64,000 nucleotides of DNA, from positions 5,908,001 to 5,972,000 of the forward strand of contig NZ_CP011270.1 of assembly GCF_001610835.1 (NCBI RefSeq), written 5' to 3'. The stretch is from Planctomyces sp. SH-PL14 (GTDB lineage: Bacteria; Planctomycetota; Planctomycetia; Planctomycetales; Planctomycetaceae). Positions 1-64,000 of this stretch are shown here, piece after piece. The position numbers and the translations under genes were made by a program. Positions within the stretch are counted from its first letter, which is position 1. Every line of letters begins with the position of its first letter. The notes beneath the pieces are model-generated. The model saw only the letters and a program-made list of their open reading frames with translations. It ran no database searches and was not told where the DNA came from.

Positions 1-275
1 CCGAGGGGAGAATCCCCTTTGCCCGCCGGAGGCTTTGGCCCGTCGAGAGATGTCTGAAGAGCCCGTGTCCCAGCGCGGACACCGTGCCGTATGCCCCCTC
101 ACAACACGCTGGGAGTCCAGCGCGAGCGAGGGGTTCTCAACGCCGGTTCCACAAAGGGTGTGTCCGTCGTTTACCACGGTTCCTCATGGAAGCGCCTCCG
201 GCGGCAAGGGGTGCCCCCTTGACCCCGGCTGCCGTAGCACGTTGGGTTTGAGCAAGCACAGCCGTGCCGGCGAGG
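1..275 (-). repeat. Intergenic structured repeat, copy A (reverse orientation, cut by window start)
   Basis: This is the reverse-strand copy of a dispersed intergenic element described in full at 10275-10601. The right-end core (reverse complement of GCCTCCGGCGGGC) lies at about 21-33. The left-end core, with GCCTCCGGCGGCAAGGGG on the plus strand, lies at about 196-230, followed by the GTTGGGTTTGAGC block. The outer part of the right end is diverged or lost at the window edge. No gene is supported in this stretch; the short reading frames here are by-products of the repeat. Confidence 0.8.
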
Positions 276-379
276 ACGGTGGTTGAACGGTCGGTTCCGC
301 CTACACTACAGCCTGACCTGAATATCAACCGTTGCCCCCGCGCTCCGCATCGGACGTCCGCTTCAACCACCAGCGTGCC

Positions 380-1648
380 ATGCAGCCCCAACCCGCCTCG
401 CGGCGTTCCTTCCTCAAAACCTCCCTCGCCCTCGCGGCGTCCGCCTCCGCCCTCTCGCACGGCGAACAACTCCTTGCCGCCGACGGCGACGCCCCCCTCA
501 TCGCCTACATCGGCACCTTCAGCTCCCCTTTGAGCGACGTCCTCCCGACACAGGTGGACCTCCCCCCCGGCAACGGCCGCGGCATCCACATCTTCCGCGT
601 CGATCGCCAGACCGGAGCGATGACTCCCGCCGGCGTCCATGAACTGGGGACGAGCCCGAGCTGCCTGGCACTCAACAAGGCCGGAACGCGGCTCTATTCC
701 GCGAATGAGACCGACCGAGTTGGCGAGACGAAGGAAGGGACCGTCAGCGCCTTCTCGATCGACCGCAAGACCGGCCAGCTCACGCTGCTCAACACCGTCC
801 GCTCCGGCGGCGCGGGACCGACCTACGTCAGCCTCCATCCGAGCGGCCGGTTCCTGCTTGTGGCGAACTACTTCGGCGGATCGGTCGCGGTCCTGCCGGT
901 CCAGACCGACGGCCGGCTCGGCGAGCCGACCGACGTCCAGAACGACGCCGGGCCGATCGGCCCGGCCCGCGCCAAGAACGCCCCTCCGGGAAGTTTTGCG
1001 TTCAGCGGACATGACCGGACGCACGCCCACATGATCCAGGCCGATCCGTCGGGGAAGTTCGTCCTGCACGTCGATCTCGGGCTCGACCGGATCTATGTCT
1101 GGAAGTTCGACGACCAGAACGGAAAACTCGTCGCCAATGACCCCGCCTGGGTGGAGCTGCCACCCGGGGACGGGCCGCGGCACTTCCACTTCCATCCCAA
1201 CGGACGGTGGTTCTATTCGATCCAGGAAGAGGGCTCGACGATCGTCCTCTTCGACTACGACGCGAAGGCGGGGCGGCTCACCGCGCGGCAGACGGTCTCG
1301 ACGCTTCCGACGGGGTTCGGGGGGAGTAACTTCTGCTCGGAGCTCCTGGTTTCCGAGGATGGGAAGTTCGTCTACGCCGGGAACCGGCTGCACGACAGCA
1401 TCGGGATCTTTGCGATCGGAGCGGACGGGACGCTGACGCACGTGGCGGACGAATGGACGCGGGGGAACTATCCGCGGAGCTTCACCTTCGATCCGACGGG
1501 GCGGTTCCTGTATTGCGGGAACCAGCGGGGGGATAACGTGGCGGTCTTCGCCGTCGATCGCGCGACCGGCCTGCTGAAGTTCACCGGGCAGTACGTGCCG
1601 GTGGGGAACCCGTCGCACATCGTGTTCTTGGAGGGGGACTCGCGATAG
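380..1648 (+). CDS. Tat-exported lactonase / 6-phosphogluconolactonase-like seven-bladed beta-propeller
   Basis: The 422-residue product belongs to the lactonase (YbhE/Pgl, Pfam Lactonase) family, in which members hydrolyse 6-phosphogluconolactone or act on related substrates. It starts at the ATG at 380 because a twin-arginine signal (RRSFLKTSLALAASASALS, residues 8-26) follows; a longer upstream start would bury it. Propeller blades show as repeats such as GRFLLVANYFGGSVAVL, GRFLYCGNQRGDNVAVF and DGKFVYAGNRLHDSIGIF. The ISKA-like block AHMIQADPSGKFVLHVDLG and the HFHFHPNGRWFYSIQE block are typical of the family. Export makes a role in the cytoplasmic pentose phosphate pathway unlikely, so the substrate is probably an extracellular lactone or sugar; this is inference. 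Fold assignment is firm, reaction is not. Confidence 0.88.
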   Translation: MQPQPASRRSFLKTSLALAASASALSHGEQLLAADGDAPLIAYIGTFSSPLSDVLPTQVDLPPGNGRGIHIFRVDRQTGAMTPAGVHELGTSPSCLALNKAGTRLYSANETDRVGETKEGTVSAFSIDRKTGQLTLLNTVRSGGAGPTYVSLHPSGRFLLVANYFGGSVAVLPVQTDGRLGEPTDVQNDAGPIGPARAKNAPPGSFAFSGHDRTHAHMIQADPSGKFVLHVDLGLDRIYVWKFDDQNGKLVANDPAWVELPPGDGPRHFHFHPNGRWFYSIQEEGSTIVLFDYDAKAGRLTARQTVSTLPTGFGGSNFCSELLVSEDGKFVYAGNRLHDSIGIFAIGADGTLTHVADEWTRGNYPRSFTFDPTGRFLYCGNQRGDNVAVFAVDRATGLLKFTGQYVPVGNPSHIVFLEGDSR

Positions 1649-1659
1649 AGGGGAGTGAT

Positions 1660-1722
1660 CGCGCCTCCGGCCGGCAGGAGGCTGGCCCCTGCACCCCCGC
1701 CAGGGCCAGCCCTGGACCCGAC
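1660..1722 (+). repeat. Fragment of the intergenic structured repeat (right end)
   Basis: The stretch after the lactonase stop resembles the right-end module of the dispersed repeat: a CCTCCGGCCGGCA block, then a cytosine-rich block, then CCAGGGCCAGCCCTGGACCC. The last hairpin (arms CCAGGGC and GCCCTGG) corresponds to the CCAGGGG/CCCCTGG hairpin of the full copies, with a paired change. No coding content is seen between 1649 and 1817. Confidence 0.5.
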
Positions 1723-1817
1723 AGGAGAGACTGTCCGCCGCGTCGTTCGAGTCACTCTCGACACATCCTCGACGAGAACTGTCATTCGCGAACGGGCAAT
1801 CCGGAGAAGTTCGGGCC

Positions 1818-2276
1818 ATGAGATCGGTCTTTGCCTTCCTGCGGGACGTGACGGAGGAGCAGGTCGCCGAGGAACTGGAGCGGCTCTATCCGTGGCCCGA
1901 CCGGCCAGTCGGGCGGAAGAAGGATTCCTGGGGCCTTCTGGAAGAGGAGCAGTGCTATCTGTGGATCTACTTCGCTGACAACTTTGACCGCGAGTTTGAC
2001 CCGGAGGAATGGGCTCAACTCGTTCATCAGCTTGGAGCGGAACCCACCGTCGTCGTCATGGCGGACGTGACCAGCCGTCATCCCGGCCATCGGCAAGTCC
2101 TGGGGTTCCTGACAAGCCTCCTCCAGGCATTCACCGGGGCGGCCATGGACGACTACACGCTTCACCTGTGGTCGCTGGAGGAGCTGCAAAGCGGCCATTA
2201 CGTCGAAGGTCACCCGTTCTTCGACTCTCGAGGGTGGTCGGCTGAGATAGACAGCCGATTGGACGACCCGCGTTGA
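1818..2276 (+). CDS. Hypothetical protein, 152 aa
   Basis: I do not recognise this protein. It is 152 residues, acidic, with no signal peptide or membrane segment, so it is likely a small cytoplasmic protein. The N-terminus (FAFLRDVTEEQVAEELERL) looks helical, followed by a strand-rich core (QCYLWIYFADNF, PTVVVMADVTSRHPGH). Third codon positions are strongly G/C, as in neighbouring real genes, and the ATG at 1818 is the first in frame. It stands alone between the lactonase and the Hint-domain gene, each separated by more than 130 bp. Confidence 0.65.
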   Translation: MRSVFAFLRDVTEEQVAEELERLYPWPDRPVGRKKDSWGLLEEEQCYLWIYFADNFDREFDPEEWAQLVHQLGAEPTVVVMADVTSRHPGHRQVLGFLTSLLQAFTGAAMDDYTLHLWSLEELQSGHYVEGHPFFDSRGWSAEIDSRLDDPR

Positions 2277-2416
2277 GAACGCCCCGTCTGTTTACGTTCT
2301 CCAGGGATTTTATTTGATCGCCTGCTAATGATCGAAGACCATGTAAAACTTCGGTCGTCTGTCCGTTCACTTCCTGACGACGACTGCCGCCGCTTCCTCA
2401 GTGCTCGGAGAAGGCC

Positions 2417-4309
2417 ATGCTCAGAGCCGTGATTCTTGGTGCCGTCCTCGGGCCTCTGGCCTCCGAGGCACTGGTCTCCGCTGGTCCCCCCAAGGCAACG
2501 AATGCCACCCGGGCGACCGTTTCCGCAAATCCCGGAACGATCGCCGGGGAGACCGTCACCATCGCGCTCGAAAAAGAGCTGGCGGGCGATAACGCCGCGC
2601 GCCTGTCTCTGTTGCGCGAACGCCTGTCTGGATCGCCGGACGATGCGGCGGCCCACTGGCACCTGGGTGAGGTCCAGGTCGGAGAAGAATGGGTTCCCTA
2701 CGAGCGGGTTGCCGATCACGGCAACCGCTGGCGGGAGCTGTACCGGTATCGGGAGGAGCGGTCCAGAAAGGGAGCGACCGTCGACGATCAGCTCTTCCTG
2801 GCGGACGGCGCCCGTGCTCACCACCTGTTCGATGAAGAACGGGCGCACCTCTCCCAGGTCGTCGCGCTCAACGCATTTCATCAGGAGGCGAACGAGCGGC
2901 TCGGAAACGTTCTGGTCAATTCCCAATGGATCTCGCGCGAATCCGTTGAGCGCTCAATGAGCGCGCAGTCGCGATGGAATCGAACGCTGGCGACGTACGG
3001 CCCGGAGGCGGCGCGACGCGTCCAGGCGTGGCGAAAGCTGTCGGAGAAGAAGTTTGCGCAGATCGCCGATCCCTTTGCGGACTGGGGCGACCCCGAGCGG
3101 CTGTTCGCGCTGGAGCAGGCGGTCGGTGACTCGGGGGACGTGGTTCACCGGGCGTACCTGAAATGGCTCGGCACGCTCGACTGCTACGAAGCCACGATCG
3201 CCATTGCCCGCCAGGCTATTTTTTCGGAGGAGGCCGAGGTCCGCCTGGAGGCGATGCACGCGCTGAAGAGCCGCTCTCCGGAGGACTACCTGCAGCAGCT
3301 CGTCGGCAGCATCCGGAAGTATCAGGCCGCGGAGACCAAGGGGCCGTCGTCTTCCCAGGGCGGGCACACCGCCGCGTTTCAATGGGAAGACATGGATACG
3401 GTCTGGAGCGCGCATTTGACACTGCGTCAGCCCGTACAGGTCATCGATTTCCTGCCCGCCCGCAGACGAGGTCGGAGAGGCGTCACAAGGGTGGTGATGC
3501 CCCAGAACAACTACCTTGAGTCCAGGCTGGCGCTGGCGGTGGACTTCTGTCGTCTGGAGGCGGAGCATCTGGCGGCGACGGCCGAGTTCCGGAACAGCCG
3601 CGTCTTCCGCACGCTCTCTGTCGCCTTCGACCGAACGATTGACGAGCCGCAGGAGGCCTGGGACCTGTGGCGGGAGGTTGCCGACACCGGTCTGATGCGG
3701 CAGCGGCTCTCGTGGAACTATGAGGAGGGATGGTATGTGGACCAGCGGCAGCGGATTCGACGCGGCCCCGCGACGCCCGTGGTTTATTCGAGGGTCACGA
3801 TCGGCGCTGGATCGTGCCTCGTGGCGGGCACGCCGATCGTCACGGAAACCGGGCCGCAGGCCGTGGAGTCGATCATGCCGGGAGACCGGGTTCTGACTCA
3901 GGATCCCGAGACCGGGGAGCTGGTCTTTCAACCCGTGCTGGCCCGGACGCAGCGGGAGAAGGCGAAGCTGTTCCGTCTCAAGACGGCGGACAATGAGATC
4001 ACCTGTTCCCAGGGGCATCCGTTCTGGGTCAACGGACTGGGCTGGGTCCAGGCCCGAGCCCTCGAGGTCGGGATGCCGCTCCACACCGTCCTGGGCTCGA
4101 CGGAGGTGACGTCGATCGAGTCCGCGGGCGAGGGGACTGTTCACAACCTGGTCGTGGCGGACGCGCACACCTACTTCATCGGGAAGACGAACGCTTACCT
4201 GAGCCATGACGTGACGCGCCGTCAGCCGACCAATGCGCTGATCCCCGGGCTTCAGCCGACCTGGCAGTCGCCAGACTCGGAGGAGGAGCGTCCGATCACG
4301 GCGCGTTGA
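2417..4309 (+). CDS. Secreted protein with C-terminal Hint (intein/hedgehog-like) domain
   Basis: The 630-residue protein starts with a probable signal peptide (MLRAVILGAVLGPLASEALVSA). Residues about 30-460 are mostly helical and unrecognised; a tetratricopeptide-like stretch follows the start (LSLLRERLSGSPDDAAAHW). A Hint domain begins at Cys467 in GAGSCLVAGTPIVTETG, with the block QAVESIMPGDRVLTQDP, the histidine motif TCSQGHPFWVNGLGWVQA, and an end resembling splice block G (HNLVVADAHTYFIG, then SHD). Hint domains catalyse self-cleavage at the first Cys. The penultimate position usually occupied by His-Asn is His-Asp, and only about 33 residues follow, so a true intein splice or a large C-terminal toxin is unlikely; autocleavage is possible. 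Family knowledge supports the domain call, but the role is unknown. Confidence 0.82.
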   Translation: MLRAVILGAVLGPLASEALVSAGPPKATNATRATVSANPGTIAGETVTIALEKELAGDNAARLSLLRERLSGSPDDAAAHWHLGEVQVGEEWVPYERVADHGNRWRELYRYREERSRKGATVDDQLFLADGARAHHLFDEERAHLSQVVALNAFHQEANERLGNVLVNSQWISRESVERSMSAQSRWNRTLATYGPEAARRVQAWRKLSEKKFAQIADPFADWGDPERLFALEQAVGDSGDVVHRAYLKWLGTLDCYEATIAIARQAIFSEEAEVRLEAMHALKSRSPEDYLQQLVGSIRKYQAAETKGPSSSQGGHTAAFQWEDMDTVWSAHLTLRQPVQVIDFLPARRRGRRGVTRVVMPQNNYLESRLALAVDFCRLEAEHLAATAEFRNSRVFRTLSVAFDRTIDEPQEAWDLWREVADTGLMRQRLSWNYEEGWYVDQRQRIRRGPATPVVYSRVTIGAGSCLVAGTPIVTETGPQAVESIMPGDRVLTQDPETGELVFQPVLARTQREKAKLFRLKTADNEITCSQGHPFWVNGLGWVQARALEVGMPLHTVLGSTEVTSIESAGEGTVHNLVVADAHTYFIGKTNAYLSHDVTRRQPTNALIPGLQPTWQSPDSEEERPITAR

Positions 4310-4327
4310 ACGCGACGCGGAGCCGCA

Positions 4328-4870
4328 TCACGCCTTGGGCCACATCGCTCCAAAGAGGCTGGCGACGATGACGGCGTAGAGGACCGACTCGACGATGTGT
4401 CCGACGATCCGGCAGCGGAACCAGATGGCGTGCTGGACGAGGGCGGCCAGGAACGTCATGAGCGAGGCGGTCGAGACGAATCGGAAGACCGTCAGGAAGT
4501 CGGCGCCCGCGGGGATCGCCAGCCGCGCGAGGTAGGCGAGGCCGATGCAGACCACAAAGAAGTAGAGGAGCGTGAGGGCGAGGTTCCGGCCCATCGTCAT
4601 GCCGGGGAAGAGCGTCAGGACCCCCATGGGTCCCCGCTGCATCTTGGTCATGTATTCCTCGCTCTGCTTCGTCCCGGGGTCCATGCCGGGGACCATGTAG
4701 TTGCCGGGCTGGGCTCCGACTTGCCTTAGGGCGTCGAGGACCGGGTCTTCGTCCGGGAGCTTCTTCCAGTCCTGTGCGTGGAGGCCGAGGACCATCCAGG
4801 AGAGGAAGCTGGTGAAGAACAGGGCGACGGTCGCGAGGACGATCGGGAGAAACAGCGGCTGGATCAGCAT
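4328..4870 (-). CDS. Hypothetical multi-pass membrane protein, 180 aa
   Basis: The 180-residue product has a clear N-terminal membrane segment (PLFLPIVLATVALFFTSFLS) and about three more in the C-terminal half (LALTLLYFFVVCIGLAYLA, TASLMTFLAALVQHAIWF and VESVLYAVIVASLFGAMW). Between them lies a soluble loop of about 65 residues rich in Pro, Gly and Met (VPGMDPGTKQSEEYMTKMQ). I recognise no named family. The gene is convergent with the Hint-domain gene, whose stop lies about 20 bp away, and it has an ATG at 4870 with no better alternative. Confidence 0.7.
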   Translation of the reverse strand: MLIQPLFLPIVLATVALFFTSFLSWMVLGLHAQDWKKLPDEDPVLDALRQVGAQPGNYMVPGMDPGTKQSEEYMTKMQRGPMGVLTLFPGMTMGRNLALTLLYFFVVCIGLAYLARLAIPAGADFLTVFRFVSTASLMTFLAALVQHAIWFRCRIVGHIVESVLYAVIVASLFGAMWPKA

Positions 4871-5067
4871 GGTGGTGTCCTCTGGAAGCCCGGACGAGAA
4901 GGTGGCGGAGGGCGTGACGACCGCGATGCCCGTCAGGCTAGTTCGAGGGGGAACCCGCGGGAAGCGTCCGTTGGCGGGTGAGTGGTCTCGTCAGCTTTAG
5001 CCACTGCTTCGTACACTGGCGTGCGGTGAGGAATCGATCTTTCGAATCGCTTGGAGGCCAGCGAAAC

Positions 5068-5727
5068 ATGCGCGTCACCCTGCTGCTGATCGTCAGCTTT
5101 GCCGTCGCCGGGTGTCAGAGAGGCGGGACGCCGCCGAAGGGGGAGGCGGCCGCCCCGCCGAAGCGGCCGGACAATGAGGTCCGTACGGTCTTCCGTTCAG
5201 ACGATGCGACCTACGTCGTCGCACCGGACCGGACGGGCGGACTGGAGATCACCCCGCACGACTGGATCGGCGGGCAACTCGTGGCGCGTCCCCGTGCGGA
5301 GGTGATTCCGTTTCCGCGGAAGGAGACACTGGGAAAGATCGGGGCGATCCGCTGCGATGAACAGTTCGGCTCGATCGTCTGTGTCGCGGTGTATGGCAAG
5401 GGGCCGTCGAATCCCGATGCGCCGCGGTGGTTGTGGCACTGGTTCAACGGAGAGCGGTGGCGGACGGGAAAGATCGACGCCCCCGCCCAGAGCTTTTGCT
5501 CGGCGGTGTTCTCTCACGGGCGGGACAATATGCGGGCCGTGTTTGAGGTCTTTCGGGAAGACGGGAAAGAGCAGCGGCACGGAGCGCTGATCTACGACAA
5601 CCCCTGCATGAGCAGCGCCAGCGATGAAGGGGACGGGGGCTGGTTTCACCCCGCGGCGGACCTGCTCGACCCCAAGGCGCTGAAGTCGTCGCCTCTGGCG
5701 ATGCCGGAGGCTCCTCGGGGGACGTGA
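5068..5727 (+). CDS. Putative lipoprotein, 219 aa
   Basis: The ATG at 5068 was chosen because it gives a lipoprotein signal (MRVTLLLIVSFAVAGCQRGG, lipobox VAGC with Cys16) and is preceded by a GGAGG motif about 11 bp upstream. The mature part is strand-rich with several Trp residues (PRWLWHWFNGERWRTGKID), suggesting a beta-propeller-like or WD-like compact domain on the outside of the cytoplasmic membrane. No family is recognised. It is convergent with the Tat-exported protein at 5811-6254. Confidence 0.68.
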   Translation: MRVTLLLIVSFAVAGCQRGGTPPKGEAAAPPKRPDNEVRTVFRSDDATYVVAPDRTGGLEITPHDWIGGQLVARPRAEVIPFPRKETLGKIGAIRCDEQFGSIVCVAVYGKGPSNPDAPRWLWHWFNGERWRTGKIDAPAQSFCSAVFSHGRDNMRAVFEVFREDGKEQRHGALIYDNPCMSSASDEGDGGWFHPAADLLDPKALKSSPLAMPEAPRGT

Positions 5728-5810
5728 GTCAGCGAGCGGCGCGGCTTTTTGAGGGACGGCGATCGTGCTCCGATCGGAGTCAACGCAATCGAGGCTCGTT
5801 CCCCTTCCAA

Positions 5811-6254
5811 CTACGCGGGGCCGGCTCCGGCGTCGGTGATGGTCGGGATCATGATCGACGAGCCGTCCGGGTATCGGAGGTGGATCGAGTCGTAGGTGCC
5901 GCCGGTGTACGGGGCCTTCGTGTACTGGGCCGGGATCGGCGTCAGCAGCAGGGCCCAGATGCCGGGGAGTGTTTTGATCTTCACGTCGAGGATCAGGATC
6001 CTGGGATTGATCCCCTGCGGAGCGGCGGGGGTCACGATCGCTACGACTCCCAGTCCCCCCTCGCCGTAGACCCCTTCGACGACGAGCTTCGTCTCCGTCC
6101 CCTCGGTCACCGCCCAGGCCCGCCAGCGGTCTTTCGGAGGCTCGGGGCGCTCCGGACGGAGGGCGGGGTCCTGGGCGGCGACTGTTCCCGCGAGAGCGGC
6201 CAGGCTGGCGGTGGCGGCCAGTTTCAACGAATCGCGGCGCGTGACGTCGGTCAT
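5811..6254 (-). CDS. Tat-exported hypothetical protein, 147 aa
   Basis: This 147-residue protein has a twin-arginine signal at its N-terminus (RRDSLKLAATASLAALAGTV, residues 6-25) and cleavage likely after AQ. The mature domain is short and mostly beta (TKLVVEGVYGEGGLGVVAIV, PRILILDVKIKTLPG). I recognise no catalytic motif. Its stop faces the stop of the lipoprotein gene about 80 bp away. Confidence 0.66.
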   Translation of the reverse strand: MTDVTRRDSLKLAATASLAALAGTVAAQDPALRPERPEPPKDRWRAWAVTEGTETKLVVEGVYGEGGLGVVAIVTPAAPQGINPRILILDVKIKTLPGIWALLLTPIPAQYTKAPYTGGTYDSIHLRYPDGSSIMIPTITDAGAGPA

Positions 6255-6406
6255 GGCTTGGGTCCTGCGGGCCAGGGGACAGGGTTCTCCTGAGGCGAAC
6301 GGAGAGACCCGAAGTGTCGCAAGCCGGCGGCGGACGGATCAAGTCCCTCGGGAGGCATTGAGACCACCGGTGCCGACGGCCATCCAGCCAGACCTGTCGT
6401 ACTCTG

Positions 6407-7360
6407 TCAGTCGACTCGCACTCGGGTGGCCTCTTTGGCCATCCGGCTGCCGAGCCAGGCGCCCGCCAGTCCTCCGATCAGGAAGTACCCTTCCTGCTGA
6501 TGCTGAAACAGCCGGAGCTCAAAGTAGATCCGGGTCGCCTCTTCCCAGCTGACGAGCTCTTGAAACTGCTTCTCGACCAGCGTCCGCGTTCCCCAGATGT
6601 TGCCGGCCAGCACCGCCGCGACGGTGGCGGCGGCGGTCAGCATTCTCAGCAGGAAGGACGTTCCTCCGGCAAAACTGACCACCGCAACGGAAAACATGAT
6701 CGCCGCGAAGAACGGCCCGACCAGCAGCAGCTTGGCCGGTATGGCGATCTGCTGCATCCCTCCCCAGAGGAGCGTATAGAGGCTCGCTCCGACCAGAAGG
6801 GCGGGAACGGCGTAAGTCCATTGCACGGGAGCGGTGTCCTGCAGTTCGCCGACCGCCGCTTCATCCCGAACCCGCGCCAGGCAGTTCTCACAGGCCGGAA
6901 CGTAGTGGTTATCGATCATCATCAGCGTGTTCGGCACGGCCGTGCCGCACACTCCGCAGTGCGGGATCGTCGGCTCGGCCCCGAACGCGCGGAAGTCCTG
7001 AATGAGGTTCGTCGGGAGATCGAAGAACTGCTTCTCCGTGAGGCGTTCCAGCCGCTGCGGCGTCAGCTCCATCTCCACCTGATTGGGATGGTTTCCGGTC
7101 TCGCCCCGGACACCGCGGATCCAGGTGGTCGGCACTCCCGAATTTTTCACGTGGGTGAAGCCTGAAAAGTCTTCCAGGATCTGCGAGTTGATCACCGCCG
7201 CGGGGGCGATGGCGTTGAGTTGGATGCACTGCTGGAAGAGGGCGACGTCGAAGCAGACCCCTTCGTAGATTCCCACGTATCGTCGCGTCCGTTCCGTGTA
7301 ACGGAGTCCGCACCGTGAGACGAGATCCTCAAACGCCGCCTTGGCTTCTGCTGCAGTCAT
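6407..7360 (-). CDS. Hypothetical membrane protein with a zinc-ribbon-like cysteine motif
   Basis: The 317-residue product has a soluble N-terminal half (about residues 1-180) with two CxxC pairs, HCGVCGTAV and PACENCLARV, spaced as in a treble-clef or zinc-ribbon knuckle. Three to four membrane helices follow (YAVPALLVGASLYTLLWGG, LLLVGPFFAAIMFSVAVVSF, MLTAAATVAAVLAGNIWG, FLIGGLAGAWLGSRM). Metal binding is inferred from the motif only. The gene opens with an ATG at 7360 and lies about 145 bp downstream of another minus-strand membrane protein, so the two could be co-transcribed. Confidence 0.68.
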   Translation of the reverse strand: MTAAEAKAAFEDLVSRCGLRYTERTRRYVGIYEGVCFDVALFQQCIQLNAIAPAAVINSQILEDFSGFTHVKNSGVPTTWIRGVRGETGNHPNQVEMELTPQRLERLTEKQFFDLPTNLIQDFRAFGAEPTIPHCGVCGTAVPNTLMMIDNHYVPACENCLARVRDEAAVGELQDTAPVQWTYAVPALLVGASLYTLLWGGMQQIAIPAKLLLVGPFFAAIMFSVAVVSFAGGTSFLLRMLTAAATVAAVLAGNIWGTRTLVEKQFQELVSWEEATRIYFELRLFQHQQEGYFLIGGLAGAWLGSRMAKEATRVRVD

Positions 7361-7505
7361 GTTTTCTGGCCCTGGTCTTGAACGCGGGTCCGCCCTTAGC
7401 CGATTGCCCGAAGTCGCCCGCCCCTCGTCGCCCGCACACGCTAGTCCCGCTCCCGTGTGAAGTCAAATTTCGCATCCCGGGGCGGCGCGCGGGGGGCGGG
7501 GCGCG

Positions 7506-8123
7506 CTACGGTCGCGCACGAACGGCACTCATGATCGTCCGCGACCGCGGCTCGCTGATCGCCCGTGCGACGGCGGTTTGCAGACGTTCCAGGTCGGCGG
7601 GCGTTGGCACCTCGCCGGTGAGGTACGCACCACCGCCCGAGTACTCCTCGAGCCGGACGTCTGCAAAGGCCGGGTCCTCGGTCAGGAGCGGCGCGATCTC
7701 CTGCCGCTCTTCCCGGTATCGTCTTTGATAAGCCTGGCGCTCGCCGGCCAGGAACCCTGCGAGGAGCGCGGCGGCGGTGCAGACCGCGAGGATCGCGATC
7801 GCAGCGAAGGTCCGCAGTCCGCGGCGAAGGATTGCTCCTTCGGGAACGTCGCCGGTCCCGGCCGATCTCCTCGCTCCCGCGTCCCGCCAGCAGAGCAGTC
7901 CAACCAGGCCGAGACCAACGGCCGCGCCACCGATCGCTCCCTGGGTCAGGCCGAGGCCGACTCCCACGGAGACCGGATCGAAGCCCGGTTCCCGGCCGCT
8001 TGGCAATACGGTCCGGTAGTACTCGGGAGCGAAGACGCCGAGCAGTCCACCGATCGCGAGCCCGATCGCCGCCAGTAGCAACGTACAGGCGACAATCGTC
8101 GTGACGGCCCCTCGCGCGGTCAT
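7506..8123 (-). CDS. Hypothetical membrane protein with extracytoplasmic BON-like tail
   Basis: The start at 8123 gives a 205-residue protein beginning MTARGAVTTIVACTLLLAAIG, a clean membrane segment; an upstream start would add a charged extension. Three membrane helices (residues about 8-27, 55-75 with GLGLTQGAIGGAAVGLGLVGLL, and 105-125 with FAAIAILAVCTAAALLAG) are followed by about 80 soluble residues. That tail (FADVRLEEYSGGGAYLTGEV, then DLERLQTAVARAISEP) has the beta-alpha pattern of a BON/phospholipid-binding-like or secretin-like module. That resemblance is weak and is stated as inference. Confidence 0.66.
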   Translation of the reverse strand: MTARGAVTTIVACTLLLAAIGLAIGGLLGVFAPEYYRTVLPSGREPGFDPVSVGVGLGLTQGAIGGAAVGLGLVGLLCWRDAGARRSAGTGDVPEGAILRRGLRTFAAIAILAVCTAAALLAGFLAGERQAYQRRYREERQEIAPLLTEDPAFADVRLEEYSGGGAYLTGEVPTPADLERLQTAVARAISEPRSRTIMSAVRARP

Positions 8124-8441
8124 CGGTCTCTCTCCCGTTGCGGACTTTGATCTCCGCCCATGTTGGCACCTTCGCCCCGGCTCCTCGGGCAGCATGGCCC
8201 GACGGCACTGTGCCGGTCAACGATCCGAACGCCGCGGGGATCGAATGAGGGACCGGATGCACTCTGACTTCCTGCGATGTCCGTTTCGGCTTGGCTCGTT
8301 CGCAGAGGGATGACACCGCGTCACGCGAGCGTCCGTTGCTTCGAGCTGAGCGGCAGATGATATTGGCTCCTGTTTGACAGGCCCCTCCCCCGCCCCCCGC
8401 CCCCTGTCACCCGCGGACAAGCCTTTTCAGCGTCAGTCGTC

Positions 8442-8747
8442 ATGCGCGATCGTTGGCAGGATCTTCGAGTTGGCGACCGCGTCCGGCTTTTGCGTGTTCC
8501 TGAGTCCGACCTCCGCCAGCGCGAGCATGAGCTCCGTGTCGGTACGGAGATGCCGGGTTGGACGGCCGATACGCTGGAGCGGATTCTCGCCATCGATCCG
8601 GTCGTGACCATCGATCGCATCGACGAATACGGAGCCCCCTGGTTCAGCTACGAGTTGATCGGGGCGGATGGCGAACCGGAGCACCACTACCTGGCCATCA
8701 CGGAAGATGAGTCGTGGGAACTGGTGGAGGATCCGGGCGTCCCTTAG
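8442..8747 (+). CDS. Small hypothetical protein, 101 aa
   Basis: The 101-residue product opens MRDRWQDLRVGDRVRLLRVP, which has the look of a small SH3-like beta-barrel (DLRVGDRVRLLRVP) followed by a helix (TADTLERILAI) and further strands. No family is named. Third-position G/C bias supports coding. It overlaps the end of the convergent UdgX gene by four bases, so both stops share the same few nucleotides. Confidence 0.6.
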   Translation: MRDRWQDLRVGDRVRLLRVPESDLRQREHELRVGTEMPGWTADTLERILAIDPVVTIDRIDEYGAPWFSYELIGADGEPEHHYLAITEDESWELVEDPGVP

Positions 8748-10195
8748 TGGAGGGATCGAATGGATGAACCAGGATCGCCCGCCACGTCGCCACCCTCCGC
8801 TGCGGCCCGTGCGGCTATCAGGTCCTCGATCAGCTCCGATCGCCGCTGCTCACCCTCTTCCGGCGTCATGGCACGCAGGATCGACGATGGATGCCACGAG
8901 ACGAGCGTTCGCTCGCAGTGACGGGTGGAGAGAACGACGCCCCGCTGGCGGCCGAGGCGCGTGTCGCGGCCGACGATCACCTGGGCGGCGGTCGCTCCCA
9001 GGCAGACAACGACCGTCGGCCGGATCGCCGCCAGTTCCGCTTCCAGCCACGGAAAGCAGGCCGCCATCGCCCGGGCCGGCGGCTTCTTGTGCAGGCGGCG
9101 GGTCCCCGTCTCCTCCCAGTGAAAGTGCTTGACGGCGTTCGTGAGATACACCTCCTGCCGCGCGATCCCCGCTTCCCGCAGGGCCTCATTGAGGACTTCC
9201 CCAGCGGGGCCGACGAACGGCTCGCCGGTGAGGTCCTCCTGGTCGCCGGGCTGCTCGCCGATGAGAACGATCCGGGCGTCACCCGGGCCGCGGCCGAAGA
9301 CCGTCTGTGTCGCGCGGGCGTGGAGGTCGCACCCCTGGCAGCAGGCGGCCGCCGCGGCCAGCGAGGCCAAGTCGCGGGCGGCCGGGAGAAAGGCTGCCGC
9401 GGACTCGACGGGGCGAGTCGTCTGGCGGGCCATCGTCTCCAGCCGCCGCGGGGCGTCGGCAAGGAGGTCGGGAATGATCCGGGTCTCGGGGAGCGTCTCC
9501 CAGTGCCGGACCGGCATCTCCCGTTTCATCGCCCGCAGCTTGATCCGGGCCGGGTTGAAGATCGAGCCGTAGTACGTCTTCCACAGCTCTTCGAGAGCGT
9601 CCCCCTGCGGCGCGGCGCTGGCCGGGACCCCTTCGCCGAAGTGGAGCGACTCTCCGTCCCACAGGACCGAGGCGTCGGGCGTGAGGATCGACCACGCCAT
9701 TTCAGGGAACCGTCGGGAGAAGAACGGCGCGACGAGCGGGAGGATCAGGTGGTCGGGGCGGTGCCAGGCGACGTACTGCTCCATCGCCCCTTCGGCGATC
9801 CGGCGGAACCGGACGAACGCCTTGGCCTTGTGGGCGTCCCGCGAGACCGCCTTTTCCATCCGCGTCAGGCGGATGACGTCGTCGTCCGTGATCACCTCCA
9901 GCAGCTCCGGCTCGTCGTGCGTGAGACGCCAGAGGGTCCGGTACAGCAGGTCCCAGCGGCCGGCGTCGCGGTGGCAGCCTACGGTCCGGGCGAGTTCGAG
10001 GAAGGCCCGTGGGACGGTGGTTGCGGCGGCCGGGGCGACGGTGCTTCGCGGCGTGTCATCGAAGGTGAGTCCGAGCGTCGGTCGCTCGGCGCTGTGCGCG
10101 CGGAACATCACCGCCTCCGGACCTTGGCCGAGAGCGAGCAGGTCGCGGGCGGCCTGGCGCCAGTCGTCGAAGGTGGTGACAGTGATCGTGTGCAT
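8744..10195 (-). CDS. udgX: DUF4130 (TIGR03915)-UdgX fusion, uracil-DNA glycosylase/cross-linking repair protein
   Basis: The 483-residue protein joins two families. Residues 1-260 match the DUF4130/TIGR03915 'probable DNA metabolism' domain, with the block LWKTYYGSIFNPARIKLRAM. Residues 280-465 are a uracil-DNA glycosylase of the UdgX type: motif A GEQPGDQEDLTGEPFVGPAG (313-332), VTNAVKHF-like LTNAVKHFHWEE, the R-loop RRLHKKP with His369, GATAAQV, and HPSSIL (435-440). Cysteines at 285, 286, 289 and 380 are candidates for the 4Fe-4S cluster. In mycobacterial UdgX the equivalent histidine becomes covalently bound to the abasic site after uracil removal; this residue is present here. The radical SAM partner lies upstream on the same strand, separated by a repeat element. 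Confidence 0.92.
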   Translation of the reverse strand: MHTITVTTFDDWRQAARDLLALGQGPEAVMFRAHSAERPTLGLTFDDTPRSTVAPAAATTVPRAFLELARTVGCHRDAGRWDLLYRTLWRLTHDEPELLEVITDDDVIRLTRMEKAVSRDAHKAKAFVRFRRIAEGAMEQYVAWHRPDHLILPLVAPFFSRRFPEMAWSILTPDASVLWDGESLHFGEGVPASAAPQGDALEELWKTYYGSIFNPARIKLRAMKREMPVRHWETLPETRIIPDLLADAPRRLETMARQTTRPVESAAAFLPAARDLASLAAAAACCQGCDLHARATQTVFGRGPGDARIVLIGEQPGDQEDLTGEPFVGPAGEVLNEALREAGIARQEVYLTNAVKHFHWEETGTRRLHKKPPARAMAACFPWLEAELAAIRPTVVVCLGATAAQVIVGRDTRLGRQRGVVLSTRHCERTLVSWHPSSILRAMTPEEGEQRRSELIEDLIAARAAAEGGDVAGDPGSSIRSLH

Positions 10196-10274
10196 CGGGA
10201 GTTACCGTCACTGCTGAGCCACAGATTGAGGCGTGGTCTGTCTCTAGCGGGGGATTCCGTGGACGCAAACTGCG

Positions 10275-10601
10275 TCCTTGCCGGCACGACTCGGCTCGCT
10301 CAAACCCAACGTGCGACGGCAGCCTGGGGTCAAGGGGGCCACGCCCCCTTGCCGCCGGAGGCATTTTCGTCGCGGAACCGTGGTACACAACGGACGTCTC
10401 CTTTGTGGTACCCGCGTTGAGGACTCCCTCACATCACACCGCTGGCTTTGCAATCCCCGCGGGTTGGTGAGGGGGCATACGGCACGTCGTCCGCGCTTGG
10501 ACACTCGCTCCTTCAGAGAGATCGAGACGAGACGGGCCTCCGGCGGGCAAAGGGGCGTTGCCCCTCTGCACTCCCCACCAGGGGTACCCCCTGGACCCGG
10601 T
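10275..10601 (+). repeat. Intergenic structured repeat, copy B (full length, with inverted ends)
   Basis: This is a complete copy of the dispersed element. The left end at 10326-10362 has GGGGTCAAGGGGGCC and ends TTGCCGCCGGAGGC. The right end at 10536-10600 begins GCCTCCGGCGGGCAAAGGGG, the reverse complement pattern of the left end, and carries hairpins GGGGC-gtt-GCCCC and CCAGGGG-tac-CCCCTGG. The centre contains conserved blocks such as CGCGGGTTGGTGAGGGGGC and CCGCGCTTGGA. The copy fills the 507-bp gap between two functionally linked repair genes, and no protein is supported there. Confidence 0.85.
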
Positions 10602-10702
10602 GATTGGATCGGTGATGTTGGGGTGCGCGTCTGCACCCCTCGCTGGGCTCTCCATGTCCTTGTGGTTCGCGCAATGCTCAGCCTTCGGGCTCGTGTTTCC
10701 AC

Positions 10703-11983
10703 TCAAATCTCTGTTGTCAGGGTCGTCGCGAATCCGGAGGTCGCCGGCGCGCGGTCTTCGCCAAAGAGGAGCAGCTGCCGCGGGGCAGGGGGGCGGAGGG
10801 TTCGGTCCAGGAGCTCGGTCTCGAGGACCCGCGCATCTGGATGGTGGTCCGGGGTCTCAACGAAGTGCTTCACCCGCGACCACGGGATGCGGAGCTTCCG
10901 CAGGTCCTCCGCGCGAAGCATGCGGTGCTTCCGCGCCAGGAGCACGCGGTCGACCGTCCGGACGCCGAGACCCGGAATCCGGAGGAGGAGTTCCCGCGGG
11001 GCGGTGTTGACGTTCATCGGGAACTGCTCGCGGTGCGCGAGGGCCCAGGCGAGCTTGGGGTCGATGTCGAGAGCGAGGTTGGGGCGGTCGGGGCTCACGA
11101 GTTCGGGCAGCTCGAATCCGTAGAACCGCAGGAGCCAGTCCGCCTGGTAGAGGCGATGCTCGCGGACGAGCGGAGGGGAGGCGGCGGGGAGACGCGTGTC
11201 GGCGTGCTGGATGGGGCTGAAGGCGGAGTAGTAGACGCGGCGGAGCTTGTGGGTTTCGTAAAGGTGCGTGGCGGTTTCGAGGATCGCGGCGTCGGGGGCG
11301 GGGGTCGCGCCGACGATCATCTGCGTGCTCTGGCCGGCGGGGGCGAAGGGGGTTGTCTTGAAGCCGGCGGCGCGGTTCTCCCGCTGGTCGTCGATCCGGA
11401 CCTTGATATCGGTCATGGCGGTTTCGATGTCGTCCCGCCGCTTCTCCGGTGCGAGCTGGACGAGGTCGGGTTCGGTCGGGAGTTCGACGTTGACGCTGAT
11501 CCGGTCGGCCCAGCGGCCTGCTTCCGCGATCAGGCGCTCGTCGGCGCGGGGAATCGTTTTGAGGTGGATGTAGCCGCCGTAGCGGTGGTCGACCCGCAGG
11601 GTGCGGGCGACGGCGACGATCTGCTCCATGGTGTAGTCCGGGTTCTGGATGATCCCGGAGCTGAGGAAGAGACCTTCGATGTAGTTGCGGCGGTAGAACT
11701 CGAGGGTGAGGCGGACGACTTCCTCGACGGTAAAGCGGGCCCGGGGGACGTCGCTGGTGACGCGGCTGACGCAGTACTTGCAGTCGTAGATGCAGTAGTT
11801 GGTGAGGAGGATTTTGAGGAGGGAGACGCAGCGGCCGTCGGGTGTGTAGCTGTGGCAGATCCCCATGCCTTCGGTGGAGCCGATGGCGGTTCCGGGTCGT
11901 TTGGTGGTGGGACCGCTGCTGGCGCAGGAGGCGTCGTACTTGGCGGCGTCGGCCAGGATGGCGAGTTTCTCCTGTGTGTTCAT
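10703..11983 (-). CDS. Radical SAM protein, putative DNA modification/repair partner of UdgX (TIGR03916 type)
   Basis: With the ATG at 11983 the product is 426 residues and begins MNTQEKLAILADAAKYDASC; a longer start adds an implausible basic leader. The radical SAM cluster motif CIYDCKYC is at residues 64-71 (Cys64, Cys68, Cys71) and is followed by the usual glycine-rich and strand blocks (FYRRNYIEGLFLSSGI). The C-terminus carries a helix-hairpin-helix (LLLRIPGLGVRTVDRVLLA), consistent with DNA binding. Families TIGR03914, TIGR03915 and TIGR03916 are known to occur together, and the downstream neighbour here is the DUF4130-UdgX fusion. The chemistry of this radical SAM family is unknown; repair or modification of DNA is inferred from context. 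Confidence 0.9.
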   Translation of the reverse strand: MNTQEKLAILADAAKYDASCASSGPTTKRPGTAIGSTEGMGICHSYTPDGRCVSLLKILLTNYCIYDCKYCVSRVTSDVPRARFTVEEVVRLTLEFYRRNYIEGLFLSSGIIQNPDYTMEQIVAVARTLRVDHRYGGYIHLKTIPRADERLIAEAGRWADRISVNVELPTEPDLVQLAPEKRRDDIETAMTDIKVRIDDQRENRAAGFKTTPFAPAGQSTQMIVGATPAPDAAILETATHLYETHKLRRVYYSAFSPIQHADTRLPAASPPLVREHRLYQADWLLRFYGFELPELVSPDRPNLALDIDPKLAWALAHREQFPMNVNTAPRELLLRIPGLGVRTVDRVLLARKHRMLRAEDLRKLRIPWSRVKHFVETPDHHPDARVLETELLDRTLRPPAPRQLLLFGEDRAPATSGFATTLTTEI

Positions 11984-12099
11984 GGACGATCCTCGTCTGG
12001 GCTTCGATGGTGTATTGTAGCGGTTACTGAACAAACGACCACATGGCTGTTTTATGCGACCACATCGCTTGAGCAGGAATCAGGCCAATCGCCGCTCAT

Positions 12100-12246
12100 C
12101 GAGAGCCGGGTCCAGGGCGGATGCCCTGGTGGCGTGCAGGGGCCACCCCCTGCCCGCCGGAGGCTTTGGCCGTCGAGAGATGTCTGAAAGAGCGTGTGTC
12201 CAAACGCGGAAAACGTGCCGGATGCCCCCCCACCAACCCGCTGTGA
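12100..12246 (-). repeat. Intergenic structured repeat, copy C (reverse, right half only)
   Basis: This partial reverse-strand copy holds the right-end module and part of the centre. Its hairpins differ from the other copies yet still pair: arms CCAGGGC and GCCCTGG around ATCC, and GCAGGGG with CCCCTGC. It lies just upstream of the radical SAM gene and fills most of the stretch before 12333. Confidence 0.78.
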
Positions 12247-12332
12247 GCACGAACCGAGCCCGCAGTTGACTCGCCGCGCTCCCGTAGGCAGACTCGCGAA
12301 AACGACTCTTCGCTTCTCTGTGAGTTGGGCCT

Positions 12333-12887
12333 ATGGACACGCGGGTCAGCGATGTGCTTCGACGAATCGAGGCGATCCTTATCGAAACGATTCCGGCGGC
12401 GATCCAGGCGGCCCGGCTCAGTGAGCCGGTCTACTGCCTGCGGATCTGGTACAACGGCACCGACAGCGATTCCGACGCCATTCCCTGGCTGATGCCGGTC
12501 AAAGAGGTCACGCGGCAGGCGATCCTCAAGAAGGCGAAAGGACGGTTTCCAGAAGGAATCTGGCTGGCGGACGAACTGACGAACGTGGGGCAGGCGTTCA
12601 ATGTCGACATCAAGAATGCCGAACTGACAGAGCAGTACGGTCTCTGGTACGAGCATCTCGCCGAGCAGGACGATGAGGAGGATCTCCAGCTGTTCCGCGA
12701 GATGGTGCAGCGGGTCTCCGCGGCGCTGAACCGTCTCGACTGGTCAGCGCTCGCTCCGGTCACGGACGATTTTGTCGTCTTTCCGGCGGACGGTTCGCAC
12801 ACCTTCGGCGACGACCTGGAGGATCTTCGCGCGAGTGTTCCTGCCGATCGGCTGCAGTTGCTCAAGTCGCGCAAGCTCTGGAAGTGA
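12333..12887 (+). CDS. Hypothetical protein, 184 aa
   Basis: The 184-residue acidic product begins MDTRVSDVLRRIEAILIET and has no signal or membrane segment. It alternates helices and strands (VYCLRIWYNGTD, GLWYEHLAEQDDEEDLQLF, DWSALAPVTDDFVVFPAD). The overall plan is reminiscent of small immunity-type or DUF4303-like proteins, but I see no diagnostic motif and do not assign a function. It is flanked on both sides by repeat copies C and D, so it is transcriptionally isolated. Confidence 0.68.
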   Translation: MDTRVSDVLRRIEAILIETIPAAIQAARLSEPVYCLRIWYNGTDSDSDAIPWLMPVKEVTRQAILKKAKGRFPEGIWLADELTNVGQAFNVDIKNAELTEQYGLWYEHLAEQDDEEDLQLFREMVQRVSAALNRLDWSALAPVTDDFVVFPADGSHTFGDDLEDLRASVPADRLQLLKSRKLWK

Positions 12888-12925
12888 CGACAGGGTGCCG
12901 GGGGGCTCCGACGACTCCCGGCCCG

Positions 12926-13083
12926 GGCACTGCAATCATGGCGGATTGGTGAGGGGGCATACGGCACGTCGTCCGCGCTTGGACACGGGATCCTTCAGAC
13001 GTCTCTCGACGGACGGGCCTCCGGCGGGCAAAGGGGCGTTGCCCCTCTGCACTCCCCACCAGGGGTTCCCCCTGGACCCCGGT
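12926..13083 (+). repeat. Intergenic structured repeat, copy D (right half)
   Basis: This copy contains the centre and right end of the element: GGTGAGGGGGCATACGGCAC, then GCCTCCGGCGGGCAAAGGGG, then hairpin CCAGGGG-ttc-CCCCTGG. It ends within a few bases of the stop codon of the convergent GH13 gene at 13086. The left end is missing. Confidence 0.8.
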
Positions 13084-13085
13084 TC

Positions 13086-14729
13086 TTAGGCCGTGGGACC
13101 GTCGGGGCCTTCCACCGCGACCTCGAACACGTGCGCTGTCCACGGCGGAACATCCAGATAAAGACCGTGATCCCGCAGGTCCGCACCCGCACGCCAGTAC
13201 ACATCGCTCCCGAGCCGGTCGCTCAAGCGGATCGTGTGCGCCGCCAGCTCCCCCCACGGCCAGCGGACATACCCCTGCGCCGGACCCGCCGAATTGTTCA
13301 CCGCCACCAGCAGCCGCGCATTCCCCTTCGTCCACGACATCGTGATGAACGACGCCGCACTCCCGTTCCCCTCCCACGCCGGATAACACTCCAGCAGCAT
13401 CCAGTCCCCGTTCCGGACCACATCGCTCGCCACAATCGGCCGCAGCCGCTCGTAATACGCCGCCAGCCCCCCGTTCACCGGCTCCTCCGGACCGCGGACC
13501 AGGTGCGGCGAGACCCGCACCTTCCGACCTTCGAACTGCCCCTCCTGAAAGAACCGCATCCCGGGACTGAGATACGTGATCGCCGCCGCCGCAGGATGGA
13601 CGTTGTCCGCAAAAGCGGTCGCCCCCCGGGCCTCGTCGTGGTTCTCGATGAACCGGGCCAGCCGGTCCTGAAAGGCAAGCGCCCCCCGCAGATGACCCCG
13701 CACGCTCGCTGCCGGCTCGTGGCGCAGCCGGTCATAGAGCCGCTTGTCGTACGTCCAGTCGAACCCCTGCTGCTGCAGCTCCCACTCCAGGTCCCAGTAC
13801 ACTTCCGCCAGGAACCGGAACCCCGGATGCGACGCCTTGGCCGCCTCGATCGTCCCCGGCCAGAACGGCTCCATCGCGATCCCCCAGGTCTTCTGGAAGA
13901 CATCGGGAAGAACCAGCATCGCCATGTCGCAGCGGACGCCGTCGCAGCGCTGGGCAATCGACAGGAGCTCCTCCCGCATCGCCTCCCGCAGACCGGGGTC
14001 GCCGTAGTTGAGCTGGAGCGCGTCGGGCCAGCCGGGGAAGAAGGGATCGCGGCCGAACGCAAGATACTCCGGGCCGTCGGGGAGCGCCGCGCGGAAGTAG
14101 TTGTGCGGCTCCCGCGCCGCCTGCTCCGCCGTCCCGGCGACGTAGAACTCCGGATGCTCGTCGAGAAAGCGGTGGTCGAGCCCGGTGTGGTTCGGGACGA
14201 AGTCGAGCATCAGCCGCAGGCCCCGCGCCGCCATCCGGCTCCGCAGCCGGGCCAGGGCCGCGTCACCGCCGAGAGCCGGGCTCGCCGCGTACTCGCGGAT
14301 CGCGAAGCCCGAGCCGCCGATGTCTTCATCGGAGAGGTCGGAGAGCGTCGCCTCAAAATCCTTCCGCCAGTCGGGGTTCGTCCGCGAGACCTGCCGTGAG
14401 CGGGGGCTGGTGGACCAGACGCTGAGCCACCAGATCCAGTCGAAGCCCATCCCCCGGATCCGGTCGAGCTCCGCGTCCGGGATGTCGTCGAGCGTCGCCG
14501 GGCGGCCGAGGCGGCGGCTCAGGTCGGTGAGGTAGACCCGCGTGTTGATCTGGTAGAGGGCCGGATACCGCGCCGCCGGCGGGAGCGGCGTGTTCCGCGT
14601 CGCCGCGGGGGCCGGCGCGGAGACGGTCTTGGCAGCCGCCGGTTTGGAGGCGGTCGCGGCGGCAGACGTGGTCGCGGCGCCGGAGGTCGTGGCAGCCGAG
14701 GCCGGAGCGGAGGACAGGGGTGTGTTCAT
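13086..14729 (-). CDS. GH13 alpha-amylase-family glycoside hydrolase
   Basis: The ATG at 14729 gives 547 residues; about 50 N-terminal residues are Ala-rich and disordered. The (beta/alpha)8 domain shows the GH13 regions in order: FVPNHTG (region I), GVRCDMAML with nucleophile Asp268, FLAEVYWD with acid/base Glu309, and ENHDEARGA with Asp365. A C-terminal beta domain follows (NARLLVAVNNSAG). No signal peptide is evident, so it probably acts on alpha-glucans in the cytoplasm. It lies 92 bp downstream of the GH63-like glucosidase on the same strand, and the pair likely works on the same storage or osmolyte glucan; the exact specificity cannot be read from the sequence. Confidence 0.9.
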   Translation of the reverse strand: MNTPLSSAPASAATTSGAATTSAAATASKPAAAKTVSAPAPAATRNTPLPPAARYPALYQINTRVYLTDLSRRLGRPATLDDIPDAELDRIRGMGFDWIWWLSVWSTSPRSRQVSRTNPDWRKDFEATLSDLSDEDIGGSGFAIREYAASPALGGDAALARLRSRMAARGLRLMLDFVPNHTGLDHRFLDEHPEFYVAGTAEQAAREPHNYFRAALPDGPEYLAFGRDPFFPGWPDALQLNYGDPGLREAMREELLSIAQRCDGVRCDMAMLVLPDVFQKTWGIAMEPFWPGTIEAAKASHPGFRFLAEVYWDLEWELQQQGFDWTYDKRLYDRLRHEPAASVRGHLRGALAFQDRLARFIENHDEARGATAFADNVHPAAAAITYLSPGMRFFQEGQFEGRKVRVSPHLVRGPEEPVNGGLAAYYERLRPIVASDVVRNGDWMLLECYPAWEGNGSAASFITMSWTKGNARLLVAVNNSAGPAQGYVRWPWGELAAHTIRLSDRLGSDVYWRAGADLRDHGLYLDVPPWTAHVFEVAVEGPDGPTA

Positions 14730-14821
14730 AGCGAGCGTCCTGGGGTCTGAGGAAAGTCTCGCGGAATTCCGTCGCTCCGGCGATGGTGGCGCGGCCGGAA
14801 AAGCTCCGGGCCGCTCACCGG

Positions 14822-17659
14822 TCAACGGAGGACGGTCGTCGGTGTCGCCATGGACGGTGCGGGCGGGGGGGAGGCCGTCTCCGGGGGAGGGGAGGCGGCC
14901 GCCGGCGGGGATACCTCCGGCGGGGAGGAGGCGTTTCGCGAGAAGATCTGGCGGCCTTCCTTCAGGAAGTCCTCCGCCGAGATCGTCGCGAAGATCCGCA
15001 TCAGTCGGCTGACGATCGCGGTCCAGCCGGTCTGATGGCTCGCCCCCAGCCCCGCGCCGTTGTCGCCGTGGAAGTACTCATAAAACAGGATGCAGTCCTT
15101 CCAGTGCGGGTCGTTCTGGAAGGTCTCGGTCCCGCCGAAGACCGGCCGGCGCCCGTGGGCGTCGCGGACGAAAATCCGCTCCAGCCGGCCCGTGATCTCC
15201 CTCGCGACTTCGAACAGGTTCATCATCCGTCCGGAGCCGGTCGGGAACTCGACCTGGAAGCTGTCGCCGTAGTACTGGTAGTACAGCAGCAGCCCCCGGA
15301 CGATGAGGGCGTTCATCGGCATCCAGATCGGGCCCCGCCAGTTCGAGTTGCCGCCGAACATTCCCGAGTCCGACTCCGCCGGCAGGTAGTTGACGCGGTA
15401 CTCCGCGCCGCCGACCGGCAGGACGTAGGGGTGCTGGTCGTGATACCGCGAGAGGGAGCGGATCCCGAACTCGCCGAGGAACTCCCCCTCGTCAAGCAGG
15501 TGGGCCAGGACCCTGCGCAGGCGGGCCTCGTTGAGGATTGAGGTCATCTTGCGGCCGGCGACCCCGGTGGTCCTGAGGTCATGGATCTCCGCCACGAGTT
15601 CCGGCCGGTTGCGGAGGAAGGCGTCGAACCGCTCCGCCGCTTCGGCGGAGACGTCCCGCAGGCTGCCGTCGTAGACGCAGACCGCGCACAGCGGCAGCAG
15701 GCCGACGATCGAGCGGACCTTGAGCCGGTGCGATGTGCCGTCCGGAAGCCGCAGGACGTCGTAGAAGAAGCCGTCCTCCTCGTCCCACATGCCGTGCCCT
15801 TCGTCCGTCCCTTCCAGCATGGCCGAGGAGATCCACAGGAAGTGCTGGAGGAACTTGAGGGCCATCTCGCTGTAGACGGGGTCGTGCCGCGAGAGCTCCC
15901 CGGCGATGTCGAGCATGTTCTGGCAGAAGAGGGCCATCCAGGCGGTCCCGTCCGCCTGCTCCAGGCAGCCTCCGGTCGGGAGCGGGGCGCTGCGGTCGAA
16001 GACCCCGATGTTGTCGAGCCCCAGGAAGCCTCCTTCGAAGACGTTGCGGCCGGTGCGGTCCTTGCGGTTGACCCACCAGGTGAAGTTGAGGAGCAGCTTC
16101 TGGAAGGCGTGCTCCAGCCAGCGGACGTCCCCCTGGCCGCGGTGTCCCTGCTCCAGCCGGTAGGTGAACATGGTGGCCCAGGCGTGGACCGGCGGGTTGA
16201 CATCCCCGAAGTTCCACTCATAGGCCGGGATCTGGCCGTTCGGATGGAGGTACCGCTCGAGGAGCATGAGGTTGAGCTGCTCTTTGGCGAAGTCGGTGTC
16301 GACGAGGCTCAGCGTGACGACATGGAAGGCGAGGTCCCACGCGGCATACCAGGGGTACTCCCACTTGTCCGGCATCGAGATGACGTCGGCGTTGTACATG
16401 TGGTGCCAGCCGTCGTTCCGGGAGCCGGGATGGGCCGCGCAGCCCTCCCCCGTCCCCCGCTCGTCGAGCCAGCGGTTGACGTCATAGATGTAGACCTGCT
16501 TCCCCCACAGCATCCCCGCCAGCGACTGCCGCATCACGAGGGCCTGATCGTCCGAGAGGTTCGCCGGGATGACGGTGCCGTAGAACTCGTCCGCTTCGCT
16601 CCGCCGCGCGTCGACGAGACCGTCGAATTCCGGACCGAACGCGACCGGGAGGGAAGCTCCCTCGGGACGCGGGCGGAGCCGGACGCGGATCACCTCTTCG
16701 CCGCCGGCCGCGACGGTGCGGCGGTAGAGGGCGGCGCACTTGGTCCCCCGCCGCTCCGGATTGACCGCTTCGGCCCGGCCGTGAATGAGGGCTTCGTGGA
16801 AGGCGTCCTTCACGTACGGCGAGGGGTTGTCCGTGCCGAAGATCCGCCGGCAGTTCGTTTCGTTTTCGGTGAACAGGAGGTCGTCGGTCCGCTCGCATTC
16901 GAAGACGAAGCGGCCGAGCTTGGGGGAGGCGACCGCCACCGAGGCGGCCTGCGGTGGCCCGCTGCCGTCGGAGGCCGAGGCGCTGGCCGGGGTTTCAAAC
17001 TCGAGGGTGGGGCGGGTGACGGCGTCCCCCCAGGACCAGGTGTTGCGGAACCAGAGGGTCGGGAGGACGTGGATGTCGGCCGCTTCGGGGCCTCGGTTCC
17101 TGACCGTGATCTTGACCAGAACATCTTCCGGGGCCGACTTGGCGAACTCCACGTCGACGTCGAAGTAGCGGTTGTCGCGGAAGATGCCGGTGTCGAGGAG
17201 TTCGAACTCCTGGTCGTGGCGGCCGCGGGCGCGGTTGGTGTCGACGAGTTGGGAGTAGGGGTAGGCCTGATGCGGGTACTTGTAGCGGTACCGCATGTAG
17301 CTGTGGGTGGGGGTGCTGTCGAGGTAGAAGTAATACTCCTTGACGTCTTCCCCGTGGTTCCCTTCGCTGTTGGTGAGGCCGAAGAGCCGTTCCTTGAGGA
17401 TCGGGTCGCGGCCATTCCAGAAAGTGACGGCGAAGCAGAGGGATTGCCGGTCGTCGGAGAAACCGGCGATGCCGTCTTCGCCCCAGCGATAAGCCCGCGA
17501 CCGGGACTGGTCATGCGAAAAGTAGTCCCAGGCGTTGCCGGAGTTGCTGTAGTCTTCGCGGACGGTTCCCCACTGCCGCTCGCTCAGGTAGGGACCCCAC
17601 TTTTTCCAGGGGGCCTGGCCGGTCCGTGCCGCCTCGAGTCGCGACTGCTCTGCGTTCAT
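14822..17659 (-). CDS. GH63-like glucosidase (MGH1-type), 945 aa
   Basis: The start at 17659 (MNAEQSRLEAARTG) gives 945 residues with no signal peptide. The N-terminal half is a beta-sandwich carrying QWGTVREDYSNSGNAWDYF and YRWGEDGIAGFSDDRQ, typical of the bacterial GH63-related 'glucosidase' group. The C-terminal half is an (alpha/alpha)6 barrel (WYAAWDLAFHVVTLSLVD, IPAYEWNFGDVNPPVHAW, FLGLDNIGVFDRSAPLP, NWRGPIWMPMNALIVRG). GH63 enzymes remove alpha-glucosyl residues by inversion, and related bacterial enzymes act on glucosylglycerate or mannosylglycerate. The adjacent GH13 gene supports a shared role in alpha-glucoside metabolism. Substrate is undetermined. Confidence 0.88.
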   Translation of the reverse strand: MNAEQSRLEAARTGQAPWKKWGPYLSERQWGTVREDYSNSGNAWDYFSHDQSRSRAYRWGEDGIAGFSDDRQSLCFAVTFWNGRDPILKERLFGLTNSEGNHGEDVKEYYFYLDSTPTHSYMRYRYKYPHQAYPYSQLVDTNRARGRHDQEFELLDTGIFRDNRYFDVDVEFAKSAPEDVLVKITVRNRGPEAADIHVLPTLWFRNTWSWGDAVTRPTLEFETPASASASDGSGPPQAASVAVASPKLGRFVFECERTDDLLFTENETNCRRIFGTDNPSPYVKDAFHEALIHGRAEAVNPERRGTKCAALYRRTVAAGGEEVIRVRLRPRPEGASLPVAFGPEFDGLVDARRSEADEFYGTVIPANLSDDQALVMRQSLAGMLWGKQVYIYDVNRWLDERGTGEGCAAHPGSRNDGWHHMYNADVISMPDKWEYPWYAAWDLAFHVVTLSLVDTDFAKEQLNLMLLERYLHPNGQIPAYEWNFGDVNPPVHAWATMFTYRLEQGHRGQGDVRWLEHAFQKLLLNFTWWVNRKDRTGRNVFEGGFLGLDNIGVFDRSAPLPTGGCLEQADGTAWMALFCQNMLDIAGELSRHDPVYSEMALKFLQHFLWISSAMLEGTDEGHGMWDEEDGFFYDVLRLPDGTSHRLKVRSIVGLLPLCAVCVYDGSLRDVSAEAAERFDAFLRNRPELVAEIHDLRTTGVAGRKMTSILNEARLRRVLAHLLDEGEFLGEFGIRSLSRYHDQHPYVLPVGGAEYRVNYLPAESDSGMFGGNSNWRGPIWMPMNALIVRGLLLYYQYYGDSFQVEFPTGSGRMMNLFEVAREITGRLERIFVRDAHGRRPVFGGTETFQNDPHWKDCILFYEYFHGDNGAGLGASHQTGWTAIVSRLMRIFATISAEDFLKEGRQIFSRNASSPPEVSPPAAASPPPETASPPPAPSMATPTTVLR

Positions 17660-17731
17660 GATGACGCCCGAAATCGGCGCAGCGGTGCGCCGCCCTGAAA
17701 CGTGGAAAGCACCAGCCAGATGGGTCACTGC

Positions 17732-17759
17732 ACAGCAGGTTTCATTATCAACCTGCTGT
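17732..17759. promoter_or_regulatory. Perfect 10-bp inverted repeat, possible operator
   Basis: Arms ACAGCAGGTT (17732-17741) and AACCTGCTGT (17750-17759) flank the A/T-rich loop TCATTATC. It lies about 75 bp upstream of the glucosidase start, in the 387-bp gap between that gene and the divergent gene at 18047. The position fits an operator or a 5' leader hairpin. The rest of the gap (17760-18046) is G-rich and shows no gene. Confidence 0.45.
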
Positions 17760-18046
17760 TTCCGAACCGCAATTGGATAATTCGCGGGAAGAGAGCCGGT
17801 CGGAGGGGGGGGGAGGCGGGAGGTGGGGTTGTGCGGTGGGGGCGGGCTGGGAAAGATCATGTCGCGAGCGATGGACGAGGCTCTCCGTCGGCGGACGGAT
17901 GTCCGAGATGTCACCCAGCGTCGATCGCCCAGCGGGTCCAGGGGAGACCCTTGCGGGGGCGAATCGAAGTTCGAGCCCCGGCTGGTTCTCGATGGTCGGC
18001 GGGTGTAGGCTCATTCGACACCTCTTCACTAGCCTCGCGCCCGGCT

Positions 18047-19318
18047 ATGAGCTCTTCACATCCCGCTCGGCGGAAGAAACGGCCTTCGTCCTCCTCAACG
18101 TCCAAGGCCACCCGCCGGAAGAAGACTTCGGGAGTTCCCTGGGGTTCCATCGGCGGAGTCGTGCTGGGCGTGGCCGCGCTGGCGCTGCTCGTGCAGCAGG
18201 TCTGGGCGCGGGTCATCGGGCCGAAGCAGGCGGAGGCCGCGCTGCGGATCGTCCGGCAGGAGTTCGAGGCGGCGGCCCCCGATCCCGCTCCGCCCGACTG
18301 GAAGTGGTCGCTCTACCACAATCGGGGCGGGCTCAATGTCCTGCTGCCGGCGAACACGCGGCTGCAGCCGATCGCACAGGACGTCAATACGCCGGACGCG
18401 AGCTTCATCACCCCCGACTACATCATCACGACCTGGAAGGGGACGCATGAGGGGCACAAGGTCCTGCTGACCGAGGTCCAGAAGGGCTTCGGCCGCAGCG
18501 GCGGGCTGCCGATCATCGAGAACGTCGACGCCAGCGGGAGCGGGGAGAAGGGGTATCAGCTCGTGTCGAACCGGTTCGTCGAGGGCTGGCCGGTGCGGTG
18601 CCGCGAGGTGGTCTTCAAGAAGGATGGCAAAGATGGCAAGCGGCGGATGTTCGAGCTGGAACGGATGGTGACCGACGTGGCGGTCACGGGGGACGCGGCA
18701 TCGCCGGTGTTTCAGCGGGTGTTCGATTCGATCCGGTTCGAGCCGCCCGCAGAGCCCGGCCCGTCGGCGACGGTCGGCGCGGAGCCGCTGGACCTCTTCC
18801 CCGTGCTGGACGTGAAGGCGCGGGGATGGTCCGGCCGGTGGCTGAAGAAGGAGCACCAGATCCTGACCGCTCCCGAGTGGGGGGACGCGATGCTGCAGCT
18901 GCCGTTTCAGCCCCCGGAGTCCTACGAGCTGACGATCGAGGTGGAGCGGGTGGGTAGCGGGACCGGGATGTTCGGGATCGGGGTCGTGGTGGAGGGCTCG
19001 CAGACGCTGGTGGCGCTCGATGGGAACCGGGGGCGGATCTCGACGATCAATGCAAAGGACCCCGACGCTCCGGACGAGGCCGCGCTAGGCCGGGGCTATC
19101 GGGGGCAGGTGCTGGGAGCAGGGCGTCACCTGGTCCGCGTGGAGGTCAAGCCGGGTGCGATCCGCGCCGATGTCGACGGCGCGACGGTCCTGACGTGGAG
19201 TGGGAAGCGGGGTGAGCTGGGGGTGCCGACCCTGTGGAGCAAACCACAGCCGCTCGGGTTTCTGGCGACGAACGGGTCGGAGTTCGTGGTGTCGCGGCTG
19301 GAAGTGCGGAGGTTGTAG
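18047..19318 (+). CDS. Membrane-anchored hypothetical protein with C-terminal beta-sandwich
   Basis: The ATG at 18047 gives 423 residues: a basic Ser/Lys-rich cytoplasmic N-terminus (residues 1-32), one membrane helix (GSIGGVVLGVAALALLVQQV), then an extracytoplasmic part. The first extracytoplasmic domain (about 60-230) is unrecognised. The last 180 residues (SYELTIEVERVGSGTGMFGI, LVALDGNRGRISTINA, VRVEVKPGAIRADVDGATVL) have the layout of a concanavalin-like LamG/DUF1080-type sandwich, often carbohydrate binding. That functional hint is inference from pattern only. An alternative start far upstream would lack the basic-helix topology. Confidence 0.72.
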   Translation: MSSSHPARRKKRPSSSSTSKATRRKKTSGVPWGSIGGVVLGVAALALLVQQVWARVIGPKQAEAALRIVRQEFEAAAPDPAPPDWKWSLYHNRGGLNVLLPANTRLQPIAQDVNTPDASFITPDYIITTWKGTHEGHKVLLTEVQKGFGRSGGLPIIENVDASGSGEKGYQLVSNRFVEGWPVRCREVVFKKDGKDGKRRMFELERMVTDVAVTGDAASPVFQRVFDSIRFEPPAEPGPSATVGAEPLDLFPVLDVKARGWSGRWLKKEHQILTAPEWGDAMLQLPFQPPESYELTIEVERVGSGTGMFGIGVVVEGSQTLVALDGNRGRISTINAKDPDAPDEAALGRGYRGQVLGAGRHLVRVEVKPGAIRADVDGATVLTWSGKRGELGVPTLWSKPQPLGFLATNGSEFVVSRLEVRRL

Positions 19319-19517
19319 GACGCGGTCCGGAAGCCGAGGGCTTGTCTGCCGGTGAGGCCAGGGCCGTTGGCCCTGGCTGGAGGAACGGATGGCCCTGTGG
19401 GCCGGCATGCGCGACGGCGATCGCGTCCGATTAGTAGGCCATTGGACCGGGTAGACCGCTCCCACCGAGCCGCGGACGAGCATTGCATCCCCGCCAGGGA
19501 TGCGTTGACATGTCGCT

Positions 19518-19970
19518 TTGAAGAGGACGTGTTCCATTCCATCGGGGGGCCGGGCCATTTCTGCCAAATCGCTGCACACCGTGTCCGCCGTGATCGAGCT
19601 GGGGGCGGGGCTGGGGCTGCTCTGTTTTCCGGCGCTGAGCGTGATGCTGCTGGCGGGGGAACCGCTCGCAGGGGCGGCGGCCGTGATGGTGACGCGGATC
19701 GGCGGGGCGGGGCTCACGACGCTGGGGATCGCGTGCTGGATGGCTCGCGGCGATGCGGGGAGTCCCGCGGCGCGGGGGCTGGTGGCGGCGATGCTGTTCT
19801 ACAACGTCGCCGCGGCGGGACTCCTGGCGTATGGCGGGCTGGCGTACGGCGGGATGGGAGCCGGGCTGCGGGGATGGGGGCTGTGGCCGGGGGCGATGCT
19901 CCATGCCGTGATGACCGTATGGTGCATCGCGAGCTTTCGGCGGCAGAGTTCCAGCCCGTTGGGTGGTTGA
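19518..19970 (+). CDS. Small multi-pass membrane protein, about 150 aa (start uncertain)
   Basis: The frame encodes about four hydrophobic helices rich in Gly and Ala (VIELGAGLGLLCFPALSVML, AAVMVTRIGGAGLTTLGIAC, GLVAAMLFYNVAAAGLLAYG, LWPGAMLHAVMTVWCIASF). The pattern resembles small DoxX-like or DUF4345-like membrane proteins, but no diagnostic motif is present. The first start is TTG at 19518; a GTG at 19581, just before the first helix, is an equally good choice. It precedes the beta-lactamase-family gene on the same strand by 75 bp. Confidence 0.55.
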   Translation: MKRTCSIPSGGRAISAKSLHTVSAVIELGAGLGLLCFPALSVMLLAGEPLAGAAAVMVTRIGGAGLTTLGIACWMARGDAGSPAARGLVAAMLFYNVAAAGLLAYGGLAYGGMGAGLRGWGLWPGAMLHAVMTVWCIASFRRQSSSPLGG

Positions 19971-20044
19971 GCCACCGGGGCATCCGCTATCACTGCGTCA
20001 CTTCTTCTGGCCTGTTGTCCGCCTGCACGACACGGAACCTCGCG

Positions 20045-21205
20045 ATGAGTCTTTCACGTCTGACGCGGAGAGAGTCTTTGCATCTCCTGGCGGCCGCTTC
20101 GGGGCTCTCGCTGGGGGCGGTCCCGCGGCCGGTTGTCGCCGCGACTCCGCTCGAGGAGGCGTTCGACAAGCTCGTGCGGGCCGAAGGCTTCACGGACGAT
20201 GCGCCCGGACTGGCCGTGATGGCCCGCCGGGGGGATGCCGCGCCGTTCTTTCGCTGCGTCGGACTGGCGCGGATCAAGGACCGTCGGCCGGTGACGCCGC
20301 AGACGATGTTCGAGCTGGCGTCGGTCTCCAAGACCATGACCGCCTCGGCGATCCTGCTGCTGCACGACCGCAAGACGCTGTCGGTCACGGACGACGTTCG
20401 TAAGCACCTGCCGGAACTCCCTCCGACGGAGAAGAACGCGCCGATCCGCATCCGCGACCTGCTCCAGCACACCTCGGGACTGGCGTCCTACATGGATCTC
20501 GCCGATGTCCCCGCGCGGAACAAGGATTACTGGATCAACGACGACTATGTGGGGGAGTTCGCGCGGCAGAAGGTCCCGGCCCTCTTCGCCGCGGGGGCCC
20601 GGCACGAGTACAACAACACGAACTACCTGCTGCTGGCGGTCATCGTGGCCCGGGCGACCAGGAAGCGGTTCGGCGAGTTCCTCCGCGAGGCGATCTTCGA
20701 CCCCGCGGGGATGAAGACCGCCTTCGTCTCCGAGGGGCCGGGGAGCGTCCCCGCGCGGGCCGGTCGCGTCGACGCCATCGGGTACTCGAAGGAGGAGGGG
20801 GCCTGGGAAGAGCAGTGGGCTCTGCCGCCGGATCGGACCGAGACGTTACTCACCTGCGGCGACGGCGCGATCTGGTGCAGTGCCGAAGACATGGCGGCCT
20901 GGGACGCGTTCCTGCATTCCGGCCGGTTGCTCAAGCCCGCGACGGTCCAGATGGCCCTCACCCCGGCCAAGACCCGCGACGGCAAGTTCCATTCGTACGG
21001 CCTGGGCTGGGGGCTGTACTTCGAGGGGAGCCGCAAGGCGACTGGCTACGGGCACAGCGGCGGCTGGGGTGGGTTCGGGACCTACTACTGGCACGACCTG
21101 CTGACGAAGCGGACGATCGTGATGCTCGGCAACGGGCGGCCGCTCGACATGGACAAGTTCTGGGAGTCGCTGACGGATCTCTTCAACAAGCACGGCGACG
21201 CGTAG
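20045..21205 (+). CDS. Tat-exported serine beta-lactamase-family (class C / esterase-like) protein
   Basis: The 386-residue protein has a twin-arginine signal (LTRRESLHLLAAASGLSLG, residues 6-24). The class C beta-lactamase/D-Ala-D-Ala peptidase fold is shown by the SxxK motif Ser93-Val-Ser-Lys96 (ELASVSKTMTASAILLL), the DLLQHTSGL block, the YxN motif in HEYNNTNYLLLAVI, and the third motif HSGG in GYGHSGGWGGFGTYYW. Members are serine hydrolases: penicillin-binding proteins, esterases or D-aminopeptidases. Real beta-lactamase activity cannot be deduced. It acts in the periplasmic space after folded export. Start chosen at the ATG placing the RR motif at residues 8-9. Confidence 0.9.
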   Translation: MSLSRLTRRESLHLLAAASGLSLGAVPRPVVAATPLEEAFDKLVRAEGFTDDAPGLAVMARRGDAAPFFRCVGLARIKDRRPVTPQTMFELASVSKTMTASAILLLHDRKTLSVTDDVRKHLPELPPTEKNAPIRIRDLLQHTSGLASYMDLADVPARNKDYWINDDYVGEFARQKVPALFAAGARHEYNNTNYLLLAVIVARATRKRFGEFLREAIFDPAGMKTAFVSEGPGSVPARAGRVDAIGYSKEEGAWEEQWALPPDRTETLLTCGDGAIWCSAEDMAAWDAFLHSGRLLKPATVQMALTPAKTRDGKFHSYGLGWGLYFEGSRKATGYGHSGGWGGFGTYYWHDLLTKRTIVMLGNGRPLDMDKFWESLTDLFNKHGDA

Positions 21206-21276
21206 CCGGACCGTAGCCAGGGCCGGGGGGGCGATCCCATCCGAGGGCCGCGCTCATGGCGGTCCGGGTTGTCCTC

Positions 21277-21314
21277 AGAAAATAAAAAAACCCGGCAACA
21301 ACGAATCCACCGGG
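21277..21314 (-). terminator. Possible Rho-independent terminator (minus strand)
   Basis: Read on the minus strand, CCCGG (21314-21310) and CCGGG (21295-21291) can pair around a 14-base loop, followed by seven T and then ATTTT. The stem is short for a high-GC genome, but the T-run is striking. It lies downstream of the broken gene at 21462-22001, which is transcribed towards it. The stretch 21206-21461 holds no gene. Confidence 0.4.
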
Positions 21315-21461
21315 GGGCTGGGGACTCAAGCTGTTAGCCGGGGGCGATGGGCGGGTTGTAACGGTCCCTGTCCGGTGATCCTAGACCAGTTGTCATCCCG
21401 CCTCGTCGTACCCGCAGGTTCTGCCGGTTTGCGTTTCCGGCCACCTTTCCCGCATGCCCCG

Positions 21462-22001
21462 TCAGGCCGATGTCGCCCATGAGAACCAGTCGCCGATCCA
21501 GTCCAGGGAGTTGGGGGAGAACCGTTCCTGGAACTCCAGCGGGACGCGGGTGCCATCGGGGCGAATCGCTTCGGCGGTGATGGTGACATCCACCGGGGCG
21601 TGGCGGGGGAGGGCGTCCAGGATGTGCACGAAGACTTCCTGGCCGTCGTGTCCCTCTTCGAACCGCTCGACCGTCTGGCGCGGTGTGATGGTGCGTTCCG
21701 GTTGCGTCTCATACCGGATCCGGACCTCCCGGACCTCGAGCGCCTCGAACTGCCGCTGCGCGTCTTCGACCCGCAGCGTGAGATCTTAGGGGGGCCGCTG
21801 GTACTCCAGGTGTAGGAGAAACGGCACGTCGACAGGCTCGCTCTGCAGGAATCGGGACGGACCGGTTGAGATCGTCCCCTTGAGGCCCTCGTCCGTCGAC
21901 GCCGCTTGGGCTCCGCCTGCGAGCGATCTCGTCGAGATGGCCGCGCATCCGCCTGAGATCATGCTCGCCATCGCTGCCAGAACAACCGCGAATCGAGGCA
22001 T
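21462..22001 (-). pseudogene. Lipoprotein-like gene interrupted by one in-frame TAA
   Basis: From the ATG at 22001 the frame encodes a hydrophobic signal-like start (MPRFAVVLAAMASMISGGC) and 71 residues ending HLEYQRPP, then a TAA stop (21786-21788 on the plus strand as TTA). The same frame continues without a further stop for about 107 residues (DLTLRVEDAQRQFEALEVRE, ERFEEGHDGQEVFVHILDAL, SPNSLDWIGDWFSWATSA) to a TGA at 21462-21464. The downstream part has the same G/C-rich third positions and protein-like composition. A single C-to-T change (CAA to TAA) would explain the break. It could be a recent pseudogene or a sequencing error. Function is not recognised; the product would be an exported protein of about 179 residues. 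Confidence 0.7.
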
Positions 22002-22130
22002 GACCCTGGTGCCGGAGACTGTGTTGCGGATGGGATGCCCGATCCCATACCAGATCGACCGCCGTTGCCGAAGGGGATGGACTGTTTGTGCGACCAACCC
22101 CTTCGGTGCCGGCCAATGCTGCCGAAGAAA

Positions 22131-22378
22131 GGCCCAAGGACCCGGAGGCACTTCCATGAGGAACCGTGGTACGCAACGGACGTCCCCTTTGTGATGCCGG
22201 CGCTGGGGAATCCACGCTCGGTGCGGATTCCCCGCGGGTTGGTGTGGGGGCATACGGCACCGTGTCCGCGCTTGGATACGGTCTCCTTCAGACATCCCTC
22301 GACGAGAGGGCCTCCGGCGGGCAAGGGGGCGTTGCCCCCTTGCATCCCCCACCAGGGGTACCCCCTGGACCCCGGTAA
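22131..22378 (+). repeat. Intergenic structured repeat, copy E
   Basis: This copy has a shortened left end (GACCCGGAGGCACTTCCATG) and an intact centre and right end. The right-end hairpins are perfect here: GCAAGGGGGC-gtt-GCCCCCTTGC and CCAGGGG-tac-CCCCTGG. The centre also holds an inverted pair, GGGGAATCC and GGATTCCCC, around CACGCTCGGTGC. It occupies the space between the broken lipoprotein gene and the kinase at 22616. The remaining 22379-22615 holds no gene and presumably the kinase promoter. Confidence 0.82.
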
Positions 22379-22615
22379 TTTGGGCGAGCGGGCGGCCTTT
22401 GGGAGGCTCGCCTTTCTCCGGGTGCGGCACCGGGAATTCTCTGGCTGTTCGAACGACCGGCGAACGACATCCTTCCTTCAGGCATCCGCCAGGCACATGC
22501 CCCCGCCAGCCCCGGCGGTCAATGTGCCACCGATTCAGTACGATCGCCTCCGCACCCACTTCATCGCCCGAGAGACGTGCAGGACTCCCCGCACGATCCA
22601 TTCCGGAACCCTTCC

Positions 22616-25600
22616 ATGCCGACCCCCGGCGACCACCTCCGCCCCCTCAACGGGGGACTGACCGCACTGCTTCGCGGTCAGCGGGAAGCGCTCGAAACGG
22701 CGATGAACGGCCAGCCCCTCCCGGCGTCGCTCGGCATCCTGGTCCGCACCACCGTCGAGCAGCTCGGGCCGGAGACCCGCGCGGCGTTCTACCTCGCGAA
22801 CGAAGACGGGACCGCGCTCCATCACGCCGTCGGGATGCCGGACGATTACGCCGCGGTCGTGGACGGGTTCAGGATCGGTCCCGAGTCGCTGGCCTGCGGG
22901 CTCGCGACCGCGACCGGCGAACCGGTCCTCACCACCGACGTCATGACCGACCCCCGCTGGGAACCGTGGCGCGAGGTCGCCCAGCGGTTCGACTATCGCG
23001 GCTGCTGGAGCTTTCCGATCCGCACGACGACGGGAAACGTCGTCGGCACCCTGGCGATCTACTCCCGCCAGCCGCGTGAGGCGACCGAGCAGGACCGGGA
23101 GCTGGCCTCCCTCATCACCCACACCGCCTCCGTCATCCTCTCCCGGCACAAGGAAGCCGAAGCCCGCCGGCAGGCCGAACACGCCCTCCGCCAGAGCGAG
23201 GAAAAGTATCGCAGCCTGTTCGACTCGCTCGATGAAGGGTTCTGCCTGATCGAGGTTCTGTTGGACGCAGCGGGAAGGGCCTCCGACTACCGCTTTCTCG
23301 AAACGAACCCGGCGTTCGCACGGCACACCGGTCTGAAGGACGCCGTCGGAAGGACCATCCGGGAGCTCGTGCCCGATCACGACGCCCATTGGTTCGAGAT
23401 CTACGGAGAGATTGCGCGGACGGGCGAGCCGCGGCGGTTCGAGATGCCCGCCGAGGCTCTCGGGCGGTTCTACGACGTGTATGCGTTTCGCGTGGGGCCG
23501 CCGCACGAGCGGCGCGTCGCGGTCCTGTTCAACGACATCAACGACCGGAGGCGGGCCGACATCGCTCTCCGGGAAAGCGAGGAGAAGTACCGGTTGCTGT
23601 TCGAATCGATCAACGAGGGGTTCGCGATCCTCGAGACGATTCGGGACGATCGGGGGCGGCTCGTCGATCTGGTCTATCGCGAAGTCAACCCGGTCTTTGC
23701 CCGCCTGACCGGCTTTCAGGTCCAGCCCGGGCAGCGGGTCCTCGAGGTCCTGCCGGACATCGAGGACCACTGGCTCGCCTACTACGACCGCGTGTCGTCG
23801 ACCGGCGTGCCGGAGGTGGTCGAGGACTACAACCGCGATTCCGACCGCTGGTATCGGACGAACGCCAATCGCGTCGGCGGCGCGGGGAGCCCGCTCATCT
23901 CCGTCGTGTTCGAGGACATCTCCGTGCGGAAGCGGGCGGAAGCGGTCCTGCGGGGGACCCAGGAGCGGCAGGCCTTTCTCCTGCGGCTCAGCGACGCGAT
24001 CCGACCGTTGAACGACGCCGTGGAGATGCAGAGGGAGGCGATGCGGCTCCTGGCCGAGCACTTGAAGGTCGCGGTTGCTTCATACTTTGAGCTGGACTCC
24101 GACGAGGACGGATTCGTCCAGGCGGCCGGGTACGAAGACGGCAGCATCCGGCTCCCCGACCGGATGCGGATGTCCGACTACGGTGCCGATATCGTGGCGA
24201 ACTACCGCGCGGGGCGGACCATCGTGGTGGTGGACACGGAAGCCGACCCGCGGTTCGAGTCGCAGCGGGAGGCCTACCGGACGATCGGCGTGCGGGCGTG
24301 GGTTGGTGTGCCGCTGGTCAAGGAGGGGCGGCTCCTTGTCGTCCTGGGAGTGCTGGAGCGAACGCCCCGGGACTGGAGCGGCGCGGAGGTGCAGCTGTTC
24401 GAAGAAGTCGCCGAACGGACCTGGGCCGCGGCCGAGCGGGCCCGGACAGAGACGGCGCTGCGGGAGAGCGAGTCGCGGCTGCGGCTGGCCCTCGCCGCCG
24501 CCCGGATGGGGATCTGGTCGTGGGAGGTCTCCGGCGATGATCACGTCCGGGACGCCAATCTGAATCGTCTGCTCGGACTGGAGCCGGTGCAGACGACCCG
24601 GCCTCTCTCGGAGTTCCTGAGTCACATCCATCCCGAGGACCGGACGCGGGTGGCGGATGCGTTCCAGAACTCCGTGCGGCAGGGGGGGAGTCTCGATGTC
24701 GAGTTCCGCGTCGTCTGGCCGGACGGGACGGTCCGCTGGCTGCGGGATCAGGGGGACGTCTTCGGCACCGCCGGGGAGCAGGCGACCCACATGGCGGGGG
24801 CCTGCGTGGATGTCACCGAGCGGCGGGAGGCGGTGGATCGTCTTCGCGAACTCAATACGACGCTGGAGTCGCGCGTCGAAGAGCGGACGGAGTCGCTCCG
24901 GGCCCTGGCGGTCGAACTGGCCCGGACGGAGCATCGGGAGCGGCGGCGGCTTTCGCACGTCCTGCACGACCATGTGCAGCAACTCCTGGTGGCGGCCAAC
25001 CTTCACGTGGGGCTGGCGGCGATGGACGCGCGGTCGCCGGATGCGAAGCAGTCGTTCGACCGGGCGCTGGCGGTGATCCAGGAGGCGATTCAGGCGAGCC
25101 GAAGCCTGGCGGTCGAGCTCATTCCTCCGCTGCTCGACGACGGAGGGCTGGCGGCGGGGCTGGAGTGGCTGGCGAAGCGGTCGCGCGACAACCTGGGTCT
25201 GAAGGTCCAGTTCACCTCGGACGGCACGACGGACGTCGAGGACGCGGACCTGCGGGCGCTGCTGTTCCAGGCGACACAGGAGCTGCTCCTCAACGTGGTG
25301 AAGCACGCGAAGGCGACCGAGGCGAGCATCCGGCTCACGCGTCCCGCGGCGGACCAGGTCCGGATCGAGGTGGCGGACCGGGGAGCCGGGTTCCGCAGCC
25401 GTCCGACCGAGATCCATCGCGGTTCGCCGGAGTCGTTCGGCCTGTTCAGCATCCGGGAGCGGGTCCGGCATCTCGGGGGCGGGGTGGAGATTGAGACCGC
25501 TCCGGAACGCGGTTCGCGGATTCGCGTGACCGTTCCCGTCAAGTTGCCGGAGCCGCCGCCGCCGGTGACGCCCGCAGCGAGGGGGCCGCATGGGCCGGAG

Positions 25601-25984
25601 ACGCCGGAGGAGAATGTGATCCGCATCCTGGTGGTCGACGATCACAAGATCCTTCGCGAGGGGCTCATCTTTGTGTTGAACCGGGAGCCCGGTTTCAAAG
25701 TGATCGGAGAGGCGGCGGATGGGCCGCGGGCGATCGAGCTGGCGGGGGAACTCGCTCCCGACGTGGTGCTGATGGATGTCAGTCTGCCGGGGATGACGGG
25801 GGTGGCGGCGACGCAGCGGGTGATGGCGGCGTCGCCGGAGGTGCGGGTGATCGGGCTGTCGGCGCACGACGATCCGTCGGTACGGCAGGCGATGCGGGAG
25901 GCAGGGGCGGTGGAGTATTTCACGAAGGGTGGCCCGTCAGCGCAGTTGATCGCGTCGATCCGGTCGGTCGTGAGTCAGAGCTGA
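22616..25984 (+). CDS. PAS/GAF multi-sensor histidine kinase (HisKA_3 type) with C-terminal receiver
   Basis: The ATG at 22616 gives 1,122 residues; a GTG 39 bp upstream is an alternative. Domain order is GAF (about 30-185), PAS (195-315), PAS (325-450), GAF (455-615), PAS/PAC (620-740), a HisKA_3/NarL-type dimerisation domain with phospho-acceptor His784 in LSHVLHDHVQQLL, an HATPase_c domain with QELLLNVVKHAKA and ADRGAGF, and a receiver with Asp1054 (VVLMDVSLPGM). There is no membrane segment, so it is a soluble cytoplasmic sensor. Fusing a NarL-family kinase to a receiver without the usual LuxR-type helix-turn-helix is notable; the phosphoryl group may be passed on or control the kinase itself. 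No partner regulator gene is adjacent. Confidence 0.9.
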   Translation: MPTPGDHLRPLNGGLTALLRGQREALETAMNGQPLPASLGILVRTTVEQLGPETRAAFYLANEDGTALHHAVGMPDDYAAVVDGFRIGPESLACGLATATGEPVLTTDVMTDPRWEPWREVAQRFDYRGCWSFPIRTTTGNVVGTLAIYSRQPREATEQDRELASLITHTASVILSRHKEAEARRQAEHALRQSEEKYRSLFDSLDEGFCLIEVLLDAAGRASDYRFLETNPAFARHTGLKDAVGRTIRELVPDHDAHWFEIYGEIARTGEPRRFEMPAEALGRFYDVYAFRVGPPHERRVAVLFNDINDRRRADIALRESEEKYRLLFESINEGFAILETIRDDRGRLVDLVYREVNPVFARLTGFQVQPGQRVLEVLPDIEDHWLAYYDRVSSTGVPEVVEDYNRDSDRWYRTNANRVGGAGSPLISVVFEDISVRKRAEAVLRGTQERQAFLLRLSDAIRPLNDAVEMQREAMRLLAEHLKVAVASYFELDSDEDGFVQAAGYEDGSIRLPDRMRMSDYGADIVANYRAGRTIVVVDTEADPRFESQREAYRTIGVRAWVGVPLVKEGRLLVVLGVLERTPRDWSGAEVQLFEEVAERTWAAAERARTETALRESESRLRLALAAARMGIWSWEVSGDDHVRDANLNRLLGLEPVQTTRPLSEFLSHIHPEDRTRVADAFQNSVRQGGSLDVEFRVVWPDGTVRWLRDQGDVFGTAGEQATHMAGACVDVTERREAVDRLRELNTTLESRVEERTESLRALAVELARTEHRERRRLSHVLHDHVQQLLVAANLHVGLAAMDARSPDAKQSFDRALAVIQEAIQASRSLAVELIPPLLDDGGLAAGLEWLAKRSRDNLGLKVQFTSDGTTDVEDADLRALLFQATQELLLNVVKHAKATEASIRLTRPAADQVRIEVADRGAGFRSRPTEIHRGSPESFGLFSIRERVRHLGGGVEIETAPERGSRIRVTVPVKLPEPPPPVTPAARGPHGPETPEENVIRILVVDDHKILREGLIFVLNREPGFKVIGEAADGPRAIELAGELAPDVVLMDVSLPGMTGVAATQRVMAASPEVRVIGLSAHDDPSVRQAMREAGAVEYFTKGGPSAQLIASIRSVVSQS

Positions 25985-26439
25985 GCTCCGGATTCAAAGC
26001 GAGCGAAAGAGCCCCGCGTCCAGGGCGGGAAGCGCTGGCCGCCGGAGGCGTTTCCCTGTCGAACAGTGCCGGCGAAAGAGGGCGTCCGAGTCGAAGGAGG
26101 TCACCCGAGGCGGTGATCCGCAGACGTCACGCGTCCGTTCACTTGGAGTCGTCCACAAACCCGGTGGACGGTGTGGTCGTGGAGCTCTTCGCGTTCTTCT
26201 TCGACGCCGATTGTCGAAAGCGCACGAAGTAAAGCGTGGCCTTGGATCGCCTCTCCTCGGGTGGCTTTTTAGAGAATCGGACTCTTCATCCAGTCAACAG
26301 TTGAAGGTCATTGACTGTTCACATGGAGAAGAGGTAATGTCACGCCAACCGCCTCAGCGGGCATCTCCGGGCGGCATTTCTTCAGATCCTTTCGCATCGT
26401 TCGTTCCAACTTCCAGCCAGAATTTCGGGCGAGGCCGTC
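25985..26439. other. Intergenic stretch with a repeat fragment and a probable promoter region
   Basis: Bases 25995-26070 resemble the left end of the dispersed repeat (GTCCAGGGCGGGAAGCGC, then GGCCGCCGGAGGCG). The part from about 26260 to 26340 is less G/C-rich than its surroundings and carries AACAGT and ACTGTT about a dozen bases apart. No gene is supported; it likely holds the promoter for the two downstream genes. Confidence 0.45.
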
Positions 26440-26622
26440 ATGAACTTGCAACCCAGGCGGCTGCGCCGTTCGTCGTATCTGTTGTTTGTATCTGTGATCG
26501 TTCTCGGGGCCTGCAGTCGGGCACCCGAGCCCCCCCTGACGCCGCCGGGCAAATCGGTCGAAGACGCGGCAAACTCCATGTCCACCGCTGAAAAGAAACC
26601 GGGCTCCGCCGCGAAGAAGTGA
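26440..26622 (+). CDS. Small lipoprotein, 60 aa, upstream of a DUF1559 gene
   Basis: The 60-residue product starts MNLQPRRLRRSSYLLFVSVI and has a lipobox VLGAC with the Cys at residue 25, followed by a Pro-rich, charged tail (PEPPLTPPGKSVEDAANS). A very short lipoprotein directly before a DUF1559 gene is a layout I associate with planctomycetes. The DUF1559 start lies 120 bp downstream on the same strand, so co-transcription is likely. Function unknown. Confidence 0.7.
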   Translation: MNLQPRRLRRSSYLLFVSVIVLGACSRAPEPPLTPPGKSVEDAANSMSTAEKKPGSAAKK

Positions 26623-26742
26623 TCTCGCGCTCAGCCCGCCAGGCTTTTGTCACGTTTCGGTTCGCTTTTCTTTGGTTCGCTGGCCCGTCGCATGTTGCGG
26701 CCCGCCCGGATCGAAAAGGGTCTCTGCGCGCGGAGCTGAATT

Positions 26743-27816
26743 ATGAAAGTGCCATCGAGTCGGTCGAAGGGATTCACGCTGATTGAACTGCTGGTTGTCA
26801 TCGCGATCATTGCCGTCCTGGTTGCCATTCTGCTGCCCGCCGTGCAGCAGGCCCGCGAAGCGGCCCGGGCTAGTCAGTGTAAGAACAATCTCAAGCAGCT
26901 CGGAGTGGCGCTGCACAACTACCACGAGTCTCATGGAGTCTTTCCCCCGGGGCAGATCCGGGGATGGAACGGCACGCACGAGAAAGGGAACGGGTTCAGC
27001 TGGGGAGCGATGATCCTGCCGCATATGGATCAGGCGGCTCTCTACAACAAGCTCGAACCGACGGTTCCCATTTTTGAAGGGACGAACAAGACGACGATTC
27101 TGGCCAGCCCGGGGATTGCCGGCGTGATCTGCCCCAGCGACGTCAACCGCACGAAGGTCCGGAACATCCACGCCACGGCGGACGTGAACTACATGGGCTC
27201 CTTCCCCGGGACGAGTTACTTCGGAAACTCGGGAGCGTTCAACAACTGGAGCGACAGCACGAGCATGAACCTGTCGGGAGGCTTCTTCACGATCGATCCC
27301 GCGCCGGTCTCCAACCTGTCCAAGTTCCCGGACGGATCTTCGAACGTGGTGGCCGTGGTCGAAAAATCGGCCCGTGTCTGGAGCGGCGGAGCGTGGCTCG
27401 GAGCGCAGAGCGCCACGCAGGGGACCCCCGCGCCGGGAACCGATCAGGCCTGCTGTCAGGACTGGTGGCTGAATTTCGCCATGTACGCGCCGGTCAACGA
27501 CCTTCGCCGGTTCAGTGCGCCGACCCACACCAATATCCGGGTCTCGAGCGACCATGCCGGGGGCGTCAACACCCTCATGGCGGATGGCGCCGTCCGCTTC
27601 ATCAGCGAGCAGATCGAGCACATCCTGGACACCACCAACGGCGACGCGAACTACCCGCCGGCGCAGGGGGCCGGGTGCATCTGGCGCGACATGGGATGCA
27701 ACGACAACACGGCTGGCGGCGGGGCGTACCTGAACAAGACGCTCCTGGCGACCCGCATGGGGCTCTGGCAGCGGATCAACCACAAGTCGGACGGCTTGCC
27801 GGTCGGAGATTTCTGA
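26743..27816 (+). CDS. DUF1559 protein with prepilin-type N-terminus
   Basis: The 357-residue protein begins with a type IV prepilin-like leader, [20 protein letters not shown], cleaved after Gly10, and continues [20 protein letters not shown], the hallmark of planctomycete DUF1559 proteins. The C-terminal H-X9-DG motif is [12 protein letters not shown]. These proteins are expanded in planctomycetes and are thought to form pseudopilin-like surface structures; their exact role is not settled. A GGAG motif precedes the ATG by about eight bases. Two hairpins follow the stop. Confidence 0.94.
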
Positions 27817-27850
27817 TCGAGCGTTCGACCGCCTGATTGGCTCGATGCGT

Positions 27851-27920
27851 CGTCCGGTCTCGACCGGACGGAGAGCAACCGAAGTTTCCGCCCCCTGTCC
27901 GCAATCGCGGACAGGGGGCG
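27851..27920 (+). terminator. Two tandem hairpins after the DUF1559 gene, likely terminator
   Basis: The first hairpin (27851-27870) pairs CGTCCGGT with ACCGGACG around CTCG. The second (27889-27920) has a perfect 14-bp stem (27889-27902 with 27907-27920) around the loop AATC and is followed by TTGTTGTTC. The pair sits between convergent genes (the other stop is at 28007), so it could end transcription from either side, though only the plus-strand side has a T-rich tail. Confidence 0.72.
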
Positions 27921-28006
27921 TTGTTGTTCTGGGCCTCACCCCTTCGGGGGGGCGTTTCTCGCTTCGTCATCCCGGGGTGCCGCTTTCGCTTTCGCGGTGG
28001 GCCTGC

Positions 28007-30031
28007 TCAGGTGGATGGCGGAGCAGGGGGCTGGGGCGGGCGGAGGTGGCCTCCCGTGCGGCCCGTCAGCGATGCCGTCACCGCCGTCAGTTCGTGCGGA
28101 TCGACCGGCTTCGTCAGGTGCACCTGAAAGCCGGCCAGCAGCGCCCGTCGGCGGTCCTCCAGCCGCGCGAACGCCGTCAGCGCGATCGCCGGGAGCGACT
28201 GGTACGTCACGCCGCGGCGGCGGATGTCCCGGATCAGATCGAGACCGTCGCGACCCGGCATTCCGAGGTCGCTGATCAGGATGTGCGGGCGGAACGGCTC
28301 GATCGCCTCGAGCGCGGCGTTGACGCTCGCCACCTCCCGCACCTCGGCGCCCCGGCCCGTGAGCACCCGCTTCACCATCGCCCGCGAGTCGTCATCGTCC
28401 TCGACCAGGAGGACCCGGATCCCCGACAGGTCGACCCGCCAGCCCGCTCCGACCGTCGGCGCCTCCGGAGCGGCGGGACTGTCGGCTGCCGCCGGTTCTC
28501 CGGCGGCGGACTCCTCGTGCGGCTGCGACAGGCGGACCGAGCTGACCGGGACCCGGACGATGAACGTCGCCCCCTTGCCGTCCCCTTCGCTCTCCGCCTC
28601 GATCGTCCCGCCGTGCATCTCGACGATCTGACGGGCGATCGCCAGTCCCAGCCCCAGTCCGCCGTGTTCGCGGGTGCTGGTCCCGTCCCCCTGCCGGAAC
28701 CGCTCGAAGACCAGCGGCAGGAGCGTCTTCTCGATCCCGCGTCCGTTGTCCGCGACCCGGATCTCGACGTGCGAATTGACCCGCCGGACCGAGACCTGCA
28801 CGCGTCCGCCGCGGGGGGTGAACTTGACCGCGTTGTTGACGAGGTTCCACAGCACCTGCTGCAGCCGCGAGGGGTCGCCGAGGATCGGGCCGGCGGCGGC
28901 CGAGAGGGTCTGGATCAGCCGGATCTCCTTGGCGTCCGCGGCGGGGCGGACCGCCGACAGCGCCGCTTCCACGAACGCCGCGGGATCGATCGCCTCGACG
29001 TCGAGGCGGATCTTTCCGCTCGTGATCCGCGAGATGTCGAGGAGGTCGGCGATCATCTGCGACTGCGCGTGCGAGTTCCGCTCGATCGCCTCCAGCCCTT
29101 CGTTCAGCTCCGCCGGAGTGGAGCTTCCCATCCGCAGGAGCTGCGACCAGCCGACGATCGCGTTCAGCGGCGTCCGCAGCTCGTGCGAGAGAGTCGCCAG
29201 GAAGTCGTCCTTGAGGCGGTTGGCCCGTTCGGCCTCGCCCCGCGCGGCCCGCTCGCTCGCCAGCAGCTCCTCGCGCTCCTGCTCGTGCCGGAGGCGGTCG
29301 GTGACGTCGTTGACGATCGCCAGCCGCAGGCCGGGTTCGTGATACTGCGACAGGCTGCACTCGAGGTAGACCGGCGTGCCGTCGGACCGCCGCAGCGGGA
29401 GCGTCCCCCGCCAGGCGAGGTTCTCGCTCAGCTCGTGCCGGATCGCGGCGATCTCCCCCTGCCGCTCCTCGGCGACGAAGTCGGTCACGACCCGGCCGAT
29501 GAGCGCCTCCCGATCCACGAGCAGCAGACCGCAGAGGGCCGGGTTGGCGTCGCGGCAGACGAGCCTGTCGTCGAGGATCGCCACGCCGTTGAGGGCGTTC
29601 TCGAAGATCGCCCGGAACCGCTCGTCGCTCGCCCGCCGCTCCGACTCCGCCCGGCGGGCGCGGAGGAAGGCGTTGACCGTGGCGACGAGGACCGGGGGCT
29701 CGATCGGATGGGTCAGGTAGCCGTCCGCTCCCGACTCCAGGCCGGTCACCTTGTGGCTGGTCGTGACGAACGTGGCCGAGAGATGCACGATCGGCAGATG
29801 GGCCGTCGTGGGGTTCTCTCGGAGCATGCGGCAGACGGTGAAGCCGTCGATGTCCGGCAGGTTGACGTCGAGGACGACGAGGTCGACCCCTTCGAGCGCC
29901 CGGCGGTAGGCGTCCTGTCCGGTCTCCGCCTCTGTCACGGCGAAGCCCGCCCCCCGCAGGATGCGGGTGGTGGAATAGAGGGTGGCCGGGTTGTCGTCCA
30001 CCACCAGGATCCGCGGTGTGTCACTCCCCAT
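28007..30031 (-). CDS. Hybrid histidine kinase: receiver-PAS-HisKA-HATPase-receiver
   Basis: The 674-residue soluble protein carries an N-terminal receiver (6-125, Asp55 in VVLDVNLPD), a PAS domain (about 135-255), a HisKA domain with His283 in [13 protein letters not shown], an HATPase_c domain (VWNLVNNAVKFTPRGG-like block, VADNGRGIEK, GGLGLGLAIARQIV) and a C-terminal receiver with Asp588 (ILISDLGMPG). It is the last gene of the stressosome operon, overlapping the upstream kinase by 11 bp. In related operons such kinases receive or relay the stressosome's output. No DNA-binding output domain is present. Confidence 0.9.
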   Translation of the reverse strand: MGSDTPRILVVDDNPATLYSTTRILRGAGFAVTEAETGQDAYRRALEGVDLVVLDVNLPDIDGFTVCRMLRENPTTAHLPIVHLSATFVTTSHKVTGLESGADGYLTHPIEPPVLVATVNAFLRARRAESERRASDERFRAIFENALNGVAILDDRLVCRDANPALCGLLLVDREALIGRVVTDFVAEERQGEIAAIRHELSENLAWRGTLPLRRSDGTPVYLECSLSQYHEPGLRLAIVNDVTDRLRHEQEREELLASERAARGEAERANRLKDDFLATLSHELRTPLNAIVGWSQLLRMGSSTPAELNEGLEAIERNSHAQSQMIADLLDISRITSGKIRLDVEAIDPAAFVEAALSAVRPAADAKEIRLIQTLSAAAGPILGDPSRLQQVLWNLVNNAVKFTPRGGRVQVSVRRVNSHVEIRVADNGRGIEKTLLPLVFERFRQGDGTSTREHGGLGLGLAIARQIVEMHGGTIEAESEGDGKGATFIVRVPVSSVRLSQPHEESAAGEPAAADSPAAPEAPTVGAGWRVDLSGIRVLLVEDDDDSRAMVKRVLTGRGAEVREVASVNAALEAIEPFRPHILISDLGMPGRDGLDLIRDIRRRGVTYQSLPAIALTAFARLEDRRRALLAGFQVHLTKPVDPHELTAVTASLTGRTGGHLRPPQPPAPPST

Positions 30032-31217
30032 GAGCGCCTCCTTCGCCGGCCGGCGCGCCGCCGCCGTCGGGACCGTCGGCCGATGCCCCGTCCCCGTCCC
30101 CGTCCCCTTCGCCCCCGCCTCCCTTGAAGCGGATCGGGATCGTCAGCGAGAAGGTGGACCCGACCCCCGGCTGGCTCGTCATGGCGACCTGCCCGCCGAG
30201 GAGCTCGGCCATCTTCCGGCTCAGCGAGAGTCCCAGGCCCGTCCCGCGCCACTTCCGCTGGAGGGGGGAGTCGATCTGGACGAAGTCGTTGAACACCGCG
30301 CCATGATACTCCGGCGCGATCCCGATGCCCGTGTCCGCCACGGAGAACGTGACGCGATCGGGTCCCTCGCTGCGGGCGGTGACCCGGACCTCGCCGCGGG
30401 GGGTGAACTTGAGGGCGTTGGAGATGAAGTTCCTCAGGATCTGCGAGACCTTGGTGTCGTCCGTGTAGAGCCGCGGGATTCCGACCGGCTCTTCCAGGAT
30501 CAGGGAGACCGCCTCGGAGGTCAGGAGCGGCTTGAACATCCCGCGGATGGCGTGGAACAGGTCCACCATCTCGAACCAGGCGGGGGAGATGCTGATCCGC
30601 CCCGCCTCGATCTTGGCGAGGTCGAGGAGGTCATTGACCATCTCGCTCAGTTCGACGGCGGAGGTCTGGATGAAGCTGACCTGCTTCCGCTGCTCGGCGG
30701 TGAGGTGGCCGTCCATCTCGTCGAGAAGGATCCGGACGATGCTGCGGATGGAGCCGAGCGGCGTGCGGAACTCGTGGCTCATGTAGGAGAGGAACCGGCT
30801 CTTGAGCTCGGAAGCCTCCTGGAGCTGGGCCGCCTTGTCGTCCAGCTCCGAGTAGAGGGCGACGACCCCCTGGTTGGTCTCGGTCAGTTCCTCGTCGAGC
30901 TGCTGGATCCGCTGGTCGCGGTCGGCGAGCTGCAGCCGCAGTCCCTGGATCTCCCGCTCCAGCCGCACGAGCCGCTCGGCGGCGGTGTCGGCGATGGTCG
31001 GCATGTCGGGGATGGTGGTCTCCGTGAACGAAACGGTGTCGGTGGCGGCGACCGTCTCGGCGCTGGCCCCGGTGTCCGGGCTGGCCGCGGCGACGGGAGA
31101 CGACCCGGCGACCGCGGGTCCGGAGCCGGTCGCGGACGCGGAGCGGTCCGTTGCCGCCGCGGTGTCGGCCGGAGAGGAGAGATCGCGTCGATCGCGGTCC
31201 GGATCAGCCGGCGGCAT
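30021..31217 (-). CDS. Histidine kinase, cytoplasmic, in stressosome operon
   Basis: The 398-residue protein has a low-complexity Ala/Ser/Thr-rich N-terminus (1-75), a coiled coil (ERLVRLEREIQGLRLQLADR and following, about 80-135), a HisKA domain with His148 in LSYMSHEFRTPLGS, and an HATPase_c domain (ISNALKFTPRGE, VADTGIGIAPEY, GTGLGLSLSRKMAELLGG). The last 30 residues are a Gly/Asp tail. It has no sensor domain of its own, so the coiled coil may connect it to the stressosome proteins. Its start overlaps the end of the phosphatase gene by 14 bp, and its end overlaps the hybrid kinase, indicating translational coupling. Confidence 0.9.
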   Translation of the reverse strand: MPPADPDRDRRDLSSPADTAAATDRSASATGSGPAVAGSSPVAAASPDTGASAETVAATDTVSFTETTIPDMPTIADTAAERLVRLEREIQGLRLQLADRDQRIQQLDEELTETNQGVVALYSELDDKAAQLQEASELKSRFLSYMSHEFRTPLGSIRSIVRILLDEMDGHLTAEQRKQVSFIQTSAVELSEMVNDLLDLAKIEAGRISISPAWFEMVDLFHAIRGMFKPLLTSEAVSLILEEPVGIPRLYTDDTKVSQILRNFISNALKFTPRGEVRVTARSEGPDRVTFSVADTGIGIAPEYHGAVFNDFVQIDSPLQRKWRGTGLGLSLSRKMAELLGGQVAMTSQPGVGSTFSLTIPIRFKGGGGEGDGDGDGASADGPDGGGAPAGEGGAHGE

Positions 31218-32256
31218 CGCTCCTCCCTTCTGCTCCGCGGCGAATGACCGCCACAGTCAGGTCGTCGCGGCCGCGGTCGAAGTCCCGCGCCAGGACGCCA
31301 GCGATGACCCCCGGATGCCGCTGCGCCAGGCCGGGGTAGGCGTCGAGCGACCAGCGGCTCTGCAGGCCGTCCGAATGCAGGATCAGCAGGGCGTTGTGGG
31401 GGTACTCGTAGTCGAAGGTCTGGACCTTGCGGACCTGGACGCCGACCGTGCCGTTGTGGGAGAAGAGTCCGCGGCTCGTGCCGTCGGCCGCGCTGCGGAG
31501 GCTGCCGGCGATGTTCCCGACGGCGGCGAAGTTCAGGCTCCCCCGCCGGGCGTCCGCCTGGGCGTAGGCGACCGCCCCGCCGCGGCTCCCCCGCATGGTC
31601 TCATGGGCATCGGTCAGGAGCCCGCTCACCGCCCCGAACGGGTCGCGGTCGAAGACGTCTCCCGCCAGCTCGGCGGCGGCGTTCGCCTCGGGACCGTGTC
31701 CCAGGCCGTCGGCGACCATCACGGCGAGCAGCCCCTCCCGTTCCTCGATCCGCCACGTGTCTCCCGAGACGGTTTCCCGGGGCATGGGGCGGTTCACGAC
31801 TCCCCAGCTGAAGCCGGGCTGGTCCCGCGCGGCGGCGGCAGCGGAGCGGTCGACCGGCCGGTCGATCCGGGCGTAGATCACGGTCCCGCCGGGGACGGAC
31901 GAATGGAGGTCGAAGACGGTCGAGAGCCGCCGCATCGCGCCGAAGCCGTTGCCGGGGGTCCCGCCGGTCGAGTAGCCGTCGGTCAGGCAGGCCCCCAGGT
32001 TCTCCATCCCCGGTCCGCGGTCGTCGCTGAGGAGGATCAGGGAGGTCCGGGCGGCGGTCGATTCGGTCTGGATCAGGAGCCGGCCCTCGACGGCATAGCG
32101 GACGAGATTGGTGGCGAGCTCGGCCGCCACGATCGCCGCGTTTCCCGCCTCGACGGCGCCGAAGCCCGCGAGTTCCGCCAGCCGGTTCGCTTCCCGGCGG
32201 GCTTCCCCGACCTGACTCCGCTCGGTGACGGCGATGACTGATTGATGTCCGCGCAT
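31204..32256 (-). CDS. RsbT/RsbW-type ATPase fused to PP2C (RsbX/SpoIIE) phosphatase
   Basis: The 350-residue product joins an HATPase_c anti-sigma-like domain (1-135; VAAELATNLVRYAVEGRLLI, SDDRGPGMENL, GNGFGAMRRLSTVFDL) to a PP2C/SpoIIE phosphatase (150-345; AVMVADGLGHGPEANAAA, AVGNIAGSL, ILHSDGLQSRW, DDLTVAVIRR). The acidic metal-ligand motifs ADGLGHG and RDDLTV are intact. In Bacillus the free phosphatase RsbX resets the stressosome by dephosphorylating RsbR and RsbS; here the same activity is likely combined with a second kinase-like module. It follows RsbT by 72 bp. Confidence 0.9.
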   Translation of the reverse strand: MRGHQSVIAVTERSQVGEARREANRLAELAGFGAVEAGNAAIVAAELATNLVRYAVEGRLLIQTESTAARTSLILLSDDRGPGMENLGACLTDGYSTGGTPGNGFGAMRRLSTVFDLHSSVPGGTVIYARIDRPVDRSAAAAARDQPGFSWGVVNRPMPRETVSGDTWRIEEREGLLAVMVADGLGHGPEANAAAELAGDVFDRDPFGAVSGLLTDAHETMRGSRGGAVAYAQADARRGSLNFAAVGNIAGSLRSAADGTSRGLFSHNGTVGVQVRKVQTFDYEYPHNALLILHSDGLQSRWSLDAYPGLAQRHPGVIAGVLARDFDRGRDDLTVAVIRRGAEGRSDAAG

Positions 32257-32328
32257 ACTGTTGAGTTCCGGCTCAGGCGCCCCTGCCTGGTGCCGGCCGC
32301 CGGTCGGCGGGATTTCCGCCGGGTGGGG

Positions 32329-32733
32329 TTATTTCCACCGAGTGATGGTGACGCGGGTTCCTTTTCCCGGTTCGCTTTCAATATCGAACTCGTTCACGAG
32401 GCGCCTGGAACCGGTAAGTCCCATCCCCATTCCCGATCCGCTGGTCCAGCCGTCGGTCAGCGCCAGCTTCATGTCCGGAATTCCCGGTCCCTCGTCGCTG
32501 AACGTGAGCCGCAGGCCGGCCCGGTCTCCGTCCCTTAGCACTTCCCACACCATTCGCCCGCCGCCGCCGTAAATGACGGTATTCCGCGCCAGCTCGCTGG
32601 CCGCCGTGACCATTTTGGTCTGGTCGACGAGGCTGAACCGCAGCTCCTGCGTCAGCTTCCGGACCGCCTGCCGTGCCATGACGATCTCGGGCTCGGTCTG
32701 GACCGGCTGTTCACCACTGCTCAGAACCGGCAT
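32329..32733 (-). CDS. rsbT: RsbT-like anti-sigma-type serine/threonine kinase
   Basis: With the ATG at 32733 the product is 134 residues, the usual RsbT length. It has the GHKL ATPase motifs: N-box AASELARNTVIYGGGG, G1 SDEGPGIPDM and G2 GSGMGMGLTGSRRLVNEFDI. RsbT is held by the RsbR-RsbS stressosome, phosphorylates both on stress, and is released to activate a downstream target. The start lies inside the end of rsbS (23-bp overlap), the layout seen in classic rsbRST operons. The downstream target is not evident; no RsbU-type gene is found in the window. Confidence 0.92.
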   Translation of the reverse strand: MPVLSSGEQPVQTEPEIVMARQAVRKLTQELRFSLVDQTKMVTAASELARNTVIYGGGGRMVWEVLRDGDRAGLRLTFSDEGPGIPDMKLALTDGWTSGSGMGMGLTGSRRLVNEFDIESEPGKGTRVTITRWK

Positions 32734-33175
32734 GTCCAGACCCCTTTCCCGTCGAGGGGCCGCGGTTTCCGGGGGCCGGTTCGTCGTCGTCCGGCTCGGC
32801 GTCGGCGTCGGGGGCATCCTCCGCATAGAGGGAGCGGAGGTAATTCATCCCCCGCTCGACGTCGAGCGCCATCTTGACCCCCGGCAGCGAGAGCCCGAGC
32901 TCGACGAGCGTGATCGCCACGGCGGGCTGCATCCCGACCACGACCGTCTGGGCGTCCAGGATGCGGGACATGCCGGAGATGTTGGCGATCATCCGGCCGA
33001 TGAACGAGTCGACCATCTCCAGCGCGGAGATGTCGATCAGGACCCCTTTGGCGCCCGTCTTCTCGATCTTGGACGTGAGGTCATCCTGCAGCCGCAGGGC
33101 CATCTGGTCCTGCATGTCGACTTGAATGGTGACGAGCAGAAACTCGCCCATTCGGAGAATCGGGATCCGGTCCAT
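32711..33175 (-). CDS. rsbS: RsbS-like STAS stressosome scaffold protein
   Basis: The 154-residue protein closely follows Bacillus RsbS in pattern: IPILRMGEFLLVTIQ, then KGVLIDISALEMVDSF, then VGMQPAVAITLVELG. The STAS domain covers about residues 5-115. Ser57 in MVDSF aligns with the serine phosphorylated by RsbT. Unlike the Bacillus protein it has a C-terminal acidic, Pro/Gly-rich extension of about 35 residues, part of which is encoded by the bases that overlap the rsbT start. It is 21 bp downstream of rsbR. Confidence 0.93.
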   Translation of the reverse strand: MDRIPILRMGEFLLVTIQVDMQDQMALRLQDDLTSKIEKTGAKGVLIDISALEMVDSFIGRMIANISGMSRILDAQTVVVGMQPAVAITLVELGLSLPGVKMALDVERGMNYLRSLYAEDAPDADAEPDDDEPAPGNRGPSTGKGSGHAGSEQW

Positions 33176-33196
33176 GAGCAGCGGCCTTGAGGGGAA

Positions 33197-34054
33197 TCAG
33201 CTTTTGCGGGAGACGACGAGGTTCAGCCGCTTCAGCGCCAGCCCCAGCGCGTCGGCGAGGTTCGCCTTGGTGGTGACTCCCTGCAGGTCGACTCCCAGGT
33301 GGACGATGGTCTGGGCGATCTGCGGCCGCACGCCGGAGATGATGCAGTCCGCCCCCATCAGCCGGATCGCCGTGACGGTCTTCAGCAGATGCTGGGCCAC
33401 GAGCGTGTCGACGGTCGGAACGCCGGTGATGTCGATGATCGCGATCTCCGATCCGGTCTCGACGATCCGCTGCAGCAGCGACTCCATGACGATCTGCGTC
33501 CGCTCGCTGTCGAGCGTTCCGATCATCGGGAGGGCCAGGATCCCGTTCCAGAGCTTGACCACCGGCGTCGAAAGCTCCAGGAGCTCCTGCTGCTGCCGGC
33601 GGATGACGTCTTCCCGCGTCTTCTGGAAGGCGCGGATCGTCAGCATCCCCATCTTGTCCAGCAGTTCCGTGGCCCGCCACGTCTCGTCGGCCAGGGCTTC
33701 GGCGTCTTTGCCGAACTCCGTCTTCAGGCGGGCGAAGAGGGGTTGCTTGAACGAGAAGACGAACCGCGCGGTTTCATCCGCGGAGAAGCCCTGAAGGACG
33801 CGGCTGCGGGAGACTTCCGAGAGAAAGTCTTCGATCGCCCTCCATTCGGGGCGGCTCGTGCTGGCGATATCGCCGGTCTGGGCCGCCTGCTGGAGGTGGG
33901 AGACGAACTCGGTCGTCTGGGTCTTGAGCTCGGCCTCGTTGATGCGGTTATCGCGGCCGGAGCCCCCTTCGCGGAGAAGCCGCATCCATTCGGAGACGAG
34001 GTCTCCTTCATGCTTCTTGAGTACGTCCGCGATGCGGGTGGAGGCCTTGGCCAT
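33197..34054 (-). CDS. rsbR: RsbR-like stressosome sensor (N-terminal sensor domain plus STAS)
   Basis: With the ATG at 34054 the product is 285 residues. The N-terminal domain (about 1-155; VLKKHEGDLVSEWMRLLREG, RPEWRAIEDFLSEVSRSRVL) is of the RsbRD/non-haem-globin type. The STAS domain follows (ELSTPVVKLWNGILALPMIG, AIIDITGVPTVDTLVAQHLL, GADCIISGVRPQIAQTIVHL). The Thr in VDT (about residue 217) lies in the loop phosphorylated by RsbT in Bacillus RsbR. As the first gene of the operon it presumably sets the input specificity; the signal is unknown. Confidence 0.92.
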   Translation of the reverse strand: MAKASTRIADVLKKHEGDLVSEWMRLLREGGSGRDNRINEAELKTQTTEFVSHLQQAAQTGDIASTSRPEWRAIEDFLSEVSRSRVLQGFSADETARFVFSFKQPLFARLKTEFGKDAEALADETWRATELLDKMGMLTIRAFQKTREDVIRRQQQELLELSTPVVKLWNGILALPMIGTLDSERTQIVMESLLQRIVETGSEIAIIDITGVPTVDTLVAQHLLKTVTAIRLMGADCIISGVRPQIAQTIVHLGVDLQGVTTKANLADALGLALKRLNLVVSRKS

Positions 34055-34410
34055 GAATGGTCGTTCTGTGGGCGACGGGAACGGCGAAACGGGATCGACG
34101 ATCATAGGAGCGGCCCGTATCAATTCGCCACACTGTGTCGGGCAAAAAGAATGGACTCTGGACAAGGGGAACGGCCCGGCCGAGCAGAACGCTTCCGGCG
34201 CGGCGTTCTGAAGGCTCCATGCGCCCGACCGTGTCGGCTGCGAGCGAACGGCTTCATGACCGGCACGGGCGGCCCAGCCAGCAGACTGGCCCAAAGAGGA
34301 TCCTGCCCGGACAATGTTCCCTGGAACCGGGGCGGCGAACTCCCGTCGCACGGATCAGAGTCACCCGGGCGCTGGTCACACGGTCCCGCGTCTCAGCCGA
34401 TGTCGCTTCC
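34055..34410. other. Divergent intergenic region upstream of the stressosome operon
   Basis: No gene is supported in these 356 bases. An inverted repeat pairs CAGAACGC (34185-34192) with GCGTTCTG (34203-34210) around ten bases, about 130 bp upstream of rsbR; it may be an operator or a leader hairpin. The region must contain the promoter of the six-gene minus-strand operon and that of the plus-strand gene at 34411. Confidence 0.4.
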
Positions 34411-35025
34411 ATGTCGTTTGGATACGAACCCGTCTGGCTTGTGGCCGAACTCAGAAGAGCCGCCGTCCAGAAGCAGCTGCGGCTGTGGGGGAGCTGGCCT
34501 TTCGTCCCTATCGATTTCCGCCGGCGCAGGAACTTGTCGATCTGGCGCTGGCGGAAGTGGCGCGGTGGGCTGCGATTCCCTCCGATGAGGTGGATCGCAA
34601 CCGGACGTGGGCGCTCGGCGGGATGCGGGCCCTGTTCGACACCGCGTTGTGCGAGAAGCCGGCGCTCGGACCACGGATCGCGGAGAGCCTGGCCCCTTTC
34701 TGCGCGGCGCAGAACTTGGACGTCTCGGCGCACATGATCCGGTTCTTTGAGGAGCACGCCGCGCTGGGGGGGGGCCGCCGTACCATTCTTGAGGCAGGTC
34801 GCCCTCGGCGAAGTGCGTCGGCCTCCCGCGTCGGAGTTGGGCCTCCGGGGACTGGCGTTCAAGGTTCTCGTCGATGTGGCCCCCGAAGCGGCCCGCGACC
34901 TTGACGAGGCCCGAGCCACCGCGGTGGCGGAGTATCTCCAGATCGCGCTCGCGAGGCTTCAGCAGCGTGGGCCGCACAGCTACGAGGACCTGTGCATGAT
35001 CGCGAACCGACTGATGTGGACGTAG
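34411..35025 (+). pseudogene. Hypothetical gene broken by two poly-G frameshifts
   Basis: The frame from the ATG at 34411 reads MSFGYEPVWLVAELRRAAVQ to QLRLWG and then loses sense at a run of five G (34487-34491). Shifting one base restores GELAFRPYRFPPAQELVDLA and continues for about 90 residues to FFEEHAALGG. At a run of nine G (34766-34774) the frame changes again to AVPFLRQVALGEVRRPPASE and ends at RLMWT, stop 35025. Joined, the product is about 204 residues with a plausible amphipathic helical composition. Both breaks sit in homopolymers and their effects are opposite in sign, which suits either sequencing indels or slippage mutations. The family is not recognised. Confidence 0.68.
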
Positions 35026-35072
35026 TTCGCGGGGGCATGCAGGAAGCTCGCCCGGCAGGCCCGGGGGGCCGA

Positions 35073-35429
35073 TCAGCAGCCGTGCAGGTCCATGGAGAGA
35101 ATGGCAAAGCCGCACAGGATCGTCCCGATGAGGGGGAGGCCGAACGCGAGCAGGACGTGCTTGAACACGGGATACGCCGGGTCCTTTTGCCGGCTTACAG
35201 GGATCAGCAGGCAGGCGGCTACGCCCAGGGCCAGGTTAAAGATGGGGCCGATGAACAAGGCCAAACCGAGCGCTCCCCAGCTGCGATCGTTGGACGCGAG
35301 AAAGGCGATGAGGCCGTTGAGCGCCAGGACGATGGGGGGAAAGCGGCTGGCGAAGACCTCGTAGGGGGAGCGGGGCGGATCAGGCTGCGGTTCGTCCGAG
35401 GAGAGTTGATCCGAGTGCTGCGACTCCAT
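35073..35429 (-). CDS. Small membrane protein, 118 aa
   Basis: The 118-residue product has an acidic, Pro/Ser-rich N-terminus (1-25) and three membrane helices (FPPIVLALNGLIAFLASN, LGLALFIGPIFNLALGVAAC, VFKHVLLAFGLPLIGTILCG). No family is recognised. It is convergent with the frameshifted gene, whose stop is about 50 bp away. Confidence 0.68.
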   Translation of the reverse strand: MESQHSDQLSSDEPQPDPPRSPYEVFASRFPPIVLALNGLIAFLASNDRSWGALGLALFIGPIFNLALGVAACLLIPVSRQKDPAYPVFKHVLLAFGLPLIGTILCGFAILSMDLHGC

Positions 35430-35510
35430 GAGTTCACTCCCGCCGGCCCGGTGGATCCCTGTGGGGCAATTTCTCTTGTCAGAAGTCTCCGAGTCAAGGA
35501 CAGAGAAAAG

Positions 35511-35801
35511 AGCCCCGGGTCCAGGGCTGGAAGCCCTGGCCGCCGGAGGCGCTCGCGTGAGGAACCGTTGTAGGCCACGGACGTCCCCTTTGTGGGGCCA
35601 GCATTGAGGACTCCTTCAACCGATGCCGCTGGGTTTGCAATCCCCGCGGGTTGGTGAGGGGGCATACGGCACGGCGTCCGCGTTTGGAGACGAGATCCTT
35701 CAGACATCTCTCCACAAGAGGGCCTCCGGCGGGCAAGGGGGCCAGAAAAACAACACAGGCCCCCTTGCATCCCCTGACCAGGGTGCCCCTGGACCCGGCT
35801 C
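35511..35801 (+). repeat. Intergenic structured repeat, copy F (expanded hairpin loop)
   Basis: This copy is nearly full length. The left end has CCAGGGCT-gga-AGCCCTGG followed by CCGCCGGAGGC. In the right end the usual three-base loop is replaced by a 14-base A-rich loop (35744-35757), while the stem is kept as an 11-bp perfect pairing (35733-35743 with 35758-35768). The last hairpin is CCAGGG-tgc-CCCTGG. Together with the bases to 35967 it fills the gap upstream of the kinase; no other gene is seen there. Confidence 0.82.
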
Positions 35802-35967
35802 TTTCTCGCCGCGCGAGACAGCGATGATCTTGATTGGGCAGGTCCCACAGCTGTCCCGTCCAGCGGGACGCTCGCTCGACAGGAGTTCGCGGAGCGGGGA
35901 AGATGGCCCCCCACAAGCGGCAATTTTGACACGTTCCCCCCTCCCCCCCGTGGCCGGGGTCAGTGGC

Positions 35968-38379
35968 ATGAGCGGGCAGCACCCTATCGATCCTGATGAC
36001 GAGACGGCTCCCCGCGAGGCTCCGTCGGTGGGAACACGGTCCGCATCGGGAGCGGCATCCGCGGACTCGCTATCGCCGCCGCCCTCTCTGGCTCCCGCGA
36101 TGTCCGACCCATCGAGCCCCCCGCCCAGCCAGGGGGAGCCCCTCCAGCCGACCGTGGACGGCAACGCCGCCTGGGAGGGGCGGACCACCACCGTCGGGCC
36201 TCCCCGCGAGCGGGACCGGAGCTTCGAAGGGACCGACCTGCTGCGGCGGATCGTCGACCCCGGACAGCGCCCCGGGTCGATCGGACGGATCGACCACTAC
36301 GAGGTTCTCTCCGAAATCGGACACGGAGCGATGGGGATCGTCGTCCGCAGCTTCGACACCGCCCTCGAGCGGATCGTCGCCATGAAGCTCATGGCCCCCT
36401 CGCTCCTTCCCAGCGAGACCGCCAAGCAGCGGTTCTTCCGCGAGGCCAAGGTGGCGGCCGGCATCAGCCACCCGAACGTCGTCACCATCCATGCCGTCGG
36501 CCAGTTCAAGAACGTCCCGTACCTCGTGATGGAGTATGTCGACGGCAAGCCTCTGAGCGACCGGATCCGCGAGGGAACGATCCCGGTCGTCGACGTGATC
36601 CGGATCTCCCGGCAGATTGCAGAGGGGCTCGCCGCCGCGCATCGGCACGGTCTCATCCATCGCGACATCAAGCCGGCCAACATCCTCCTCGAGGACAGCA
36701 TCGAGCGGGTCCGGATCGCGGACTTCGGCCTGGCCCGCGTCGCCCTGGAGAGCTCGGACCTTACGTCGCAGGGGGACATCGTCGGGACCCCCTCCTACAT
36801 GTCTCCCGAGCAGGTGGAAGGGGAGCCCCTCGATCCCCGGACCGACCTCTTCAGCGCCGGCTGCGTCATGTACGCCATGCTGACGGGGGCGTCGCCGTTC
36901 CAGGCGGCCAACGCCCTCGCGGCGACGCGGCGGATCGCAACGGCCGAGCCCCGGCCCCTCGCCGATTGCCGTCCCGAGACTCCCCGGCCGCTGAGGGAAC
37001 TCGTGCACGCCCTCCTCCGGAAGCGGCGGGAGGACCGGATTCCCTCGGCCGCCGATCTGGCCACGGCCCTCCGCCGGCTCCAGGTCGACTGGGAATCGAA
37101 CCTGAACCTGCCGACCGTCTCCGTCAGCCGGCCCCCTCGCCCTTGGGGCCGCTGGGCGGCGCTCGGCCTGGTCCCGGTCCTGCTCCTGGCGGCGCTCTAC
37201 GGAGCCCGGACGAAACTGTGGCCCCCAGCCCCGAGCGAGGGGACGGCCGTTTCCCGTCCGGCAGGAACCTCCCCTCCATGGGTCAACTCTCCCTCCGGCG
37301 CGGACCTTCCGGTTCCCGCGGCGGTCGATCCGCCGCAGGCGGGCGCAGGTGGGGCGGTGCGCGGTGTCGTCGGCGGGGGCGAGAAGCGAGCGCGGCTGTG
37401 GGTCAGCTCGGACGGGAAGGCGCCGTTCGTCCGGATTGCCGATGCCCTGGCGGCCGCGAAGCCGGGGGAGACGATCGAGGTCGACGGGGGGACCTACCGC
37501 GAGGCGATCGCGCTTGGGGACCCGATCCGGCACGCGGGGATCCGCATCCGCGGGCCGGGGGCGGGCGCCGCGGCCGTGCTGAGCTCGGAGACAGGGGAAG
37601 CCGTGATCCGCGTGGACGGCGTTCCGGATGTCGAGATCGCCGGGCTGACGATCAACGCCCAGGCCGGTCAGCGGGCGGTTCTCGTCGCCGGCTCCTGCCC
37701 GGGGCTGACGGTGTCGCGATGCCGGCTGCAGGCGATCCACGAGAACGCCTATGCCGGGAGCCTGCTGCACCTGATCCCCGGGACGACCGGGACCGAGGAC
37801 CGGCCGATCCGCGTCGACGAGGTCACCTTCCGGTTCGCGGCGGTCGGTCTCGTCTGCGGGGATGCCAACGGACCGGGGCCGGTCCGCTTTGTCCGGGTGA
37901 CGCGGTGCCGGTTCACCGGACCCCGGAAGGGGGTAGGGCTGCCGGTGATCCTGCTGGGAGAGGTCGAGAACGTCTTTGTGGCGGGGAACCGGATGGATTG
38001 GGGGCAGTCGCCGCTGAGCCTGTCGTTCGCCACGCCGCGTCGCGCCAACGAGGTCCGCTTCGAGTTCAATTCGATCGCCGGGTTCGAGGTCCCGCTGAGC
38101 GTCAACGACAGCCCCCCGAACCAGGGGATCCGCTATGACCGGAACCTGCTGGTCGACGTCGACGGCGTCCCGCAGGAGCGGATGCGGATCGAGGAGATCG
38201 CGATGTGGTTCGCGGGGAATGTCTGGGAGCACCCGGCCGACGAGCAGAAGGAGAAGATCGGGCTCCTGGCGGAGCGGGTGGACCTGGTCCCGTTGCAGAG
38301 CCGGGACGGGGGGGCTCCGGCGTTCCTGGTTCCCGGTTCGGACGAGTTAAAGGCGGGACACAGCCGCTTCGCGCCGTGA
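35968..38379 (+). CDS. Membrane Ser/Thr protein kinase with extracytoplasmic right-handed beta-helix
   Basis: The start at 35968 (MSGQHPIDPDDETAPREAPS) gives 803 residues; an upstream ATG at 35824 is possible but adds a low-quality leader. After a disordered N-terminus (1-105) comes a Hanks-type kinase domain (109-375): glycine loop EIGHGAMGIVV, Lys140, HRD with Asp233 (IHRDIKPANILL), DFG with Asp252, and GTPSYMSPEQ. One membrane helix follows (about 394-413, WAALGLVPVLLLAALYGA). The outside part (about 470-795) is a parallel beta-helix with turns such as VRIADALAAAKPGETIEV, IRVDGVPDVEIAGLTI and LVAGSCPGLTVSRCRL, as in pectate-lyase-like folds. This suggests a carbohydrate or surface-polymer sensor coupled to cytoplasmic phosphorylation. 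Substrates are unknown. Confidence 0.9.
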   Translation: MSGQHPIDPDDETAPREAPSVGTRSASGAASADSLSPPPSLAPAMSDPSSPPPSQGEPLQPTVDGNAAWEGRTTTVGPPRERDRSFEGTDLLRRIVDPGQRPGSIGRIDHYEVLSEIGHGAMGIVVRSFDTALERIVAMKLMAPSLLPSETAKQRFFREAKVAAGISHPNVVTIHAVGQFKNVPYLVMEYVDGKPLSDRIREGTIPVVDVIRISRQIAEGLAAAHRHGLIHRDIKPANILLEDSIERVRIADFGLARVALESSDLTSQGDIVGTPSYMSPEQVEGEPLDPRTDLFSAGCVMYAMLTGASPFQAANALAATRRIATAEPRPLADCRPETPRPLRELVHALLRKRREDRIPSAADLATALRRLQVDWESNLNLPTVSVSRPPRPWGRWAALGLVPVLLLAALYGARTKLWPPAPSEGTAVSRPAGTSPPWVNSPSGADLPVPAAVDPPQAGAGGAVRGVVGGGEKRARLWVSSDGKAPFVRIADALAAAKPGETIEVDGGTYREAIALGDPIRHAGIRIRGPGAGAAAVLSSETGEAVIRVDGVPDVEIAGLTINAQAGQRAVLVAGSCPGLTVSRCRLQAIHENAYAGSLLHLIPGTTGTEDRPIRVDEVTFRFAAVGLVCGDANGPGPVRFVRVTRCRFTGPRKGVGLPVILLGEVENVFVAGNRMDWGQSPLSLSFATPRRANEVRFEFNSIAGFEVPLSVNDSPPNQGIRYDRNLLVDVDGVPQERMRIEEIAMWFAGNVWEHPADEQKEKIGLLAERVDLVPLQSRDGGAPAFLVPGSDELKAGHSRFAP

Positions 38380-38537
38380 GCCGCGGTCGGCCGATGTCAC
38401 GGCGAGCGGAGTCACGGCCCGCGGAACCGGACCGCGCCCGGCGCTGAATCCGCTGCCGACCCCCGGTTTCGGTTGACAGCGAACGAGCTTCGTTGCCAAA
38501 TGCCGGAAGGTTTTCCCGTCGGGCCGGGCAGAGGGAC

Positions 38538-39932
38538 ATGTCGTTGGAATACCCGTATGAGGCCGCGCGCCGGCCGATCCGTTCCATCATCGACACCGGT
38601 CTTGCGGAGGGGGGCGATCCGTACCGCGCGGCCGCGGAACAGGCGGGAGGCACCAGCCCGCTGTCGGCGACCTCTCGCTCGCTCCACGACGCCGCGCAGG
38701 AGCCGTATTGCGGGCCCGATGCCCGCAGCTTTTCCGCGGAGCCGTATGCCGGGTCCGATGCTCGCAGCTTCGCCGCAGAGCCGTATGCCGGGCTCAATGT
38801 TCGCAGCTTCGCCGCGGAACCGTATGCCGGGCTCGGCACGGCGCGGGGCGCCGCTTCGGCCGCTCGCGATTCCGCGGAACCGACTCCGGGGCAGGGGACT
38901 CGGGGGGGCCGGCCGATCCGGGTCGCGTTCGTCTGCTCCTTCCTCTACGGGGCGGGGATCGAGAACTGGATGGTAGGGCTGCGGCAGTATTCCGATCCCG
39001 CCGCCGTGCAGTTCGTCCGGTGCGTCGTGACGACGTCGCTCGTCGATGAGCGGATCGTCCGGCGGCTGGGGATTCCGGTGACCGTGGGGCAGGCGGAGGC
39101 GGTCCGGGCCGCGGCGGTCGACGCCGACGTTCTGATCGTCTCGGGACCCGCTCAGGTCGGCGATTGGCTAGCGGACCGGCCTCGCTGCAGGGTCGTCTTC
39201 GTAGCGCACGGCGACGGGCACTGGACCCGCGATATCCTGAACTGCTGCCGCGGGGTGGTCGACGAGGTGGTGGCGGTCAGCCGCCGGGTGCAGGAGGCGG
39301 TCGGCTCGGGGTTCCGGACGACGGTCATCCACAACGGGATCGATCCGGCGCACCTCGTTGTCACCGAGGATCCCGCTCTTGTCCGGAGGCGGCTGGGGTT
39401 TGGTCCCGACGACTTCGTGCTCGGCTATGTCGGGCGGTTCTCGCCGGAGAAGAACGTCGGGGCGCTCGTCGACGCCGTCGAGCGGCTTCCGGAGGGCTTC
39501 AAGCTGTTGCTTGTCGGGTTCGGGCCGGAGCGGGCGGAGCTGATGGACCGGGCGAACCGGCGGATCCCCGGGCGGTATACGTTCACCGAGGCGCACCAGG
39601 ACCTCGGGGCGCTTTATCACGCGATGGACGCCTTCGGCCTGCCCTCCCTCTCGGAGGGGTACGGCTTGGTCCTGATGGAGGCGATGTTCTGCGGACGGCC
39701 GGTCATCAGCGGCCCGGTCGGGTTCGCTCCGGAGGCGCTGCAGGACCGGGTGAACGGGATGGTGGTCGATGGAACGCCGGAGGGCTTTGCCGGCGCGGCC
39801 CGGCTTCTGCGGGACCATCCGGAGTGGCGGAAGGGGGTCGGGCAGGAGGCGCGGGCCTTTGCACTGCGGTACGGGCTGGCGGCCCGGATGGCGGAGAAGT
39901 ACCGGCGGTTCCTGTCCACCGTGGTCCGCTGA
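38538..39932 (+). CDS. GT4-family glycosyltransferase with N-terminal 13-residue tandem repeat
   Basis: The ATG at 38538 follows a GAGGGA motif and gives 464 residues. The first 125 residues are low complexity and contain four copies of a 13-residue unit, EPYAGSDARSFAA and variants. The catalytic part is a GT-B fold: N-terminal Rossmann domain (RVAFVCSFLYGAGIENW), then the GT4 domain with VIHNGIDPAHL, GYVGRFSPEKNVGALVDAV, the nucleotide-sugar EX7E motif in SEGYGLVLMEAMFCG, and GPVGFAPEAL. Such enzymes transfer sugars from nucleotide donors in polysaccharide or glycoconjugate synthesis. The methyltransferase gene starts 58 bp downstream, suggesting one modification pathway. Confidence 0.88.
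   Translation: MSLEYPYEAARRPIRSIIDTGLAEGGDPYRAAAEQAGGTSPLSATSRSLHDAAQEPYCGPDARSFSAEPYAGSDARSFAAEPYAGLNVRSFAAEPYAGLGTARGAASAARDSAEPTPGQGTRGGRPIRVAFVCSFLYGAGIENWMVGLRQYSDPAAVQFVRCVVTTSLVDERIVRRLGIPVTVGQAEAVRAAAVDADVLIVSGPAQVGDWLADRPRCRVVFVAHGDGHWTRDILNCCRGVVDEVVAVSRRVQEAVGSGFRTTVIHNGIDPAHLVVTEDPALVRRRLGFGPDDFVLGYVGRFSPEKNVGALVDAVERLPEGFKLLLVGFGPERAELMDRANRRIPGRYTFTEAHQDLGALYHAMDAFGLPSLSEGYGLVLMEAMFCGRPVISGPVGFAPEALQDRVNGMVVDGTPEGFAGAARLLRDHPEWRKGVGQEARAFALRYGLAARMAEKYRRFLSTVVR
38700..38855 (+). repeat. Four 39-bp tandem repeats inside the glycosyltransferase gene
   Basis: Units start at 38700, 38739, 38778 and 38817, each 39 bp and encoding EPYxGxxxRSFxA; the last copy is diverged. The repeat is in frame, so copy-number change would not break the gene. 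Confidence 0.85.
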
Positions 39933-39990
39933 GTCGGGGGGGCGGGGCGGGGCGGGTGCGACACGGCGCGGGCCAGCGAGGGAGACTGTG

Positions 39991-40548
39991 ATGCCGATCG
40001 GAAGCTTTGAAGCGGTCCCCACGATTGTCAGCCGGCTGCTAGAGCGGCGTCCGCAGCGCGTCCTCGACGCGGGGCTGGGTTTCGGCTTCTGGGGCTCGGC
40101 GGTCCGGACCTGGCTCGACCTGGGGGTGCGTCCGTGGAAGACGTACCTGGTCGGCGTTGAAGGGTGGAGCGGGTATCGGAACCCGGCTTGGGACCTTTAC
40201 GACCTGATCTTCGAGCAGCCGCTCGAGACCTTTCTGGGCGAGCATGCCGCGACGTACGACTTTGTGATCGCGGGGGACATCCTGGAGCACTTCACCAGGG
40301 AGGCGGGCTGCGGGCTGCTGGCGGGACTGCGGCGGCGGGTTGCTCCGGGGGGGACGCTTATGATCTCGACGCCGGGGATCTTCTTTGAGCAGGGGGCGGT
40401 GTATGGGAACGCTTACGAGGTCCACCGTTCGTTCTGGAGTCCGGACGAGCTGCGCAGCGAGGGGTATGACGTGACGTTTACGGATTGTCGGACGGCGCGG
40501 GGAATGCCGACGACTGTGGCGGAGTGGCGGAATGAGGTGCGCGGGTGA
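39991..40548 (+). CDS. SAM-dependent methyltransferase (class I)
   Basis: The 185-residue product begins MPIGSFEAVPTIVSRLLE. Motif I is VLDAGLGFGFWG (about residues 27-38), followed by VGVEGWSGYRNPAWDLYD, the post-II block YDFVIAGDILEHFTREAG and the motif III-like VAPGGTLMISTPGIFFEQG, typical of class I methyltransferases such as Methyltransf_11/23. The 'ILEHF' block is common in O-methyltransferases of polysaccharide loci. It follows the GT4 gene on the same strand and likely modifies the same glycan; the acceptor is unknown. Confidence 0.85.
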   Translation: MPIGSFEAVPTIVSRLLERRPQRVLDAGLGFGFWGSAVRTWLDLGVRPWKTYLVGVEGWSGYRNPAWDLYDLIFEQPLETFLGEHAATYDFVIAGDILEHFTREAGCGLLAGLRRRVAPGGTLMISTPGIFFEQGAVYGNAYEVHRSFWSPDELRSEGYDVTFTDCRTARGMPTTVAEWRNEVRG

Positions 40549-40588
40549 GTCGTCGGAGGGTGGGCTTGGCGAGGGAGACGCGCGGCGT

Positions 40589-40912
40589 GCTGGCCGGCAC
40601 GGCTATGCCACCTCAAACCCATTGTGCGACGGCAGCCGGGGTCAAGGGGGTCACCCCTTGCCGCCGGAGGCGCTTCGATGAGGAACCGTGGGACACAACG
40701 GACGTCCGCTTTGTGGGACCGGCGGCGAGGACTCCTCCACATCACACAGCTTGCTTTGCAATCCCTGCGGGCTGGTGAGGGGGCATCCGGCACGGTGTCC
40801 GCGCTTGGATACGCCCTCCTTCAGACATCTCTCGACGAGAGGGCCTCCGGCGGGCAAAGGGGCGTTGCCCCTCTGCACTCCCCACCAGGGGGACCCCCTG
40901 GACCCCGGTGAG
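40589..40912 (+). repeat. Intergenic structured repeat, copy G (full length)
   Basis: This full copy has the left end at about 40637-40671 (GGGGTCAAGGGGGTCACCCC) and the right end at 40842-40909, with hairpin CCAGGGG-gac-CCCCTGG. Centre blocks match copy B closely. It fills the gap between the methyltransferase gene and the gene at 40991. Confidence 0.85.
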
Positions 40913-40990
40913 GGTGGCGATGCTGGCAATCGCCGCTCTCGTCGGCACAATGGGCCTACGCACAATCCTTGTGGAATGGGGGGCTCGACC

Positions 40991-43900
40991 ATGTCCGCTG
41001 CGGGACCGAAAGGCAACGTCCGGCTGGCCATCCTGGGCGCACTGCTACTGTCACTCCTGAGCGGCTACCTGCTTCAGCTCCGGCTGGCCGCCGCAGCCCG
41101 CCAGCAGGAACAGGCGGAACGCCAGGTCCGCCTGCTCAAAACCGAACAGCAGGAGGTCCGAGGCGGCCACGTCCCGGACTCCCTCCTCGACCGGCTCTCA
41201 CAAACCCGACGGGACGCGTTTCCCGACGCGGAAGACCAGGCCCGGGAGCTCCGCGGCGAACGCCTTGCCGCGGACGCCAAAGACGAGGACCGTCTCGTCC
41301 TCGAGCCGGCTGTCACCGACGCCGTCGTCTCCGCCGAGTATCTCCAGTTCCGGTTCCGCGAACGCGACGCCTACCGCCGCCTTACAAAAGATGTCGGACC
41401 GGCGCGCGAAGCCGGGGAGGCGTTCCTGACCGCCTACATCTCGCAATACGGAGCGCGGAACAACAATCGCATCAACAACGACGAGCTCCGCCTCCTCGGA
41501 GAGAAGGCGATCGAGGCGGGGAGCCGCGACCCGCTCGTCCGGACCCATCTCGCCAACGTCCAGGCCCTCTCGACCGGTGAGACCGAGGGCCCGCGGTCGA
41601 TGCTGGAAGAGGCGGTCCGCGAACTCCCCTTGACCGGATATCCGCGGATCGTGAAGTCGTACGCGCTCGTGTACCTCCTCGATTTCGACGCGCGGGAGGA
41701 CTGGGCGACGCAGGAGAAGCGGCTCGAAGCGGCCGTCACGGGACTCGTCGAGTGGCTGGCGGAGGAAAAGAGCCATCCCAAGTGGACCCGGAGCGCCTAC
41801 GAGCGGACCTACCGCCTCTGGCGGGCGTGGACGACGAGGTACCGCGACCGACTCCTCGCGGCGCTGCTGGAGTCCGAGACCGCCGATCCGTACGTGACCC
41901 ACACCCTGGCCGGGGAGTACTACGTCGACCGCGCCTGGACGAGCCGCGGCGGCGGGTGGGCCGTCGAAGTCCTGCCGGAGCAGTGGGAGGGGTTCGCGAA
42001 ATACCTCGAGATCGCGACTGGTCATCTGCAGCTCGCCTGGAGCCTGCGGCCCGACCTCCCCTACGCCCCTGAGAGGATGATCCCCATCGCGATGGCGGGG
42101 CACGGGACGGGGAACAGCGAACGGTTCTGGTTCCGGCGGACCCTGGAGGGACAGTGCGATCTCTACAAGGCCTACAACAGCTATCTGTACTCCCTCACAA
42201 GTCGCTGGGGAGGGAGTACGAACCGGATTCTGGCCGTCGGCCGGATGTGCCTGGAAACGGACCGCTTCGACACCTTGATTCCGTATCAGGCGCTCGAGGC
42301 AGTGGAGAAGGTTCGGGACCTGGAGCTCGACAAGGGGGAAACGCTGACCAGCGTCCCCTCCGCCGCCGAGCTCCTTAAGGACTTTCTGGTGCGGCGACGC
42401 GCCTACATCGATCGGAACCGGCTCGGGGACCTCTACGAGGCGAACGGGGCCTACCGCAGCCGCATGATCCAGCTCCTGGAGGCCTGCGGCCTCGTCGTGG
42501 AGACGGGCCCGATCTACCGCGATGCCGGAGCAGACCTGAACTGGACCGAGCTCCGCAAGGGGGGGCGTCCCGGCCGCTACTTCGCCGCGCGGCGCGTGGC
42601 GGAGAGCGATGGGAACTCGTCCCTCATCGCCGCGCTCGACGAGCGGCTCCGGCGGCCGATCGGTCCCGAGGCCCGCGGGACAGGGCTCGACCAGATCGAG
42701 GCGGAATGGAAACTCCTGCGGGGCCAGGCCGCTCCGGCGGTCGGTCCGCATGACTTCTTCCGTCACACCGAGGTGATGATCGGGCAGCTCCGGACGTTCC
42801 TGAAGGGGGAGTGGGTGGGGCTCGATCCGCAGGGGGACCTGTGGGGCTGGGAGCCGTATGCGGACCGCTGGGACGTGGAGAACGGCGTCGGCGTCACGCT
42901 GCACCGCCGCCACGGCGGCGAGCGGCAGCCCTGTCTGCGGCCGCTCATCAACCCGCAGCCCCCGCTCGAGGTCGAAGTGCTCGTGGAAGTCCTCGATCCC
43001 GCTCCGTATCCGGAAGAGATCGGGATCGGCTGGACGCGGGAGAACCGCACGGACCTGATGGACCGGGAGCGGGAGTTTCCGCTCGCCGCGATCGAAGTCG
43101 AGGAGCAGGTCGAGGGGAACCCGCCAAACCGATTCCGGCTGGCTACGGCCCGCGTCGCCTTTGCCACCAGAGCCTTCTCCCGCGTCCCCCTGAGAGGAGC
43201 GGGGCCGCATCGGCTGAAGGTCAAGCTCTGGCCCGGCAATGTGGAGTACCAGGCGGATGATGCCTGGTTCTCGCACGACCTCCCGCAGCCGGTCGCTCCG
43301 GACGGGTTCCTGGCGTTCGGCGCGACCTGGCCTCCCGCGGAGGGGCACGACGGACGGCTGGGGTCGTTCCGGCTGAGCGGGGTCCGCTACCGCCGGCTGA
43401 CGGTCGGACCGCCCCCCGTCTACAACGCTCCGCGGGAGGAGCGGATCCGGTACTGGGCCGAGCGGCGGGAGCGCGATCCCGACGATCTGGTCGCCCGGGT
43501 GAGCTCCGTTCGGCTGCGGCTGGAGCTCCACGAATACGCGGAGGCGCTGGCCGACGCCGAGGCCCTCCTGCGCGAGCGGCCTGCGGTGAATCAGGTCCGG
43601 GTCCTGAAAGGGATGGCCCTCCGGTATCTGGCGCGCTATCCCGAGGCGGTGAGGGAGCTCCAGGCGGCGCTCGAGGAATGGCAGGACACCCCCGACGCCT
43701 GTTGGGTCCTGGCGGAGATCTTCGCCGGGGCGCCCGATCCGGCGGTGCGGAGTGCCGAGAAGAGCCGAGCGCTGGCCGAGTCCTCGCTCAACATGTATCG
43801 GACTCTCCGCCCGTATCAGATGGTCGCGGCGCTGGCCGCGGCCCACGCGGAGAGCGGAGAATTTCCGAAGGCGGTGGAGCTCCAGGAGGAGGCTCTCCGG

Positions 43901-44014
43901 ACGACCGACGCGACCGAACGGGAGATCTACGAGGAGCGGCTGGAACGCTATCGCCAGGGGAAGCCGTTTCGGCTTCCGACGGAGCCGGAGTCGAAGCGGA
44001 AGGGGACCGATTGA
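40991..44014 (+). CDS. Large membrane-anchored protein, DUF4034-like with C-terminal TPR
   Basis: The 1,007-residue protein has a membrane anchor near its start (VRLAILGALLLSLLSGYLL, residues 10-28) followed by a coiled coil (ARQQEQAERQVRLLKTEQQE). A central region with MIPIAMAGHGTGNSERFWF and DLYKAYNSYLYSLTSRWGGS resembles DUF4034, an uncharacterised family. A further beta-rich region (about 640-800) follows, then tetratricopeptide-like helices near the C-terminus (AEALADAEALLRERPAVNQV, YPEAVRELQAALEEWQDTPD). It is most likely anchored with its bulk outside the cytoplasm, acting as a scaffold. The function is unknown. Start chosen at the ATG that precedes the anchor helix. Confidence 0.75.
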   Translation: MSAAGPKGNVRLAILGALLLSLLSGYLLQLRLAAAARQQEQAERQVRLLKTEQQEVRGGHVPDSLLDRLSQTRRDAFPDAEDQARELRGERLAADAKDEDRLVLEPAVTDAVVSAEYLQFRFRERDAYRRLTKDVGPAREAGEAFLTAYISQYGARNNNRINNDELRLLGEKAIEAGSRDPLVRTHLANVQALSTGETEGPRSMLEEAVRELPLTGYPRIVKSYALVYLLDFDAREDWATQEKRLEAAVTGLVEWLAEEKSHPKWTRSAYERTYRLWRAWTTRYRDRLLAALLESETADPYVTHTLAGEYYVDRAWTSRGGGWAVEVLPEQWEGFAKYLEIATGHLQLAWSLRPDLPYAPERMIPIAMAGHGTGNSERFWFRRTLEGQCDLYKAYNSYLYSLTSRWGGSTNRILAVGRMCLETDRFDTLIPYQALEAVEKVRDLELDKGETLTSVPSAAELLKDFLVRRRAYIDRNRLGDLYEANGAYRSRMIQLLEACGLVVETGPIYRDAGADLNWTELRKGGRPGRYFAARRVAESDGNSSLIAALDERLRRPIGPEARGTGLDQIEAEWKLLRGQAAPAVGPHDFFRHTEVMIGQLRTFLKGEWVGLDPQGDLWGWEPYADRWDVENGVGVTLHRRHGGERQPCLRPLINPQPPLEVEVLVEVLDPAPYPEEIGIGWTRENRTDLMDREREFPLAAIEVEEQVEGNPPNRFRLATARVAFATRAFSRVPLRGAGPHRLKVKLWPGNVEYQADDAWFSHDLPQPVAPDGFLAFGATWPPAEGHDGRLGSFRLSGVRYRRLTVGPPPVYNAPREERIRYWAERRERDPDDLVARVSSVRLRLELHEYAEALADAEALLRERPAVNQVRVLKGMALRYLARYPEAVRELQAALEEWQDTPDACWVLAEIFAGAPDPAVRSAEKSRALAESSLNMYRTLRPYQMVAALAAAHAESGEFPKAVELQEEALRTTDATEREIYEERLERYRQGKPFRLPTEPESKRKGTD

Positions 44015-44306
44015 CGCGGCGCGTTCCCGGTTCCGGCAGCGATAGGGTGAAACACCGGCCGGAGATCCCGTTTGGTCTTCTGGAAAGCGGCCATTCCTCC
44101 TATGACTCCATGGCGTGCTGGCCGGCACGACTTCCGCGACCTTCCTTCCATGGCCCCCCGCCCGGTCCCGCGGGGCGCTGGTGAGGCAAATTGCATCGGG
44201 TGTCATGCGGTGGTAGGCTGTGGTGACGGTGCGTTGTGCAGTTGCGGCAGCCGTCTTTCCGCTGGCAAGGTTCGATGCGGGACGAGGTTTTCTGAATGGT
44301 GTCGAG

Positions 44307-44912
44307 ATGCCGCCGGTAGACATGAATCCAACCTGGCTCCACGAGCTGCGAAGCGGGGACGCCTCGGCGATTCAAAAGTTGTGGGAGACCTTTTCTGAGC
44401 GTCTGGTGAAGCTGGCTGAAAAGAACGTCCGCTCCATCTCCCGACCCACCACGGACCAGGACGACGTTACGAGCAGCGTCTTCAAGAGCATCTGGAGAGG
44501 GGCCAAGGCCGGGCGGTTCCGCGACGTTAAGTCCTCCGAAGAAGTGTGGTGGATCCTGGCCGCCATGGCCCGCCGCAAGTGCATCGACCACGCCCGCCGC
44601 GAACAGGCCCTCAAGCGGGGCGGCACCGCCCCCGTGTTTTCCCTGAACGACATCGGGCCGAACTGGATCGAAACGATCGTCTCCCGCGAGCCGGACCAGA
44701 AGCTCGTGATCTCCATGGAGGACGAATACACGCACCTGATGCGGCTCATCGACGACGACATCGTCTGCCGGGTCGTGACCCTTCGAATCGAGGGACTGAC
44801 CGTCAAGGAGATCGCGGCCGAGATGGACTTGTCCGTTCCGACCGTGGAGCGGAAGATCCGCTACGCCCGCGAGGTCTGGAAGGACAGCCTCTCCCATGCT
44901 CCCGAAGAATGA
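44307..44912 (+). CDS. ECF-type RNA polymerase sigma factor
   Basis: The start at 44307 gives 201 residues (a second ATG at 44322 is possible). Region 2 is represented by AIQKLWETFSERLVKLAEKN, QDDVTSSVFKSIWRGAKAGR and VWWILAAMARRKCIDHARRE, and region 4 by VTLRIEGLTVKEIAAEMDLS with the helix-turn-helix VPTVERKIRYAREVW. It fits the planctomycete ECF groups linked to Ser/Thr kinases (sigma-70 ECF/SigAH type). Its last 17 bases overlap the start of the kinase gene, so the two are translationally coupled. In such pairs the kinase is thought to control the sigma factor by phosphorylation instead of an anti-sigma factor; that is inference here. Confidence 0.93.
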   Translation: MPPVDMNPTWLHELRSGDASAIQKLWETFSERLVKLAEKNVRSISRPTTDQDDVTSSVFKSIWRGAKAGRFRDVKSSEEVWWILAAMARRKCIDHARREQALKRGGTAPVFSLNDIGPNWIETIVSREPDQKLVISMEDEYTHLMRLIDDDIVCRVVTLRIEGLTVKEIAAEMDLSVPTVERKIRYAREVWKDSLSHAPEE

Positions 44913-47388
44913 TCCGGCCAACGAGCCCTCTCCCGTGTCCCCCTTTTCGCCGGAGCTAAAGGCGAAGCTGGACCGCGTGGAGGGGCCCTGCGACGAGTTC
45001 GAGAAGCTCTGGAAGACGGGCCGGCGCCCGCAACTGGAGGAGTTCCTCGCCCGTCAGGCCAGCCCCGACCGCGACCTCTTCTCCGGGCTGGTCGAGCTGG
45101 ATATCGACTACCGCCGTCGCGCCGGGGAATCGGTCTCCTTCGAACAGTACCGCGAGCGGTTTCCCGCGTTCGAGGCGGTCCTCGCGGAACAGGACTGGCA
45201 GGGGGATCCGGCCCTCTCGATCCTCGGCGAACGCTACGAGCTCCGCGGCGAGATCGGCAAGGGGAGCTTCGGCGAGGTCTGGAGGGCGTACGACACGACG
45301 CTCCAGCGGCTCGTCGCCCTCAAGTGCCTCCACGACGACTTTTCCGAGAAGGCGTTCCGGATCCTGCGGCGCGAAGCCCGGGCGGTGGCCGGACTCGACC
45401 ATCCGAGCGTCGTCAAGGTCCTCGACTGCGGCCGCGGTCCCAAGGGGGCCGTGATCGTCTTTGAATACGTGGAAGGGATCTCGCTGCAGGACTGGGTCGT
45501 CCGGACCGCTCCACCGCGGCAGACCGCTCCCGCCGCGGCCGCCTCGACGACCGCCGGCGCTTCCGCCACGGCGACTGTTCTCGCCTCGCTCACTGCCGTT
45601 CCTCCGGCTCCCGCCTCCAACCCGGCGGCCTCCGCGAAGATGGCCCCCTCCGCGCCCGCTCCGGGGCCCGAGGGAGGCCCGGCCCTCCCCCCGGCGATCG
45701 CGGCCCGCCTGGTGCTCCAGATTCTGGAGGGGGTTCAGCACATTCACGACCGGGGCGTGGTCCACCGCGACCTCAAGCCCGGAAACATCCTCGTCACGCC
45801 GGACGGGATGCCGAAGATCATCGACTTCGGGCTGTCGAAGCACGAGAACGTCCTTTCGACCCTCACCGACGACGGGAAGCTCCTGGGGACCGTCCCCTAC
45901 ATGAGTCCCGAGCAGTGCCAGGGAAAGCCCCTCGGCCCCGCGACCGACATCTACGCGATGGGGGTCATCCTGTTCGAACTCCTGACCGGCGAGCGGCCGT
46001 TCGAGGGGGGGAAGCGGGATGAGCTGATCCAGAAGATCGTCGCCGGCCCCCCGGCGAAATTCCGGCCGACGGACGTGCCGCAGGACCTGCGGGCGATCTG
46101 CCTGAAGGCGATCGAGCGGAACCCGGCCCGCCGCTACGCCTCCGCGGCGGCGATGGCGGAGCACCTGCGGCGCTACCTCGATTCCAAGCCGCTCCCGTTC
46201 CTGATGCGGCACCGGGAGCTCGTCCGCTCCGCTCAGGGGTTCGCCCGGATCGGGGGGATCGGGCTGGCGGTGGCCGCCTCCCTGTTTGCCGCCGGCGTGG
46301 TTCTGTTTCCCCCGAAGCCCGATCCGCGGCCGATGGTCGTCGTGGAGACCGTCCCCCCCGGGGCGAAGCTCTCCCTGTTCCCCATGGATCGCAAGGCGGG
46401 CCGGATCTTCACGGACCGGGCCGTGCGGCCCGCGGGGCCGACCCCCGCGGCGTTTCGTCTGGAGCCGGGCGACTACCTGATTGTGGCGGCGCTGGAGGAC
46501 GGCACCGGCCGGTTCCACGAGGTCTACCGGCACGTCCCCGGCCCGGACGAGCCGGCCGTGACGGGGTTCCGGCACCTGAAGTGGTTCGTTGAGGGGCCCG
46601 GTCGCATCCGGCTGCCGACGATCGAGATCCCGGAGGCCTCGGTCACGGCGGACATGGCTCGTGTGGACGGCACGACGGATGGAGAGGCGGGACAGGGATT
46701 CGTCTGCGGCCGGTCGGGGACCAAGGCCGCCCCGCGGACCCGCGTGCAGATTCCGGACTTTCTGGTCGACTCCGCGGAAGTGACGCTGGCGCAGTATCAG
46801 GAGACGCTGCGCGTGTCTCCCTCCAACGAGCCCAGCCTGAAGCAGCAGGATCCGGGCTCGCCGGTGTGCGTCTCCTTCGAGGAGGCGGTGGCCCGGGCCG
46901 AGGATCTGGGAAAGCGGCTCCTGGAGGAGGCGGAGTTCGAGTTCGTTGCGACGGGCCGCGGGGAGCGTCAGTTCCCCTGGGAGGATCCCGCCGATGGACG
47001 CGAAGTGCGGCCTTATCAGGACCGGCTGGTGCTGGGAGGAAAGGCCGTATCGGGGCTCTGCTCCGGACACGCCGAGTGGACCGACATGTCCCGCCTCGAC
47101 CCGCGGGAGAAGGCCGGTGCGGACCTGATCCTGCCGGGAAGCTTTCCGTTCCTGCGACCGGTCCGCGGCGGCGGTAAGCTGGCCCTGGAGGATCCCACCG
47201 ACTTCAGTCTTCGCGACCGCGATCCCGAGTATCGGACGTTGGTCAGCAAGTTTGAGGTGCGGAAGGGGCTCGGCTTCCGCTGCGGCCGCAGCGCGGCCCC
47301 GCGGCTGCATCCGGAGGACTTCGTCCGCGTCGTGCCGGAGAGTCCGGCCGACGAGCGTCTTGTTCAGTCCGGAAACGCGGCGCCCTGA
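44896..47388 (+). CDS. Ser/Thr protein kinase coupled to the ECF sigma factor, with degenerate FGE-like domain
   Basis: The 830-residue protein has an N-terminal helical region (1-105), a Hanks kinase domain (113-435) with EIGKGSFGEVW, Lys143, HRD Asp292 (VVHRDLKPGNILV), DFG Asp310 and GTVPYMSPEQ. Between the hinge and the HRD motif lies an insert of about 70 Ala/Pro/Ser-rich residues (200-268). One membrane helix follows (about 450-472, IGLAVAASLFAAGVVLF). The outside part ends in a formylglycine-generating-enzyme/sulfatase-modifying-factor-like domain (FLVDSAEVTLAQYQETL, VSFEEAVARAEDLGKRLLEE, EFEFVATGRGERQFPW). Several usual residues are changed (RLLEEAEFEF instead of RLPTEAEWE), so it probably binds rather than catalyses. 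It overlaps the sigma gene by 17 bp. Confidence 0.9.
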   Translation: MLPKNDPANEPSPVSPFSPELKAKLDRVEGPCDEFEKLWKTGRRPQLEEFLARQASPDRDLFSGLVELDIDYRRRAGESVSFEQYRERFPAFEAVLAEQDWQGDPALSILGERYELRGEIGKGSFGEVWRAYDTTLQRLVALKCLHDDFSEKAFRILRREARAVAGLDHPSVVKVLDCGRGPKGAVIVFEYVEGISLQDWVVRTAPPRQTAPAAAASTTAGASATATVLASLTAVPPAPASNPAASAKMAPSAPAPGPEGGPALPPAIAARLVLQILEGVQHIHDRGVVHRDLKPGNILVTPDGMPKIIDFGLSKHENVLSTLTDDGKLLGTVPYMSPEQCQGKPLGPATDIYAMGVILFELLTGERPFEGGKRDELIQKIVAGPPAKFRPTDVPQDLRAICLKAIERNPARRYASAAAMAEHLRRYLDSKPLPFLMRHRELVRSAQGFARIGGIGLAVAASLFAAGVVLFPPKPDPRPMVVVETVPPGAKLSLFPMDRKAGRIFTDRAVRPAGPTPAAFRLEPGDYLIVAALEDGTGRFHEVYRHVPGPDEPAVTGFRHLKWFVEGPGRIRLPTIEIPEASVTADMARVDGTTDGEAGQGFVCGRSGTKAAPRTRVQIPDFLVDSAEVTLAQYQETLRVSPSNEPSLKQQDPGSPVCVSFEEAVARAEDLGKRLLEEAEFEFVATGRGERQFPWEDPADGREVRPYQDRLVLGGKAVSGLCSGHAEWTDMSRLDPREKAGADLILPGSFPFLRPVRGGGKLALEDPTDFSLRDRDPEYRTLVSKFEVRKGLGFRCGRSAAPRLHPEDFVRVVPESPADERLVQSGNAAP

Positions 47389-47672
47389 CGCCCGACGTCA
47401 TGCGGCCAGCGCGGCACCGGGATCGGCGATGCGCCGCCAATTCCTGACGAGCCTCGGGCCGGCAACCATCGGTGAAGGTCCGGGCCTCTCCTCTGTGCGG
47501 AGGCGGAGTGGACCCCGAGTCGCCGCTCTTTGCTGCCTCGATCCGTGTCCCTCCGTGGCGATGTCGTCCGTTCGGAGGGACGCCACGATCCTGACGAACG
47601 AAAGTCCGGGGCGGCCGCGCAGGACGGGCCACTCCGGACTCTCGAGTTTCTTCAGAATCGAAGAGAGGACCG

Positions 47673-48290
47673 TTACCGCAACTGGACGATGTAGGTCGTC
47701 CCTTCGTGCTCGACGTGGACCGCCGCGTTCTGGATCCGGCCCTTGACCTTCGCCGGCTTGGCGTCGGTCGGGGCTTCCAGGGCCTCGAAGCCGAACATCA
47801 TGAACTTCGACTCGCTGAGGCCCCCGAGGGCCTTCGGGTTGCAGTGGTACAGGTAGCAGTAGGCGAACTTGTCCGGCGTGGAGGCCTGGCCGTCGTGGTC
47901 GAACCGGACCGCCGTGCGGGAAACCTGCTCGGAGAAGCGGCGGGCCGGGCCGGCCGGCATCACGAATTCGTCGGTCTGCGGCAGCCACTTGCGGGACAGG
48001 ACGAGTCCCCCCGCGGTGCGGGTCGGATCCGCAGCCTTCAGGGCCGTGACTTCCTTTTCCCACTGGCAGCCGGCCGATCCGCATTCGAGCGGCCACTCGT
48101 ACTCTCCGATGAGGTAGGCCGCGATCGGCTCCGACGGGCAGTCGTCGTGGTACTCGGCGTAGTAAATGGTTTCCGCGTCCCAGTAGCCGATCGGCCAGAG
48201 AGCGCAGGTGTTGGGGGCGCCGGCAAAGGCGTCGGCGGCCAGCGTCAGGCCGAGGGCGAGGGTGCAGAAACGGGAAAGGAGTGTGCGCAT
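47673..48290 (-). CDS. Secreted cysteine-containing hypothetical protein, 205 aa
   Basis: The ATG at 48290 gives a signal peptide (MRTLLSRFCTLALGLTLAAD) cleaved near AFA-GA. The mature protein contains paired cysteines (NTCALWPIGYW, DDCPSEPIAAY, LECGSAGCQWEKE, AYCYLYHCNPKAL) that may form disulfides. It is mixed alpha/beta with no recognised family. It is convergent with the kinase gene across about 280 bp that hold no gene. Confidence 0.72.
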   Translation of the reverse strand: MRTLLSRFCTLALGLTLAADAFAGAPNTCALWPIGYWDAETIYYAEYHDDCPSEPIAAYLIGEYEWPLECGSAGCQWEKEVTALKAADPTRTAGGLVLSRKWLPQTDEFVMPAGPARRFSEQVSRTAVRFDHDGQASTPDKFAYCYLYHCNPKALGGLSESKFMMFGFEALEAPTDAKPAKVKGRIQNAAVHVEHEGTTYIVQLR

Positions 48291-48828
48291 GGAAAAAATC
48301 CTTGTGCCAATGGAAAAACGAGCCCCCTTGGAGCCATTCCAGGAGGGGTGGGGAGAAACGAGTGCCGCACGCGCCGTGAAGCGGTTGACGTTCAACCGCG
48401 CGGGACGGAACGGCCGCCGGCCGCCGAGGGGGGCGCCAGCGAAAGCAAATTCAGCATCGATGAACCGGGACCGGTTCCCGCCGACGGACGATTCCAGCGG
48501 CCGTCGGGGAGTGCCGAAGAGCGGTGTCGGGAGACGGATCCCCCATCACGGCCAACGGCCAACCTGAGCATCTCTCCGCCTGTTTTCGGCGGAGCGCCGT
48601 CGTCGGTCAACCGGCCGACGGACATTCAGAACAATCCGAACGAAGCGCTCGTGGAACGAGCCGACAACGCACGGGGGAGGGGTTCGTGGCAAAGCCGCAT
48701 CGCCCGGCGCCGGACCGCCGCGTTCCCAGCGGCGGTTCGGGTGTCGGCCGTCCTCTCCCCCCGAGGACGGTTCCGCAGTGTTGGTGCTGCGCGGATCGGC
48801 AGCGGCGCCTGAATCTTCAGGCCAGACT
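48291..48828. other. Intergenic region between two minus-strand genes
   Basis: No gene is supported. A short perfect hairpin, GCCTGAA-tc-TTCAGGC (48807-48822), lies just past the stop of the DUF1559 gene and may help end its transcript, although no T-run follows. The rest should contain the promoter of the secreted protein at 47673-48290. Confidence 0.4.
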
Positions 48829-49839
48829 TCACCAGGCCGAGAGACGCATTCCGTCGTCCCGCATTCCCAGCTGAAAGAGAATTTCCATGTCCACGGACTC
48901 GGAGAGGACGTGAACCGACCCATCGGCCATCACCATCTGGACGGCTCCGGTGTGGGCCGACGAGAGAGGGTTGTTGGCGCCGTGGTTCTCATGGACCCCG
49001 GGCTGGTCGCAACGTGAGTTCGGGGCATACCGGAAGGTGGTGATGTTCCAGCAGGCGGGGATCGACGCGGCCGTGGTCACGCCGCTGAAGTTGGGGGGGA
49101 CGCCGACGCCGCTGGTGCCGGTCATCCAGCTGTTGGGGTTCGATCCATCGGTCCGGCAGGCGGCGCCGTTGGCGCGGAAGGTGTAGTTGGACGCTTCGGC
49201 GACGAGGGCGGTGTTCGACATTCCGTCCGTGATCTCCGACCAGCGGATGGCGGCGTTCGGGACGAGGAGGCCGTCGGCCGACAGGTGCCCCACCAGCCCG
49301 TCGATCGCGCAGCAGCCCGAGATTCGGCGGGCGGGAAATCCCCAGTCGCTCGAGGATCCCGAGACCCCCACGTAGGACGAGGCCTGATGCGCGATGGAAA
49401 AGGTGACGTTCATCCGGGGGAGGGGGCTGGAAGGACATCTCAGGATGTCCAGGAAAATTCCGTTGAGTCCCGCGCCGTTGGTGGATCCCATCGGGGGGGG
49501 GAGGATCGGGAGGCCGTTGTTCGGCGACGACATGTCAAAACGCAGGAAGACGGAGTCCTCTTCGATGTACGGCAGGAGCCCGACGTACCAGGAAGGGCCG
49601 ATGCCCCGCTGCGAACGCGCGCCGACGGGGAGGGTCCCGTGGCTCGCCTCGTAGTTGTGGAGGGCAATGCCGATCTGGCGGAGGTTGTTCCCGCACGAGG
49701 CACGTCTCGCCACTTCGCGAGCCTGCTGTACGGACGGAAGCATCAAGGAGGCCAGGAGCGCAATGATGGCCAACGAGACCAGCAGTTCAATCAGCGTGAA
49801 TCCGCGGCGACGATCGACGATGGCTGACCTGAGACGCAC
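48829..49839 (-). CDS. DUF1559 protein with prepilin-type N-terminus (second copy)
   Basis: The 336-residue protein uses a GTG start at 49839; no in-frame ATG precedes the leader. The prepilin-like motif is [20 protein letters not shown], followed by LMLPSVQQAREVARRASCGN, and the C-terminal H-X9-DG motif is HTGAVQMVMADG. Two cysteines in RISGCCAIDG are unusual neighbours. Compared with the copy at 26743 it lacks a small lipoprotein partner. As for the family in general, a surface pseudopilin-like role is assumed, not shown. Confidence 0.92.
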   Translation of the reverse strand: MRLRSAIVDRRRGFTLIELLVSLAIIALLASLMLPSVQQAREVARRASCGNNLRQIGIALHNYEASHGTLPVGARSQRGIGPSWYVGLLPYIEEDSVFLRFDMSSPNNGLPILPPPMGSTNGAGLNGIFLDILRCPSSPLPRMNVTFSIAHQASSYVGVSGSSSDWGFPARRISGCCAIDGLVGHLSADGLLVPNAAIRWSEITDGMSNTALVAEASNYTFRANGAACRTDGSNPNSWMTGTSGVGVPPNFSGVTTAASIPACWNITTFRYAPNSRCDQPGVHENHGANNPLSSAHTGAVQMVMADGSVHVLSESVDMEILFQLGMRDDGMRLSAW

Positions 49840-50127
49840 GCGGTACCTGACCGATGTTGAGCAACGAACCCTTCAACCCGGCAGACGGAGTGTCGCAGAT
49901 CCAGGTGAAGGCAAACATCGACCAGGTTTTCCCTTGTGAATCCAACCTGAAATTCCGTGGAAACCGCTTGGCCTGAGAGGCGTTGCGATTCCCTTCTGCT
50001 TTGAAAACCGCAGGCCGCCCAGGCTGCCCATCAGGTTTTCACAGAAGACCGGCTTTCAAGAATTTTCGATTCCCGTGATGGGCTCCGGAGTCGGTTTACG
50101 GTCAATGGATTGAAACACCCAGTGAAC

Positions 50128-50300
50128 TCGCCCCGGCGATGGTTGAGCTAGGCAGTCTTAGCCCGCCTGTCACTGTTCCTATTGCCGGGGCGACGACATG
50201 TAAAAGGAAATCCTGGGGCGGAGAACTACGGTGCATCCCAAGTCCCCGCCCCAGGATGCCTCGGCCCGGGAGCAGCCCAGTCTCATAAAGAGTCGGGCCC
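50128..50300. ncRNA. Candidate structured RNA: three consecutive stems
   Basis: Within the gene-free stretch 49840-50850 three strong stems follow each other. Stem 1 pairs 50128-50140 with 50181-50193 (core CGCCCCGGC with GCCGGGGCG). Stem 2 pairs 50211-50221 with 50246-50256 (TCCTGGGGCGG with CCGCCCCAGGA, perfect). Stem 3 pairs GGCCCG (50263-50268) with CGGGCC (50294-50299). I match it to no known RNA family, and strand cannot be decided. It could also be a decayed repeat element. The remainder of the stretch (49840-50127 and 50301-50850) shows no gene. Confidence 0.35.
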
Positions 50301-50850
50301 ATCCCTGAATCGCGACCCCAACACGGTATTCGGTTTACAAGACTTAATGCAAGGGAACTGCCGATTTCCGGCCGGTTCCGGCGCGGATGTCGTGCTTTTT
50401 GACGTTGTTCTGCGGGAGCGGGCCAGGCGGATTCTGCAGGTGGGTTCCATACAGCAGCAGAATCCACTCCCGCGCCCCCTCCTCCGGTCGGTAGGGCCGT
50501 ATGAGGGTGGGGCGGGTGGCTGACGGGCCGCTCACCGGTGGAAATGAACACGGGGCCCGCTCGGAGTGGTCATTTGCGCGGTGGGCCTGCTTCCGCGAAA
50601 ACCCAGGAATGCGGGGCTGCCGCAACGGGCTCCCCGCGTTCGCGGAACCCTGGGAGGAAAGGGCGTCGGCGGCGGTGAATTCGCGCTCGCGGCGGCGAAG
50701 GAATGGCCAGGTCCTTTGCGAGTTTCTTCCCCGGGGAATCCCGGTGTTTTCCTTGGTTGACAGCCCCTGCCGGAGCGGGGAAAGTCCATGTCCCCCCTTC
50801 ACTCGTGCATAAGGAGACGACGCGCACTCTGACTGTAGAAAGCGGGACCA

Positions 50851-51240
50851 TTGGACGAACCATCCGAAGCAATTCGGCTGTTCATTCAGGCTTATGTGGA
50901 TTCGATCGACTTCCTCCGCGTTCTTCTCGTGATGGCGAGGAGCCCGGAGAGGGACTGGACGGAAGCCGAAGTCGCATCCGCCACGGCACTCGCGCTGGAC
51001 ATCTGCCGGCTCCAGCTCGAAAAGGTCTCCGCGCGCGGACTCGCGTCTCGCACTGATTCGCCCGAAGGGAAATACCGTTACGGACCGCGCGCCGACGAGT
51101 TGCGGCGGCTGGTTCAGGAACTGATTGCGCTCGACGACCACTACCCCGTGACGCTGATCAAGCTCGTTTACGGACGCCCCACGACTCCCTCCCAGGCCGC
51201 CCAGGCCTTCTCGGACGCATTCCGCCTGAGGAGACCCTAA
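50851..51240 (+). CDS. Small winged-helix-like protein, 129 aa
   Basis: The frame opens with TTG at 50851. Residues about 20-105 have a winged helix-turn-helix plan: LLVMARSPERDWTEAEVASA, helix LALDICRLQLEKVSARGLAS, wing SPEGKYRYGPRADELRRLVQ. The end, LVYGRPTTPSQAAQAFSDAF followed by RLRRP, matches a motif I associate with small wHTH-like proteins found beside DUF5985 genes. It is followed one base later by the first DUF5985 gene, so the two are co-translated. DNA binding is inferred. Confidence 0.72.
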   Translation: MDEPSEAIRLFIQAYVDSIDFLRVLLVMARSPERDWTEAEVASATALALDICRLQLEKVSARGLASRTDSPEGKYRYGPRADELRRLVQELIALDDHYPVTLIKLVYGRPTTPSQAAQAFSDAFRLRRP

Positions 51241-51241
51241 C

Positions 51242-51499
51242 GTGGTGCTGGCGATCTTCATTCTGTCGCTTCTCACCTCCCTGCTCTGCGGCGCGCTCCT
51301 GCTCCGCGGCTACCGCTCGAGCGGACACCGCCTGCTCCTCTGGGCGGGCCTATGCTTTGTGGCGCTGGGACTCGAGAACGTCGTCCTGATCCTCGACATG
51401 TACGTGATTGCCGCCTGGGACCTGAGCCTGGTCCGGCTGGCCGTTCCCCTGGTGGGGCTTGCCGCCCTGTTGTACGGGCTTCTGTGGGAAGCCTCGTAA
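51242..51499 (+). CDS. DUF5985-family small membrane protein
   Basis: This 85-residue product starts with GTG at 51242, one base after the preceding stop. It has three membrane helices (AIFILSLLTSLLCGALLLRG, LLLWAGLCFVALGLENVVLI, LVRLAVPLVGLAALLYGLLW) and the family-typical LLLWAGLCFVALGLENV block. DUF5985 proteins are uncharacterised and often occur as two adjacent genes, as here. Confidence 0.8.
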   Translation: MVLAIFILSLLTSLLCGALLLRGYRSSGHRLLLWAGLCFVALGLENVVLILDMYVIAAWDLSLVRLAVPLVGLAALLYGLLWEAS

Positions 51500-51521
51500 C
51501 CCTTTGATCCGCGAGGTCGCG

Positions 51522-51785
51522 ATGGACATGTACCTGTCCGGCATGATCACGGGACTCAACTGCGTGGTCGCCCTGATCTTCATGAAGTTCTGGGTCCAGA
51601 CCCGGGACCGCCTGTTCCTGTGGTTCTCGATCGCCTTCGTGGCCCTCGGCCTCAGCCGGCTGCGGGCCACGATCGACCGCGACCACGAATGGTTCCTGTA
51701 CGCCCACATGCTCCGCTTCGCCGCCTTCCTGACGATCCTGGCGGCGATCGTCGACAAGAACCTCAAGAGCCGGCAGTCCCCGTAA
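51522..51785 (+). CDS. DUF5985-family small membrane protein (second of tandem pair)
   Basis: The ATG at 51522 gives 87 residues with three helices ([57 protein letters not shown]). The block [16 protein letters not shown] corresponds to the motif of the upstream DUF5985 protein, so the pair arose by duplication or acts as a heteromer. The hybrid kinase begins 77 bp downstream, so these two membrane proteins could deliver a signal to the soluble kinase; that is inference from gene order. Confidence 0.8.
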
Positions 51786-51862
51786 GGGCCGCCCCGGATC
51801 CGTTCCTCATCGACTCGTTCCCCGCCCCCCAACTTCCCCCTTCCCGCGAACCCGAGTCTCCC

Positions 51863-54800
51863 ATGAGCGACAAGCCTTCCCGCGGCGTTTCCCGGAAACC
51901 GGCGACTCTCGGCGCGGATGACGCGACCCAGGCGGTCCTGGCCGATGAGCCGGGGCGGACCGCGGTCGCCGGTCTGGGCGTTTCGGAGGAGTCCGACACG
52001 CCTTCGTCCGGCGACAGCCAGGCGGCGCTGCGGCAGATCCTGACCGCGATGTCCGCCTTCCGCGACGGGGACTTTTCCGTGCGGCTGCCGGTCGACTGGG
52101 GCGGTCTCGAAGGGCGGATCGCGGACGCCTTCAACCAGGCGGTCGCGCAGGAAGACCGGATCACGCTGGAGATCAAGCAGCTCAGCGTCACCGTCGGAAA
52201 AGAGGGGCGGCTGAAGCAGCGGCTGGCGATGTCGGGGGCGGTCGGCGGGTGGGCGGTCCGGTCGGAGTCGATCAACACCCTGATCGACGACCTTGTCCGT
52301 CCGACGACCGAAGTCGCCCGCACGATCGGCGCCGTCGCCAAGGGGGACCTGAGCCAGTCGATGGAGCTCGAAGTCGACGGCGATCCGCTGCAGGGGGAGT
52401 TCCTCCGCTCGGCGCGGCTCGTCAACACGATGATCGACCAGCTCTCGGTCTTCACCTCGGAAGTGACCCGCGTCGCCCGCGAGGTCGGGACCGAGGGGAA
52501 GCTGGGGGGCCAGGCGCAGGTCAAGGGGGTGTCGGGGGTCTGGAAAGAACTGACCGAGTCGGTGAACCAGATGGCGGGGAACCTGACCGCCCAGGTGCGA
52601 AACATCGCCGACGTCACGATCGCGGTGGCGAACGGCGACTTGTCGAAGAAGATCACCGTCGACGTCCGCGGGGAAATCCTCCAGCTCAAGGAAGCCATCA
52701 ACACGATGGTGGACCAGCTCCGCTCGTTCGCCTCGGAAGTGACCCGCGTCGCCCGCGAGGTCGGGACCGACGGCCGCCTCGGCGGTCAGGCGGTGGTCCC
52801 CGGGGTCGCCGGGACGTGGAAGGATCTCACCGACTCCGTGAACGCCATGGCGGGGAATCTGACGGCCCAGGTCCGGAACATCGCGGCGGTGACGACCGCC
52901 GTGGCCCGCGGCGACCTGTCGCGGAAGATCACCGTCGACGTGAAGGGGGAGATTCTCGAATTGAAGGAGACCATCAACACGATGGTCGACCAGCTCAACG
53001 GCTTCGCGGCGGAAGTGACCCGCGTGGCCCGCGAGGTCGGGACCGAGGGGAAACTCGGCGGTCAGGCGCGGGCTCCCGGTGTGGCGGGAACGTGGAAGGA
53101 CCTCACCGACTCCGTGAACTCGATGGCCTCGAACCTGACCGGCCAGGTGCGAAACATCGCCGACGTCACGACCGCCGTGGCGCGGGGAGACCTCTCCCGC
53201 AAGATCACCGTCGACGTGAAGGGGGAGATCCTGGAGCTGAAAAACACCATCAACACGATGGTCGACCAGCTCAACAGCTTTGCCTCGGAAGTGACCCGCG
53301 TGGCCCGCGAAGTCGGGTCGGAAGGGAAGCTCGGCGGTCAGGCGGTGGTCCCCGGGGTCGGCGGGACGTGGAAGGACCTGACGGACAACGTGAACTCGAT
53401 GGCCTCGAACCTGACGGGCCAGGTGCGGAACATCGCCGACGTCGCGACCGCCATCGCCAAGGGGGACCTGTCGTCCAAGATCACCGTGGCGGCCCAGGGG
53501 GAGATCCTCGAGTTGAAGGACACGATCAACACGATGGTCGACCAGCTCAACGGGTTTGCGGCGGAAGTGACCCGCGTGGCCCGCGAAGTGGGGACCGAAG
53601 GGAAGCTGGGCGGGCAGGCGGAAGTCCCCGGGGTGGCGGGGACGTGGAAGGACCTGACCGACAACGTGAACTCGATGGCGAACAACCTGACCGGTCAGGT
53701 GCGGAATATCGCCGACGTCACGACCGCCGTGGCCCGCGGCGACTTGTCGCGGAAGATCACCGTCGACGTGAAGGGGGAAATTCTGGAGCTGAAGAACACC
53801 GTCAACACGATGGTGGACCAGCTGAACGGCTTCGCGTCGGAAGTCTCCCGCGTGGCCCGCGAAGTCGGGACCGAAGGGAAGCTCGGGGGGCAGGCGGCGG
53901 TCCCCGGGGTGGCAGGGACGTGGAAGGACCTGACGGACAACGTGAACTCGATGGCGTCGAACCTGACCGGTCAGGTGCGGAACATTGCCGACGTCGCGAC
54001 CGCCGTGGCGAACGGAGACCTTTCGAAGAAGATCACCGTCGACGTGAAGGGGGAAATCCTCGAGCTGAAGCTGACGATCAACACGATGGTGGACCAGCTC
54101 AACGCCTTCGCCTCGGAAGTCTCCCGCGTGGCCCGCGAAGTCGGGACCGAAGGGAAGCTCGGGGGCCAGGCCCAGGTCCGCGGCGTGGCGGGGACGTGGA
54201 AGGACCTGACGGACAACGTGAACTCGATGGCGTCGAACCTGACGGGCCAGGTGCGGAACATCGCCGACGTCGCGACCGCCATCGCCAAGGGGGACCTGTC
54301 GAAGAAGATCACCGTCGACGTGAAGGGGGAAATTCTGGAGCTGAAGAACACCGTCAACACGATGGTGGACCAGCTCAACGCCTTTGCCTCGGAAGTCTCC
54401 CGCGTGGCCCGTGAAGTCGGGACCGAAGGCAAGCTCGGCGGTCAGGCGGCGGTCGAAGGGGTCGCCGGGACGTGGAAGGACCTGACGGACAATGTGAACT
54501 CGATGGCCTCGAACCTGACCGGTCAGGTCCGGAACATCGCCGACGTCACGACCGCCGTGGCCCGCGGCGACTTGTCCCGCAAGATCACCGTCGACGTCCG
54601 CGGGGAAATTCTGGAGCTGAAGAACACCATCAACACGATGGTGGACCAGCTCAACGCCTTCGCGTCCGAAGTGTCGCGCGTCGCCCGTGAAGTCGGGACC
54701 GAGGGGAAGCTCGGGGGCCAGGCGCAGGTGCCGGGTGTCGCCGGAACGTGGAAGGACCTGACGGACAACGTGAACTCGATGGCGTCGAACCTGACGAGCC

Positions 54801-57800
54801 AGGTCCGGAACATCGCGGAAGTGACGATCGCCGTGGCGAACGGGGACCTCTCGAAGAAGATCACCGTCGACGTCCGCGGCGAAATCCTGGCCCTCAAAGA
54901 GACCATCAACACGATGGTCGACCAGCTCCGCTCGTTCGCCTCGGAAGTGACCCGCGTCGCCCGCGAGGTGGGGACCGACGGCAAGCTCGGCGGTCAGGCC
55001 CAGGTGCCCGGTGTGGCGGGGACGTGGAAGGACCTGACCGACTCCGTGAACTCGATGGCCTCCAACCTGACCGACCAGGTGCGGAACATCGCCGACGTGA
55101 CGACCGCCGTCGCCCGGGGGGACCTCTCCCGGAAGATCACCGTCGACGTGAAGGGGGAAATCCTCCAGCTCAAAGAGACCGTCAACACGATGGTGGACCA
55201 GCTCTCCGCCTTCGCCTCGGAAGTGACCCGCGTGGCCCGCGAAGTCGGAACCGAAGGGAAGCTCGGGGGCCAGGCGCAGGTGCTCGGGGTCGCCGGGACG
55301 TGGAAGGACCTGACGGACAACGTGAACTCGATGGCGTCGAACCTGACGGGGCAGGTTCGAAACATCGCCGACGTCACGATTGCCGTGGCGAACGGAGACC
55401 TGTCGAAGAAGATCACCGTCGACGTTCGCGGGGAAATCCTCCAGTTGAAGGAGACCATCAACACGATGGTCGAGCAGCTCCGCTCGTTCGCGTCGGAAGT
55501 GACCCGCGTCGCCCGCGAGGTGGGGACCGAGGGACGGCTCGGGGTGCAGGCGGTCGTCCCCGGCGTCGGGGGGACGTGGAAGGACCTGACCGACTCCGTC
55601 AACACGATGGGCTCGAACCTGACGGCCCAGGTGCGGAACATCGCGGAAGTGACGACCGCCGTGGCCCGCGGGGACCTCTCGCGGAAGATCACCGTCGACG
55701 TGAAGGGGGAAATCCTGGAGCTCAAGAACACCATCAACACGATGGTGGACCAGCTCAACGCCTTCGCGTCGGAAGTGACCCGCGTGGCCCGCGAGGTGGG
55801 GACGGAAGGGAAGCTCGGCGGTCAGGCGCAGGTGTCGGGAGTCGCCGGGACCTGGAAGGACCTGACGGACAACGTGAACTTCATGGCCTCGAACCTGACC
55901 GACCAGGTCCGCGGGATCGTGAAGGTCGTGACCGCCGTGGCGGACGGGAACCTGCGGCAGAAGCTGACCGTGCAGGCCAAGGGAGAAGTGGCGGCCCTCG
56001 GTGAGACGATCAATAACATGACCGACACGCTCGCCACGTTCTCCGAGCAGGTCATCAGCGTGGCCCGCGAGGTGGGGGTCGAAGGGCGGCTCGGCGGGCA
56101 GGCGAACGTCCCCGGCGTGTCGGGAACGTGGCGCGACCTGACGGACAACGTGAACCTCCTGGCGGGGAACCTGACGACGCAGGTCCGGGCCATCGCCGAG
56201 GTGGCGACCGCGGTCACCAAGGGGGACCTGACCCGCTCGATCCAGGTGGCGACCCGCGGGGAAGTGGCCGAGCTCAAAGACAACATCAACACGATGATCG
56301 CCAACCTCCGCGAGACGACCGAGCGGAACAAGGAGCAGGACTGGCTGAAGACGAACGTGGCCCGCTTCACCAGCATGCTCCAGGGGCAGCGGGACCTCGT
56401 GACCGTCGGCAAGATGTTGCTCGCGGAACTGGTCCCGCTCGTGAACGCCCAGCAGGGGGCGATCTACCAGATGGCGGACTCCGACTTCGACGTCCCGACG
56501 CTGAAGCTCCTGGCGGCCTATGCCCGGACCATGCACCAGAAGGACCGGATCGGGATCGGGGAAGGGCTGGTCGGCCAGTGCGCCTCCGGCAAGCAGCGGA
56601 TCCACCTCACCGACGTGCCGCGGGACTACATCCTGGTCCAGTCGAGCCTCGGAGAGACGCCGCCGTCGAGCATCGTCGTGTTGCCGCTCCTCTTCGAAGG
56701 GCACGTCAAGGCGGTGATTGAGCTCGCCTCGATCCATCCCTTCACCGCGACGAACCTGACCTTCCTGGAGCAGCTCACGCAGAGCATCGGGGTCGTGCTC
56801 AACACCATTGAGGCGACGATGCGGACCGAAGGGCTCCTGACGCAGTCGCAGCAGCTCACGGTCGAGCTCCAGTCGCGGCAGAGCGAGCTCCAGCAGACGA
56901 ACGAGGAGCTGGGGACCAAGGCCAAGCTGCTCGCCGAGCAGAACGAGGAAGTGGAACGGAAGAACCGCGAAGTGGAGCAGGCCCGCCGGGCCCTCGAAGA
57001 GCAGGCCGCGGAGCTGGCCCTCACCTCCAAGTACAAGTCCGAGTTCCTGGCGAACATGTCGCACGAGCTCCGGACGCCGCTGAACTCGATCCTGATCCTC
57101 AGCCAGCAGCTCGCCGACAACGCCCCCGGCAACCTCTCGCCGCGGCAGATCGAGTTCGCCCGCAACGTGAACTCGTCGGGGACGGACCTGCTGCACCTCA
57201 TCAACGACATCCTCGACCTGTCGAAGATCGAGTCCGGGACCGTCACCGTCGAGTCCGAGGAGATCTCGTTCAGCGCCCTGCGGGACACGATCGAGCGGAA
57301 CTTCCGGCACGTCGCCGAGAACAAGAACCTCCCGTTCGAGGTCCGGTTCTCTCCCAACCTTCCGCCGTTCCTCTCGAGCGACCCCAAGCGGCTGCAGCAG
57401 ATCCTCAAGAACCTGCTCTCGAACGCGGTGAAGTTCACGACGCACGGGCACGTGCACGTCCGGGCGGAGCTGGCCCGGACCGGCTTCTCGCCGGACCATC
57501 CGATTCTTTCCAAGGCGGACCAGGTGATCGCGTTCGCGGTCGAGGACACCGGCATCGGGGTCCCGCTCGAGAAGCAGCGGCTGATCTTCGAGGCGTTCCA
57601 GCAGGCGGACGCCGGGACCGCCCGCAAGTACGGGGGGACCGGGCTGGGGCTGGCGATCAGCCGCGAGCTGGCCAGCCTGCTGGGGGGCGAGATCCGGCTG
57701 ACGAGCGTCGCGGGGCAGGGGAGCACCTTCACGCTCTATCTGCCGGTGCGATACGCCGGCCCGACCGGGGCCGGAGCTGCCGCGCCCGACCGGAGCAGCC

Positions 57801-59062
57801 CCGTGGCGCTCCCGCAGTCGGTCGTTCCGGTCCACGCGGTCGCCGCCGAGGAGCCGATCCTCGACGACCGGGACGAGATCACCGAAGGGGACTCGGCGCT
57901 CCTGATCATCGAGGACGACCCGCATTACGCCCGGATCCTGCTGGGGCTGGCTCGCGACAGCGGGTTCAAGGGGATCGTGGCCCTGCGGGGGGCGGTCGGG
58001 CTGACGCTGGCCCGCCGCTACCGGCCGACCGCGATCTCGCTCGACATCTTCCTCCCCGACATGCTGGGCTGGACGGTCCTCAATACCCTCAAGTCCGATC
58101 CGTCGCTGCGGCACATCCCGGTGCAGATCATCACCATGGAGGAAGAGCGGCAGCACGGGCTGGCGCACGGGGCGTTCTCGTACGTCGTCAAGTCCCCCAC
58201 GACCGACAGCCTGGAAGCGGCCTTCGACCGGCTCAAGGTCTTCACCTCGCCGCGGGCCAAGCGGCTCCTGATCGTGGAGGACAACCAGATCGAGCGGGAC
58301 TCCATCGTGGCCCTCCTGGAGCACGACGACATCGAGCTCTCGGCGGTCTCGACCGGCCGCGAGGCCTACAAGGCGCTCCTCGACCGGCCGTTCGACTGCA
58401 TGGTCCTCGACCTGCGGCTGCCGGACATGACCGGCTTCGATCTCCTGGAGAAGGTCCACGCCGACCGGCACCTGCAGGAGATCCCCGTGGTGGTCTTCAC
58501 CGGCAAGGAGCTGACGGATGCGGAGCAGACCCGCCTGCGGACGATGGCCAAGAGCATCATCCTGAAAGACGTGCAGTCCCCCGAGCGCCTCCTGGACGAG
58601 ACCGCCCTCTTCCTGCACCGCGTGATCTCCGACCTGCCGATCGAGAAGCAGCGGATGCTGGAGCGGCTGCACCGCTCGAACGAGGCGCTCCGTCGCCGGA
58701 AGGTGCTGGTCGTCGACGACGACGCCCGGAACATTTTTGCCCTGACGACGGTGCTCGAAGGGCAGGAGATGGAGGTCCTCACGGCCACGAACGGACGTCA
58801 GGCGATCGAGCTGATTCAGAAGACGCCGGACCTGAGCATCGTGCTCATGGACATTATGATGCCGGAGATGGACGGGTACGAGACGATGCAGCGGATCCGG
58901 GACGACGCGCGGTTCCGGACTCTCCCGATCCTGGCGCTGACGGCCAAGGCCATGAAGGGGGACCGGGAGAAGTGTCTCGACGCCGGGGCGTCGGACTACA
59001 TCGCCAAGCCGGTCAACACGGACCAGCTCCTCTCGCTGATGCGGGTGTGGCTGTTCCGGTAA
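51863..59062 (+). CDS. Giant soluble poly-HAMP hybrid histidine kinase, 2,399 aa
   Basis: The ATG at 51863 gives 2,399 residues with no membrane segment. After about 145 residues come some 30 HAMP modules in tandem, built from 14 copies of a 92-residue unit (for example [20 protein letters not shown] and [20 protein letters not shown]). Then follow a GAF domain (about 1515-1650), a coiled coil (1655-1715), HisKA with His1734 ([15 protein letters not shown]), HATPase_c ([32 protein letters not shown]) and three receivers with Asp2061, Asp2183 and Asp2330. The layout is that of the Nik1/Os-1-like poly-HAMP kinases, which respond to osmotic and related stress, but with many more HAMP units than the fungal proteins. 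It probably works with the two DUF5985 proteins encoded just upstream. Confidence 0.95.
52290..56330 (+). repeat. 14 tandem 276-bp units encoding paired HAMP domains
   Basis: The motif encoding WKDLT recurs at a constant 276-bp spacing, near 52536, 52812, 53088, 53364, 53640, 53916, 54192, 54468, 54744, 55020, 55296, 55572, 55848 and 56124. Most units are nearly identical at the DNA level; the first and the last two are diverged. No indel breaks the period. Confidence 0.93.
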
Positions 59063-59083
59063 GGGGGAGAGGCGAGCGGGGGG

Positions 59084-59157
59084 CGTGAGCCCCCTGATGG
59101 AAACAGAGCGTCAGCCCCCTGATAGGAACGGAGCGTGAGCCCCTGATGGCAACGATT
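59084..59157. repeat. Three 25-bp tandem repeats between two kinase genes
   Basis: Units begin at 59084, 59109 and 59134 with the pattern CGTGAGCCCCCTGATGGAAAC. They lie just downstream of the poly-HAMP kinase. The remaining bases to 59388 include short G/C hairpins (for example CCTTTC with GAAAGG near 59311) and the start region of the next gene, with no other gene seen. Confidence 0.7.
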
Positions 59158-59388
59158 CCCTTCATGAAGAGAGGCGACCGGCGCAGAGAACCTCCAGCGT
59201 CGGTCGTCCGTGAGAGAACAACATCCTGCCAGGAACAACAAGAGACGGAAGAAAACACCATGGTCACCGTCTCTCCGTCGTCCCGGACGGGAATTTGCAG
59301 CAAAGCAGGACTGCCTTTCCACCATTGAAAGGGTGGGCGATTTTCGGTCGTCCCTGACGGGACATCACGTGCGAGGATTGTGGTTGTG

Positions 59389-61539
59389 ATGACGACATCG
59401 GGATCCGCCGATCTCCGCGACGACCGGACCGACCTCCTGGGGCCCGGCGGCGGGAGCGATCCGCCGGTGCGGATCCTGCTCGTCGACGACGACCCCAAGA
59501 ACCTCATCGTCCTGGAGTCGATCCTCGAAGATCCCCGCTACCGTCTCGTCAAGGCGGACTCCGCCGATGCCGCCCTCCTGGCCCTCGTCCAGGGGGACTT
59601 TGCGCTGATCATTCTCGACATCCAGATGCCGGGGATGAACGGGCTCGAGCTGGCCCAGATGATCAAGCAGCGGAAGAAGACGGCGACGATCCCGATCATC
59701 TTCCTCACCGCCTACTTCAGCGACGACCAGCACGTCCTGGAAGGGTACGGCACCGGGGCCATCGACTACCTCCACAAGCCGGTCAACGCGGCGATCCTCC
59801 GCTCCAAGGTGGCGGCCTTCGCGGACCTGCACCGCAAGACGCTCGACCTGGCGCAGGCCAACACGCAGCTCCAGGCGGAGATCGACGCCCGCCGCCTGGT
59901 CCAGGACGAGCTTTCGGCCCTCAACGAGCGGCTCGAGTCGCGGGTCGCCGAGCGGACCGCGGAACTGGAGACGGCCCTCCGCTCGCTGCGGGAGAGTGAC
60001 GACCGGCTCCGCCTGGCGCAGGACGCCGGGGAGGTGGGGATCTGGGCTCTCGACCTCGCCGAGTGGACCGTCACCTGGACCGACGTGGCCCGCTCGATCT
60101 TCCATCCCGGGCGGTACGGCGACACGGTCCGCTTCGACGAATGGATGGCCTGCGTCCACGAGGACGACCGGCACCGGATCGCCGAGGGGCTGGGGCGGCC
60201 TTCGACGACCGCGGGGGATGGTCTCGCCTACCGTCAGGAGTATCGGGTCCGCCATCCCGACGGGGTGGTGCTGTGGGTCGAGGCGGTCGGGGCGTTCGAA
60301 GTGGGGCCGGTCGGTCGGCCGATCCGCGTGCAGGGATGCGTCCGGGACATCTCGGAACGCAAGCAGATGGAGCTGGAGCTGAAGGAGCAGGACCGCCGCA
60401 AGGACGAGTTCCTGGCCATGCTGGGGCATGAGCTCCGGAACCCGCTCGCGCCGATCCGCAATTCCCTCTCGCTGATGCAGTTCCTGGCGGAGGAGAATGA
60501 GGAGATCCGGACCTGTCACGACGTCGTCGACCGGCAGGTGTCGCAGCTGACGCGGATCGTCGACGACCTGCTCGACGTCTCGCGCGTCTCCCGCGGGAAG
60601 ATCCGGCTGGAGCGGACGACGGTCGACCTGGCGGAAGTGATCCGGTATGCGCTCGAGACCTGCCGGCAGCAGATGGACGCCCGCCGGCATGCCGTCGAGC
60701 TCTCGTGGCCGGCCGGGCCGCTGCACGTCGCCGGGGACATGGCGCGTCTCTCGCAGGCGGTGTTCAATCTCCTCAACAACGCGGCCAAGTACACGGAGCC
60801 GGGGGGGGAGATCGCCGTGGCGCTCGGGCTCGACCCGGACGATTCCGGGACGGCGCTCGTCTCGATCCGCGACAACGGCCGCGGGTTCGACTCGAACATC
60901 GCGGCGGACCTGTTCAGCCTGTTCTATCAGGCGGACCGCACGATCGACCGGGCCGACGGGGGGTTGGGGATCGGCCTGGCGCTCGTCAAGTCGATCGTGG
61001 AGATGCACGGCGGGACGGTGTGGGCGGTGAGCGCGGGGCGGGGCCAGGGGAGCGAGTTCACGGTCCGGCTGCCGCGGCTGCGGGAGACGCTGCCCGGGGG
61101 AGAGCCGGCGGAGTCCGCGTCCGCGGCTTCCCGCGAGAATCCGGAATCGACGTCGCCGTCGGCGGTGGGTCCGGAGCGCGGGCGTCAGATCCTGGTGGTC
61201 GATGACAACCACGATGCGGCGACGACGCTGGCCCGTCTGCTGCGGCAGATGGGGCATCGCGTGCGGACGGCGCATGATGGCGAGGCGGCGCTCGCTTCGG
61301 TGCGTGAGGAGGCGGCAGAGATTGTGCTCCTCGATATCGGGCTTCCGCGGCGCGACGGGTATGACGTCTGTCGCGAGATCCGTCGGACTCCGGGGCCGCA
61401 GCCGCGGATTGTGGCGCTGACGGGTTATGGGCGTGAGGAGGACCGGGCGCGGACGAAGGAGGCGGGGTTTGACGGGCACCTGACTAAGCCGGTGCGGATG
61501 GTGGATCTGGAGCGGTTGCTGACGTCGGTGGATGGTTGA
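59389..61539 (+). CDS. Hybrid histidine kinase: receiver-PAS-HisKA-HATPase-receiver
   Basis: The ATG at 59389 gives 716 soluble residues (a GTG nine bases upstream is possible). Order: receiver with Asp77 (LIILDIQMPGMNGLELAQM), coiled coil (QLQAEIDARRLVQDELSALN and following), PAS/PAC (about 205-325), HisKA with His347 (FLAMLGHELRNPLAPIRNS), HATPase_c (FNLLNNAAKYTEPGGE, IRDNGRGF, GGLGIGLALVKSIVEMHGG) and a second receiver with Asp649 (IVLLDIGLPRRDGYDV). Its plan matches the hybrid kinase at 28007-30031. It follows the poly-HAMP kinase on the same strand by 326 bp and may exchange phosphoryl groups with it through the receivers; that is inference. Confidence 0.92.
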   Translation: MTTSGSADLRDDRTDLLGPGGGSDPPVRILLVDDDPKNLIVLESILEDPRYRLVKADSADAALLALVQGDFALIILDIQMPGMNGLELAQMIKQRKKTATIPIIFLTAYFSDDQHVLEGYGTGAIDYLHKPVNAAILRSKVAAFADLHRKTLDLAQANTQLQAEIDARRLVQDELSALNERLESRVAERTAELETALRSLRESDDRLRLAQDAGEVGIWALDLAEWTVTWTDVARSIFHPGRYGDTVRFDEWMACVHEDDRHRIAEGLGRPSTTAGDGLAYRQEYRVRHPDGVVLWVEAVGAFEVGPVGRPIRVQGCVRDISERKQMELELKEQDRRKDEFLAMLGHELRNPLAPIRNSLSLMQFLAEENEEIRTCHDVVDRQVSQLTRIVDDLLDVSRVSRGKIRLERTTVDLAEVIRYALETCRQQMDARRHAVELSWPAGPLHVAGDMARLSQAVFNLLNNAAKYTEPGGEIAVALGLDPDDSGTALVSIRDNGRGFDSNIAADLFSLFYQADRTIDRADGGLGIGLALVKSIVEMHGGTVWAVSAGRGQGSEFTVRLPRLRETLPGGEPAESASAASRENPESTSPSAVGPERGRQILVVDDNHDAATTLARLLRQMGHRVRTAHDGEAALASVREEAAEIVLLDIGLPRRDGYDVCREIRRTPGPQPRIVALTGYGREEDRARTKEAGFDGHLTKPVRMVDLERLLTSVDG

Positions 61540-62371
61540 GGGCCGGAAGAGTTCGCCACAGAGGGACATCGATCCAGGCCGGAAGATGGGCTTGGACAGG
61601 CTGTTGCCGGCGCTCGGCCGTTTCCTCAGAGAAGGGCTTTTGAAACACAGAGGCACAGAGAACACGGAGAGGGGCGGGAGGAGATGTTGAGATGTTTGTG
61701 AAACGTTTCTGGAAGCGAAGGTGGCCACAGAAAGAGGAGGTGGGCCACGGATGAACACAGATCAGGGCCGGAGCGCGAAGCCCACAGCCCCCTGTCTCCC
61801 AGGAGAAGATGGGAACACGGATTGTCGCTACGGATCGCGGATCCAGAGCCAGCCGTTCTCCGTGTTCTCTGTGCCTCTGTGTTTCAAAAATTCGAAGGCT
61901 TTTCCCGACCGCGCACGGCTCAGTCTTTGACTCAGCAATGATCGCTCAACCGGAGACGCGATCCGGCTGGGTCACTCGTCTCCGATGTGGCTCCGTTCCA
62001 TTGGAATCTGTGTTCATCGGTGTTGATCTGTGGCTGACTCCTCCTCGACCCGGAAGAGCGGTGAACACCGCGGGCCGTGCGAAGGGAGCGTGACGGCGCG
62101 GGCGTAACCTCAGCAGGGGGGCGGCGGGTATTGCTGGAGCGGGGACCGCCCCTCTTGATTCACGTTCCGCCGCGGCGCGCCGGATTTGCGCGAATTTTCC
62201 CTGATCCGCCAAAGCCCCCGGAACGCTTTCCTCCTGAACAACGTCCTGCCTGTCGCCGGCAAAGCCTCACCCCACGCCGGAACGGCCTCGCGTTGAATCA
62301 CCGCCCGCCTCGGCCCCCGCGGCGCACGATTTCCCCGAAAACACCAGAAATAAGACCCTTTCGGATTGAAC
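61540..62371. other. Gene-free region with two families of short inverted repeats
   Basis: No gene is supported across about 830 bases. A perfect 33-bp inverted repeat occupies 61638-61670 and 61857-61889 (containing ACACAGAGGCACAGAGAACA). A second pair, TGAACACAGAT near 61752 and ATCTGTGTTCA near 62004, is arranged in the same way. Base composition is lower in G+C than the neighbouring genes. Short reading frames across the repeats are not credible genes. Confidence 0.6.
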
Positions 62372-62397
62372 TATAGACAAGTTGTCTATAACTTGTC
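62372..62397. promoter_or_regulatory. Overlapping palindromic operator-like site
   Basis: TATAGACAAGTTGTCTATA (62372-62390) is a perfect 19-base palindrome around a central G, set in A/T-rich sequence. It overlaps a second inverted pair, GACAAGTT and AACTTGTC, separated by gtctat. The shape is that of a dimeric repressor operator and loosely recalls BlaI/CopY-type sites (TACA-N2-TGTA), though the bases differ. It lies about 155 bp upstream of the gene at 62545. No regulator gene is next to it in the window. Confidence 0.55.
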
Positions 62398-62485
62398 GGG
62401 AGACGGTGGGACGCCGTACTCCGCAGCCTCGAACGACGAGGCCGGTGGGTCTGACACAGCTTGGTCCTGGGCGGCTCTGCTCGAG

Positions 62486-62528
62486 CCCGCCCCCGCCCCC
62501 GCCCCCGCCCCCGCCCCCGCCCCCGCCC
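62486..62528 (+). repeat. CCCCGC hexanucleotide tract
   Basis: Six uninterrupted copies of CCCCGC run from 62491 to 62526, with partial copies at both ends. The tract lies between the palindromic site and the start of the gene at 62545. In one plus-strand frame it would encode Pro-Ala repeats in a small reading frame (62366-62548) whose stop overlaps the next start as ATGA. Confidence 0.85.
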
Positions 62529-62544
62529 TGTTTGAGAGGGTCAC

Positions 62545-62976
62545 ATGAAAGTGCTTTCCCTGCCTCTGGCTGAACTGTCGATCGTCGCCATGCTCCTCGT
62601 GGGAGTCCCCGCCCTCGAAGGGATGGTGTCGATTGCCGCCTCCGTCCTCGTCGGCGGGGAGTCGCTGCAGGTCGCCGTCCGGCTGGCCAAGACGGACGGA
62701 TCTCTCGCCGTGGGAGCCCGTCACGACGGCGAACTGGGACGACCCGTCTGGAGCGAGAAGTTCGCCGACCAGCTCGCCTACTTCGCGCCGCTGACGCAGC
62801 AGATGACGGCCGCTCCGCACGCCGGCGCCGCCGGGCCAGCCCTCACGCCGGTACCCGTCACCCGCGACCCCGGCATCCCCGCGACGCACCTTCCACCCGC
62901 CTACCTGCTCGATGCCCGAACAGCGGTCAACCCGCTCTCGACGCAGACCAGTGCCGCTCTTCAGCACGCCCTCTGA
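62545..62976 (+). CDS. Hypothetical secreted or membrane protein, 143 aa
   Basis: The ATG at 62545 follows a GAGAGGG motif by four bases. The first 40 residues are hydrophobic (LAELSIVAMLLVGVPALEGM, SIAASVLVGGESL), giving either one or two membrane helices or a long signal. The rest is Ala/Pro-rich (TQQMTAAPHAGAAGPALTPV) with no recognised motif. Third codon positions are strongly G/C, which supports coding. It is probably regulated by the palindrome at 62372. A hairpin follows its stop. Confidence 0.6.
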   Translation: MKVLSLPLAELSIVAMLLVGVPALEGMVSIAASVLVGGESLQVAVRLAKTDGSLAVGARHDGELGRPVWSEKFADQLAYFAPLTQQMTAAPHAGAAGPALTPVPVTRDPGIPATHLPPAYLLDARTAVNPLSTQTSAALQHAL

Positions 62977-62995
62977 AAGGCGCGACGGCCACCCG

Positions 62996-63015
62996 GCCCG
63001 GACATTCGTCCGGGC
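62996..63015 (+). terminator. Hairpin after the 143-aa gene
   Basis: GCCCGGAC (62996-63003) pairs perfectly with GTCCGGGC (63008-63015) around ATTC, 20 bp past the stop. No T-run follows, but the position between convergent genes suits transcription termination. Confidence 0.5.
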
Positions 63016-63136
63016 TACGTCGGGATGCGGCGGCAAGGCCAGGCGACTCAAGAGAACTCCTTGATGGGCTTCCTCAAACTCACGGGCCAGTGTCGCTGCT
63101 CCAGACAGGCCCTGCTGGCTGATAGCTGACAACTCT

Positions 63137-64000
63137 CTACGGAAACTCCGCCGGCGTATTCCCCGCGGTGTACGGATTGTTGGAACCGGGCCGGCGTAGG
63201 GCTGCTTCCAGACGATCTCGTCATCGAGCTTCATCGTCAGCGTGCTCGGCTGCGACAGGCGGCCGACGCCGTAGCTCCAGCTCGTCCCGTCGGTCTCCAC
63301 AAGCAGTACGAGACCGGGATTCCGGCCGTTGACGAACAGGAAGATCGCCCCGTCCGCCTTGTCGTGCGATGTCGGCTGATAGCGGTCGATCTCCCGCGGG
63401 AGCCGCCGGAGCTGCACCAGCACCCGGTCCGTCTCTTCAATGTCCTGCGTGGCGGTGAACCGCCGCGAGAGTTCTTTGATCTGCGACATCCGCAGCGCCG
63501 CCGTCCCCGCGGGGGCCGGACCGGCGGGGATCGGCTTCATCTCGACCGCCGGGCCGGTCGGGTTCCAGATGAACTTCGTCGAGGCCGCCGCGAACGGCTC
63601 GCGGTTGATCGAGAGGGCGTCATACACGACCCGCGGGCCGCTCCCCAGATAGTTGGGATGCAGCTCCGTTGTGATGATCGCCCGCGGACGGCCCGTGGCA
63701 CCGAGCCGCCACACCGTCCCGTCGATGTAGCCCCGGGTCTCGTCGTCGTAGCGGAAGAGCGGGTCCGCCTGGAGCCGCTCGGGAAAATCCTGCTCCGCCG
63801 CCTTGAACCGGAAGTTCCCGGCGTGCTCGGCCATCACCGCCATCCGGGCGGTCTTGATCTCCTCGGGGGAAAGCTCCGGCGCCTTGTCTTTGGCTCCGGC
63901 TCCCTGGATTTCCACGAGCTTCGGCCCTCCGGGAACAGTCGACCTTCCCGGCTCCTGGGCCAGGGCCGTCCCTCCCAGCAGAGACAGGAGCGTCGCCACC
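63137..64000 (-). CDS. Partial hypothetical secreted protein, runs off window, with apparent 3' frameshift
   Basis: The minus-strand frame enters the window from its right edge; the first residues (LLSLLGGTALAQEPGRS) look like the end of a signal peptide, so the start lies beyond 64000. About 270 residues are visible, including PRAIITTELHPNYLGSGPRV, KFIWNPTGPAVEMKPIPAGP and LTMKLDDEIVWKQPYAGP. At about 63186-63194 the frame becomes implausible (PRGIRRRSFRRE with rare codons) and would run on for 780 bp into sequence opposite another gene. The neighbouring frame instead reads GSNNPYTAGNTPAEFP and stops at 63137. One missing base in GGCCCGG would explain this, so the true end is probably 63137. 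The family is unrecognised. Confidence 0.65.

Follow-up and report, generated by a model that had tools for sequence, protein, structure and literature searches.

A stressosome operon of Planctomyces sp. SH-PL14 with an HATPase-PP2C fusion and a sensorless histidine kinase carrying a conserved pre-HisKA helix

The six-gene locus

The window analyzed here is the whole stretch of 64,000 nucleotides from Planctomyces sp. SH-PL14 (NZ_CP011270.1, positions 5,908,001 to 5,972,000). Within it, a six-gene set coding for RsbR, RsbS, RsbT, an HATPase-PP2C fusion (X'), a histidine kinase, and a hybrid kinase spans positions 34054-28007 on the minus strand (Table 1). Gene calls and Pfam recovered all six genes in the order given by the original prediction, which had also claimed overlaps of 11-23 bp at three junctions; these were found to be 23 bp (RsbS/RsbT), 14 bp (X'/histidine kinase), and 11 bp (histidine kinase/hybrid), while 21 bp (RsbR/RsbS) and 72 bp (RsbT/X') separate the genes at the remaining ones. 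ATG was our choice of start for the genes in the operon. In gene order, the Pfam domains are RsbRD_N and STAS; STAS; HATPase; HATPase_c_2 and SpoIIE; HisKA and HATPase; REC, PAS, HisKA, HATPase, and REC.

Table 1. Features of the stressosome operon, in positions of the window.
Feature	Position	Strand	Basis
RsbR: RsbRD_N sensor domain and STAS, Thr217 and Thr249	33197..34054	-	Pfam, residue check
RsbS: STAS scaffold, Ser57 (VDSF)	32711..33175	-	Pfam, residue check
RsbT: HATPase switch kinase with intact E47..N51 box and DEGPG	32329..32733	-	Pfam
X': RsbT-like HATPase (about 8-132) and RsbX/SpoIIE-type PP2C (about 150-340)	31204..32256	-	
Sensorless histidine kinase: coiled-coil helix, HisKA (His148), HATPase	30021..31217	-	
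Conserved pre-HisKA linker helix, kinase residues 103-135, core ETNQGVVALYSELD	30813..30911	-	
Hybrid kinase: REC1-PAS-HisKA-HATPase-REC2	28007..30031	-	

The first three genes carry the hallmarks of a stressosome: an RsbR with N-terminal sensor, STAS, and both phospho-threonine positions, and an RsbS STAS protein with the phospho-serine position adjoining an RsbT HATPase with its catalytic box. Both residues expected beforehand, Ser57 of RsbS (VDSF) and the VDT threonine of RsbR (Thr217), are present, and RsbR has a second threonine, Thr249 (AQT). As the motifs are kept in nearly all rows compared (VDT in 45/45 and AQT in 42/45 RsbR rows, VDSF in 46/48 RsbS rows, and the SE..RN box in 52/52 RsbT rows), their occurrence in the operon is not a matter of chance. 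Other RsbR paralogues exist besides the one in the operon.

In fold and sequence, the PP2C half of X' corresponds to RsbX and to a phosphatase from a stressosome paper (3zt9, 3w40). Its metal-ligand positions (D166, D183-G184, D296-G297, and D331-D332), like the box residues of the HATPase half, are invariant in 18/18 aligned rows, one of which (L036) entered the alignment from mid-gene. While PP2C fold and metal ligands are RsbX-like, X' is not a single-domain protein; owing to its N-terminal HATPase_c_2 it is classed as RsbX-like rather than as RsbX. Judged by these residues and by the match to RsbX, resetting of the stressosome by X' through dephosphorylation of RsbS and RsbR is plausible.

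Both downstream kinases possess an H-box (SHEFRTP at 147 in the histidine kinase, SHELRTP at 282 in the hybrid) together with an HATPase, and the phospho-acceptor aspartates are found in REC1 (Asp55) and REC2 (SDLGMPG). REC1 has Asp55, but His108 occupies the usual position of the receiver Lys, which is present in 0/55 REC1 rows. The operon ends without a terminal response regulator bearing an output domain.

The six-gene order recurs in 28/29 fetched loci from Zavarzinella and xanthomonads, all of them close relatives by construction, with the 29th interrupted by a contig end; it is also found in Variovorax and on a Xanthomonas plasmid. The order thus occurs in another planctomycete (Zavarzinella formosa), where a search had been proposed, as well as beyond the phylum, and the idea of a planctomycete oddity was rejected because of its presence in other phyla.

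A conserved helix ahead of HisKA

According to Pfam, the histidine kinase of the window contains neither REC nor RsbU_N. A single-chain structure model, with a whole-chain pTM of only 0.53, draws one helix from residue 75 to 165 through linker and HisKA; the N-terminus (1-71) is long, extra, and modeled with low confidence. In 57/61 kinases encoded behind X' in four phyla, HisKA is directly preceded by a helix whose core reads TN.G[VI].A[LM][YH]. These 61 comprise a set of 56 loci (59 rows, three duplicates dropped), L106, in which the helix is present with a kinase core below the score limit, and four kinases lacking the core; the wider count over all loci has 61 rows, with five second genome copies. 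Three of the core-less kinases (L104, L105, and L107) have the H domain described below, and the fourth (L043) is a PAS kinase with DTNREVLALTLEMD before its PAS domain, in which Glu takes the place of the core Gly.

Among the 56 measured kinases, a set defined by the helix profile itself, which was built from window, Zavarzinella, and xanthomonad rows, the core region shows no variation at T, N, G, A, L, and E. The mean top-residue frequencies of helix, HisKA, and HATPase are 0.82, 0.78, and 0.70 in these kinases, compared with 0.53, 0.79, and 0.65 (n=15) and 0.34, 0.65, and 0.54 (n=27) for the equivalent stretches in two control sets, drawn from 43 rows of which one belongs to neither set. 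The helix thus reaches the conservation level of HisKA in these kinases, and an ordinary histidine kinase coiled coil is unsupported, the control kinases being without conservation of that stretch.

The helix is tightly associated with its neighborhood. It occurs in 15 of 30 Pseudomonadota kinase loci selected by P0005 score (the top-scoring locus from each of 29 genomes and one further locus), and exactly those 15 adjoin X'; this sample was centered on an operon-bearing xanthomonad genome, itself one of the 15. All 58 helix-kinase rows (56 loci, two genomes represented twice) have an X-type PP2C close by in the same orientation, and in 52 of them its fusion to the HATPase is visible. Two further loci (L047 and L048) have X' with no kinase recognized within the stretch covered. 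The conserved pre-HisKA helix appears to be a new coupling element.

An RsbT-derived domain and the proposed signal route

In sister operons, a second architecture was found, in which an RsbT-derived domain (H) is fused ahead of the pre-HisKA helix of the kinase. In a tree of H, RsbT, and X' calculated without six rows (the very degenerate H rows L104, L110, and L111, and both H copies and one X copy of genome G232), a branch (97/87) separates the H domains from the remaining rows; the fork that places them with RsbT rather than with X' (87/95) is not starred. In a kinase tree built from 8 controls and 34 loci of the set of 56, a branch (98/94) sets the class of the window apart; Deinococcus H-kinases (95/84) are its neighbors, and H-bearing kinases surround it. 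Most simply, judging from this topology, the kinase of the window would descend from an H-fused form by one loss of H in its clade.

The combination is not confined to kinases: two operons of Streptomyces encode a PP2C phosphatase preceded by a highly degenerate H and the helix. By tblastn, the H-helix stretch of a Streptomyces PP2C retrieved kinases of Embleya, Nonomuraea, and Deinococcus at 1e-13, 8e-9, and 6e-5, and the Streptomyces H matches no Pfam family, reaching just 16-17 bits with the X'-HATPase profile. H is also weak in several other rows, scoring 26, 15, 9, and 18 bits with the RsbT profile in L101, L110, L111, and L104. As class B operons retain a free RsbT beside H, the domain may have a function other than substituting for RsbT.

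We propose that a Gram-negative-type stressosome (RsbR/RsbS/RsbT, reset by X') would switch a dedicated sensorless histidine kinase. By analogy with known stressosomes, stress would lead RsbT to phosphorylate RsbS and RsbR and subsequently to leave the complex. Free RsbT, or an RsbT-family domain, could then act on the TN.GV.ALY.EL helix leading into HisKA, and the helix would set the kinase dimer on or off, akin to the ordering of the RsbU linker by RsbT. The kinase phosphate would pass to REC1 of the hybrid and be relayed onward to a response regulator, while X' would remove phosphate from RsbS and RsbR, its HATPase half probably docking on their STAS domains. We slightly favor this action of freed RsbT (or X') on the helix, switching the kinase that feeds the hybrid, with binding as its postulated step. 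In RsbU, RsbT is reported to act on the linker coiled coil, with T89, L90, R91, and G92 as the residues named in B. subtilis (PMC12143880, in the part drawn on here). The contact stretch TLRG of B. subtilis RsbU resembles TN[RQ]G of the helix; the corresponding Listeria sequence is SLRT, and TxRG occurred in none of the stretches following 14 Pseudomonadota RsbU_N matches, so TxRG was rejected as a general docking motif. For V. vulnificus RsbT and the downstream two-component protein, the part of PMC9237108 considered here reports no positive interaction result.

We also put forward, tentatively, a second portable stressosome adaptor beside RsbU_N, composed of an RsbT-derived, often degenerate H and the TN.GV.ALY.EL helix, which might serve any dimeric output (HisKA kinase or PP2C). 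With H shed in the lineage of the window, free RsbT would have to reach the bare helix in trans.

The partner of the kinase might instead be the HATPase half of X', the fusion coupling stressosome resetting to kinase control. The constant proximity of an X-type PP2C to the helix kinases and the invariant X' box residues agree with this; we nevertheless regard it as unlikely, given that H, naturally fused to the helix, groups on the RsbT side and that X' is also found without such a kinase (L108, L043). Signaling of RsbT through Ser/Thr phosphorylation of the kinase (or hybrid) rather than helix binding, as proposed for outputs without RsbU_N in PMC9237108, is rather improbable. The helix threonine (T114) is invariant and the RsbT box fully kept, but the helix is equally unvarying at N, G, A, L, and E, a pattern that packing would fit better than a phosphosite alone. 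H is degenerate in the fused kinases L042, L101, L110, and L111, which makes kinase activity of H improbable in these proteins.

A small chance is left for kinase and hybrid being stress-response partners that share nothing but the operon, with a helix for dimerization or another factor. Coiled coils ahead of HisKA are common, the L043 stretch precedes a PAS domain, and the kinase of the window has its long extra N-terminus; against this, the stretch is not conserved in control kinases, and the helix tracks the X' context and co-occurs with an RsbT-derived domain, even where the output is a PP2C.

RsbU, RsbV, RsbW, and SigB are absent from the locus, as had been claimed, while elsewhere in the genome RsbW-like and RsbV-like genes lie side by side (C1:4258769-4259522) and five strong PP2C genes occur. 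RsbU_N (PF08673) was found in 0/17 genomes (that of the window and 16 with related loci) with a positive B. subtilis control, and nine RsbU_N genomes of 398 showed zero overlap with 15 helix-type genomes. No SigB-type factor exceeded the curated cut-off in the genome of the window, and the SigBFG model did so in 0/12 genomes and 1/14 controls. The locus does not qualify as a SigB general stress operon, and a separate SigB cascade as the target of RsbT, the finding that would have spoken against the original prediction, is unsupported in spite of the RsbV/RsbW-like pair and the PP2C genes. That RsbT acts mainly through one of these PP2C proteins and the remote pair is very improbable, considering the lack of RsbU_N and SigB-type hits, the overlap of the kinase gene with X', and the gene order kept across phyla.

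Relation to known stressosome systems

Gene content gives good support to the predicted redirection of output from SigB into two-component signaling; as a general idea this is not novel, since such links have already been published (PMC9237108, part considered). That source reports rsbRSTX modules with HisKA/REC proteins behind them in Gram-negative bacteria including Vibrio vulnificus, states that most downstream proteins considered lack RsbU_N, and, in this part, leaves the signal route to them open. If true, the H and helix adaptor would explain the signal output of stressosomes without RsbU_N. The helix and its naturally fused RsbT-derived domain provide a concrete, mutable target for this question of signal transfer, testable in organisms that can be cultured: Zavarzinella, Variovorax, Streptomyces, and Deinococcus radiodurans, whose laboratory strain R1 has its operon on MP1 (L102). 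One transducer shared by histidine kinase and Ser/Thr phosphatase outputs would be evidence of exchangeable output modules.

Like X', Rv1364c, which we take not to be part of an R-S-T-X' operon, holds PP2C and an HATPase kinase domain in one chain. Its entry title (3ke6) names RsbU and RsbW domains, yet the match to X' spans only about 220 columns. RsbX-type chains (3zt9, 3w40) have about 190-200 residues, to which X' adds an RsbT-like HATPase ahead of PP2C.

With the SigB stressosome operon of Bacillus and Listeria (reference L156), the locus shares RsbR, RsbS, RsbT, and an RsbX-type phosphatase, but it is without RsbU, RsbV, RsbW, and sigB, and its output is the kinase pair. RsbU_N-type outputs, including RsbU_N histidine kinases, are under RsbT-family control via a coiled-coil helix into a dimeric output (PMC12143880, part considered), whereas RsbU_N is absent from the system of the window. 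The rsbRSTX modules, as far as described in the part of PMC9237108 considered, come closest in layout, sharing the R-S-T-X order, the absence of RsbU, RsbV, RsbW, and SigB, and HisKA/REC proteins downstream. Their RsbX is a PP2C of one domain and their RsbR is of the globin type, whereas the operon of the window combines the X' fusion, an RsbRD_N domain in RsbR, and a sensorless kinase with the TN.GV helix.

Architecture and distribution of the operon

The original prediction of a six-gene stressosome operon was right, as the genes, the Pfam domains of each product and the diagnostic residues were found. Three junctions overlap, by 23, 14, and 11 bp, and the remaining two leave 21 and 72 bp between the genes. 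RsbS Ser57 as well as RsbR Thr217 and Thr249 are present, and RsbT carries the ExxxN box. Within the aligned relatives, the RsbR motifs VDT and AQT are kept in 45/45 and 42/45 rows, RsbS VDSF in 46/48, and RsbT SE..RN in 52/52. A 1135-residue ORF a few kb from the operon reads as a multi-domain sensor kinase with the receiver last.

Coordinates of features in the window, on its contig (C1; fetched stretches L007 and L008), and on a Streptomyces plasmid (locus L108)
Feature	Sequence	Position	Strand	Remark
RsbR, RsbS, RsbT, X', histidine kinase, hybrid kinase	window	34054 to 28007	minus	Pfam domains each
1135-residue ORF	window	22577-25984	plus	
Dispersed repeat copies	window	22142-22372, 35543-35796, 40664-40909, 10355-10605, 12941-13083, 14-201		
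RsbR-like gene	C1:893126	L007 4037-5137		away from operon
RsbR-like gene	C1:902052	L007 13002-13538		away from operon
RsbR-like gene	C1:4364322	L008 3272-4129		away from operon
X'-type HATPase-PP2C gene	Streptomyces sp. LRE541 plasmid	4205-5182		L108

The fourth gene encodes X', a fusion of an RsbT-like HATPase and a PP2C phosphatase, whose metal-ligand and HATPase-box residues are invariant (18/18 aligned rows). Structure prediction for X' was confident (pTM 0.89), with 3zt9 and RsbX as matches of the PP2C half and SpoIIAB as a match of the HATPase half. We read X' as a putative resetting phosphatase, which would dock via its own RsbT-like domain. In the hybrid kinase, the phospho-Asp of the first receiver is kept in 54 of 55 rows (the window being counted twice). 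Where a Lys is typical of receivers, these rows show His in 46 cases (His108 in the window) and Lys in none.

Scanning genome contigs with X' yielded 29 loci, 28 of which (Zavarzinella formosa and 27 xanthomonads) showed matches to the complete six-gene set in this order, including one with broken frames (L035); the 29th is interrupted by a contig end. The six-gene order was also found in Variovorax and on one Xanthomonas plasmid. Any X' match occurred in 26 of 392 planctomycete genomes sampled, the best locus per genome being a fusion in 6, the PP2C part only in 3, a single-domain RsbX-like PP2C in 11, and none of these in 6. Based on the Variovorax, xanthomonad, and plasmid loci and these counts, the module crosses phyla, is sometimes plasmid-borne, and is uncommon among planctomycetes. 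The X'-type gene of L108 had no match to the RsbR, RsbS, or RsbT profiles beside it.

A conserved helix and its fused H domain

The operon histidine kinase has no sensor domain, and its xanthomonad counterpart comprises little besides a helix, HisKA, and HATPase. This helix, immediately ahead of HisKA, bears the core TN.G[VI].A[LM][YH]; AlphaFold models kinase residues 75-165 as a single helix that continues through the linker into HisKA, at modest overall confidence (pTM 0.53). The core is present in 57 of 61 kinases behind X', namely all 56 unique loci of a set defined by the helix profile itself and L106, and is missing as such in L043, L104, L105, and L107. In L043 (planctomycete G277) the gene after X' is a PAS kinase, the N-terminus of which holds DTNREVLALTLEMD, a near-variant with Glu for Gly standing ahead of the PAS domain. 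Across the 56 profile-defined loci, T, N, G, A, L, and E of the helix are 100% conserved, and helix and HisKA are conserved about equally (0.82 vs 0.78), whereas the same stretch in control kinases scores 0.53 vs 0.79 (15 rows) and 0.34 vs 0.65 (27 rows). When 30 kinase loci were drawn from 398 Pseudomonadota genomes, the helix occurred in exactly the 15 with X' adjoining; the other 15 had neither. The Embleya and Nonomuraea kinase linkers (L110, L111) carry two tandem copies of the TN.GV.A[LM]Y core at a distance of 18 residues.

In Caballeronia, Deinococcus, Sphingomonas, Embleya, and Nonomuraea, the kinase gene opens with an RsbT-like HATPase, here termed H, as it does in five planctomycetes (G361, G232, G221, G252, and G296) and 6 of the 15 helix-bearing Pseudomonadota loci. 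The order is H, helix, HisKA, HATPase, mostly followed by REC. H is strong in many rows (e.g., 87-109 bits in Deinococcus, Sphingomonas, and all but one of the five planctomycetes) and weak in some others (26, 15, and 9 bits in L101, L110, and L111), its ATP-binding boxes being intact in some rows and gone in others. The HATPase-domain tree sets RsbT, X', and H apart; a branch (97/87) separates H from the other rows, and H groups with RsbT across a fork at 87/95. In the kinase-core tree, rooted for drawing only, a branch (98/94) separates the window's H-less class from the rest, and this class joins the Deinococcus H-kinases at 95/84. Since other H-bearing kinases surround both, loss of H within the window's clade is the simplest history.

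On two Streptomyces plasmids, X' is followed by a gene for a PP2C phosphatase that bears this helix as TNAGVMALY and TNAGVMAMY. The stretch ahead of the helix can be read as a very degenerate H: Pfam found no HATPase there and profiles yielded just a 16-17-bit X'-HATPase piece, while tblastn with the H-helix stretch retrieved kinases of Embleya (1e-13), Nonomuraea (8e-9), and Deinococcus (6e-5). The sixth gene of Embleya and one Nonomuraea locus is a REC-PP2C, not a kinase. The helix therefore accompanies the stressosome module, not the kinase fold alone.

Signaling genes elsewhere in the genome

Neither the window's genome nor 16 further genomes carrying related loci showed an RsbU_N domain, and no SigB-type factor passed the cut-off among 12 genomes. 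Considering the RsbV/RsbW-like neighbor genes and five strong PP2C genes away from the operon, another signaling route may operate elsewhere in the window's genome. Beside the three remote RsbR-like genes, neither RsbS nor RsbT was found within the fetched stretches; the 902052 copy looks disrupted, the piece encoding its N-terminus lying in a different frame. Near-identical neighboring ORFs common to L007 and L008 suggest a segmental duplication. A dispersed repeat of ~250 bp, roughly 75-87% identical between copies, was found upon searching the window and fetched stretches of the genome (L001-L005, L010).

Relation to known stressosome outputs

A survey of RsbRST output modules was reportedly made in 2005. 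The earlier proposal that output is redirected into a phosphorelay is backed by the gene content as a general reading, but PMC9237108 already describes stressosomes whose output is of the two-component, c-di-GMP, or PP2C kind. There, RsbU_N is undetected in the majority of downstream proteins considered, RsbT is suggested to possibly phosphorylate the kinase, and no positive interaction result is given for RsbT with the downstream protein. Among the titles and abstract openings listed by a limited literature search, none concerned an H-helix adaptor or the TN.GV helix.

We infer that RsbT contacts the helix physically. The boldest reading, a portable H and helix adaptor existing beside RsbU_N, with the bare helix addressed in trans by RsbT, is tentative and in our estimate falls somewhat short of an even chance, having been lowered slightly because of L043 without the core and the weak Streptomyces H scores. 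In PMC12143880, RsbT acts on the linker coiled coil of RsbU and a modular exchange of such linkers is proposed. What seems new is the adaptor: a conserved helix, alone or combined with an RsbT-derived domain, which appears to convey the stressosome signal into different outputs.
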